Shown here: piece by piece, positions 1 to 28,873 of the stretch
Layout of the letters: the number at the start of each line of letters is the position of its first letter
How positions within the stretch are numbered: the first letter of the stretch is position 1
Origin: a virus
DNA length: 28,873 bases
Strand: one strand, 5' to 3'
Virus record (IMG/VR): IMGVR_UViG_3300010160_000172
Span: 1-28,873 of that record
Program-made: the position numbers and the translations under genes
The notes under the pieces: generated by a model
The model's input: only the letters and a program-made list of their open reading frames with translations
Database searches by the model: none
Told to the model about the DNA's origin: nothing

Positions 1-246
1 AACCATTGTTTGTATTTCTCTCTCTATTACTGTTGCTGTGAGTGGAGAAATCATTTCAAATAATAAAGCATCTAAACTAGAACCTAAATCAGGATTAAAT
101 GGCCTTTCATAGTTCCTAGTCAACAACAGATTACGGATGGAACGAATGACTGCCTGAGTATCATAACTGAGAGCAACATCACCCGTCACAGGTTTTTTAG
201 TGAATGTGAAGTCGATATCAGAGTAGATTTTGCTTAAGTTTGCCAT
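1..246 (-). CDS. 25: Baseplate wedge protein gp25-like (3' end cut by window edge)
   Basis: This 82-residue N-terminal part of a GPW/gp25-family protein runs off the left edge. It opens MANLSKIYSDIDFTF and continues with an aVirSiRNLLlT core, then ERPFNP, GSSLDALLFE and a run of hydrophobic/charged helix residues; this is the family's characteristic order. gp25 is a structural wedge subunit of the T4 baseplate that contacts the sheath and gp6/gp53. It is the last gene of the minus-strand baseplate block in this window. The start is the ATG at 246, just 4 nt after a CTAAATA element (251-257), with no clear Shine-Dalgarno sequence. The family call is seen directly in the sequence; the role is from T4. 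Confidence 0.88.
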   Translation of the reverse strand, partial: MANLSKIYSDIDFTFTKKPVTGDVALSYDTQAVIRSIRNLLLTRNYERPFNPDLGSSLDALLFEMISPLTATVIEREIQTMV

Positions 247-250
247 CTTT

Positions 251-257
251 TATTTAG
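251..257 (-). promoter_or_regulatory. Late-promoter-like CTAAATA element before gp25
   Basis: On the minus strand this reads CTAAATA and lies 4 nt before the gp25 ATG. It resembles the T4 late -10 element TATAAATA but departs at the first bases. If it were a promoter, the transcript would start at or next to the ATG, so this copy could equally be chance in AT-rich DNA. Confidence 0.25.
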
Positions 258-268
258 TTGAGTTACGG

Positions 269-1414
269 TCAAGGAGTACCAAATGCAGTCACATCAGCCT
301 TAGCTATGACATTACCTGAGGAATCTAAAGAAAATACTGTTATACCACCATAAGCAAAATTCAATTTGGTTCCCGATTGTGTTATTGTCCAAGAACCAGA
401 ACTGAAACTGTTTGCTGTACTTGCGGCTATTGGTCCACTATTACTCACTGAAGTTACTCTACCATAAGTGTCAACAACCAAACTTGTTGGTGTCGAATAA
501 GTACCAGCGGTTACACCAGTCGGACTTAAACCCGGAGAAACGGATGTATATGTAGTATCCGTTGCAACAGTCGAAGATGTAGTTGTGCTGGAATTAACTA
601 TCGTTGGCACTACAGTCGAGGTCTGTAAGTTGTTTTTTAACTTATCTGTACCAATATTCAATGTATTGATTAGATAGTTTGAATTTACACCCACATTATT
701 GAACTGTGATACACTATTGTAATCGTTCACCAAATATAAAGAATTCACATAAAAGTTTACATCTCCAGTTCTTCTGGCATTTAATAAATCATATGCCGAT
801 TGTACGTCAACAATAATTGTATTCATTGTGGCATTAGATATACTAGAAGATCCACCAGATATACTAGTATTCAATGTTGCTAAATCTCTAGTCAGTAAAG
901 TTATAGTATTTGATATATCACCACCAATAGCCAAACTGGTAAAGTTACCTAATAGTGGAGCATTATTTTGTACACCATCAATCTGATTAACTATAGTTAA
1001 TACCTGTCTACCAATCGTCATAGCAGACTGATAATCAGGAGTATTGGCCACATTTGAAGACGGAGTTACTCCAGAAATCCTATTTGTGTGGTCTGTAAAA
1101 CTTGAAATTTCAATTAATAATGTATTAGCATTAGCACTTAAAACATTTGCTCGAGCGCTGGCTGTCGAAAATGTAATATTTGATGTATTTGAATTTGCTT
1201 TTATCTGATTAACTAATGTGGTCAGTATTGTCAAATTAGCTGAATGTGGATTCTGATAGTATCCAGTAACCGCAACATTCGATAAGTCATCTGCTTGCCA
1301 AGCCTTAATCGATGGCGAGGAATTCAGTAATACTGCCTGACCCGCAGTAAAAGAGTTTCCATCTCCAAATTTGGTGGAATCAAAAGTATAACCTAATCTA
1401 TTAAAAACACCCAT
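269..1414 (-). CDS. Fibre-like virion protein in baseplate cluster
   Basis: This is a 381-residue protein with no enzyme motif. It is rich in Ser, Thr, Asn and Val. The N-terminus (MGVFNRLGYTF) is followed by long Asn/Ser-rich, probably helical segments. The last ~100 residues are Thr/Ser-rich beta sequence with VVDTYGRVTSVSNSG, a short motif common in trimeric phage fibre and whisker proteins, and a final strand (VFSLDSSGNVIAKADV) like a fibre head. It sits between gp25 and the spike gene in the same direction, so a baseplate-attached short fibre or a wedge-associated structural protein is the likely role. I do not recognise a named T4 counterpart. Confidence 0.6.
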   Translation of the reverse strand: MGVFNRLGYTFDSTKFGDGNSFTAGQAVLLNSSPSIKAWQADDLSNVAVTGYYQNPHSANLTILTTLVNQIKANSNTSNITFSTASARANVLSANANTLLIEISSFTDHTNRISGVTPSSNVANTPDYQSAMTIGRQVLTIVNQIDGVQNNAPLLGNFTSLAIGGDISNTITLLTRDLATLNTSISGGSSSISNATMNTIIVDVQSAYDLLNARRTGDVNFYVNSLYLVNDYNSVSQFNNVGVNSNYLINTLNIGTDKLKNNLQTSTVVPTIVNSSTTTSSTVATDTTYTSVSPGLSPTGVTAGTYSTPTSLVVDTYGRVTSVSNSGPIAASTANSFSSGSWTITQSGTKLNFAYGGITVFSLDSSGNVIAKADVTAFGTP

Positions 1415-1425
1415 TCATTTCTCCA

Positions 1426-2169
1426 TTACATTGGTTGCAGAGGAGGTGTTGTAGTTCCACCTCTACTATCAATATGTGTGTGAATATCGTATATAATTCT
1501 ATCTGCCACCAAGGACCTTACTATGTCAGTCACCATAAGACCAGATACCCAACCCGGAAGTGGATTTAAAGCAACAGGAGAACCAGCACTTACATAACCA
1601 GGAGTTACAAAACCCAACGTAGCGTAAGATTGCAGACCTGCCTCTATATTACCAACAGCGGAGATACTTTGAGTTGAGGTAATACTACCACCAACATTTA
1701 AGTTTCCATTAATGTTTACATCACCTGCAGCCAAACTGATATCACCAGAAGAAGCAATATCTATATCACCTTCTCCTGTTATTGTTGTGTCTCCAGTAAT
1801 AGTTTGTACCACATCTCCGTCAACTTTTTGTGTCAGATTACCAACCACATTCATTACTGAATCACCTTTAATATTTACCACACAGGCACCATTAATAGTA
1901 ATATTACATTGTCCATTGATTTGTACATTCTTATTACCATAAATGATTTCATACCCGTCACCATAAATCTTGTGTACTTCATCACCATTAGGTTGCATTT
2001 CAACGAATGTACCTGAACGATGTTGTATTCTGACTCTCTCTCTATTTGGAGTGTCGTCCATTTCAATCGAATGGCCTGATTCTGATTGTTGTACTTGATT
2101 ATATGGATACTTTGGCGGATTATTTAAATCCACTATAACCGGTTCTGTCCATGAACTATCTAGTGCCAT
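1426..2169 (-). CDS. Baseplate central spike, beta-helix (gp5 C-terminal type)
   Basis: This 247-residue protein appears to be the membrane-piercing needle of the baseplate. Residues ~45-80 form a lead-in (VRIQHRSGTFVEM, then GDGYEIIYGNKNVQING). Residues ~80-165 are a run of short beta repeats with alternating hydrophobic residues and G/N/D turns (INGACVVNIKGDSVMNV, VVQTITGDTTITGEGD), as in the triple-stranded beta-helix of T4 gp5 and of P2 gpV. The C-terminus carries YDIHTHIDSRGGTTTPPL, close to the His-x-His tip signature of contractile-tail spikes, where histidines bind iron. In T4 this domain is fused to the OB-fold and lysozyme domains of gp5; here it is a separate gene beside the OB-fold gene. 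Function by homology of fold and context. Confidence 0.8.
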   Translation of the reverse strand: MALDSSWTEPVIVDLNNPPKYPYNQVQQSESGHSIEMDDTPNRERVRIQHRSGTFVEMQPNGDEVHKIYGDGYEIIYGNKNVQINGQCNITINGACVVNIKGDSVMNVVGNLTQKVDGDVVQTITGDTTITGEGDIDIASSGDISLAAGDVNINGNLNVGGSITSTQSISAVGNIEAGLQSYATLGFVTPGYVSAGSPVALNPLPGWVSGLMVTDIVRSLVADRIIYDIHTHIDSRGGTTTPPLQPM

Positions 2170-2178
2170 TATAATTTC

Positions 2179-3120
2179 CTATGATGATTGTGCAGTAACA
2201 GTTGTAGTGTTACCACTAGCCGTTTCAGAATTTGAATCTATTACCGCTTGTGCTGCAGCTTGTGCGGCTGTCAAAGAAGCTGATGCATCCACTAAAGATG
2301 CCTGTGCTGATAATGCTTGTTTCAAAGAATCTGTAGCCTCAGACAAACATTGTGCAAATATTTTTTGTAATTCAGCAGGTAGACTGTTTATGTAGGCTAT
2401 CAGTTTTCGTAGATAAGCAATGTAAGCCTGATAGGCTTTAATCTCATCAGTAATGGCTTTTAATTCTTTTTGTATTAATTTAATCTTTGCTTTTAAAGCC
2501 TTGACTGTTGCTTTGGCTTGTTCTACCAACGGATTGGTACCGTAACCAGCAAATAATGCCTCGGTCGCCAATCTGAGTTGTTTGACAAGTCCCATAACTT
2601 TAGACTTTAATACTGCCACATCTTTGTCTAGTCCGGCACATATGTCACAATTGTGTATTCTATTATTAGCTGCAGCACCTTGTGATGTTTTAGAAACCAC
2701 ACTTCTAGCAATTGGAGGTACAGTAGGTTGACCAACAGTTTCTAATACTATACCTGCAGGTGGTAATGGTGCAGCCTTTATTTGTTCTGGTGTACGTGGG
2801 TCTTGAAAACCAGCATCACCGCCTGTAGACGCCTTTAATCCAGGTATAACACCCGTCATAACTGGAGTTTGTGCTGAATCACCATCAAGGAAATAACCTG
2901 TTACAAACTCACCTTCTTTTGGTGGAGAAAAAGATTGTGAAGCATTTGTTGGTAATATTGTCTGAGCCCACGGTAAATCTTCTGTGGGTAAAAGTTTCTT
3001 ATTCTCTGTGTGGTGACCAAATATACGCACACGACACCGACCCATCTTTAAAGGATCCATTCTGTCTTCTACGACACCAACCCACCAGTTAAACCCGTCT
3101 TTACCTATGAAATTATGCAT
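2179..3120 (-). CDS. 5: Baseplate hub gp5 OB-fold protein lacking the lysozyme domain
   Basis: The first ~95 residues match the gp5 OB-fold: FNWWVGVVEDRMDPLKMGRC, RVRIFGHHTENK, then LPWAQTILPTNA, GEFVTGYFLDGDSAQTPVMTGVIPG. In T4 this domain is followed by a lysozyme and then the needle. Here residues ~170-290 are instead a Lys/Ala/Leu-rich coiled coil (AKATVKALKAKIKLIQKELK, AELQKIFAQCLSEATDSLKQ) and an Ala/Ser-rich tail; no lysozyme catalytic motif is present. A CDICAG pair of cysteines lies near residue 158. The protein likely trimerises on the gp27-like hub and carries the needle encoded next door. The start overlaps the end of the hub gene by 8 nt. Confidence 0.85.
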   Translation of the reverse strand: MHNFIGKDGFNWWVGVVEDRMDPLKMGRCRVRIFGHHTENKKLLPTEDLPWAQTILPTNASQSFSPPKEGEFVTGYFLDGDSAQTPVMTGVIPGLKASTGGDAGFQDPRTPEQIKAAPLPPAGIVLETVGQPTVPPIARSVVSKTSQGAAANNRIHNCDICAGLDKDVAVLKSKVMGLVKQLRLATEALFAGYGTNPLVEQAKATVKALKAKIKLIQKELKAITDEIKAYQAYIAYLRKLIAYINSLPAELQKIFAQCLSEATDSLKQALSAQASLVDASASLTAAQAAAQAVIDSNSETASGNTTTVTAQSS

Positions 3121-4480
3121 ATATTGCTGCTTTCATTGCTGCCGTATCATTATTAATAGCTGGTAGTGCAGTTGGTGAACTGTCTTTACAAATTTCAATC
3201 ACAGTTTGATATGCACCTTGTTGTATGATGTGTCTTACTGCTGTCACCAAATATTTACCTGAATAGAATTTATCCAAATCTCTTTCTTTTCCCGGTTTCA
3301 ATGTCAACAAATCAAATTGTATTGTTCGGCCAGCAGTGAGTCCTGGATCTCCAGGTATTGTGGCTTTAATTGTTGTGAAATTGGCCAAAGATATTTGTGC
3401 TGTTCTATTTGGAATATATGTTTCTACAAATACATCTTGTGCAACACTACCCTCAGCCTGTTTGATATAAGAAAAATTTCTCTGACCGGCATTACCAATA
3501 CTGACTTTCAAAACACCTTCATATGCTTCATTCTCTTTTTTACCCAATCTGTTTCTCAATGTATCCTGTAAACCATTTTTGTTAAGTGTGGTACCCTGAC
3601 TTTTGTACTTTTCATAATCAAAGTTTGTTGTTTTAACTGTTCTAGTCAATGGATCAATAGTTATCAATTTGTTAGCAATCGTACCAGAATTAATTTCATT
3701 CAATGTATCGAATGGTTTAGTTATCTCATAATTTAATACACCAATAGATTTTTCCTGGAAACTTTGTTTTTTATTATCTATATTTTTTGCTTCATATTTG
3801 TATGTGGCATAAACTGGATCACTAAACATTGATTGTATTGACCTAAAATTGAAACCATCTTTTGTTTCAAAGAATAACATATCAGCACCAGGAAACTTTT
3901 GTGGTCGGCCATAAGTTGAAAGCCAACTAATTGTTTCCAATGGTTTTAAATTGGGTATAATAAAATCATATATGCCAGTAGTCTGTTCTATTTTATAAAT
4001 TCTATTAGATTGAACTTTTAGATTATTCAACAGAACTTCTTTGACAATGCTTGATATGTAACTACCTTTGAATGATTTACTTATTTTTGTTTGTTCCGAC
4101 AATAGAAGTTCTTCGGAACAAAAATACAATGTGTATACTTCACTATTTTGATTACCACTGGGTTTTCTGTTACTTGATTTGTAAACTCTAAATACTTGGT
4201 CATTACTATTTTTACCGTCTTTTACCTTACCAAAATTAACCTCAATATATTCATTACCAGTTATCCTCATCAATTCAATAAAACCTTGAGCATCAATAAG
4301 TGTAATGTAACCAGATGTTACAAAATTGTAAATGTCTTCATAATAACACAACTCTACCATTAATTTTTTAAGTTCAATCTTTTGGCCGCTGGCAGTCAAA
4401 AAATTTAAAGTCTTTAATGAAAAATCTTGTGGATAATAAACACCAGGAGATTCAACTGTATTTAAGTTTGTATCGGCCAT
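3113..4480 (-). CDS. 27: Baseplate hub protein, gp27-like
   Basis: This 455-residue protein has the layout of the gp27/gpD hub family. Near the N-terminus are a Pro-rich entry (SPGVYYPQDF) and an insert-prone beta domain (KKLMVELCYYEDIYNFVTSG, ITLIDAQGFIELMRITGNEY). Next come a mid segment resembling gp27 (SEELLLSEQTKISKSF, then IVKEVLLNNL, IYDFIIPNLKPLETISWLS) and a C-terminal beta barrel (YLVTAVRHIIQQGAYQTVIE). The hub forms the trimeric ring at the bottom of the tail tube and holds the gp5 spike complex. It is longer than T4 gp27 (about 390 residues). Its neighbours are gp5 and gp53, consistent with the role. Confidence 0.78.
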   Translation of the reverse strand: MADTNLNTVESPGVYYPQDFSLKTLNFLTASGQKIELKKLMVELCYYEDIYNFVTSGYITLIDAQGFIELMRITGNEYIEVNFGKVKDGKNSNDQVFRVYKSSNRKPSGNQNSEVYTLYFCSEELLLSEQTKISKSFKGSYISSIVKEVLLNNLKVQSNRIYKIEQTTGIYDFIIPNLKPLETISWLSTYGRPQKFPGADMLFFETKDGFNFRSIQSMFSDPVYATYKYEAKNIDNKKQSFQEKSIGVLNYEITKPFDTLNEINSGTIANKLITIDPLTRTVKTTNFDYEKYKSQGTTLNKNGLQDTLRNRLGKKENEAYEGVLKVSIGNAGQRNFSYIKQAEGSVAQDVFVETYIPNRTAQISLANFTTIKATIPGDPGLTAGRTIQFDLLTLKPGKERDLDKFYSGKYLVTAVRHIIQQGAYQTVIEICKDSSPTALPAINNDTAAMKAAIYA

Positions 4481-4482
4481 AA

Positions 4483-5085
4483 TTATACACTCATTAGTTT
4501 CTTATATTCTGTTTCGAGTTGACTAACATATGTTGCATTAAGTAACTTGATACTTCTTTTAGCCTCATTTAATTCCAATTCATAATCATATATTGATACA
4601 GCATTTGTTTCAACGGTTACAACAACATCACCAGCTGGTAGGTTATAAGTTGTTGTTTGTGTAGTTGGTAATTGATTATAAACACCTTCAGTTATTTGAA
4701 TTTTATTTATTGTTGTGGTCATTGAATCGGTGTCATATTGTGTAATGATTTTTTCATAATGATGTATAGTAGAAGAAGTTTGGATGTTGGGATATTTATT
4801 TTCCAAATATTTGGCAAATACTGTGTTGTTCATTGGCCAATCCCATTGTGGATCCATTAATTCATTAGACAACATTACAATCCAGTAACGATATGAATCG
4901 CCATAATACTTATGTGCAATTATTTCTGGTGTATCACCATCTTGTATATCATATTCGTAATAGTTTAGTGGATTCTTTAGTAATTGTGGAATTATAGAAA
5001 CTCTCGACATGATGTTGGTAACAACTTTTGATGTACCGACAGCATCCGTATGTATTACTTTAGGTAAAATGTCAAAATATTGCAT
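4483..5085 (-). CDS. 53: Baseplate wedge protein gp53
   Basis: This 200-residue protein carries the gp53 signature: YYEYDIQDGDTPEIIAHKYY, GDSYRYWIVMLSNELMDPQW, DWPMNNTVFAKYLENKYP. The first part resembles a LysM-like fold (xxGDTpexiAxkyYGdxxxxW). In T4, gp53 locks neighbouring wedges together when the baseplate assembles around the hub. The C-terminal third is charged and probably helical (YDYELELNEAKRSIKLL). The gene sits directly between the hub and tube-cap genes, separated from each by 2 nt, which suggests translational coupling. Confidence 0.92.
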   Translation of the reverse strand: MQYFDILPKVIHTDAVGTSKVVTNIMSRVSIIPQLLKNPLNYYEYDIQDGDTPEIIAHKYYGDSYRYWIVMLSNELMDPQWDWPMNNTVFAKYLENKYPNIQTSSTIHHYEKIITQYDTDSMTTTINKIQITEGVYNQLPTTQTTTYNLPAGDVVVTVETNAVSIYDYELELNEAKRSIKLLNATYVSQLETEYKKLMSV

Positions 5086-5087
5086 TT

Positions 5088-6053
5088 TTAATATCCATCC
5101 TCAATTTTAGTTTTGTCGATGAGTTCCATCTCTCTGAAGCTGAGTGTTAAAGTAGTTTGTACTGGTGCACCGTCATCATGAGCTGCCCATCCATTAGGTG
5201 CATAATTCACATCCACACTTTCCAAAACACTCTCAGCAACTTTATTGACATTTTTATTCATTTTACCATTGAACATAAAACTAACATCAAATGTGGAAGG
5301 AGGAATAAAGAACATACCGGCACCAGCAGTTGTAATCTTTGGTGCTGCATGATATTTAAACTTTTTAATAATCTTTTTTACTGTTTCGGCTTCTTGTCTG
5401 GTATATGGTGTGAAAGTAAAAGCCATTTGATAAGTTCTAAAATCAATACCATCAAACATCAATTGTTGGTTTGGATTGATTGCAAGACCTTGCGATCGTA
5501 ACAATAATTTTGCTGCACTCGATTGAGATGCTGAGATTCCAGCTGAAAGTAAGTTTCCATACTTATTGAGTCCAGATAGTACAGGATTGTCTTTTTTAGC
5601 AAAATTAACAGCACCTGCAAGGTCTTTGGCAACATCCAGTAAACTTAAATTGCCATAGGAAGAATTATAAGTAAAGTTGACGGTATCTGGAATATATAAT
5701 GATATTGATGAATCTAATCTTTTCGTTCTTGGTTTTAAATTTAGATTAACATTTTTTTTGCTGTCAATAAAATTTGTTACTGCATTGAATCCTGCATTTA
5801 CTGCAGCTCCAACAGGAGTATCCGCATCTAAGCCCATAAAATTAGTATTATTACTTTCTTCAAAACTTATGGGGTCTATTTCATTGATAAAGAATTGTAC
5901 TACATGACCTTTGGTAGCAGAACTCAAATCACTTGGATATTGTAGAGTGTCCTTGTTATATTTACTACCAAATAATGCACCTAGTGGTCCTTTGACTAAG
6001 GCACCAGGTATAGATACACCACCGATTGAAGATGGAATTGAAATTAAGGCCAT
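5088..6053 (-). CDS. Tail tube cap / tube initiator protein (gp48/gp54 family)
   Basis: This 321-residue protein belongs to the gp48/gp54 group, which sits on the hub and nucleates polymerisation of the tail tube. The N-terminus is Gly/Pro/Ile-rich (SIPSSIGGVSIPGALVKGPL). Residues ~205-315 form the tube-like domain: YQMAFTFTPYTRQEAETVKK, then MFFIPPSTFDVSFMFNG, and VNYAPNGWAAHDDGAPVQTT leading to LTLSFREMELIDK. Length equals T4 gp54 (320), but the sequence order also fits gp48 (364), so I do not choose between them. It is the first gene of the leftward baseplate block. An ATAAATA element lies 30 nt upstream (6084-6090). Confidence 0.82.
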   Translation of the reverse strand: MALISIPSSIGGVSIPGALVKGPLGALFGSKYNKDTLQYPSDLSSATKGHVVQFFINEIDPISFEESNNTNFMGLDADTPVGAAVNAGFNAVTNFIDSKKNVNLNLKPRTKRLDSSISLYIPDTVNFTYNSSYGNLSLLDVAKDLAGAVNFAKKDNPVLSGLNKYGNLLSAGISASQSSAAKLLLRSQGLAINPNQQLMFDGIDFRTYQMAFTFTPYTRQEAETVKKIIKKFKYHAAPKITTAGAGMFFIPPSTFDVSFMFNGKMNKNVNKVAESVLESVDVNYAPNGWAAHDDGAPVQTTLTLSFREMELIDKTKIEDGY

Positions 6054-6083
6054 TGGAAATCTCTTATTAATTAATTATACATA

Positions 6084-6090
6084 TATTTAT
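6084..6090 (-). promoter_or_regulatory. Late-promoter-like ATAAATA for the leftward baseplate operon
   Basis: The minus strand reads CATAAATATATG, a close match to the T4 late -10 box (TATAAATA). It lies 30 nt before the ATG of the tube-cap gene at 6053, in the 35-nt gap between divergent operons, so it has the right place and orientation to drive the leftward baseplate block. It overlaps the gp4 start codon on the other strand. Confidence 0.5.
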
Positions 6091-6523
6091 GGCATATTCT
6101 GGACTATTCAGACCTAAAAATCCTCAAAAATACGTTGGAGACCCCAACAATATTGTTTATCGCTCTTCATGGGAATGTAGAGTGATGGACTGGCTCGACC
6201 GAAACCGTGATATAATATCGTGGGCTTCAGAAGAATTGATTGTACCTTATATATCTCCAGTTGACAATCGTGTGCACAGATACTTTCCAGATTTTTTGGT
6301 TAAAGTTCGTAATAAAGAAGGCCAATTAAAAACTCTGATGATTGAGGTCAAACCAAAGAAACAAACACAACCTCCAATGCAACAAAGACGTATTACAAAA
6401 CAATATATTACTGAGGTTACTACATGGGGTGTTAACCAAGCCAAATGGAAAGCAGCAGAAGAATACTGTTTGGACCGTGGTTGGCAGTTCAAAATTATGA
6501 CTGAGGAACACCTAGGACTCTAA
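6089..6523 (+). CDS. 4: Head completion protein gp4 (nuclease-fold)
   Basis: This 144-residue protein closely follows T4 gp4: MAYSGLFRPKNPQKYVGDP, NIVYRSSWECRVMDWLDRN, then SEELIVPYISPVDNRVHRYF and PDFLVKVRNKEGQ. The pattern E(x)n PDFxV...LMIEVKPKKQ looks like a PD-(D/E)xK nuclease core (Asp in PDF, E-x-K in IEVKP). In T4, gp4 acts after DNA packaging to complete the head before tail joining. The gene opens the rightward block, divergent from the tube-cap gene. There is no strong Shine-Dalgarno sequence; the start is set by the conserved N-terminus. Confidence 0.93.
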   Translation: MAYSGLFRPKNPQKYVGDPNNIVYRSSWECRVMDWLDRNRDIISWASEELIVPYISPVDNRVHRYFPDFLVKVRNKEGQLKTLMIEVKPKKQTQPPMQQRRITKQYITEVTTWGVNQAKWKAAEEYCLDRGWQFKIMTEEHLGL

Positions 6524-6530
6524 CTAAATA
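6524..6530 (+). promoter_or_regulatory. CTAAATA element just upstream of 6536 gene
   Basis: CTAAATA lies directly after the gp4 stop codon and 5 nt before the ATG at 6536, the same geometry as the copy in front of gp25. It could be a late promoter giving a near-leaderless transcript, or a chance AT-rich string. Confidence 0.25.
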
Positions 6531-6535
6531 ATCTT

Positions 6536-7132
6536 ATGGAATCAAAACTTACAGAACTAACAAAACAACGTTCAGCTGCAGATATGCAGATGATGTCAAA
6601 AGAATCTTTGAAGTGGTTAGCTTCAAGGATATCTGAGATTAAAAATCCTGGTGTTATACCAAGAGGTATCAGCAAAGAAACGTATAGAAATACCACACGA
6701 TTTAAATTGGGTGGACTTTACTGTTTCTATTACGACCCTAAAGGCAAAGAAACGTTAGATTATTATGACCGTTTTCCAATGGTACTGACATTAGAGAGGT
6801 ACAATGATGGTTTTCTTGGACTGAACCTTCATTACCTACCATTCCAGTATAGAGTGGCATTTTTAGGTAAGTTATTGAAATTCGCAGTCATGGACGATGC
6901 GGGTGAAATTCAAAGGTTACGAATCACCTATGACATTTTGACCGCCTCCAAGCGCCTTAAAGAGTTTCGGCCATGTGTTAAAAGATATTTAACAAGTCAC
7001 ATACAGTCTAAAATACTTGCCATCCAACCTAATGAGTGGGACATTGCCGCTTTTCTGCCTATACAGCAGTTTAGAAAGGCAAAGGCACAGAAGGTGTGGC
7101 AAGAATCATTGGAAGAAATAAGGAAACACTAA
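6536..7132 (+). CDS. Conserved T4-like phage protein of unknown function
   Basis: This 198-residue protein is soluble and basic. After a helical start (KESLKWLASRISEIKNPGVI) comes a beta-rich centre with GGLYCFYYDPKGKETLDYYD, RFPMVLTLERYNDGFLGLNL and HYLPFQYRVAFL, and the end is helical and basic (FRKAKAQKVWQESLEEIRKH). The YYDrFP...GLNLHYLP signature is one I associate with conserved uncharacterised proteins of T4-like phages. It sits between the head-completion and tube genes; its 3' end abuts the next ATG with no gap. A virion-assembly role, for example in DNA-end or neck handling, is only a guess from position. Confidence 0.6.
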   Translation: MESKLTELTKQRSAADMQMMSKESLKWLASRISEIKNPGVIPRGISKETYRNTTRFKLGGLYCFYYDPKGKETLDYYDRFPMVLTLERYNDGFLGLNLHYLPFQYRVAFLGKLLKFAVMDDAGEIQRLRITYDILTASKRLKEFRPCVKRYLTSHIQSKILAIQPNEWDIAAFLPIQQFRKAKAQKVWQESLEEIRKH

Positions 7133-7780
7133 ATGGCAGGTAACATTAATGACTTCAAGGCAAGTTTTACCAAAGACGTAGCACGAACCAACAGGTTTGA
7201 TGTAGAAATTCCTGTGCCGTTGACTCTTATTCCTTATGTATCTTCAGCCAGAAGTTTGAAATATCGTTGCGAGACTGCTCAATTTCCAGGTAGAACATTT
7301 GCTACAACAGAACAAAAGACATATGGACCAATTGAGAAATTTCCATATCTAAACACATATAATGATTTAGACCTGACTTTTATCGTTGATGATGATATGA
7401 GTCAAAAGGTGTTCTTTGATGCATGGATGAGTTATATCAATCCTCTATACAATAATAATTATAGATATAAAGGTGATTATGCCACAACTCTTGTGGTTAA
7501 TCAATATAATGTTTCTGTTGAAAAGACATATTCAATTAATCTAGTTGAGGCTTTTCCTATTTCCATAAACCAGATGGATTTAAATTGGGGTGATGATAGT
7601 TATCATAAACTTTCAGTAACATTTGCTTACACATACTGGCAAAACAATTCTCTACAAGCACTCGGAATGGAACTGGTCGATGCCGGCATCAACGCTGTCA
7701 CTTCGGCTTTGGGTGGTTTGGATGGTGGGTCATCAGGTATTGTTGACCAAACAAAGAATGGTTTGCTTAGTGGATTTTAA
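7133..7780 (+). CDS. Tail tube family protein (gp19-like; possibly tube initiator)
   Basis: This 215-residue protein is of the T4 gp19 tube family. It has a helical start (INDFKASFTKDVARTNRFDV), then SLKYRCETAQFPGRTFATTE, YGPIEKFPYLNTYNDLDLTF, FFDAWMSYINPLYNNNYRY, and late strands FPISINQMDLNWGDDSYHKL and SVTFAYTYWQ. This is the two-sheet tube fold that stacks as hexamers. It is longer than T4 gp19 (163 residues) owing to a Gly/Ala/Ser tail. Because sheath (gp18) and portal (gp20) genes are not adjacent, it might be a baseplate-proximal tube initiator rather than the major tube; the sequence alone does not settle this. Confidence 0.82.
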   Translation: MAGNINDFKASFTKDVARTNRFDVEIPVPLTLIPYVSSARSLKYRCETAQFPGRTFATTEQKTYGPIEKFPYLNTYNDLDLTFIVDDDMSQKVFFDAWMSYINPLYNNNYRYKGDYATTLVVNQYNVSVEKTYSINLVEAFPISINQMDLNWGDDSYHKLSVTFAYTYWQNNSLQALGMELVDAGINAVTSALGGLDGGSSGIVDQTKNGLLSGF

Positions 7781-7799
7781 TATATTATAAGGAGTTATT

Positions 7800-8525
7800 A
7801 TGGCTTTACCAAAACTTGATGTGCCGACATATGAAATTGTGTTGCCTATCTCAAAAAAGAAAATTAAATTTAGACCTTTTCTTGTCAAAGAACAAAGAAA
7901 CTTATTAATGGCAATTGAATCGACAGATTCTTCTACTGTACACCAATGTATCTTTGATATACTAAACAACTGTACAATAACAGAAGATGTGGATGTCAAC
8001 AAACTGCCTGTTACAGATATTGAATATTACTTTATCAATCTCAGAGCCAAATCAGTTGGTGAGATTGTAGAGTCACGTTACCGTTGCAACAACTTTGTTG
8101 AAGACAAAGAGTGTGGTAATATTATGGAAAAGAATATTGACCTAACCAAGATTGAAGTGAAGATGCCTGAGGGAATCAATCCTGAAATTCAACTTAGTAA
8201 TAAAATTTCAATCAAACTTAAATATCCAGAATTTGGAATTGTTAAAGATTCATTGAATATGGAAGATATTAATGACCTAACTTTCAATATGATTTCACAA
8301 TCTATTGAATACATTTATGATGGTGACCAATTCTACTATGCACATGAGGCACAACCTGGAGAAATGTTGGCATTTGTAGAAGATATGAACCAAGAACAAT
8401 TTGAAAAGGTAGAAAAGTTCTTCCAGAACCTACCACGACTAAAAGATAAACTTGAATTAACTTGTGGTAAGTGTGGTTTTCACCATACGATTGAGGTGGA
8501 AGGTTTAGAAAATTTTTTCGTCTAA
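7800..8525 (+). CDS. 26: Baseplate hub/assembly protein gp26-like
   Basis: This 241-residue protein of the T4 gp26 baseplate family begins LPKLDVPTYEIVLPISKKKI and continues KFRPFLVKEQRNLLMAIES, then ITDIEYYF-type strand and NLRAKSVGEIVESRYRC. Two cysteine pairs (RYRC...KECG near residues 97-106 and CGKCGF near 222-226) could form a zinc ribbon. A strong Shine-Dalgarno sequence (AAGGAG) lies before the ATG at 7800. The zero-frame product ends at 8525, but codons 239-240 lie on a T_TTT_TTC slippery heptamer and the -1 frame continues into a conserved-looking extension (separate entry). In T4, gp26 and gp51 act in hub assembly. Confidence 0.83.
   Translation: MALPKLDVPTYEIVLPISKKKIKFRPFLVKEQRNLLMAIESTDSSTVHQCIFDILNNCTITEDVDVNKLPVTDIEYYFINLRAKSVGEIVESRYRCNNFVEDKECGNIMEKNIDLTKIEVKMPEGINPEIQLSNKISIKLKYPEFGIVKDSLNMEDINDLTFNMISQSIEYIYDGDQFYYAHEAQPGEMLAFVEDMNQEQFEKVEKFFQNLPRLKDKLELTCGKCGFHHTIEVEGLENFFV
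8513..8519 (+). promoter_or_regulatory. Putative -1 ribosomal frameshift site T_TTT_TTC
   Basis: The heptamer is in the correct phase for the zero frame (AAT TTT TTC) and fits the X_XXY_YYZ rule. A -1 slip here leads to CGT CTA ATA TTT..., an open frame running to 8707. The -1 frame upstream is closed by a TGA at 8492-8494, and no ATG occurs in it before 8576. A perfect 8-bp hairpin follows at 8556-8577. Confidence 0.6.
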
Positions 8526-8707
8526 TATTTCGGCATGACAATTTGAAAAATTATTATAAGACTAATTTCAGTCTTATGCAGCATCATAAGTACAGCTTGA
8601 CAGAACTTGAGAACATGATGCCTTGGGAAAGAGATATTTACATATCTTTGTTGATTTCGTATATTGAAGAAGAAAATCAGAAGATAAAAGAAAGACAAAG
8701 AAAATAG
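8519..8707 (+). CDS. -1 frameshift extension of gp26 (tail-assembly-chaperone-like)
   Basis: This is the -1 frame continuation of gp26. Sixty-two residues follow the slip, starting RLIFRHDNLKNYYKTNFSLM and ending in the charged helix YIEEENQKIKERQRK. The middle, HHKYSLTELENMMPWERDIY, has the highly ordered look of a conserved domain. If it were an independent gene, its only ATG (8576) would have no Shine-Dalgarno sequence, would sit inside a hairpin, and would lose the well-formed FRHDNLKNYYKTNF segment. The fusion would be about 302 residues. Many long-tailed phages make a short and a frameshifted long tail chaperone from such pairs; applying that here is inference. Confidence 0.6.
   Translation, partial: RLIFRHDNLKNYYKTNFSLMQHHKYSLTELENMMPWERDIYISLLISYIEEENQKIKERQRK
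8556..8577 (+). other. Perfect hairpin downstream of the slippery site
   Basis: ATAAGACT (8556-8563) pairs perfectly with AGTCTTAT (8570-8577) around the 6-nt loop AATTTC. It begins 36 nt after the slippery heptamer, further than the usual 5-9 nt spacer, so it may help pausing or instead hide the AUG at 8576. It has no following T-tract and is not a terminator. Confidence 0.45.
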
Positions 8708-8710
8708 TAA

Positions 8711-10159
8711 ATGGAAGAATCCAAAGATAAAGTAGAGAAGAAGATATCACCTTTAACAACAGAGAGTGTTAAGGGTGTTTCTCGCATTGGTACATCATCT
8801 GTTGGTGGTGGAGATATGTCCACAATGGATGAGGCTCTTGGTCAAATCTTTGTCATACTAAAGAGAATAGACGCCTTTGATAAACTACAAAACAAAAAAC
8901 AATTAGTAGATTTACAGATATCACAACTGGAAGAGACTGATAGAAATCAAAAACTGATTAAGGCTTTACGTGGTAAACCTAGAAGACCCAAACGTAAACC
9001 ACCAGAAGAAGAAAAACAAAAACAGCAGATAAAAGAAGAAAAGTCTAAGCCACAACCTTCTGAGCCAAGTAAAACGACTGGTCAAGCACCAGCTCCCACC
9101 ACACAACCACCAAAAACGACTGGTCAAGCACCAACAACAACTCAAGCACCACCAAAAACAACTGGACAACCAGCAACAACAACTCAAGCACCACCAAAAA
9201 CAACTGGACAACCAGCAACACAACAGCAAGCTCCATCAACAACAACTCAAGCACCAGCAAAAACGACTGGTCAAGCACCAGCAACAACCACACAACCAGC
9301 AACAACGACAACACCAGTTAAACCTCCACCTCAATTACCGACTGCTACAAAGATTCCGCCTGTAGTTCTATCTGGTACAAAAGGTTTAGTTTTGAGTGCA
9401 TTAGTTGCTGCTGGATATTCAAAGTCAGCGCAAGCCAATATGATGGCCAACGTTGAAAAAGAATCAAATTTTAAGCCACGAAGTGAAGAAGTTCCAAAAC
9501 CAGAAAAAATATTTTCAATGTTTGGTCCCCCTGGAGTAAAAGGTGGCCAACCAGAGAATGGAAAAAATACAGTTCGGTTTAAAACACTACAAGATGCTCA
9601 AGATTTAGTAGCTGCTGGACCAGAAGCATACTTCAATAAAGTTTATGATGGCAGAAAAGATTTAGGAAATACGACTCCCGGAGATGGTTACAAATATCGT
9701 GGCAGAGGATTTATACAAATTACAGGTAGAGATATGTATAATCGAGTCGGTAAACTAATTGGTGAAGATTTAATTGGTAACCCTGATTTAGCAAATACAC
9801 CTGAAGTAGCTGCAAAAATTATTCCAGCTTTCTTTCAATTAAAATTAAAAGAAAAAAAACTTAATGTTGAAGCTTATGATAATATAGATACAGTAAACAA
9901 AGTTGTTGGTAGTGCTGATGAGAAATCTAGAGAACAAAGAAAATCTTTAGCCGCTATATATGCAAATGAATTAAATACTGGTAATCAAATTGACCAAGCT
10001 TCAACTACAAACAGAAACTTAAAAGCTGATGCTAATACACAACAACCAGCACCAATCAATGTAAATAATACATACGAGAATACGAAAACATCTCCTTCAT
10101 CTGGTGGTGGCGGAGGATCCGATGATACGAATCCTTATGAGAGAAAGAAAAATCAATAA
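8711..10159 (+). CDS. Tail hub protein with Pro/Thr linker and GH19-type lysozyme domain
   Basis: This 482-residue protein has three parts. Residues 1-115 are charged and helical (MSTMDEALGQIFVILKRIDA, then KLQNKKQLVDLQISQLEE). Residues ~116-212 are a low-complexity linker with five KTTGQ copies (KTTGQAP/KTTGQPA TTTQAPP). Residues ~220-425 resemble a GH19 chitinase/lysozyme: AALVAAGY-type helix, ANMMANVEKESNFKPRSEE with the candidate catalytic Glu249/Glu251, then GYKYRGRGFIQITGRDMYN and GNPDLANTPEVAAKI. It probably cuts peptidoglycan during DNA entry, taking over from the lysozyme domain absent from gp5. It sits where T4 has gp28/gp29. The C-terminus is Gly/Ser-rich. Confidence 0.78.
   Translation: MEESKDKVEKKISPLTTESVKGVSRIGTSSVGGGDMSTMDEALGQIFVILKRIDAFDKLQNKKQLVDLQISQLEETDRNQKLIKALRGKPRRPKRKPPEEEKQKQQIKEEKSKPQPSEPSKTTGQAPAPTTQPPKTTGQAPTTTQAPPKTTGQPATTTQAPPKTTGQPATQQQAPSTTTQAPAKTTGQAPATTTQPATTTTPVKPPPQLPTATKIPPVVLSGTKGLVLSALVAAGYSKSAQANMMANVEKESNFKPRSEEVPKPEKIFSMFGPPGVKGGQPENGKNTVRFKTLQDAQDLVAAGPEAYFNKVYDGRKDLGNTTPGDGYKYRGRGFIQITGRDMYNRVGKLIGEDLIGNPDLANTPEVAAKIIPAFFQLKLKEKKLNVEAYDNIDTVNKVVGSADEKSREQRKSLAAIYANELNTGNQIDQASTTNRNLKADANTQQPAPINVNNTYENTKTSPSSGGGGGSDDTNPYERKKNQ
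9068..9320 (+). repeat. In-gene tandem repeats coding the Pro/Thr linker
   Basis: The sequence encodes five KTTGQ units. The two central units are an exact 42-bp tandem duplication (starting at 9140 and 9182), coding 14-residue blocks of the PPKTTGQPATTTQA type. Flanking units are diverged in length and third positions. Such arrays expand and contract by slippage, changing the tether length of the lysozyme domain. Confidence 0.8.
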
Positions 10160-11452
10160 ATGGCAACTAAAAAAACAAATAAACCAAAAGTATCCGATTT
10201 CACAAAGCAAATTGCTACGAGAATGGATGTTGTTTCTTTTGCACGGCTGTTGGCTCAAACTTTAGGTAATGATAGATGGTTTACAGATGATGTAGTTAAA
10301 AAAACTTTTAAACAAAGTGGTGCACCAGCCAACAAACTTGCCAAAGACACCTCAAAGGCAACAAAGATACCAATAATAAAATCTGAAGACGGTGTGATGA
10401 CTTCATTAATGGCCATACACAATCTACTTAAAAATTCTTATGAAGATAAACTTAAATCAGTAGAAAAACAAAATCAATTCAGAGAAGAAAATGCCATAGA
10501 GAAAAAGAAACAAAATGATGAATTTTTAAAAACCATAAAAGGATTGAATGGTGTAGGCCGTGCACCAACTGCCACGAAAGTAAAAGAAGAAAATGATAAT
10601 CCAGGTTTACTTGGTGATATGCTTGGTGTGTTATCAGATTTAAAGAGTGTGGCTGGTATACTGTTTAAAGTTGGTACATTTTTCTTAACAAGTCCTATTG
10701 GTATAGCTTTACTTGCAGGTGCAACATTGTTATCTTTGTTAGCATTAGATAAAAATCCAGAGGCTACAACTAAAGGTATGTTGGCTGCAGGTGACGTTGG
10801 TGAAGCCAATAAACAAATGATGGATGTTGTTGAAAATACTGGTGGTGCAGAAAAAAGAAAATTAAAAATTCTATCCGAAAGACCATCAAATAAAAAATCT
10901 ATGTTATTCTGGAAAGATTCTGACTTAGGTAAAAAATACTTAGAAGAAGTTGGATTTGATGAAAAGACTGGATTGACTACAGCAGAAAAAGAATTAGGTT
11001 ATCGTGGAGTTGACAATGACGGTAATCTTATCACAACACCGCCAAAATCTGAGGGTACACCAGCACCAGCGGATTCTACAACAAATACACCAACAGTACC
11101 ACCTGCAGCCTCAGAATCTACTAGTGGTACACCAACAGTACCACCTGCAGCTTCAGAATCAGCTAGTAGTACAACAACAAATAACACAGAAACTTCTACG
11201 ACAATAAGTCCAACTATGTCAACTACTATATCTTCTGCAGGAGATAATAGTTTAACTCAGAAATTTAATAATGTAAACTCTGAGAATTTGGAAATGAAGT
11301 TACCTCAACAACCATCTGATAGAGGTACTACAGTAACAAACATACAAAAGAACCAACAACGGGGTGAAAGTTCCAGTCTACCAATACCTGGAGTTAGAAA
11401 TGATGAACCTACATTCCAACGAATGATATTAAATTCAACGAGAGTTGTTTAA
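10160..11452 (+). CDS. Tape-measure-like / hub-associated structural protein
   Basis: This 430-residue protein starts at the ATG directly after the previous stop. Residues 1-130 are basic and helical, including a charged coiled-coil stretch (KLKSVEKQNQFREENAIEKK). Residues ~165-197 are strongly hydrophobic (AGILFKVGTFFLTSP, IGIALLAGATLLSLLAL), enough for one or two membrane spans. The last ~130 residues are Ser/Thr/Pro-rich and contain a duplicated TPTVPPAASES unit. One hydrophobic island in a long helical protein downstream of the gp26 chaperone-like gene suits a tape-measure or pilot protein (T4 gp29 position), though it is shorter than gp29 (590 residues). I recognise no named family. Confidence 0.45.
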   Translation: MATKKTNKPKVSDFTKQIATRMDVVSFARLLAQTLGNDRWFTDDVVKKTFKQSGAPANKLAKDTSKATKIPIIKSEDGVMTSLMAIHNLLKNSYEDKLKSVEKQNQFREENAIEKKKQNDEFLKTIKGLNGVGRAPTATKVKEENDNPGLLGDMLGVLSDLKSVAGILFKVGTFFLTSPIGIALLAGATLLSLLALDKNPEATTKGMLAAGDVGEANKQMMDVVENTGGAEKRKLKILSERPSNKKSMLFWKDSDLGKKYLEEVGFDEKTGLTTAEKELGYRGVDNDGNLITTPPKSEGTPAPADSTTNTPTVPPAASESTSGTPTVPPAASESASSTTTNNTETSTTISPTMSTTISSAGDNSLTQKFNNVNSENLEMKLPQQPSDRGTTVTNIQKNQQRGESSSLPIPGVRNDEPTFQRMILNSTRVV

Positions 11453-11457
11453 CCAAT

Positions 11458-11479
11458 AAAAAACCCCGCCGAAGCGGGG
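11458..11479 (-). terminator. Rho-independent terminator for gp32 (UUCG loop)
   Basis: On the minus strand CCCCGC-TTCG-GCGGGG folds into a 6-bp GC stem with a UUCG tetraloop, followed by TTTTTT. It lies 30 nt past the gp32 stop codon. On the plus strand there is no T-run after the stem, so it is oriented for the leftward gp32 transcript, although it also separates convergent operons. Confidence 0.9.
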
Positions 11480-11509
11480 TCAAAAGCCTTCAAGAAAAGT
11501 TAAAGACTT

Positions 11510-12394
11510 TTATTCTTCTTCAGCGAGTTTAGAGAAGTAAGCTAAGTCATCATCATCTGTTGTTACCAATTCAGGCTCTTTGGCCTTAGTTGGAGCAGCA
11601 AACTCTTTTGCTTTCACTTGTTCTACAGTTGTCTTTGGTGCTTCACCATTCAAACCGAGAACCTTGTCAAGGCGTTTCTTCAGGTCATCATATGACTTGA
11701 ACTCTTTATCACCCACCAGTTCTTGTAGTGAGTGTTCGTTCTTCCAAATCTTTTCCAACTCATCATCATCTTTCGACAATGCTGATGGAGAATCAAATTC
11801 AGACTTGTCATAGTTCTGATAGCCTTCAACTTTACGAATCTTCAATTTGAAGTTAGCACCTTTCCACATATCAAATGGATTGATTGCTTGTTCATCTTCA
11901 AAAGCAGGATTCATTGCTTCAGTAATCTTATCAAAGATTTTCTTACCGAAACGGAACAATTTAATTTGTCCTTCGTTTTCAGGGTGCTTAGGATCCGAAA
12001 CGATATAAACGTTAACGATATAATTCAACTTACGTTTTTGTTTACGGACAACATCTTTGTTTGCTTCAATGCCAGAATTCCACAATGATGAATTGTGTTC
12101 ACACACAGGACATTGTTGGTTCTTGGTTGTCAAACAGTTGTCGATTAGCCAACCACCTGGACCTTGAAATCCATGAGAGAAGACTTTGACCCAAGGAAGA
12201 CCATCTTCGCCATCTTTTTCAGAGGCAGGTAGGAATCGGATAACAGCCATACCGTTACCAGCTTTGTCCACTTCTGGACGCCAGTAATTGTCTGATTTAT
12301 CAGAACCACCTTCGGATGATTGGGAGAGTGCCTCGATTGCTTTAGATAATTTGTCGAGGTTGCCAGATTGGCGTTTGAGGTTTGCGAAACTCAT
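11510..12394 (-). CDS. 32: Single-stranded DNA-binding protein gp32
   Basis: This 294-residue protein has the three gp32 parts. The basic N-terminus has a KRQSG element, like the LAST motif used for cooperative binding. The OB-fold core contains YWRPEVDKAGNGMAVIRFLP and a zinc site, His74 with Cys87, Cys95 and Cys98 (SHGFQGPGGWLIDNCLTTKN, QQCPVC). The C-terminal tail is acidic (DDDDLAYFSKLAEEE), used in T4 to dock replication and recombination proteins. It coats ssDNA at the replication fork and works with the helicase loader gp59, encoded two genes upstream. A Shine-Dalgarno sequence (AAAGGAAA) and an upstream CTAAATA element are present, and it has its own strong terminator. Confidence 0.96.
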   Translation of the reverse strand: MSFANLKRQSGNLDKLSKAIEALSQSSEGGSDKSDNYWRPEVDKAGNGMAVIRFLPASEKDGEDGLPWVKVFSHGFQGPGGWLIDNCLTTKNQQCPVCEHNSSLWNSGIEANKDVVRKQKRKLNYIVNVYIVSDPKHPENEGQIKLFRFGKKIFDKITEAMNPAFEDEQAINPFDMWKGANFKLKIRKVEGYQNYDKSEFDSPSALSKDDDELEKIWKNEHSLQELVGDKEFKSYDDLKKRLDKVLGLNGEAPKTTVEQVKAKEFAAPTKAKEPELVTTDDDDLAYFSKLAEEE

Positions 12395-12460
12395 AGTGTT
12401 TCCTTTCTTAGTATAACGGAGTATAAACGGATTATTTTCAAATTAGTCATTATATAATAG

Positions 12461-12467
12461 TATTTAG
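12461..12467 (-). promoter_or_regulatory. CTAAATA late-promoter-like element upstream of gp32
   Basis: CTAAATA on the minus strand lies 66 nt before the gp32 ATG in the 79-nt gap after the HAD gene. The gap otherwise holds AT-rich leader DNA and the gp32 Shine-Dalgarno sequence. The position suits a late promoter with a leader of about 55 nt, which could also host gp32 autoregulation as in T4; I see no clear pseudoknot. Confidence 0.4.
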
Positions 12468-12473
12468 GCATTT

Positions 12474-12965
12474 TTATACGTATAATCGCAAAATAGCCAA
12501 GGTTGTTGGCCAATTTTTGTGATGTATACCAATGCCGCCTGCCTTAATCCAATCAGTGATAACACTTTCGGTATCATCAATAATAATCCTATCTGCGGCG
12601 GCATATTTGTACTTGTGTCTTTTTCCAGGTACAAATAGGGGATGGAATGTTATTCCATGTTTCTCTAACCATATCAACTTTTGTTTTGATATGGTATCGT
12701 GATTTCTTTCATCGGAAGTAGATGATAATATCTGTGTAGGTACAGGTGCCTTGCGTAAGAAGTTGATACCTTCCATTGCTCCAGGCATTAAATCCAAATT
12801 CATAAATTCTTCATTAGCAATAAATTTGGCAAAGTAACCATTGAATTCTTTGTTGTCACGGGTTGACTGTGGTGAAACATCAAATATTTCAGAGTATCTC
12901 TTTTCAAAGTCAGCAATAACGCCATCCATATCCAAATAGATAGAACTAATCTTAGGCCGTATCAT
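12474..12965 (-). CDS. HAD-family nucleotidase (5'(3')-deoxyribonucleotidase-like)
   Basis: This 163-residue protein has the HAD signature LDMDGVIADF, with nucleophile Asp12 and acid/base Asp14. It also has LSSTSDE near residue 81 (motif II) and DRIIIDDTES near residues 125-134 (motif IV acids Asp130/Asp131). The size and small helical cap fit 5'(3')-nucleotidases that hydrolyse deoxynucleoside monophosphates; other small HAD phosphatases are possible. It is wedged between gp59 and gp32, which are adjacent in T4, and its first 14 nt overlap the gp59 end, so it is expressed with the replication genes. Confidence 0.8.
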   Translation of the reverse strand: MIRPKISSIYLDMDGVIADFEKRYSEIFDVSPQSTRDNKEFNGYFAKFIANEEFMNLDLMPGAMEGINFLRKAPVPTQILSSTSDERNHDTISKQKLIWLEKHGITFHPLFVPGKRHKYKYAAADRIIIDDTESVITDWIKAGGIGIHHKNWPTTLAILRLYV

Positions 12966-13569
12966 AATTTTTAATCTTCTCTTTCAACAATTTCATAAAT
13001 TTATCTTTGTCGTATTCAATAAACGGTGTGTATTTCTTAATCAATCTGTAGTGTGTAGGCCAAATGATATCATCTGAAATCCTTGGCATCCAATGTTTGT
13101 CAACAAAGTTTACATTATTGTTTAGTATAATGAGTGTTTCCAACATCACTTTACCATGTATAACTTCTTCTAACAACTTTGGATAATTGCCACGGTCTAC
13201 TCTGAAAATTTCTTCACGTTCAATGCCATACTTGTCTAACAAATATATTATATCATTGTCAAAGGTATAAGTCAAGCTCTGTTGAGTTTTTTGCCACTTT
13301 TTATAAATCTCCTCACCGTCCTGTAGGAGATTACCAACCCATTCGGCATTACCGGCAACAAAATTGGCAATATAGAAGTTTTTTAATTCTTCCAAATTGT
13401 ATTTGCGGGACAATTTATAGAATTGGTATTTGTCTTTACGTGTGGTGAATGATTGTTTGGATACATTGGTCTTGCCATTATATTTAATATAATCATAAGA
13501 ATCAGATGTAAAATGCAGCTTTAAACTATTCCACAAAGCATAGGCTGCGAAGCCTGTGTTGTCGTTCAT
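12952..13569 (-). CDS. 59: Helicase loader gp59
   Basis: This 205-residue protein has the gp59 pattern: YALWNSLKLHFTSDSYDYIK, then YNGKTNVSKQSFTTRKDKYQ and FYKLSRKYNLEELKNFYIAN. The middle has WVGNLLQDGEEIYKKWQK and the end is basic and helical. In T4, gp59 binds forked DNA and gp32 and loads the gp41 helicase at replication and recombination forks. Its ATG overlaps the gp33 stop (ATGA), and the gene order gp33-gp59-(HAD)-gp32 mirrors T4. Confidence 0.9.
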   Translation of the reverse strand: MNDNTGFAAYALWNSLKLHFTSDSYDYIKYNGKTNVSKQSFTTRKDKYQFYKLSRKYNLEELKNFYIANFVAGNAEWVGNLLQDGEEIYKKWQKTQQSLTYTFDNDIIYLLDKYGIEREEIFRVDRGNYPKLLEEVIHGKVMLETLIILNNNVNFVDKHWMPRISDDIIWPTHYRLIKKYTPFIEYDKDKFMKLLKEKIKNYDTA

Positions 13570-13787
13570 ATGGGTAGTTTGGAACTTTTCTTTAGCATAT
13601 TATTATCTTGTGCCTCTTCTTTTATCTTCGCTTTAAGTGCTGAAGATATCAAAGTAGCAGCCACTTCAATTTCTAATCCTGTATTTTCACAATGGTAACA
13701 AATAGCATCCATTAGGCCTATACCTTCATCTAATGCTATTTTTTCTACCAATATACTAAAGTCTTTTATCTCATCACGGGTCGGCAT
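13566..13787 (-). CDS. 33: Late transcription coactivator gp33
   Basis: This 73-residue protein is MPTRDEIKDFSILVEKIALD followed by GLMDAICYHCENTGLEIEVA, ATLISSALKAKIKEEAQDNN and a hydrophobic end KSSKLPI. This matches the short gp33 of T4-like marine phages. In T4, gp33 binds the RNA polymerase flap and links it to the sliding clamp gp45, activating late promoters used with sigma factor gp55. Its presence supports reading the TAAATA elements in this window as late promoters. It overlaps gp59 by 4 nt. Confidence 0.82.
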   Translation of the reverse strand: MPTRDEIKDFSILVEKIALDEGIGLMDAICYHCENTGLEIEVAATLISSALKAKIKEEAQDNNMLKKSSKLPI

Positions 13788-13788
13788 A

Positions 13789-14301
13789 TTAAATCGTACT
13801 ATAAAAAATGTGGTTACCTATTTTCTTAACAACTCTGGCCTTTGGCCATCCAGGTGTTACATAAACTGCATGGTAATATAATGCGTTCGTCTGTGCTATT
13901 ATATCATGTAGAAATGGTTCTGTCAATGCTCTTTTAGCAATCATTAGGGACTGTTCCCATTCATATCTGTCTTTTTCTTTCTTACCGTTGAATAGGCAAG
14001 TCCATGAAAATTGGCATACAGTTCTTGAATCACGGTTAACTGTTTTCTGGTAAACTACCGAACATATGTCGGCTGGAAACTTTCCAGAGTTTACACGATT
14101 CATTGTGACCTGTGCTACGGCAAGTTTACCCTCATAAGATTCCGATGCCGATTCCCAATAAATGTTTTTGGCAAGACATTCTACTTGTTTGTTATATTCT
14201 TGTGATACTTGTTTCTTTGAAACTGTATTAACGAATTCTGTTGATAATGTTGTCGTATAGACTAACATAGATACTATTAACAATAGTAAATTTCTTAACA
14301 T
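13789..14301 (-). CDS. SleB-type cell wall hydrolase (probable endolysin)
   Basis: This 170-residue protein has an N-terminal hydrophobic stretch (LLLLIVSMLVYTTT) acting as a signal peptide or signal anchor. A Hydrolase_2 (SleB) domain follows: CLAKNIYWESASESYEGKLA with candidate catalytic Glu59 in YWESASE, then VAQVTMNRVNSGKFPADICS, VVYQ and CQFSWTC. SleB-type enzymes cleave peptidoglycan between sugar units. Position beside replication/late genes and export signal suggest a signal-arrest-release or Sec-exported lysin, though no holin is obvious next to it. A good Shine-Dalgarno sequence (AAGGAG) lies 7 nt before the ATG, and a GC-rich hairpin sits just upstream. Confidence 0.85.
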   Translation of the reverse strand: MLRNLLLLIVSMLVYTTTLSTEFVNTVSKKQVSQEYNKQVECLAKNIYWESASESYEGKLAVAQVTMNRVNSGKFPADICSVVYQKTVNRDSRTVCQFSWTCLFNGKKEKDRYEWEQSLMIAKRALTEPFLHDIIAQTNALYYHAVYVTPGWPKARVVKKIGNHIFYSTI

Positions 14302-14318
14302 CTTGTCTCCTTGTTAAG

Positions 14319-14334
14319 GACGGCCGAAGCCGTC
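14319..14334 (-). other. UUCG-loop hairpin upstream of the lysin gene
   Basis: GACGGC-TTCG-GCCGTC on the minus strand forms a 6-bp stem with the stable UUCG loop in the 41-nt gap before the lysin gene. No T-run follows; the lysin Shine-Dalgarno sequence comes right after. It looks like an mRNA-stabilising or processing hairpin, or an attenuator that limits lysin expression, rather than a terminator. Confidence 0.55.
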
Positions 14335-14342
14335 ATCTCCAA

Positions 14343-14621
14343 TTACGAATTAGATTTTCTTGTAATTTTTACTTCAGGTGCTGGAGTGGTTTGTGAAACG
14401 AATCCATTGAGGGCTGCTGCTTTCTCAATAATTTTTGATTCGCTTGGAAAGTCTGGGAAACCTGGATGTTTAGGTGGTGTTTCACCTTTTAATCGAGAAT
14501 TTTCGATTTCGGTTTGCCAGTTATTTGATATCATCTCACGTTGACCAAAGTAGTCATCTGTAAGCATATCTTTTGCCATCTTTAAAAGTTCAAGACGGAT
14601 TTCAAATGGTGACATGGACAT
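14343..14621 (-). CDS. Small conserved phage protein
   Basis: This 92-residue protein begins MSMSPFEIRLELLKMAKDML, followed by YFGQREMISNNWQTEIEN and a Pro-rich run (GETPPKHPGFPDFPSESKII). It continues into a helix EKAAALNGFVSQ and a basic end. The amphipathic N-terminal helix and central Trp look conserved and I associate this type with T4-like aquatic phages, but no function is known to me. A Shine-Dalgarno sequence (AGGAGA) precedes the ATG. It has its own ~90-nt leader with two mutually exclusive hairpins and a CTAAATA element. Confidence 0.65.
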   Translation of the reverse strand: MSMSPFEIRLELLKMAKDMLTDDYFGQREMISNNWQTEIENSRLKGETPPKHPGFPDFPSESKIIEKAAALNGFVSQTTPAPEVKITRKSNS

Positions 14622-14649
14622 AATTTTCTCCTGTGTAGTGTAAAGTGTG

Positions 14650-14680
14650 TTGAGGTTTTTAATGTGGTTGCCTCAACCAC
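14650..14680 (-). other. Alternative hairpins in the leader of the 92-residue gene
   Basis: CCTCAACCAC (14671-14680) can pair in two ways. CAACCAC pairs with GTGGTTG (14664-14670) over a 3-nt loop, and CCTCAA pairs with TTGAGG (14650-14655). The stems share bases and exclude each other, as in simple attenuators. No T-run follows on either strand. They lie 30-60 nt upstream of the start codon at 14621. Confidence 0.4.
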
Positions 14681-14699
14681 AATCCAGTAATGGATGATT

Positions 14700-14706
14700 T
14701 ATTTAG
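14700..14706 (-). promoter_or_regulatory. CTAAATA late-promoter-like element after the barrel gene
   Basis: The minus strand reads GCCTAAATAAATC, 5 nt past the barrel gene stop and 79 nt before the ATG of the 92-residue gene. Flanks match the copies at 12461 and 15285 (CCTAAATA). Confidence 0.4.
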
Positions 14707-14710
14707 GCTA

Positions 14711-15253
14711 TTAGAAACCTACTGTGTATGCTACAGCAACAATTTTCTGATTGTTATCACCTTGAACACGGTCATACTTCACTGCGATTGCATCAGTCTT
14801 ATTCAAAGCATAAGACACGGCATAACGCATTGTATGTGTTTGGTCGTTGTTTGCAGAATCAACTGCTGAGCGCCAGCGATATCCAACTTTACCAGTCAAA
14901 CCTGCAACACCTGGAATGGCAGCAGTAATACCTGGTTCTACTGAATAGTAGTTGAAGTCGGCTGTGTTGCTATATTTCTGACCAATAGCAGTACGAGCAT
15001 ACAATCCAACTGGACCTGTTACTGTTGCGCCTGCTTCTAAGCGTGTGCTCAAAGCATTTGTGCCTTCTGTCTGTGCATTAGCGAAAGATACATCACCGGC
15101 AATTTTACCAAAATCTCTCTTAACACCTAATTCATATTGTTGTTGTGCAGCTGCACCAGCATTGTTAATACGTTGACCTTCAACAGTAACGGTATCACCA
15201 GCATATGCGGATACACTTAATGCAACCAAAGTTGCGATTGCTAATTTCTTCAT
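14711..15253 (-). CDS. Outer-membrane beta-barrel (porin-like) protein
   Basis: This 180-residue protein has a clear Sec signal peptide (MKKLAIATLVALSVSAYA, cleavage after AYA) and a mature part of about eight or nine alternating amphipathic strands. Examples are QQYELGVKRDF, LSTRLEAGATVTG, VGLYARTAIGQKY, LTGKVGYRWRSAV, HTMRYAVSYALNK and IAVKYDRVQG. It ends in VAVAYTVGF; a C-terminal Phe after alternating hydrophobics is the insertion signal of the BAM complex. It is likely placed in the host outer membrane during infection. Its composition looks less AT-rich and more host-like than its neighbours, suggesting capture from a host. Shine-Dalgarno (AGGAG) and a CTAAATA element are present. Superinfection blocking or altered permeability are possible roles. 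Confidence 0.8.
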   Translation of the reverse strand: MKKLAIATLVALSVSAYAGDTVTVEGQRINNAGAAAQQQYELGVKRDFGKIAGDVSFANAQTEGTNALSTRLEAGATVTGPVGLYARTAIGQKYSNTADFNYYSVEPGITAAIPGVAGLTGKVGYRWRSAVDSANNDQTHTMRYAVSYALNKTDAIAVKYDRVQGDNNQKIVAVAYTVGF

Positions 15254-15284
15254 TAAAACTCCTAGTTGTTTAACATATAATAGG

Positions 15285-15291
15285 TATTTAG
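15285..15291 (-). promoter_or_regulatory. CTAAATA late-promoter-like element for the barrel gene
   Basis: CCTAAATACC on the minus strand lies 31 nt before the barrel start codon and overlaps the stop codon of the upstream hydroxylase-like gene. The distance suits a short leader carrying the AGGAG Shine-Dalgarno sequence. Confidence 0.5.
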
Positions 15292-15893
15292 GAACCTATC
15301 AAACCTTCCTCAAAGGAGGAAATTCCTAAAAAAGACCTTGATATATCTATAATATAAATCAATCTTCTTTTTTGTGTTTTATTGTATGCACTGTGTAATA
15401 CACCATTATCAAAGGCAAACAAATTTGACCAATCCATTTCTGTACCCATAGCTTCAAAGAAAACATCTCCGTCAGGAATGATTAATGGTACGTGTATTCT
15501 AATTGTTTTGCGAGAATGATTTTCTATATCAGAATGTCTACTAATTACTCCACCAGCTTCTAATATACTATAACCACTGCAACCACAATGAGCAATATAT
15601 TTCTGTGTTAACTCACAAGCAGTTGGGAATATATTTCTAATACTTGGTTGAAGAAACATATTTTCTTCTATTTTTTTCTCAGGTAAAACATAACGTAAAC
15701 CTTCTATCTTCCAATCAACTCTTTCCTTATCATCTAACAATGCTTGTTTATTTACTTTTGAGTAAGGAGTGCCACCTTTAAAAGTGGTATAAAAATCTTT
15801 ATGGTGTGCCAAAAATTCATCAAGTAATTTAGGTGCCAATTCTATTAATTCATCGGCAATTTTTATTTCTTCTTTCTTCCAAATTGTTTTCAT
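15288..15893 (-). CDS. Aspartyl/asparaginyl beta-hydroxylase-like 2OG oxygenase
   Basis: This 201-residue protein is of the Asp/Asn hydroxylase type. The double-stranded beta-helix core has GGVISRHSDIENHSRKTIRI with metal ligands His120 and Asp122, then HVPLIIPDGDVFF. FAFDNGVLHSAYNKTQKRRL supplies distal His167 and a candidate 2-oxoglutarate-binding Arg177. Such enzymes use Fe(II), O2 and 2-oxoglutarate to hydroxylate Asp/Asn in proteins or small molecules. I use the ATG at 15893 rather than the GTG at 15896, because GGAGG lies only 4 nt before the ATG and would touch the GTG. The gene follows directly on the tmRNA gene in the same direction. The target is unknown. Confidence 0.8.
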   Translation of the reverse strand: MKTIWKKEEIKIADELIELAPKLLDEFLAHHKDFYTTFKGGTPYSKVNKQALLDDKERVDWKIEGLRYVLPEKKIEENMFLQPSIRNIFPTACELTQKYIAHCGCSGYSILEAGGVISRHSDIENHSRKTIRIHVPLIIPDGDVFFEAMGTEMDWSNLFAFDNGVLHSAYNKTQKRRLIYIIDISRSFLGISSFEEGLIGS

Positions 15894-15909
15894 CACACCT
15901 CCATTAAAT

Positions 15910-15940
15910 GGTTGGTTATTCTGTTACGAGGAAACCAACC
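15910..15940 (-). other. 8-bp hairpin at the 3' end of the tmRNA coding piece
   Basis: GGTTGGTT (15910-15917) pairs perfectly with AACCAACC (15933-15940) around a 15-nt loop. It lies after the tag stop codon and before the hydroxylase Shine-Dalgarno sequence, and probably forms the terminal structure or part of a pseudoknot of the coding piece. Confidence 0.55.
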
Positions 15941-15958
15941 GAAACCCTAGGCTAGCGT

Positions 15959-15991
15959 TTAGGCTGCCAATCTGTATGAACTTTCGTTTGC
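15959..15991 (-). other. tmRNA tag reading frame (ANESSYRLAA)
   Basis: GCA AAC GAA AGT TCA TAC AGA TTG GCA GCC TAA encodes ten residues then stop. Bacterial tags typically start A(A)N(D/E) and end LAA/VAA, the ClpXP degron, and this fits at both ends. The resume codon GCA in context TCTGCAAACGA parallels E. coli GTCGCAAACGA. Confidence 0.88.
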
Positions 15992-16180
15992 AGATGTTTT
16001 TTGTTTACTGTTTACGACTATCTGTGTCGAGTAGCTAATTAGTTTACTAGTATGTCGGTCGATCCTGTGTATGGCCCATCAAAAGCATACCCCATTAGAG
16101 CCCATAAAATGGTTTCTTTCATCTAAGACATATGCTTTTGGTGGACCATTCGGGCACTGCCCCCGAGTGTCGCCATCATT

Positions 16181-16720
16181 TCAAAAAATCAGTTTACTAC
16201 CATTACAAATTTGAATAAACTCTCTTAAATGATTGTCATCCAAATTATTCTTTAACCAATTTACAGATACACTAATGTATCTTACATTTTCTTTTATGTA
16301 ACCTTTAGAACTATCAATTCTATCTAATGATGCTTGATAATTTTTATTATAACTTGTTTTTAACACTAAGTCAACACCTGTTATGGCACATTTTCCATTT
16401 TGTTTTTCCCATAACTCTTTGAGATAAGGTAAATCAAAATTACAGTCTTTGTTTCGTTTTAAACAACTAGAAAATAAAGTACGGAAACCTGTATAACCAT
16501 CAGCTCTATTACCACTAATAGATTTTAAATGTTTTTTATTTTCTTCTCCGTAATTCCATTTATCTATTTTTTCTTTACCACGCTTTAGATTTACAGGACC
16601 AACACAAGACAAAGAACAGAAATGTTCTCTACCTTTTTTTTCGGCAGATTTTACATATCTTGTTTCTTTTTCAAATTCTTTTTGACAACCAGCACAACAC
16701 ACCAATGACATTGATTTCAT
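16181..16720 (-). CDS. HNH homing-type endonuclease
   Basis: This 179-residue protein has an N-terminal zinc-ribbon-like element (CCAGCQKEF ... HFCSLSC) followed by a basic linker. The HNH core is NGKCAITGVDLVL, then ASLDRIDSSKGYIKENVRYI, with the Asp-Arg-Ile-Asp and NVR elements typical of phage free-standing HNH endonucleases. Such proteins cut phage DNA at or near their insertion site and spread by repair. It lies about 10 nt upstream of the tmRNA acceptor part, in the same direction, suggesting that the tmRNA locus is or was its target. A Shine-Dalgarno sequence (GGAGGT) and a CTAAATA element precede it. Confidence 0.85.
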   Translation of the reverse strand: MKSMSLVCCAGCQKEFEKETRYVKSAEKKGREHFCSLSCVGPVNLKRGKEKIDKWNYGEENKKHLKSISGNRADGYTGFRTLFSSCLKRNKDCNFDLPYLKELWEKQNGKCAITGVDLVLKTSYNKNYQASLDRIDSSKGYIKENVRYISVSVNWLKNNLDDNHLREFIQICNGSKLIF

Positions 16721-16736
16721 TTGTTACCTCCACCTT

Positions 16737-16743
16737 TATTTAG
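16737..16743 (-). promoter_or_regulatory. CTAAATA element upstream of HNH gene
   Basis: ACTAAATAAAGG on the minus strand lies 16 nt before the HNH ATG, with the GGAGGT Shine-Dalgarno sequence between. The spacing allows a very short leader. Confidence 0.4.
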
Positions 16744-16765
16744 TGGAGTTGAGGCGTTAAGTTAT

Positions 16766-16852
16766 TCAGTCACCCATCTTATTATAGTACCATATTAACC
16801 ATCCTATGGTCATTAGGCAGGCTATTAATATGATGGGTTCGAAGTAGTCCAT
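16766..16852 (-). CDS. Tiny single-span membrane peptide (28 residues)
   Basis: The 165-nt gap between the HNH gene and the beta-propeller gene contains an ATG frame for MDYFEPIILIACLMTIGWLI then WYYNKMGD. It has one hydrophobic helix (residues 6-22) and a short polar C-terminus. An ATAAATA element ends 7 nt upstream, but there is no Shine-Dalgarno sequence. Such mini-membrane proteins are common in T4-like phages, but with 28 codons the frame could be chance. Confidence 0.38.
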   Translation of the reverse strand: MDYFEPIILIACLMTIGWLIWYYNKMGD

Positions 16853-16859
16853 TATACTA

Positions 16860-16866
16860 TATTTAT
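16860..16866 (-). promoter_or_regulatory. ATAAATA late-promoter-like element
   Basis: AATAAATATAG on the minus strand closely matches the T4 late -10 box. It lies between the propeller gene stop and the tiny membrane peptide and could drive the peptide, HNH gene and tmRNA together. Confidence 0.45.
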
Positions 16867-16885
16867 TTTAGTTTGGCAATAGCCA

Positions 16886-17977
16886 TCAAGCCATTAAAGA
16901 GGTACTTGGTTTTGTCTTACTGTAAAAATTACTTAAACTTATTGCACCACTAGTTGGAATACCAGTGACACTTGTATCGACAATACCACCACTCTTATAA
17001 TATTTACCCAATCTTACTAGTCTGGATGCATCCATATAAACTGTTTTTGTGAAAGTTCCATTACCTTGGCCACCCTGTACGGATACAAATGTATTATTAC
17101 CATAACCTACTGCTTGCCAATATGCATAACCATTATTTGGATTAGATATCCAATTTATTCCATCGGAACTTAATGCAGTTGAAGCAATTCCTCCACCATT
17201 AGAGGCAACTGCACAAAAGTAACCGTTACCATATGTCATACTCATATAAGCTTGTGTAGTCGGCATCTCGCCAGCTGTCCAGGTTGCACCATTATCTGTT
17301 GAATATACAAATTCCGAACCTGTAACACCTGAAGTATTAGGACCCGAAGAAACAAATGTGCCATTACCATAAGCTAATGAAGACCAAAATGATTGTTTAG
17401 GTAATGTTCTCTGTGTCCATGTTACACCATCAGTTGATGTTGCTGCTACAGTTGAATTATATCCCATAATAACAAAAACACCATTACCAAATACACACGT
17501 TGTTCCCCATTGAGCCACATTCGGCATAGCACTTGATGTCCAAGTCACACCATTGTCTGTTGATACATTTGATTTGGTTGGTCCTATCGTCACAAATCTT
17601 CCATTTCCATAAGCTATGCACCTCCAGTTATCATTATCAACCAGAGTTCTTGCTGTCCAAGTTATGCCATCTGTTGATGTTGCAGCAACATTCAAACCTA
17701 ACACAACCGCACAAAAATAACCATTACCAAATGTTATTGCTCTCCATTGGCGTGCTGATGGCATTGCTCTGAGTGTCCATGTTTGGCCGTTATCAGTTGA
17801 GGTTATTACATCAGTTGTTGGTGCTCCAGGATTTGTTCCGTAAGCAATAGCTACAAATGTACCGTTGCCATAAGCAACACCGGTATAACTTTGACCTGGA
17901 CATGTAGCAGATGACCAGTTACCAAATTCTGTTGTGATATTTGATAATTTTATACTACCTGATGCCTGTAATGCCAT
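16886..17977 (-). CDS. Beta-propeller virion protein with BNR-like repeats
   Basis: This 363-residue protein contains about seven repeats of ~45 residues. Each has the blocks YGNGxFVA, then STDNGxTWT or STDGxTW, ending in an aromatic/Met loop; examples are TSTDNGQTWTLRAMPSARQW, AATSTDGVTWTQRTLPKQSF and YSTDNGATWTAGEMPTTQAY. The Asp-box pattern S-x-D-x-G-x-x-W is that of sialidase-like propellers, but no sialidase catalytic Arg triad is evident. Both ends carry a SGxIxLSNxxxxFG-type motif (SGSIKLSNITTEFG; SGAISLSNFYSKT) common in phage fibre and head-decoration proteins. This suggests a virion-attached carbohydrate-binding module. A CTAAATA element lies 38 nt upstream. Confidence 0.7.
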   Translation of the reverse strand: MALQASGSIKLSNITTEFGNWSSATCPGQSYTGVAYGNGTFVAIAYGTNPGAPTTDVITSTDNGQTWTLRAMPSARQWRAITFGNGYFCAVVLGLNVAATSTDGITWTARTLVDNDNWRCIAYGNGRFVTIGPTKSNVSTDNGVTWTSSAMPNVAQWGTTCVFGNGVFVIMGYNSTVAATSTDGVTWTQRTLPKQSFWSSLAYGNGTFVSSGPNTSGVTGSEFVYSTDNGATWTAGEMPTTQAYMSMTYGNGYFCAVASNGGGIASTALSSDGINWISNPNNGYAYWQAVGYGNNTFVSVQGGQGNGTFTKTVYMDASRLVRLGKYYKSGGIVDTSVTGIPTSGAISLSNFYSKTKPSTSLMA

Positions 17978-18628
17978 TTAATTTTCCTTATAAAACTTTA
18001 TGTACTCCAATAAAGTATTTAGATGGTCCGCAGTCTTTTCAATAAAAATCAATGGTTCTTCATCATCTACGGCCATAATAATCACAATTTGGTCAATACC
18101 ATTACCAATCAATTCTTCATACATACAGGCATATGCCACACATTGAGCAAAGTAGTTGTCAATGTCTTCCCTTTTCTTAATCCTCTTGGATGTTTTAAAG
18201 TCAATCACAGACAAAACACCATCAAATTCACCAATACAATCAACACGACCTGCCATACCAAGTTTAACTGACCATAAGGCACATTCTTGGTAGTGAATAT
18301 TGTTAATACGGTTTAAGATTGGTTTAAGTGGTAGAAACATGGCCTTAGCATCAGGCATAATCTCACCAAGTGGTTCATTGTTTAGATATCGTTCACATAG
18401 TGTATGTACGTTTGTACCACGACCTGATGCCTTGCGTGATATCTTGTTGGCTTCTTCTTCACCAACACGTTTACGCCACGCTATGATGGCCGCCTTACCT
18501 TTTGCACCAATGACTGTGGTAACAGATGGTAGTTTTATACCATCAGGTGTGGTGTAGTATCTTTTTCCATCAGGAAAAGTTTCTGATTTTAAATTTACAA
18601 GGTCTTTTGGTGGGCAATAAACAAACAT
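17978..18628 (-). CDS. RecB-like PD-(D/E)xK exonuclease
   Basis: This 216-residue protein has the PD-(D/E)xK motifs of the RecB/Cas4-like group. The helix GTNVHTLCERYL carries the early His, GMAGRVDCIGEFDG carries the first metal Asp, VIDFKTSKR is the D-x-K core, and YFAQCVAYACMYEE is the Q-x-x-x-Y helix. These enzymes degrade DNA ends in recombination, repair or host-genome breakdown. The ATG overlaps the stop of the upstream radical-SAM gene by 1 nt (TAATG), so the two are co-translated. It could alternatively work in DNA-end processing for packaging. Confidence 0.82.
   Translation of the reverse strand: MFVYCPPKDLVNLKSETFPDGKRYYTTPDGIKLPSVTTVIGAKGKAAIIAWRKRVGEEEANKISRKASGRGTNVHTLCERYLNNEPLGEIMPDAKAMFLPLKPILNRINNIHYQECALWSVKLGMAGRVDCIGEFDGVLSVIDFKTSKRIKKREDIDNYFAQCVAYACMYEELIGNGIDQIVIIMAVDDEEPLIFIEKTADHLNTLLEYIKFYKEN
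18016..18022 (-). promoter_or_regulatory. CTAAATA late-promoter-like element for the propeller gene
   Basis: TCTAAATACTT on the minus strand lies inside the last codons of the nuclease gene, 38 nt before the propeller ATG. This suits late expression of a virion gene separately from the upstream enzymes. Confidence 0.45.
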
Positions 18629-20145
18629 TATAATCCTAACTTTAATTTTTTATATTCTAATATAGTTTGATCCGCCTCTTCAATTTTTCTATTTAAAAAG
18701 CTTTTATCAAAATTTCCATCGATGATATCTTTCACATCAACACCTAAACCAACCAATTCATATACATCATGGTTGATACTAACACCTTTGTTAGCATTAC
18801 CATAAATGGATTTACCTGCTTTGATACGGTGTTGTTCGGTTTCTTTATTTAATTTATCTGTAATTGTTCTAACAGTATACCAATTTGCATACTTGTTTTT
18901 CCAAATCATTATACCTTCATCTTCTTGGCCATATCTGAAGTCATCATCATCTTTTGGTAATCTGTATTCTCCGGGTAACATTTCAGTGTATCCCCATTTT
19001 TCATATTCTTTTTCAAATTCACTTAAACGACTGACAGAACCTTTTCTGATTAGTAATGGCCACCAATCCCAATTATCAAACACTTCAAAATTTTGGTCGA
19101 GTAATAACTGCTGACTTTTCAATACACTAGAGATTGGTTCTCCAGGTAAACCTGCAATCATACCTGTATATGTATATGTTGGTTTATATTTCTTTAGTTG
19201 ACGAATAGCTTCGAATTGTCTTTCATTATCCAATCCTTTACCAATTGCTTTCTTTGCTTCTGGATGTAATGTTTCTAAACCAAATGTTGCAGCAACCAAA
19301 CCTGTATCACCCAACATAGGGATAGTTTCAGGAAATCTTTCAATCAAATCTGCACGTAAGAATGCTGTGTATGTTATCTTAACACCACTCTTTGCAATAG
19401 CCTCAGCAACATAGTCCAGTTTTACCACATTATCATTAAAGGTATCATCATTAAACCAATAGTTGGTAACACCAAACATTTCATAGTTTCTTCTTAATTC
19501 TGCTGATAGATTATCTACATGGCGGATGTAATCATTTTTCTTTTTACCCAACAATGGAAAGGCACAGAATCTACACCTGAAAATACAGCCTCTACTAATT
19601 TCAATAGGCAAGAAATTGTGTTTGATTAAATCACTTTCCAACCACTTAATAGTTAAATCGTTAGTATCATTCTTATACAACATCTCAGCATTTACTGACC
19701 GAGTCTCTCTGTATATTTCCCATGGTAAATCATTCAGTAGTTTTCTGGTTAAGAATTTAAGATAATGTAGCACAGCTTCTTCAGCATAACCCCAGAAAAT
19801 CTTATCTACTTTAGTCAAGTCAACACCACTAATTGGTGTTTCATTACCACCAATTAGAGTCTTTACTTTAGGATATTTTTCTTTGATGTGATTGAATAGA
19901 TAATTGATTTTATCAAAAGCGTATATGAATGTAATACTAATACCAACAAACAAAGTTTTTGGTCCAATATATCTGGCACAAAGTTGTTCTAATTCTTGCT
20001 CAGTAAAATTACCAAAATAATCTATAACTTCAATATCATAATTGTGTTGTTCCAAGAAAGTTCGCATTCTCGCAGCACCGGCTGGCCGACTAATTGTCCT
20101 AGTCCGTTCCATACCTGTGAAGATGATACCATGTTTATCATTCAT
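18628..20145 (-). CDS. Radical-SAM enzyme with N-terminal B12-binding-type domain
   Basis: This 505-residue protein has two main domains. Residues ~1-130 are Rossmann-like, as in cobalamin-binding radical-SAM enzymes (GAARMRTFLEQHNYDIEVID, LFVGISITFI, VKTLIGGNETPISG), but without the DxHxxG lower-ligand motif. Residues ~180-390 are the radical-SAM barrel: EISRGCIFRCRFCAFPLLGK with cluster cysteines Cys187, Cys191 and Cys194, then YWFNDDTFNDN and FGLETLHPEAKKAIGKGL. A C-terminal extension contains an acidic DDDDF stretch. Related enzymes methylate or rearrange unreactive carbons. It heads a run of oxygenase-fold genes, separated by 3 nt from the first. The substrate is unknown. Confidence 0.85.
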   Translation of the reverse strand: MNDKHGIIFTGMERTRTISRPAGAARMRTFLEQHNYDIEVIDYFGNFTEQELEQLCARYIGPKTLFVGISITFIYAFDKINYLFNHIKEKYPKVKTLIGGNETPISGVDLTKVDKIFWGYAEEAVLHYLKFLTRKLLNDLPWEIYRETRSVNAEMLYKNDTNDLTIKWLESDLIKHNFLPIEISRGCIFRCRFCAFPLLGKKKNDYIRHVDNLSAELRRNYEMFGVTNYWFNDDTFNDNVVKLDYVAEAIAKSGVKITYTAFLRADLIERFPETIPMLGDTGLVAATFGLETLHPEAKKAIGKGLDNERQFEAIRQLKKYKPTYTYTGMIAGLPGEPISSVLKSQQLLLDQNFEVFDNWDWWPLLIRKGSVSRLSEFEKEYEKWGYTEMLPGEYRLPKDDDDFRYGQEDEGIMIWKNKYANWYTVRTITDKLNKETEQHRIKAGKSIYGNANKGVSINHDVYELVGLGVDVKDIIDGNFDKSFLNRKIEEADQTILEYKKLKLGL

Positions 20146-20148
20146 AAT

Positions 20149-20943
20149 TTAAATAAGTTCGTTGTCTCTAACTCTCTTGGTAACATACTTATCTCTGATT
20201 GCATTAAAGAAATCAACATCTTCATCTGTTAATTCAGCAGCATCAATCTTCTCTCTTTGACCACGGACATAATTCAACATCTGTTCAAAATCACCATCAT
20301 AGTTAAAATGTTTGGTTATCTTCTTCACATCATAAGCATCCATAATAATATGATATCTATCTTCATCAGAATCATTTCTAATTTGATGCCATTGGTTTAC
20401 CCAAAGAATCCAAACACCACCATCGGCAGGCATATGTAGATTCTTACCTTGACAGATATGAACACACTTTTTATTTGTCCATAGAGGAATATGAATACGT
20501 GCCATATAATCCGTTTCATTGGCATCTTTGTGTACCAAACTCTTTGAGTGTGCCTTTAAACAAGTAACTCTTGCTCTTGTTGGATAAAATCCCATTTCAC
20601 GAATATCATCTAATACTTTTTTAATTTCACCAACATATGCTTCGGTTGGTTTATCGTGTTCCAATCCATGTGAAATATTAAAATAATTGTATGCCTTGTA
20701 GACCAATTCTTCCGTAGGTAGAAATGACTCTAGTGTGTGTCCTTTTTCTAACTGAATTGCTTCCCAACCACCAGTCCAAGTGGCTTCTTTACACAACAAA
20801 CTCCAACCACCAAAACCGTTGTATTGTGGTGTTTCATATTCTTTACCCTGAATAACTTGGTCACCCAAAGTGAATACACTTTCTCTTACTTCTTGTTTTA
20901 ATTTTTCAATATCTACTGTGTAATCTAATTTTTCGAAAAACAT
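20149..20943 (-). CDS. Asp/Asn hydroxylase-like 2OG oxygenase
   Basis: This 264-residue protein belongs to the aspartyl/asparaginyl hydroxylase fold. SKSLVHKDANETDYMARIHI holds the metal motif His138-x-Asp140 and Arg149, then PLWTNKKCVH. GGVWILWVNQWHQIRNDSDE carries distal His186, followed by DRYHIIMDAYD with Arg196 as candidate 2-oxoglutarate ligand. An N-terminal ~100-residue region (FGGWSLLCKEATWTGGWEAI) may bind the substrate. It is one of four oxygenase-fold genes in a row and lies directly upstream of the B12-type radical-SAM gene in the direction of transcription. Substrate unknown; proteins, peptides or free metabolites are all possible. Confidence 0.82.
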   Translation of the reverse strand: MFFEKLDYTVDIEKLKQEVRESVFTLGDQVIQGKEYETPQYNGFGGWSLLCKEATWTGGWEAIQLEKGHTLESFLPTEELVYKAYNYFNISHGLEHDKPTEAYVGEIKKVLDDIREMGFYPTRARVTCLKAHSKSLVHKDANETDYMARIHIPLWTNKKCVHICQGKNLHMPADGGVWILWVNQWHQIRNDSDEDRYHIIMDAYDVKKITKHFNYDGDFEQMLNYVRGQREKIDAAELTDEDVDFFNAIRDKYVTKRVRDNELI

Positions 20944-20953
20944 TTTTTATCCT

Positions 20954-21622
20954 TTATAAATTTCCAGTTTCTTTTAACATATCGTAAACTTGACCATAGT
21001 CATAGTGCCTAGTTCTTAATGCAAACGCTTTCCTTAGTTTAGTTCCATCCAATGGTTCAACATTGTGTGGTACCCTAACATCCAACATATATGCTTCGTT
21101 ACGTTGTGCTACAAAAGAACCAATCTCATATACATCATCAAAAGAATATACTGCATCAACATATGTAATTTCTTCACACGTTGGCATATTTTGTTTTTCA
21201 GCCACAAATTCTTTTACTTTACTCTTTAAATCTTCTACATTAATCTCTGTTGCTTCCATAATACCAGCTGATACATCTGTATGTCTATCTTCTTCTGTTT
21301 TCCAAGAATTTGCACCATCTTTTGGTTTAAAGAAAATAGTTTTGTAATCACCTGGTTCATAATAAAAATTAATCGTAGTTATAAAATCATTATCAACATG
21401 AGGTAACAACAAACTATTAATTGACATTCTTGTTACTTGAAAATCTTTCCAATATCTTTCCGGTATAACTTTATACAAAACTTCTTTTTCTGGTTCTGGT
21501 GTCCAAATTGTATTATGTCTAACGCCTAGTCCATATTTACCAGCAAATGAATCTGCCTTACCTTTTGGAATAATTGTATGCGGCATATACTCATATGTAT
21601 GTTTTAATTTAACGAATGACAT
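20954..21622 (-). CDS. Putative oxygenase-fold (DSBH) protein, paralogue A
   Basis: This 222-residue protein is clearly paralogous to the product of the next gene upstream: RYWKDFQVTRMSINSLLLPH versus RYWQDFHLTVMTIDCIIPPH, and both end in a MLKET...N helix. His75-x-Asp77 (LPHVDNDF), His186 (VPHNVEP) and Arg197 (LRKAFALRT) match the H-x-D...H...R pattern of 2OG oxygenases, so an active iron site is plausible. A ~50-residue charged insert (residues ~108-160) is absent from the paralogue. Start by overlap of 14 nt with the preceding gene. Function unknown. Confidence 0.62.
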   Translation of the reverse strand: MSFVKLKHTYEYMPHTIIPKGKADSFAGKYGLGVRHNTIWTPEPEKEVLYKVIPERYWKDFQVTRMSINSLLLPHVDNDFITTINFYYEPGDYKTIFFKPKDGANSWKTEEDRHTDVSAGIMEATEINVEDLKSKVKEFVAEKQNMPTCEEITYVDAVYSFDDVYEIGSFVAQRNEAYMLDVRVPHNVEPLDGTKLRKAFALRTRHYDYGQVYDMLKETGNL

Positions 21623-22139
21623 TATCGGTTTCCTTTAACATTTCAATTACATCCTCATACTTATGAACAAAAGTTCCTAAGGTAATGGCTTTACGTAAAT
21701 TGAATTCACCTTTAACGCCGTGTATTTGACTTACATCAAGTAACCATACTTCCATATCTTTGGCCACAAAAGAATCAACCTCAATCAAATCATCTTCAAA
21801 ATATATATGACCATTGGTTTGGTTCTCTATTTGTATCGTTTTCACTCTATCAACTTTTGGTTTGTAGAATGTTGTTGTACAACCTTCAGTTTGAAGATAG
21901 AAATTGATTGAGGTAATGATTTCTGTATCTGTATGTGGTGGAATTATACAGTCTATTGTCATAACTGTCAAGTGAAAATCTTGCCAGTATCGTTTTGGTA
22001 GTACATTATATATCTTTTCTGCCTCGGGTGACCATATCTTCTTATAGTCAATACCTTTACCATCTACCTTAAATATTTTTAGTGAATCGGTAACTGCGTA
22101 TAGTGGTTTTTCAAATGTTTTTTCCAGTTTGGTAAACAT
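21609..22139 (-). CDS. Putative oxygenase-fold (DSBH) protein, paralogue B
   Basis: This is a 176-residue protein when started at the ATG at 22139 (MFTKLEKTFEK). I prefer this to the in-frame ATG at 22178 because it overlaps the previous stop as TAATG, has a purine-rich GAGTGGAAA upstream, and lines up with the paralogue start. His69-x-Asp71 (PPHTDTEI), His140 (SQIHGVK) and Arg149 (LRKAITLGT) fit the 2OG-oxygenase metal and cosubstrate pattern. The body is FYLQTEGCTTTFYKPK then FVAKDMEVWLLDV. Likely arose with paralogue A by tandem duplication. Substrate unknown. Confidence 0.62.
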   Translation of the reverse strand: MFTKLEKTFEKPLYAVTDSLKIFKVDGKGIDYKKIWSPEAEKIYNVLPKRYWQDFHLTVMTIDCIIPPHTDTEIITSINFYLQTEGCTTTFYKPKVDRVKTIQIENQTNGHIYFEDDLIEVDSFVAKDMEVWLLDVSQIHGVKGEFNLRKAITLGTFVHKYEDVIEMLKETDNVIR

Positions 22140-22831
22140 TATTTCCACTCTTTGATTTTTGCCATACGTCCAGCCCACGATTTTAAAATTACCGTATTCT
22201 GTGCGTTTTTATCTACCACTTTTCTAAGGTCAGTTGATAATGAAATACGTAGGTCATCGGACTTATTTTCATCTACGCCATGTAGAACATAATTTGGAAA
22301 GAAAATTAAACGGCCTTCAACAGGTTTATATCTACGCTCACGTAAATTTGGTGTACTACTTATTTTAATATTCAACCAATCAATTGCGTGTGATGAATCG
22401 AATGCTACAAGGTCACCACAACCTTCTTTTGCTTTGATGTAGTATGTTGCTGCTATAGCAGATTCGGTGTGTCCATGCACCTCTAGGCTTTCTCCTGGCT
22501 CACGTACATTTACCCAACCCATAAAGTGTTCACACCCACGAATATTTAACATTCTAAGTTGTGGAATGTTCTGTACAATCTTTTTGGTTACAATGTCTAC
22601 AATTTCTTGTTTGAGTATATCTAAATTTGGTCTGCTGTAGTCCCATATACTATTGTTTGGGTCTCTGTCTTTACCCAATACGATATCTTTGCCGATACCA
22701 TAGATTTCATCTAATAGAGTTTCATTAAATTGTTCATCAAAACGTGTTTGTACTTCCCATATTGGACTTTGCCAAAACATATTCTGTGCATTTTGGTACC
22801 AATGGTACCTATCTTTGTCACTCATTGTCAT
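22139..22831 (-). CDS. Putative 2OG-Fe(II) oxygenase (phage TIGR02466-like)
   Basis: This 230-residue protein resembles the widespread phage 2OG-Fe(II) oxygenase group. It has GWVNVREPGESLEVHGHTES (His119, His121), AIAATYYIKAKEGCGDLVAF, then VEGRLIFFPNYVLHGVDENK with distal His184 and LRISLSTDLR with Arg195. The FPNxxxHxVxxn...RxSxS signature is strong. Such genes are common in aquatic T4-like phages and their substrates are mostly unknown. It is the first gene of the oxygenase run, coupled to paralogue B by a TAATG overlap. Confidence 0.85.
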   Translation of the reverse strand: MTMSDKDRYHWYQNAQNMFWQSPIWEVQTRFDEQFNETLLDEIYGIGKDIVLGKDRDPNNSIWDYSRPNLDILKQEIVDIVTKKIVQNIPQLRMLNIRGCEHFMGWVNVREPGESLEVHGHTESAIAATYYIKAKEGCGDLVAFDSSHAIDWLNIKISSTPNLRERRYKPVEGRLIFFPNYVLHGVDENKSDDLRISLSTDLRKVVDKNAQNTVILKSWAGRMAKIKEWK

Positions 22832-22842
22832 AATAAAAATTG

Positions 22843-23229
22843 TTAACTATTTTGAGTTTCGTACCACTCTTTATGTAGTCTTAATCTTTCCATTTTTAAA
22901 TTATATTCTTCTTCAGACAAGTCTGCATCTTTAGGTAAAGATAGTTGATGATTATATTCTTCTATTGGATTTCTAGGTGCACATTGTAGAGCCCAATCAG
23001 CACCATATTCTTGTATTATTCCTTGTAGAGGTTCTTTCCAAATCTTAGTTAATAAATCACCGTACAATTGGTCAACCAGAAAAGATTCTTTCATATCTTG
23101 TTGTGAAAGATTTAAGTAATTTTCTTCAAATGTTTTTTTAAAGAACTTGGCCAACAAATCAGGCCTAAAAATGACAGTATTGCCACAACAAGTCTTTATA
23201 GTTTCTGATGAAGTATATGTGCCTCTCAT
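22843..23229 (-). CDS. Unknown 128-residue protein in the modification cluster
   Basis: The start chosen is the ATG at 23229 (MRGTYTSSETIK), which overlaps the upstream stop as ATGA and has GGAGAG 7 nt before it; a longer frame from 23247 is less likely. It opens with a CC pair (TIKTCCGNTVIFRPDLLAKF) and is then helical and acidic (FLVDQLYGDLLTKIWKEPLQ; LSEEEYNLKMERLRLHKEWY). I do not recognise a family. It lies between two oxygenase/radical-SAM blocks and is translationally coupled to both neighbours, so an accessory role in the same pathway is possible. Confidence 0.55.
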   Translation of the reverse strand: MRGTYTSSETIKTCCGNTVIFRPDLLAKFFKKTFEENYLNLSQQDMKESFLVDQLYGDLLTKIWKEPLQGIIQEYGADWALQCAPRNPIEEYNHQLSLPKDADLSEEEYNLKMERLRLHKEWYETQNS

Positions 23230-23510
23230 TTTGTTCTCTCCAACCATGCTAAGTACTCATGTACTAGTTTATCATTTACCCTTTTTCTAAGAGATACTGG
23301 TAAGAATATAACAGAATTCAATACCGAATCTTCATACAATTTTGTTATCAGAGCTTCATGGTCTGTTACTAATTTGAAGTAACGCTCTTTATCTTCTTGT
23401 GAGAGACAATTGATAATGTCGTAACTGACTGTATCGAAGAAATGTGTAAGATGGTCATGTAAGAATTCTTCACCATCATCATGTGTTGTTATTAATACTG
23501 CGTCATGCAT
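23226..23510 (-). CDS. Unknown 94-residue protein, coupled to Cys-rich protein gene
   Basis: This protein is MHDAVLITTHDDGEEFLHDH followed by LTHFFDTVSYDIINCLSQED and a helical remainder ending LVHEYLAWLERTK. It is His- and Asp-rich near the N-terminus (HDDGEEFLHDH), a possible metal site, and has no signal peptide. The ATG overlaps the stop of the Cys-rich protein gene (TAATG), so it is co-translated. No family recognised. Confidence 0.55.
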   Translation of the reverse strand: MHDAVLITTHDDGEEFLHDHLTHFFDTVSYDIINCLSQEDKERYFKLVTDHEALITKLYEDSVLNSVIFLPVSLRKRVNDKLVHEYLAWLERTK

Positions 23511-24403
23511 TAAATAACTCCTTTTTTGGGAATAAATCTTTCAATCAAACGACCTAACTCGGCAACAAGTTTGAACATAACAAAAATAACAACAAGACCT
23601 GCACCTTTAATGAAACCAGGTTCTTTCTTGCTTGGTCCAAACCAACGTTGCCACACACCAATAACTTTACAGATTGGTGTACCAAATGCAAACATCATCT
23701 TGCCTGTAAGACTACCAGTTTCTTTTTCACCCATCATATAGGCCATTTCTTCAGCCCAAGGTGTTGCGATATCGTGAGCCCATGTGATAGACCATTTCTT
23801 AGCAGCAATACTAAAATCTTCATCGGACATCCAAGGCATCATTTTAGGTCCCTTGCCGTCCATCCAGTCAACAACAATCTCAGCCCAAGCACGATAACCA
23901 TTATAAATGTCTGGATGTGTTTTAATCAATTGTTCACCAAATGCTTGGTCAGCCTCAAAGATGTTTTTCTTCATAAGACCAAGGTCAAATAGTTTTGTAC
24001 AAATAATCTTTGAACAATTACAGTTGTATGTGAAACAATTTTGGTCACTTGTACAATTATACACCGGCGTAGGAACAATTTGACAATCTCCAGTTTGTAA
24101 CCACGCTTGTGCGTCACAATTGGCGGAACCTATATTCGTACAGTTATTTGTTGCGTTACATTGGAAATCTGGACCAGAGCTACAATTACAATTAACCTCA
24201 TTACCATTATTACAATTGCCTTGATTGTTTTGAAGATAATACTTTAAACTCCAAAATGAAGCCATATCAGGTATTGTCGGCCTAATTCCAGGCTTTATGT
24301 ATATTCTTAAAAACTCCAAATCAGCAGTTGTTGCTGGAGGTATATTCGTTTCAGCTTCAATGTCCGATACTCCAATTCGATTCGGATTTGATGGTAGTGT
24401 CAT
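23510..24403 (-). CDS. Cys-rich protein with C-terminal hydrophobic segment
   Basis: This 297-residue protein has three parts. The N-terminus PNRIGVSDIEAETNIPP resembles the short entry segment of phage tail and fibre proteins. Residues ~60-138 hold 12 cysteines in about 75 residues with N-C-N/C-N-C spacing (NCNCSS, NCNCSK) and low charge. The C-terminal half is Trp/Met-rich (AWAEIVVDWMDGKGPKMMPW) and ends in a hydrophobic span FIKGAGLVVIFVMFKLVAEL plus a basic tail. It sits directly between a SPASM radical-SAM gene and a small coupled gene. It may be a virion protein with disulfides, a metal binder, or a substrate for thioether cross-linking; none is proven. Confidence 0.5.
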   Translation of the reverse strand: MTLPSNPNRIGVSDIEAETNIPPATTADLEFLRIYIKPGIRPTIPDMASFWSLKYYLQNNQGNCNNGNEVNCNCSSGPDFQCNATNNCTNIGSANCDAQAWLQTGDCQIVPTPVYNCTSDQNCFTYNCNCSKIICTKLFDLGLMKKNIFEADQAFGEQLIKTHPDIYNGYRAWAEIVVDWMDGKGPKMMPWMSDEDFSIAAKKWSITWAHDIATPWAEEMAYMMGEKETGSLTGKMMFAFGTPICKVIGVWQRWFGPSKKEPGFIKGAGLVVIFVMFKLVAELGRLIERFIPKKGVI

Positions 24404-24433
24404 GTTCGTATGCTCTCTGAATTATTATTCTAG

Positions 24434-24440
24434 TATTTAT
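24434..24440 (-). promoter_or_regulatory. ATAAATA late-promoter-like element for the Cys-rich gene
   Basis: ACATAAATACTAG on the minus strand overlaps the stop codon of the SPASM gene and lies 30 nt before the ATG at 24403. It is one of the better matches to the T4 late box, supporting late expression and perhaps a virion role for the Cys-rich protein. Confidence 0.5.
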
Positions 24441-25891
24441 GTTTCCAAACGAGATTTACCATAGACAGGAACGTTATCAACTTCACCAATAATCTCTTTA
24501 ACTACCTTGATAGGTATGATTCTTTTCTGTTTTTCTGTATCTTCATGTTGGAAAATTGTACCAAAAATGTCTTGTCTTTCCAATGGTAATGTATCACTCT
24601 TAATAAGTGAAGGAATATATCCATTTGTCATTACAGTAAATCCAGCAGCAAACAAAGCCACGTTGTCAGAGTAAGCATTAGCACAAGAAATATCCCAAAA
24701 TTTCTCATCCAAGAACATACAAGCACCTTTACAGATGTGTAGTACAGGACATTCTGGACACTCTTTACGATTGGACCAATGAGTAACTGATTTCAATTCA
24801 ACATTTGAATAATCATCTAAGTTTCCACCATTGTGTGATTCACCATTTTTTGAGATTTCCAATGTACTTACATTTTGACAAGTCATTACGTTACCACGTA
24901 GGTCGACCGAAATAGTGTGCTCGTCATCCATACCACATTTTTGGCCTAGGTATTTAGATTCCCTGTGGTTTAATACACCACTAACAAAATTATCGATTTT
25001 ACCTAACTGGCCTCTAAAACCAATTTTACCATTGGATCCATACAATTCACCAAATGCACGTTTACGAAAGTCAAAATGTTCTTGTTTTGTAAGTAGTGAG
25101 TTTGAAATGCCTTCTTCGTCATAGGCATCTACCATAGAACCTTCACCTAAGATAACATTTTCATCACCAGTAAGGTTTACAAACCAGTCATAGATTTCTT
25201 TTCTACTTTGGTTCTTAGAATTCAACATAGAATTGAAACTGAAACTTTTACCTAGTCGTGTCATCATTCTATGGAAACCGAGAATACGGTCTTTCTGTTC
25301 CGGATCATCAAATGGGTCTGGTCCACGTACAAATTGACCTGGACCATCATGTGAGATTGCTACTGAGAAGTCCATCATCATTAACCAATCAATAATCTCA
25401 TCAGTCAGAATAGAACCATTGGTAATGATACTAAAACGTGGTTTTGTTTTCCAACTATCAAACTTTTCCGCAATGGCCTCTGCCAGTGGTTTTAGTGTTT
25501 TCCAGTATACCAGTGGTTCGCCACCCCAAAATTCAACAATCAATCCAACATCTTCATCAAAATGTAGTGCTTCCAATTTGTCTAGGAAGGAATCAATATC
25601 TTTTTTGGAAGTTTCTGGTTGACGCTCAACGAATTTCTGTGAGCAATAGTCACATGAATAATTACAACTCAGTCCCATCTGGATCTTTAGGTGACTGATT
25701 AGTTTTGATTTCTTTAAAGGCCGATTCTTATCGAATGATTTGTATGGTTTTAGAGAGTGTTTCTCTCTTTGTTCTTCTGGATATTCAAAAATATTACCAT
25801 CAGCATCTTTCAATACATTGGTCATATTATCATAATGAAAATATTTTACATCACCGTCTTCGAATCGGGTGCCTTTAATCTCAAATAACAT
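24437..25891 (-). CDS. Radical-SAM/SPASM enzyme (anaerobic-maturase-like)
   Basis: This 484-residue protein has the radical-SAM motif in LKIQMGLSCNYSCDYCSQKF (Cys76, Cys80, Cys83). The barrel features EFWGGEPLVYWKTL and FSIITNGSILTDEI follow. A C-terminal SPASM region starts KCGMDDEHTISVDLRGNVMT and includes CQNVS, then ECPECPVLHICKGACMF and a final SCANAY, enough cysteines for two auxiliary iron-sulfur clusters. SPASM enzymes modify peptides or proteins: sulfatase maturation, thioether cross-links, or Cys/Ser oxidation. An N-terminal ~60-residue domain (MLFEIKGTRFEDGDVKYFHY) may be a peptide-recognition-type element. The downstream neighbour is the Cys-rich protein, a natural candidate substrate. 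Confidence 0.85.
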   Translation of the reverse strand: MLFEIKGTRFEDGDVKYFHYDNMTNVLKDADGNIFEYPEEQREKHSLKPYKSFDKNRPLKKSKLISHLKIQMGLSCNYSCDYCSQKFVERQPETSKKDIDSFLDKLEALHFDEDVGLIVEFWGGEPLVYWKTLKPLAEAIAEKFDSWKTKPRFSIITNGSILTDEIIDWLMMMDFSVAISHDGPGQFVRGPDPFDDPEQKDRILGFHRMMTRLGKSFSFNSMLNSKNQSRKEIYDWFVNLTGDENVILGEGSMVDAYDEEGISNSLLTKQEHFDFRKRAFGELYGSNGKIGFRGQLGKIDNFVSGVLNHRESKYLGQKCGMDDEHTISVDLRGNVMTCQNVSTLEISKNGESHNGGNLDDYSNVELKSVTHWSNRKECPECPVLHICKGACMFLDEKFWDISCANAYSDNVALFAAGFTVMTNGYIPSLIKSDTLPLERQDIFGTIFQHEDTEKQKRIIPIKVVKEIIGEVDNVPVYGKSRLET

Positions 25892-25915
25892 TTTTAATCC
25901 CAGTTTTAAATTTTT

Positions 25916-25922
25916 TATTTAG
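25916..25922 (-). promoter_or_regulatory. CTAAATA element upstream of the SPASM gene
   Basis: ACTAAATAAAAA on the minus strand overlaps the end of the 50-residue gene and lies 24 nt before the ATG of the SPASM gene. Confidence 0.4.
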
Positions 25923-26071
25923 TAATCTATACCACGATATGCATTTTCTTTATATCGTTCTAACTCTTTTAGATTTCTAGCATACTCTATTAACTCTTGT
26001 TCCAATCTTTTTTTCTTCATTTGTTCGTAGTAGATACGAACGCTGCGTGGCATCATTCTTTTTTTGCTCAT
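25919..26071 (-). CDS. Small basic protein (50 residues)
   Basis: This gene encodes MSKKRMMPRSVRIYYEQMKK, a basic helical middle, and the end RYKENAYRGIDY. A good Shine-Dalgarno sequence (AAGGAAG) lies 6 nt before the ATG. The sequence is highly basic at the start and forms one long helix, suggesting a nucleic-acid-associated small phage protein. Its frame is better supported than the overlapping 71-residue frame from 26192. Confidence 0.55.
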   Translation of the reverse strand: MSKKRMMPRSVRIYYEQMKKKRLEQELIEYARNLKELERYKENAYRGIDY

Positions 26072-26185
26072 GAACACTTCCTTTTTTGTTGTTACACTTT
26101 TTCTTGGAAGGTTTTGGAACTATGGAGGGTATATTTGCATTCACGCTCCTTATTAAGGGTTTAAATAAAGCTGGAATTTGTGACA

Positions 26186-26461
26186 TTACCATTCTCTCGG
26201 CATTTTAGTTTTGTGACCAGACATGGTATTACCTGGAATGGTTTCTTTCATGCGTTGAATAACACCACGTTCAAACGCCATATGTGACTGACCAATTCCT
26301 GGTACAGACATACGTTGTGCATCACCAAAACCTGGAAGGTTGTCTGGTGAGTGATATCGTTCTAAGTGAGGATTATTGGCCTTGAAGTCATCATATTCGA
26401 CCATACGCATGGTATGTTCTTCAACTAGGCCTGTATCTTTATTGTAAAATGGGTATATCAT
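26186..26461 (-). CDS. Small conserved protein, FmdB-like without cysteines
   Basis: This is a 91-residue protein if started at the ATG at 26461: MIYPFYNKDTGLVEEHTMRM, then VEYDDFKANNPHLERYHSPD, and late QSHMAFERGVIQRMKETIPG and NTMS. The order (strand, short turn, m-e-y-d-x-F-x-x-N-P, then F-x-x-x-i-x-r-i-K-e-x-x-P-G) recalls small FmdB-like regulatory proteins but the zinc-binding cysteines are absent. An alternative ATG at 26485 overlaps the upstream gene and adds eight unlikely residues. No Shine-Dalgarno sequence; an ATAAATA element ends 5 nt before the ATG. Function unknown. Confidence 0.55.
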   Translation of the reverse strand: MIYPFYNKDTGLVEEHTMRMVEYDDFKANNPHLERYHSPDNLPGFGDAQRMSVPGIGQSHMAFERGVIQRMKETIPGNTMSGHKTKMPREW

Positions 26462-26466
26462 AGTAA

Positions 26467-26473
26467 TATTTAT
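26467..26473 (-). promoter_or_regulatory. ATAAATA element upstream of the FmdB-like gene
   Basis: GGATAAATATTAC on the minus strand overlaps the last codons of the upstream gene and ends 5 nt before the chosen ATG at 26461. Confidence 0.4.
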
Positions 26474-27012
26474 CCATAAAACCATTGTGGAACTGGCCGA
26501 TTCTTCCAGTCTGCCAAATGGGTTTTGTTTTTGTTGTAGTAATTACGATAGGAAGCCAACGAATTGCCTGCCACTTTTACATCATCAGGCATAGCTGGTG
26601 TGGGTTCTGTGAACTCACCGATTGGTATTTTAATAGGCCACTCATATAATTCTTCCAGTAAACCATCACGTTCTACTTTATGGATTTTACCATAACGATA
26701 TGTATATTCTTTGCAAAGAGCATGAAGTAATTGTGATAACCAAATATAATTTTGGTGTGTCTTTCTTACCCAAACAGCAGAAGGATGATTGATATGAGTA
26801 GCTTTATACAATTTGTAATCACGGCTATCACCTAATGTCCAGAATTTATTTTTTCTTCCCGAAGCAGAAAGACCATTAAGTTCTACGCCATCAAGAACAC
26901 GATGTGCAGTAGATAATAATTGAGCATATTCTAAAACCATTTTTGTTGTGTGACGATTCACATGAAATCTTGCACATTCAGCAGGATCATGTGACAAATA
27001 AAAAATATTCAA
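26470..27012 (-). CDS. Conserved aquatic-phage protein (unknown function)
   Basis: This 180-residue protein has a striking, evidently conserved sequence. MNIFYLSHDPAECARFHVNR starts it, then HTTKMVLEYAQLLSTAHRVL, LYKATHINHPSAVWVRKTHQ, NYIWLSQLLHALCKEYTYRY and GKIHKVE, with a Pro-rich end (FTEPTPAMPDDVKV; RPVPQWFY). The many His residues (HDP, FHVNRH, STAHR, THINHPS) suggest a metal-binding or nucleic-acid enzyme. I associate this type with T4-like marine phages, where it is uncharacterised. It overlaps its upstream neighbour by 4 nt. Confidence 0.72.
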   Translation of the reverse strand: MNIFYLSHDPAECARFHVNRHTTKMVLEYAQLLSTAHRVLDGVELNGLSASGRKNKFWTLGDSRDYKLYKATHINHPSAVWVRKTHQNYIWLSQLLHALCKEYTYRYGKIHKVERDGLLEELYEWPIKIPIGEFTEPTPAMPDDVKVAGNSLASYRNYYNKNKTHLADWKNRPVPQWFYG

Positions 27013-27305
27013 TTTAATAACATCCTTATCAAACCAATTGAATCAATGGTTGTCAACAATATGTAGTTAGCCAACATACCAAATGATTTCCTAGTGTAAG
27101 CAGCCCAAGCATACAGAGCACACCCACTAATCCAGATAGGATATAGTACAATAAGAGGAGGATTAGGGACCGTGAGCGCCATAGTAATAGAGCAACCAAT
27201 GCTAATAGCCCAAGCAAGGCACTCAACAGTAAACCGTTTTGCATTACTTCTCCAATCATCTCTTATCCACTCAAATGTTGGTTTCAGAGAATCCATCATC
27301 TTCAT
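27009..27305 (-). CDS. Small multi-span membrane protein
   Basis: This 98-residue protein has a basic N-terminus (FEWIRDDWRSNAKRFTVECL) then three hydrophobic stretches: AWAISIGCSITMALTV, IVLYPIWISGCALYAWAA and FGMLANYILLTTIDSIGLIR. It is probably an inner-membrane protein with two or three spans. The pattern (W-R-s-N-x-x-R-F, then Y-P-i-W-i-s-G, then R-x-S-F-G) looks like one conserved in T4-like phages. The start may be the third ATG at 27296 (MDSLKP). It overlaps the upstream gene by 26-35 nt. Function unknown; no holin partner is obvious. Confidence 0.65.
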   Translation of the reverse strand: MKMMDSLKPTFEWIRDDWRSNAKRFTVECLAWAISIGCSITMALTVPNPPLIVLYPIWISGCALYAWAAYTRKSFGMLANYILLTTIDSIGLIRMLLN

Positions 27306-27468
27306 CTACAAATTCTAAAACGCCATTGAAGTAGTAACCACAACCACGTAAGAAAGTTTGAAATTCTTCCAATACTTCCGGCAAAACGTGTGCATCAGTT
27401 TGCACAATTGTAGTACGACTGGCACTTACACCAGTCTCTTGTATACACTTGAATTCAAATTTTGTCAT
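27271..27468 (-). CDS. Small conserved acidic phage protein
   Basis: This 65-residue protein reads MTKFEFKCIQETGVSASRTT, a strand-like segment, then VLPEVLEEFQTFLRGCGYYF and FVDEDDGFSE. The layout (two strands, then an amphipathic helix, then G-C-G-Y) resembles small conserved T4-like phage proteins of unknown function. The ATG overlaps the preceding stop region by 4 nt, consistent with a coupled string of small genes. Confidence 0.6.
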   Translation of the reverse strand: MTKFEFKCIQETGVSASRTTIVQTDAHVLPEVLEEFQTFLRGCGYYFNGVLEFVDEDDGFSETNI

Positions 27469-27743
27469 AGTTTAGGAATGTCATACTCTGTTGGTTTGTT
27501 TGGCTTGGTTTTTGGAAACCTTTTAGCAATGTCTTCAGCTGAAACAGGTTGCATAGCAAATTGTTTAAACTGGTCATAAGAATCTTTTACTTTATAAGTT
27601 TTAGAACCACCAACTGAGGCAGAGTCTGCAAAGAATAGAGCACAACCGCCAGCAGCAAGTGGTGCAATTTCAAGTACTTCATCCAAGTTAATAATAACTT
27701 TACAACCTTTGTCTACCGAATCAACTTCTACAAATAAACTCAT
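27465..27743 (-). CDS. Small conserved phage protein (unknown)
   Basis: This 92-residue protein has a beta-rich start (MSLFVEVDSVDKGCKVIINL, DEVLEIAPLAAGGCALFFAD), a strand TYKVKDSYDQFKQFAM, then a basic Pro-rich tail ending EYDIPKL. The first half could be a small beta-barrel or SH3-like fold. It begins at an ATG overlapping the stop of the 57-residue gene (TAATG). No function recognised. Confidence 0.6.
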   Translation of the reverse strand: MSLFVEVDSVDKGCKVIINLDEVLEIAPLAAGGCALFFADSASVGGSKTYKVKDSYDQFKQFAMQPVSAEDIAKRFPKTKPNKPTEYDIPKL

Positions 27744-27916
27744 TAATCTTCTCCCTTGTCAGATTTGTTTTCTTTAAATTTGGCCGTTCTGGCCTGCTTC
27801 TCAGCAAGTTCAGCATCAATCATCATTCGCTTCCATCCATGGCGTTGATTGCCACCAGATAGAGCCAATAAAGTCTTGGTACTTTTCCTCATTTTATAAT
27901 CACTATTGGGTCTCAT
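27743..27916 (-). CDS. Small basic protein (57 residues) between coupled genes
   Basis: This gene encodes MRPNSDYKMRKSTKTLLALS, then GGNQRHGWKRMMIDAELAEK and QARTAKFKENKSDKGED. Both ends are coupled: its ATG overlaps the upstream stop as ATGA, and its stop overlaps the next ATG as TAATG. This argues strongly for a real gene despite its size. It is highly basic and largely helical, perhaps nucleic-acid or ribosome associated. No family recognised. Confidence 0.65.
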   Translation of the reverse strand: MRPNSDYKMRKSTKTLLALSGGNQRHGWKRMMIDAELAEKQARTAKFKENKSDKGED

Positions 27917-28161
27917 TTTGTTCCTTTATCACAATCTTCTACTCTTACCAAATATACTGTATTGACGGCAGGTCTAACAAAGAAACACTCGCCTTTAATA
28001 TTCCAAACTAAACGATTTTGAATACCGCCTTTATATTCTGTAAGTGGTGGATTATCTGATAGTGCCGTAATAGCAATAACAAATAATGAACCAATAATAC
28101 TGCCTGTAATGTAACCGGCATAGTTAATTGATTTCATTTTATCCCATAAGTTTTTGAACAT
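27913..28161 (-). CDS. Small membrane-anchored protein
   Basis: This 82-residue protein has one hydrophobic span (INYAGYITGSIIGSLFVIAI) after a short basic N-terminus (MFKNLWDKMK). The ~45-residue C-terminal domain has two cysteines (GECFF and VEDCD) that could form a disulfide in the periplasm. It overlaps the upstream gene by 23 nt. Function unknown; spanin-like or envelope-modifying roles are speculative. Confidence 0.6.
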   Translation of the reverse strand: MFKNLWDKMKSINYAGYITGSIIGSLFVIAITALSDNPPLTEYKGGIQNRLVWNIKGECFFVRPAVNTVYLVRVEDCDKGTK

Positions 28162-28390
28162 CTATAAATCCTTTACTGTATAAGATTCCTATTATAATAC
28201 ATAGACCAAAGAAAATCAATAGTCTTTTGGTAAACTTCTCAGCCTCTTCACGGAAATAATCCAACTCTAACATATTCATTTCATGTTGAGCTTGTACCAT
28301 TGGTGGTACATCAGGTTGCATTGCTGCAACTGTTTTAAGTGATTCTTCAGCCTGATTTAGTGCCTGCCAATAGTAATAATAGGATATCAT
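28139..28390 (-). CDS. Small tail-anchored membrane protein
   Basis: This is an 83-residue protein from the ATG at 28390 (MISYYYYWQALNQAEESLKT), chosen over an upstream in-frame start at 28402 because it avoids overlap with the previous stop and fits the pattern of short spacing. A helical, acidic central part (MLELDYFREEAEKFTKRL) leads to one hydrophobic span LIFFGLCIIIGILYSKGF near the C-terminus. It may be paired with the single-span protein downstream. Function unknown. Confidence 0.6.
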   Translation of the reverse strand: MISYYYYWQALNQAEESLKTVAAMQPDVPPMVQAQHEMNMLELDYFREEAEKFTKRLLIFFGLCIIIGILYSKGFIDVQKLMG

Positions 28391-28392
28391 AC

Positions 28393-28873
28393 TTAATCCC
28401 ACAATGCCTCAAAGTATTTACCAAACAAACGATATCCATTAGTGATTCGTTTTTGTACCTCTGCTATACCTTCATAATCACATTTGTATGTGTGGTTAGG
28501 TCCTTCTTCAAAAGTATACAATGTTGGTTTACCGTTTTCATCCCACTTACATGGCACACTTTTCATATCAGAAACACCTGAATAAAACTTTTCTTGCCAT
28601 CCATCATTAACTTTGGATTCAAAAGCAAAAATCATTTCATCCAATACATAATCCCACCGAGCAAAATGATGGCCATCAACGTCATATTCATCTTTAGCTG
28701 GTGAAGTCCAAGATTGTAATTCTATTGGTACATCTCCATCAGCAACATTCGGTGCACCATGTTTCTCAGCATTCAACTGTTTCAACATAGGCAGAATGAT
28801 ATCAGCCAATGTATGATCCATTGACCATGTATCATAACGGTCAATCTTTACATAATCAATTTTTGGATGAATG
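28393..28873 (-). CDS. Conserved phage protein (5' end outside window)
   Basis: The frame is open to the right edge: the codons before the internal Met at 28821 read IHPKIDYVKIDRYDTWS, which look coding and continuous with MDHTLADIILPMLKQLNAEK, so the gene starts beyond the window. It continues PVGDVPIEL-like, then HHFARWDYVLDEMIFAFESK and a Trp-rich end (LFGKYFEALWD). I associate the pattern with a conserved uncharacterised protein of T4-like aquatic phages. The VDRYD..SMDHTLA and WDYVLDEMIFAF helices are the best markers. Function unknown. Confidence 0.65.
   Translation of the reverse strand, partial: IHPKIDYVKIDRYDTWSMDHTLADIILPMLKQLNAEKHGAPNVADGDVPIELQSWTSPAKDEYDVDGHHFARWDYVLDEMIFAFESKVNDGWQEKFYSGVSDMKSVPCKWDENGKPTLYTFEEGPNHTYKCDYEGIAEVQKRITNGYRLFGKYFEALWD

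Follow-up and report, generated by a model that had tools for sequence, protein, structure and literature searches.

A predicted -1 frameshift joins gp26 to the C-terminal domain of gp51 in a T4-like viral contig

The locus at positions 7800 to 8707 of a 28,873-nt viral contig (IMG/VR record IMGVR_UViG_3300010160_000172, positions 1 to 28,873; this whole stretch is referred to hereafter as the window) very probably produces two forms of a tail-assembly chaperone (TAC) of a T4-like myovirus, a short form of 28 kDa and a long form of 36 kDa, by a programmed -1 frameshift. A preliminary description of this DNA had proposed that such a frameshift joins gp26 to a second domain. The proposal, and the reality and conservation of the domain, are strongly supported by a slip site that is invariant and in phase, by the homology of the -1 product to gp51, and by the long protein of T4, which is naturally encoded in frame.

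The gp26 locus and its -1 frame

The 0-frame gene, gp26 (7800-8525, plus strand), begins with an ATG that is preceded by a Shine-Dalgarno-like AAGGAG and encodes the 241-residue predicted short chaperone (TAC-N). Codons 238 to 241 read AAT TTT TTC GTC and are followed by TAA. The coordinates of the heptamer T_TTT_TTC (8513-8519, plus strand) place it in phase at codons 239-240, as had been described. A second in-phase candidate, AAATTTT at 8510, overlaps this site. AAATTTT is found in only 29 of the 191 homologous loci with a slip site, so TTTTTTC was taken as the slip site.

The second frame overlaps the 3' end of gp26 in -1. It is closed by TGA at 8492-8494, open from 8495 to 8704 and ended by TAG at 8705-8707, and the extension counted from the slip (8519-8707, plus strand) comprises 62 codons before the TAG. 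The frame has no start of its own near its beginning. Its first ATG, at 8576, lies 19 codons inside the domain and is preceded by a single other start, a TTG at 8543; no Shine-Dalgarno sequence is evident for either. The earlier statements that the -1 frame is closed upstream and open for 62 residues past the slip, and that no ATG or Shine-Dalgarno sequence serves its first part, were thus borne out. The predicted mass of the short form is 28.0 kDa and that of the long form (302 aa) is 35.8 kDa.

Profile searches gave names to both parts. gp26 matched PF12322 (E=5.1e-59, well above the curated cut-off) and phrog_150 (E=1.4e-61), and the -1 product matched positions 56-118 of the 121 positions of phrog_634, the gp51 family annotated as "baseplate hub assembly catalyst" (E=1e-29). 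Together these matches make the predicted long protein gp26 plus the gp51 C domain. Consistent with this, the motif MxPxER is invariant in the C domain, both in T4-type gp51 and in the -1 frames. By homology, then, the extension that had been described as a conserved-looking domain is identified as the one at the C terminus of T4 gp51, and no anonymous domain is left at this locus.

In the mechanism we propose, most ribosomes would terminate at the gp26 stop and yield the short form. We infer that in the window phage both Phe-tRNAs occasionally shift one base backward on U_UUU_UUC, at some rate; a slipped ribosome would bypass the gp26 stop and append the 62-residue gp51 domain to give the long form. 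If the pair works like lambda gpG/gpGT, the short form may coat the tape-measure or hub proteins, and the added gp51 domain of the long form, presumably the minor species, may recruit tail-tube subunits. The T4 lineage would obtain the same two products from gene 26 (short) and gene 51 (long).

Conservation of the slip site and alternative explanations

We classified 228 loci, the window included, which were drawn from six scans of viral contigs anchored on protein sequence and from 20 stretches taken from named phage records. In 191 of them an in-phase TTTTTTC or TTTTTTT lies close to the gp26 stop and the -1 frame encodes gp51. The -1 domain was present without the classic heptamer in 24 (22 from Ackermannviridae, plus the Vibrio phages SUMAE and D495), the long protein was encoded in one frame in 11 (the T4 group), and two loci (L170 and L220) had frame breaks elsewhere in the gene. 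The break in L220 (1500-2260) is a mid-gene frame change in a T4-like gp51 gene, which may be an error or real.

In-phase T_TTT_TTC was present in all 80 loci of the first scan, at identities down to 53%, and also in phages of Kyanoviridae, Pelagibacter and Methylophilales, Vibrio phages EniLVp02 and D485, Aeromonas phage 65 and Variovorax phage V45v66; in phage Melnitz the slip site is TTTTTTT. The slip-site homologues were reduced to 39 representatives that are less than 70% identical to each other at the amino acid level. TTTTTTY was kept in 39 of these 39 divergent homologues (a raw count, uncorrected for shared ancestry), a conservation that exceeds chance. In the same representatives the 0-frame stop lies 0-24 nt after the slip, and the -1 frame opens at or shortly before it. 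Of all synonymous choices in the fusion, TTT at codon 239 shows the highest conservation (39/39, and 116/116 at the 90% level), where the median share of the top codon is 0.54-0.64; these figures are likewise uncorrected for shared ancestry. Codon 240 is TTC in 108 of 116 sequences; elsewhere in gp26 TTC is the rarer Phe codon (128/442). The alignment with relatives that the preliminary description had recommended therefore came out in favor of conservation of both the slip site (TTT at codon 239 in 116/116) and the -1 frame.

Many database records annotate gp51 as a gene of its own, and an ATG lies at or just after the gp26 stop in P-SSM2, S-PM2, JA15, EniLVp02 and D485. Synthesis of gp51 as a separate small protein, whether from a start of its own or through termination-reinitiation at the end of gp26, nevertheless appears improbable. 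An ATG falls within the first 10 codons after the slip in only 7 of the 39 representatives, 16 of them have no ATG, GTG or TTG in that interval, and in the window the first ATG comes 19 codons in and lacks a Shine-Dalgarno sequence. An independent start would also leave the invariant slip codons and the in-frame long gp51 of T4 unexplained. A separate start was rejected as the main mechanism on account of this scarcity of starts among the representatives and their lateness in the window. A separate second gene in relatives had been named beforehand as evidence against a frameshift. Many records are indeed annotated in that way, but the starts vary from phage to phage and are often lacking, while the slip site is constant.

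Ribosomal frameshifting also accounts for the site better than does slippage of the polymerase. RNA polymerase slippage on homopolymers occurs, and the run of six T could in principle let transcripts join the two frames. Six T are short for efficient polymerase slippage, however, and although more T would favor the polymerase, a C breaks the run in 31 of the 39 representatives, while the exact X_XXY_YYZ phase is always kept; transcriptional slippage is accordingly very unlikely, still less probable than a separate gp51. A sequencing error or a decayed gene, for which nothing speaks beyond the frame break itself, has practically no chance of being the explanation; it is refuted by the same arrangement in 190 other loci, among them independently sequenced isolate genomes.

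The perfect hairpin that had been pointed out after the slip does exist (8555-8578, plus strand), with a stem of 9 bp. Its weight as a signal did not hold up. It starts approximately 35 nt 3' of the slip. The closest relative (L002, 96% identical) retains it, but the 42 other relatives that were folded lack it or have a weaker version; with this distance and this loss it should not be counted as a signal and is probably incidental. A 58-nt stretch folded more stably than shuffled sequences (z -2.88), but the 88-nt stretch from the slip did not (z -0.20), and the hairpin was rejected as a frameshift stimulator. No conserved stimulatory RNA structure downstream of the slip was found among the relatives folded. 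Conservation of residues in the -1 product would be enough to account for the conserved bases in this region.

T4 genes 26 and 51 and the non-canonical site of Ackermannviridae

Frameshifting is reportedly used in several T4-like groups, with separate genes in the T4 group. T4 gp26 (208 aa) is PF12322 over nearly its full length, that is, the N domain only, while T4 gp51 (249 aa) carries in a single frame both PF12322 (1-201) and a phrog_634 match (147-246). The two domains are those of the window locus; in T4 they are supplied for baseplate hub assembly by two separate, divergently placed genes with no frameshift, and in the window they would come from a single frameshifted locus. Because the long T4 protein is in frame and T4 gp26 has only the N domain, the frameshifting phages and T4 would furnish the same short/long pair in different ways. 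This comparison supports reading T4 gp26 and gp51 as the counterparts of the short and long products. Records that list gp26 and "gp51" separately (cyanophages, pelagiphages and others) should then become one frameshifted chaperone gene.

The earlier view that there is no standard account for this type of gp26 has to be given up. A short and a long, frameshifted TAC have been described for T4-like phages by Vladimirov, Gautam & Davidson 2022, as cited in PMC10885494 and PMC12846349; the latter, on phage Adele, cites them for poly-T slip signals in T4-like TAC-N genes. That set, as the citing papers represent it, also includes T4-like phages with one short gene and one fused long gene and no frameshift. 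To the extent that these papers convey it, the window does not differ essentially from the described chaperones, sharing the short/long pair and the poly-T site, and adds another, uncultured member to an arrangement already reported. Our literature search, in which Vladimirov et al. 2022 was represented by citing papers, found no paper that names genes 26 and 51 as the short/long pair. What the present comparison contributes is the assignment of the -1 frame to the C domain of gp51, together with support for T4 genes 26 and 51 as short and long chaperone.

The least familiar point is the non-canonical site of the Ackermannviridae and two Vibrio phages. In these loci (L092-L095, L194-L211, L096 and L099) N_(A/C)TT_TTC replaces T_TTT_TTC, with the same -1 domain. 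The Ackermannviridae keep GAR-ATT-TTC-ATY-TAA at the gp26 end, and SUMAE and D495 keep CTT-TTC at the corresponding place. Their -1 products matched phrog_634 weakly (Menlow, 2.6e-4; D495, 0.035). In several members, Marshall and JA15 among them, the -1 frame does not open until 10 nt before the stop, so that a shift could occur only within the last three codons. The chances are evenly balanced that these phages shift by -1 at N_(A/C)TT_TTC, mostly by a slip of a single tRNA, with only the Phe codon (T_TTC) re-pairing well. The stop of JA15 overlaps an ATG, and re-initiation may take the place of a slip in this phage. If the non-canonical slip to which these sites point is real, one protein pair would have three solutions, the classic heptamer, a mostly single-tRNA slip in a sister lineage, and the two genes of T4.

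Chaperone fold and gene neighborhood

AlphaFold2 models of gp26 from the window and of a T4-type gp51 were confident, with mean pLDDT values of 86 and 90, respectively. The solved structures that best matched the gp26 model were YqbN (3klu, Z 7.4) and the HK97 tail-assembly chaperone (2ob9, Z 7.0). Both matches lie within gp26 residues 1-88 and cover 84-86 residues, and the next matches had Z 4.7 and 2.7. Foldseek returned 2ob9 in second and third place (probability 0.75-0.77, E 0.63). The models therefore give moderate, specific support to a TAC fold like that of HK97 gp13 in the predicted N domain of gp26. The chaperones of lambda (gpG/gpGT) and HK97 (gp13) are those of Xu, Hendrix & Duda 2004, as cited in PMC12859696. 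Compared with these, gp26 of the window has approximately 150 further residues beyond the matching region. Searches of PDB sequences with gp26 and T4 gp51 found no relative, an absence that was not counted as evidence, and in the VIA search the long T4-type gp51 model had only weak matches, none of them a TAC. The third-best fold match of gp26 (residues 6-90, Z 4.7) was 5ir0, ORF19 of a PICI-like element of Vibrio cholerae, which may represent a chaperone-like protein from a phage satellite.

A tail-tube-like gene (7133-7780; phrog_45, E=8e-42) lies immediately upstream of the locus, and the position of gp26 right after it fits the assignment to the chaperone family. No tape-measure gene was identified next to or downstream of the locus in the window. 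The gene directly 3' of the locus (8711-10159) combines a GH19/endolysin-like domain with long Pro/Thr/Gln-rich repeats. Elsewhere in the window, a gp5-like baseplate hub/tail lysozyme appears to be split over two ORFs, both on the minus strand: 2179-3120 corresponds to the N-terminal part (phrog_430 positions 13-123) and 1426-2169 to a later part (phrog_430 positions 332-488).

Follow-up and report, generated by a model that had tools for sequence, protein, structure and literature searches.

Two-piece tmRNAs, such as that of Caulobacter, are processed by tRNA enzymes, charged with alanine via the G3:U70 pair and delivered by SmpB and EF-Tu, and the proteins that they tag are degraded by ClpXP. 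Two-piece tmRNA genes are already known in phages and are common in aquatic phages: 53 have been published from isolate phage genomes, of which 50 are marine or aquatic (PMC9004378), our pattern scan of viral contigs gave matches in at least 120 contigs, and a permuted tmRNA was found in 34 of the 80 contigs with a close gp32. A first-pass annotation of the DNA studied here, which had considered permuted tmRNAs rare in phages, is corrected by these counts. We analysed a virus record of 28,873 bases (hereafter the window, i.e., the whole stretch), in which T4-like baseplate, tail and gp32 genes are present, and in which the minus strand carries a permuted tmRNA gene whose parts have different relatives. 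Note that no annotated phage isolate matches this whole gene at the DNA level. As a separate observation, the isolate genome of Synechococcus phage BUCT-ZZ01 (ON615601.1) contains an unannotated permuted tmRNA with a canonical T-loop at 116952-117248.

The permuted gene and its parts

Using Infernal, the minus strand of the window matched RF04321 (tmRNA_permuted) with 77.7 bits and an E-value of 1.6e-13 at 16201-15959 (cut-off 47), and RF01849 (alpha_tmRNA) with 74 bits and an E-value of 1.3e-18 at 16248-15910 (cut-off 50), both far above chance, while beta_tmRNA (RF01850) gave 46.5 bits, below its curated cut-off of 84. According to the two matches, the gene (acceptor piece, intervening sequence and coding piece) spans about 16201-15910. 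The covariance-model check that the first-pass annotation had proposed near 15905-16170 was thus positive, and together with the base pairing it bears out the predicted phage-encoded permuted tmRNA with two expected pieces. The span of 15905-16170 itself was right in its minus-strand location and not in its extent, as the P2 5′ strand starts from about 16201 and the 3′ end lies at about 15910. Moreover, two further IMG/VR contigs (L244 and L245) contain a tmRNA gene identical to it letter for letter, and hence the gene is no assembly accident.

Along the minus strand, the P2 5′ strand and the T-arm come first, followed by the acceptor 3′ half with its CCA, the spacer and the acceptor 5′ half, and then by the D-loop, the P2 3′ strand, the PK1 hairpin, the tag ANESSYRLAA and the 3′ helix. 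The P2 5′ strand (16187-16201), which is homologous to the P2 strand of L277, L278 and L173, is predicted from the sequence and the covariance-model pairing to pair with the P2 3′ strand AATTAGCTACT (16030-16040) through GGTAG (16201-16197) with CTACT (16034-16030) and CTGATT (16192-16187) with AATTAG (16040-16035). The covariance-model alignment of the P2 helix and PK1 showed few non-canonical positions (one PK1 hairpin was checked), and one G-A mismatch occurs in P2a. The P2 duplex energy is by itself weak evidence, since the gene's own duplex (-10.9) is just marginally better than those with the strands of other tmRNAs (mean -10.5, a value distorted by failed duplexes).

Several elements reported by the first reading were recovered exactly. 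Indeed, the T-arm TCGGG-GGCAGTG-CCCGA (16166-16150), identical in L103, L081, L043 and L041, is joined to the acceptor stem, whose 3′ half ATGGTCC (16143-16149, with U70) forms 7/7 pairs in permuted order with the 5′ half GGGCCAT (16071-16077, with G3); the discriminator A and the CCA are encoded at 16139-16142 (CCA at 16141-16139); the ends of the 61-nt intervening sequence between the two halves (16138-16078), a predicted hairpin with a fold z-score of -2.15, pair with each other; and the tag reading frame ANESSYRLAA-stop lies at the expected place (15991-15959). In total, 12/12 acceptor and T-stem pairs are formed, and the alanine determinant (G3:U70) is encoded together with the discriminator A and CCA. 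The remaining parts are the D-loop equivalent ACACAGGATCGAC (16058-16070), assigned to the alpha type GGATCGA by comparison with other phage tmRNAs, the PK1 hairpin CGACACAGATAGTCG (16015-16029), found unchanged in L185, L156, L162 and L195 of the canonical T-loop group, and the 3′ helix GGTTGGTT/AACCAACC of the mRNA piece (15910-15940), near identical in L183, L190 and L271. The T-loop GGCAGTG, described in the first-pass annotation as not standard, is of the alpha-tmRNA type: it fits the Rfam alpha-tmRNA consensus GGCgGUA and is found in exactly this form in 30 of 162 distinct sequences. In a comparative study of 2005 (PMC1168896), a mitochondrial tmRNA was reported to have GG in its T-loop, and the T-loop of Caulobacter to be changed.

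These 162 distinct phage tmRNA candidates were gathered from viral contigs by sequence anchors, with base pairing not required and the nearest CCA taken as the acceptor end; at least one of them (L291/L307) is not a tmRNA and L008 is doubtful. All 12 acceptor and T-stem pairs are formed in 160 candidates, as many as have G3:U70, and the variable pairs covary (as an example, pair 5:68 is formed in 162/162 versus a shuffle mean of 70.6, with shuffles that ignore relatedness). In these counts, acceptor positions 4-7 are the independent evidence, and part of the T-arm and TCCACCA are not, because they were fixed in the pattern that brought in many loci. A looser criterion for the acceptor piece (172 ‘distinct’ genes and 18 class changes) was dropped since upstream tRNAs were mistaken for acceptor pieces, and a degenerate pattern for further tmRNAs was too strict and added nothing.

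Kinship of the tRNA-like domain, the body and the spacer

Phage T-loops were divided into an alpha type (GGCRGTR) and a canonical type (TTCRANT or TGCRAWT), with names that follow Rfam consensus sequences and not any host assignment. The D-loop GGATCGA was found in 88/109 alpha-type versus 0/53 canonical tmRNAs (Fisher 8e-26), and the tRNA-like domain of the window is of alpha type by both its T-loop and its D-loop. Its acceptor is identical to that of L103 and its D-loop to those of L107 and L241, all of alpha type. In a segment-wise comparison, the nearest neighbours disagree between domains: those of the PK1 hairpin, the 3′ helix and the tag region are mainly (nearly all) of canonical type. 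In addition, on a tree of the body only, the three tmRNAs with which the window groups (support 100/98) have a canonical T-loop. Contrary to what whole-gene membership of alpha_tmRNA would imply, the mRNA domain is not closest to alpha-type genes. Sequence comparison shows the window tmRNA to be an intragenic mosaic, the parts of which have different kin: the body (P2, PK1, tag and 3′ helix) belongs to a phage lineage with a mostly canonical T-loop and mostly best-scoring as beta-tmRNA, the T-arm, acceptor and D-loop to the alpha type, and the spacer has its counterpart in a canonical-type tmRNA.

On the body tree, which has about 220 columns and a bootstrap not yet settled, the T-loop class changes 15 times, with at least 10 changes forced by supported branches. 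We infer that tRNA-like domains have been exchanged by recombination. Because the gene is permuted, the T-arm, both acceptor halves, the spacer and the D-loop lie side by side within about 110 bp of DNA, and recombination between co-infecting phages could thus swap them as one cassette. The classes might also have become mixed in place, through point mutation and compensation and with no recombination; the free covariation of acceptor and T-stem pairs and the weak trees given by such short domains would fit this scenario, which nevertheless remains unlikely since bodies, P2 strands and spacers that are identical or nearly so occur with a T-arm, acceptor and D-loop that are wholly different together. 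Indeed, the 100-nt body is identical and the tRNA-like domain different between L173 and L331, and between L176 and both L279 and L295. Likewise, over the T-arm and acceptor 3′ half, the window matches L103 at 24/24 positions, L103 being an alpha-type tmRNA on a 125-kb contig with no detectable match to the window gp32, and L312 combines an L282-like left half with an L277-like right half.

Between the window and L192, the spacers are 87% identical, with the T-arm and acceptor just 67% identical, and similar differences were seen for L081/L142 (spacer 92%, T-arm and acceptor 62%), L043/L177 (97% and 62%), L078/L165 (90% and 71%) and L173/L176 (97% and 71%). The core of the window spacer was found in 7 indexed contigs, always inside tmRNA spacers and with both T-loop classes. 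A second core, GCGCCGTGCGNTAATGAAGATGACTAAGG (L173, L176, L183 and L275-L338), was found in 64 contigs, inside tmRNA spacers in 62 of them; it is 53 nt long and 95.5% identical across 14 T-arm/acceptor combinations, the T-arms of which are 66% identical. Its two occurrences outside tmRNA (L307:680-760 and L291) lie between tRNA-Met and tRNA-Trp genes. Halves matching different relatives on the left and right were seen in L312 and L320, with the change inside the spacer, as if by crossover at this place. The spacers had no match to any Rfam family, ribozyme or riboswitch, and the reading of spacers as known ribozymes was dropped for this reason. A short open frame in the 53-nt core was rejected as coding, because third-position changes are nearly absent, which argues for an RNA-level or recent-transfer cause. 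From these comparisons, the spacer would be either exchanged as a unit or functional. The presence of conserved spacers in the part of the gene thought to be discarded raises a testable question on precursor processing.

Taken more broadly, it is possible, at slightly short of even odds in our estimate, that the permuted tmRNA of aquatic T4-like phages is a modular gene, whose tRNA-like cassette is swapped and has switched between alpha and canonical types many times, and whose spacers are not neutral sequences but RNA modules that are conserved or can be exchanged. Such cassette swaps would perhaps provide a match to the SmpB or AlaRS of a new host, or an escape from RNA-targeting defences. 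The window gene suggests that permutation, elsewhere an oddity of certain bacterial lineages, allows the tRNA-like domain of a tmRNA to be exchanged within a single recombination tract, and the many class switches within one gene neighbourhood form a natural experiment on which tmRNA features must match the host. The literature searched consisted of open-licence papers, and the mosaic or the shared spacers may have been described before.

Genomic neighbourhood and proposed role

A tmRNA is retained at this locus in about 30 relatives, for the most part with a canonical T-loop. The shared order runs from an exonuclease through the tmRNA, a porin or hydroxylase, a 92-aa gene, an endolysin, two small genes and a nucleotidase to gp32, some of these members being absent in places. 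In the window, the gene of the gp32 single-strand DNA binding protein (11510-12394, minus; PHROG 224, E 1e-110) is the anchor of this syntenic locus, and an Asp/Asn beta-hydroxylase-like gene (15288-15896, minus; PF05118, E 6.3e-13) lies downstream of the tmRNA. L271, part of a contig of 179,754 bases and the closest relative with this locus, likewise has exonuclease, tmRNA and hydroxylase, without HNH gene; its tmRNA aligns closely with that of the window in the spacer and 3′ tail and differs in T-arm, acceptor, D-loop, P2, PK1 and tag. Elsewhere in the window, at 18628-25891, a cluster was observed that comprises genes for radical SAM enzymes, Asp/Asn hydroxylase-like proteins and 2OG-Fe(II) oxygenases; the radical SAM enzymes gave one weak B12-binding match and one PHROG 1802 match, and a radical SAM protein of 505 aa had no match in the phage collection.

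Directly upstream of the tmRNA lies an HNH endonuclease gene (16181-16720, minus; PHROG 3322, E 1.3e-19), whose last codons and stop (AAT GGT AGT AAA CTG ATT TTT TGA) fall inside the tmRNA P2 strand. The gene is found in 0/14 relatives and is present in L244/L245, its G+C is 0.28 versus 0.355 for the window, and the P2-strand sequence under its end also occurs in L277/L278-type tmRNAs without HNH gene. According to these three features, the HNH gene is most likely a later arrival, the end of which consists of tmRNA sequence. No solved relative of the HNH protein was found by sequence. A sigma70-like promoter candidate (TTGACT-17-TATAAT; 16346-16374, minus) was matched by sequence upstream of the tmRNA and within the HNH gene, and a further sigma70-like match precedes the HNH gene (16879-16851); such sites are no more frequent in this region of the window than in shuffles. 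In many relatives, the tmRNA is preceded by a sigma70-like site close to the consensus (11-12/12 match), and the HNH gene, lying between the tmRNA and the upstream promoter-like site, may lower tmRNA expression.

Altogether, we consider, with a probability of roughly 85%, that this mosaic gene encodes a working two-piece tmRNA of a T4-like phage, which would be charged with alanine and would use the SmpB and ClpXP of the host. The precursor would be transcribed as acceptor piece, spacer and coding piece, and the host tRNA-processing nucleases (RNase P 5′ of GGGCCAT, with the 3′ end at the encoded CCA) would excise the spacer hairpin of 61 nt, so that two RNAs would remain, joined through the acceptor and P2 helices. 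By analogy with the family, the host alanyl-tRNA synthetase would charge the tmRNA via G3:U70, and host SmpB and EF-Tu would bring it to stalled ribosomes, which would resume at GCA and add (A)ANESSYRLAA, the tagged product being then degraded by host ClpXP. SmpB is assumed to come from the host because a search of nine phage records, including contigs of 170-180 kb, gave no SmpB gene. The likely gain would be the recycling of ribosomes stalled on fragmented mRNA in infection.

The gene could instead be decaying, i.e., no longer made or functional after damage by the upstream HNH insertion. Its Rfam score is the lowest of the set (77.7 versus 97-159 bits in relatives), ARAGORN, also proposed as a check, reported no tmRNA in the window and does report those of relatives L103, L173, L271 and L277, and the HNH gene overlaps the tmRNA 5′ strand. 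We nevertheless judge decay improbable, since the 12 tRNA-like pairs, the CCA, G3:U70, a P2 of 5 + 6 pairs between distant strands and the tag frame are all kept, a P2 strand homologous to the overlapped one occurs in relatives that lack HNH, and the gene is intact in three contigs. A phage RNA acting as a decoy, which titrates SmpB or blocks host trans-translation, has a precedent in the tRNA-domain-only phage tmRNA of DS6A, reported to be inhibitory to host tmRNA (PMC11915505; PMC4131195); this role is highly improbable here, since the window and most relatives retain a full mRNA domain and a tag ending in LAA-stop, which would be superfluous for a decoy. Finally, a host ssrA remnant carried over by integration and excision, conceivable since ssrA is a common integration site and was suggested as a possible origin for the gene of phage Melnitz (PMC9004378), is the least probable of all, given the T4-like phage locus, the internal position, conserved in about 30 contigs, at which the gene is found complete, and two pattern scans of bacterial genomes (3′ tail; T-arm/acceptor) without match.

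Comparison with known systems

The working two-piece tmRNA proposed here can be compared with four described systems. The mycobacteriophage DS6A likewise encodes a tmRNA-like RNA, but its TLD-only form lacks the mRNA domain, which is complete in the tmRNA of the window. Closer are the Methylophilales phage Melnitz and the pelagimyophage Mosig, which also have a permuted tmRNA in T4-like aquatic phages (PMC9004378). The T-loop of Melnitz, GGCAGTA, is of alpha type as in the window, and its tag frame reads ANDNYVPVDYALAA, compared with ANESSYRLAA in the window. A glutamine riboswitch was reported with the Melnitz two-piece ssrA (PMC9004378); in the window, no Rfam riboswitch reached the gathering score, the nearby hits being all sub-threshold.

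The beta_tmRNA (RF01850) genes of the syntenic contigs L202, L224 and L273 share the genomic locus and the 3′ helix with the window; in addition, L224 has the same PK1 hairpin, and L273 and L271 have the same spacer type. In contrast to the window, these syntenic genes have a canonical T-loop and the D-loop GTTTCGA. The bacterial two-piece tmRNAs (RF04321 and RF01849; e.g., Caulobacter) resemble the window gene in permuted order, acceptor pairing, type of T- and D-loop, CCA and LAA tag end. Unlike them, the window gene is encoded by a phage, and has a beta-like phage body, a spacer common to other phages and an HNH overlap at its 5′ end.

Follow-up and report, generated by a model that had tools for sequence, protein, structure and literature searches.

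The window (28,873 nucleotides, positions 1 to 28,873 of the IMG/VR virus record IMGVR_UViG_3300010160_000172) encodes on its minus strand a SPASM radical-SAM enzyme of 484 amino acids (24437-25891), the proposed maturase, and, 33 bp downstream on the same strand, a Cys-rich phage protein of 297 amino acids (23510-24403), the proposed substrate. Both genes lie where an earlier sequence-only reading, which took them for a possible enzyme-substrate pair, had placed them, and its assignment of the enzyme to the SPASM radical-SAM proteins is borne out. The radical-SAM core is significant in the Pfam search (PF04055, E 2e-10) and the protein matches phrog_1802 in PHROG (E 1e-61). It contains both the CX3CX2C motif of the SAM-binding cluster (C75, C79 and C82; 25646-25669, minus strand) and the complete 7-Cys SPASM motif of the form CX9-15GX4C-gap-CX2CX5CX3C-gap-C, here C318-x13-G-x4-C337 ... 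C377-x2-C380-x5-C386-x3-C390-x11-C402 (24686-24940, minus strand). All 10 of these Cys residues, 3 in the core and 7 in the SPASM domain, are invariant among the 51 relatives aligned, down to 29% identity. Their arrangement is the CteB pattern, and the AuxI loop, C-x13-G-x4-C, contains no additional Cys. The best NCBIfam matches include the PapB and geopeptide maturases, and maturases of cyclophanes (YhhB, AmcB) and of dynobactin (DynA) are also among the neighbors. No NCBIfam equivalog cut-off is approached by the window enzyme or its distant members: the scores of the SPASM enzymes stay below 80 bits, with 78.5 bits for the window enzyme and 53-69 bits in distant members against the PapB profile NF047865. 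These values are so far below the PapB cut-off of 340 bits that family assignment is no guide to the chemistry. Identity with the anaerobic sulfatase maturase (TIGR03942) was considered and rejected, given a score of 41 bits against a cut-off of 349 and the lack of the extra AuxI-loop Cys of 4k36.

The Cys-rich protein consists of an N-terminal head region (aa 1-56; 24236-24403, minus strand) that in alignments resembles short fibre-type head domains, a Cys-rich segment (aa 64-135; 23999-24214, minus strand) in which the Cys residues are mostly part of N-C pairs and which ends in NCNCSKIIC, and a C-terminal "KIICTKL" domain (about aa 131-297; 23510-24013, minus strand), a module common to other T4-like virion proteins. 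The description of this product as a 12-cysteine protein is correct for the segment, where 12 Cys fall within 72 residues, but the total is 13, the last one being at residue 245. Against the Cys background of the window (0.93%), 12 Cys in a stretch of 74 residues have a binomial P of about 6e-12. Asn precedes 9 of the 12 segment Cys (P about 7e-5 even given the Asn content of the segment itself); the pure NC run is short in the window protein, where a distance of 5-11 residues separates most of the Cys. The blocks conserved among the homologs are GNCNN, NCNCGNIQC, NCANCD.Q.WLQ, NCNCACTYNC and NCNCACNCSKIIC. A single strongly hydrophobic stretch (aa 263-281; 23561-23617) is a plausible membrane anchor. 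Pfam and PHROG searches with the window protein gave no significant match, tail fibers included, and no Pfam family matched the KIICTKL domain. The fiber-like N-terminus ascribed to this protein is reflected in a start of the form SxI..S.I..E.G, which resembles other phage proteins, but not in any Pfam or PHROG match. The KIICTKL domain itself appears as a mobile module that follows either poly-Gly or an NC run (L027-L040; 23510-24013 in the window), and its hosts include many T4-like virion proteins, e.g., gp5-OB, very long proteins, and fibers.

A late-promoter-like CATAAATACTA precedes the Cys-rich gene (24431-24441, minus strand). The position of the box is kept in most relatives, where an A+T-rich [TC]ATAAATA/CTAAATA box occupies the same site and is often also found ahead of the SPASM gene; within the window, however, CATAAATACTA is no rarer than chance (2 found against 1.55 expected). 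The late promoter is weakened as independent evidence by this count.

On the other side of the Cys-rich gene, also on the minus strand, lies a conserved cassette. It begins with a 94-aa gene (23226-23510; neighbor cluster 5, in 22 of 24 near loci) and a 134-aa gene that clusters with it (22843-23247); both were rejected as substrates, as they are absent from the distant loci (0 far) that keep the pairing. Next come a 2OG-Fe(II) oxygenase (22139-22831; PF13759, phrog_81) that is conserved near the pair and might be a second maturation enzyme, a 189-aa gene (21609-22178) with an HxD...H...R pattern invariant over 29 members and no Pfam match, its 222-aa paralog (20954-21622), and an aspartyl/asparaginyl beta-hydroxylase-like gene conserved in near loci (20149-20943; PF05118, E 1.3e-8). 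Given that the two paralogs between 20954 and 22178, neither of which is matched by Pfam, keep the HxD...H...R residues, they are probably 2OG-Fe(II) oxygenases as well. Genes of the 2OG type are found within a few kb of the enzyme in 14 of 14 near and 24 of 42 far loci, compared with 0 of 14 poly-Gly control loci, a comparison that is suggestive rather than proof because the control loci are centered on a different gene. In distant loci, Fe(II)/2-oxoglutarate oxygenases are often encoded between the enzyme and the gene of the NC-tail fiber. The window further encodes a B12-binding radical-SAM protein weakly similar to PhpK P-methyltransferases (18628-20145; shared by 5 of 24 near loci) and, outside the cassette, a second aspartyl/asparaginyl hydroxylase-like protein (15288-15896; PF05118, E 6e-13).

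Association of the enzyme with Asn-Cys segments

A protein search of IMG/VR yields 74 loci with the enzyme at 62-100% identity, and each of the 74 contains a homolog of the Cys-rich protein, with 13-25 Cys, mostly directly downstream and in a few cases up to about 1.5 kb off. The pair is co-conserved in metagenomic phages. The converse situation, a Cys-rich segment that is widespread without the SPASM gene, was looked for and is not the case. Relatives that share the C-terminal domain alone carry poly-Gly followed by KIICTKL, have few Cys, and lack the enzyme in the locus. The enzyme family is absent from 8 of 10 whole records of such poly-Gly relatives (contigs of 113-320 kb); one of the other two has just two weak other rSAMs, and in the second (L034) the enzyme is located about 120 kb from the poly-Gly gene, where its neighbor is a separate protein of 143 aa with 17 Cys and the C-terminal sequence NCNCNCTFCACACW.

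A reverse scan, in which IMG/VR DNA was searched for NCNCNCNC and NCNCACNC codons with no reference to the enzyme, gives the same association from the substrate side. Among the matches listed, the motif is in frame in 178 of 193 loci, and these represent 65 distinct C-terminal tails. In-frame C-terminal runs of the (NC)4 type with at least 6 kb of downstream sequence are accompanied by the enzyme in 37 of 38 listed loci, the lone exception being a 45-aa ORF, and KIIC-type loci with at least 2.5 kb upstream in 22 of 23, where the one without the enzyme has just 268 bp downstream; the out-of-frame matches listed have the enzyme in 0 of 15 cases. These counts are not fully independent of the first search, with which some contigs are shared. 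In three records without the enzyme in the fetched stretch, it was found elsewhere in the same record. L346, in which a long protein of virion type has its NC run in the interior, is only an apparent exception, as the enzyme of this record is encoded about 200 bp downstream of a long ORF whose internal run combines NC with poly-Gly. Together with the pairing in all 74 loci and the enzyme-poor poly-Gly relatives, the scan supports the claim that enzyme and Cys-rich protein form a pair.

The association extends to distant relatives, namely 80 loci from bacterial genomes (30-62% identity; 59 non-redundant), mostly from Burkholderiales, Rhodobacterales and Rhodospirillales and, judging by the neighbor genes, mostly phage tail regions. 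An ORF with an XC run on the same strand is present in 44 of the 59 non-redundant loci, compared with 1 of 59 in the antisense control; manual inspection raises the number to 45, because the NC-Hint protein of L187 fell outside the length filter. Among the far loci that extend sufficiently upstream, about 55 in number, 10 lack the run, and some of these 10 belong to an outgroup of about 30% identity. Typical tail ends are ...NCNCNCNCCGC, ...NCNCNCRC and ...NCNCNCNCACNC, and in one locus (L119) three consecutive ORFs each have an NC-type end. The partners are mostly fiber-type proteins of 70-600 aa in which the run forms the C-terminus or precedes a C-terminal domain, such as the Hint domain (PF05203). 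They are encoded by dedicated, co-occurring substrate genes of the kind expected of RiPP systems, but are not short precursors with a cleaved leader peptide. Near-full-length relatives of the enzyme occur in only three records, from two distinct phages, among 50,697 phage genomes. In Achromobacter phage JWF, the enzyme (42% identity) is encoded two genes downstream of an NC-run fiber (PJWF_00028) with QNCNCDCNCNCSC immediately ahead of a Hint domain, and phage 2-1 has the same arrangement. The two distant partner fibers tested match tail-fiber PHROG families, which fits the virion location suggested for the Cys-rich protein, although the window protein has no such match.

Among 347 spacer positions X in the (XC)n runs, N accounts for 285 (82%), A for 38 (11%) and D for 15 (4%), and Q also occurs. 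Gene order and distance vary, the NC gene being upstream or downstream of the enzyme at 0-5 kb, and the scaffolds that carry the runs fall into many unrelated groups, at most 31 clusters with a 60% coverage filter. This figure is an upper bound, given that some clusters are mis-started ORFs; the coverage filter was adopted because single-linkage clustering chained 186 of 198 scaffold heads into one group. One enzyme family tracks the (Asn-Cys)n signature on many tail-fiber scaffolds, a wider phenomenon than the single case described at the outset.

In 30 far loci, a gene for a protein of 254-380 aa separates the NC fiber gene from that of the enzyme (e.g., L119, 6552-7316). The outgroup SPASM genes (L185, L186, L188 and L190; 30-35% identity, 3 of 4 from Variovorax) are found without an NC run, and two of them are near a small ORF with DCGC.ISP, perhaps a different RiPP. 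The locus L424 is a second, separate pairing of rSAM genes with a Cys-repeat fiber: a fiber with a (CTCNCNY) repeat ahead of an S74-like DKRLKENI stretch lies beside two other rSAM genes (1552-2310 and 3863-6081, both on the minus strand) that score 139 and 78 bits with the PapB profile.

Possible product and role of the modification

The two-way gene association across different scaffolds is strong evidence that the substrate of the SPASM enzyme is the XC segment of the neighboring protein. The interpretation we favor, and consider fairly probable, is that the enzyme is a dedicated phage maturase modifying the XC-repeat segments of tail fibers, most likely by introducing thioether cross-links. 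The substrates of the family would be (Asn-Cys)n runs at or near the fiber C-terminus or directly ahead of a Hint or KIIC domain. The enzyme would act late in infection, binding the Cys-rich segment such that a substrate Cys becomes a further ligand of the auxiliary cluster, to which the enzyme itself contributes only three; the 5'-deoxyadenosyl radical would then take a hydrogen from a nearby residue, the usual spacers being Asn, Asp and Ala, a thioether would form, and the reaction would be repeated from one end of the run to the other. The fiber would thereby acquire a rigid tip or linker that withstands proteases and redox changes, and the linked 2OG-Fe(II) oxygenases may hydroxylate the same fiber. 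Given its location at or near the C-terminus or ahead of Hint, KIIC or S74-like (L424) domains, the NC run may become the fiber tip.

The frequent Ala spacer is a poor fit to a purely beta/gamma-carbon thioether; links to the alpha-carbon instead of the beta-carbon would be easier to reconcile with it, as would a run in which not every spacer is a partner. The variation of the spacers (N, A, D, Q) is also what could be expected if the enzyme acts on the XC segment to yield a non-thioether product, i.e., by Cys oxidation, epimerisation or C-C/C-O linkage, with Asn a mere spacer. We deem this unlikely, if worth keeping in view: SPASM enzymes perform many chemistries, and YhhB, AmcB and DynA are among the NCBIfam neighbors, but Cys is the invariant element of the run, and three-ligand auxiliary clusters accompany substrate-thiol binding in enzymes of the CteB/PapB type (PMC10470005). 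Considerably less plausible is a role of the XC runs in binding metal or Fe-S clusters or in forming fiber-tip disulfides, with the enzyme modifying another residue or helping metal loading. CXCXC is the classic metallothionein spacing, and Cys-rich tips could hold metal; however, no known metal domain is matched, and this proposal leaves the strict tracking of the radical-SAM enzyme unexplained. That the pair is just a co-inherited syntenic block, the enzyme of which targets host or other phage molecules, seems highly improbable: phage tail regions do show synteny, and the 2OG genes accompany the pair, but order and distance of the paired genes differ, the scaffolds belong to many unrelated groups, and the KIIC scaffold without an NC segment usually comes without the enzyme.

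If the XC segments are cross-linked by the SPASM enzyme as favored here, viral proteins would be shown to undergo a new type of post-translational modification, and this on the phage part most likely to touch the host; radical-SAM cross-linking is known so far in peptides and in a small number of enzyme subunits. Numerous phages and prophages of freshwater and marine origin carry the pairing, which suggests that these viruses chemically rebuild part of the host-touching fiber. A broader, joint proposal, which we put forward tentatively and hold to be somewhat doubtful, is that radical-SAM enzymes and Fe(II)/2OG oxygenases build poly-thioether (Asn-Cys)n tips on unrelated fibers, shaping host contact, with (Asn-Cys)n filling the place held by poly-glycine in relatives. 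The substrate signature is easily recognized, and two of the phages, Achromobacter JWF and 2-1, are in culture; (XC)n substrates occur naturally in many lengths and should be useful for studies of repeated radical cross-linking. In the literature searched, no earlier description of (NC)n fibers or of their enzyme was found. Radical-SAM cassettes were observed earlier in the host-recognition regions of pelagimyophages, where they were left without an explanation (PMC7029224), and the favored interpretation, if true, would provide one.

Comparison with known systems

The PapB/PapA ranthipeptide system resembles the window pair in that the same 10-Cys SPASM arrangement is encoded next to a repeated-Cys substrate; PapB also links adjacent Cys-Asp pairs (n=0), and its auxiliary cluster binds the substrate thiol (PMC9413430, PMC10470005). 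However, the substrate PapA is a small, CX3D-containing peptide whereas the phage substrates are fiber-type proteins with (N/A/D)-C runs, and the phage enzymes score 53-79 bits with the PapB profile. The SCIFF thioether maturase CteB (PDB 5wgg) has the same pattern of core and SPASM Cys and is among the top PDB profile matches, but it acts on a short conserved peptide and possesses an N-terminal region unmatched by the phage enzyme, the alignment beginning at the core. QhpD (TIGR03906) is a SPASM enzyme that cross-links Cys within a whole protein, the gamma subunit of quinohemoprotein amine dehydrogenase. It likewise has a whole-protein rather than a secreted-peptide substrate, although that substrate is unrelated and the score is 62 bits against a cut-off of 453. 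The anaerobic sulfatase-maturating enzyme, as which the JWF homolog is annotated, is also a SPASM protein, and its structures (PDB 4k36/4k37) match the phage enzyme over most of the length; however, its AuxI loop, CGMNGTCTC, has the extra Cys missing from the phage enzyme, and the NC segments lack its CxP/AxR substrate motif. Finally, the NC run is often directly ahead of C-terminal processing modules of fibers, the Hint domain (PF05203) and the S74-like chaperone. Such modules act on themselves and are not normally known to be partnered by a radical-SAM enzyme. Given this location, the processed fiber would end in the NC run.
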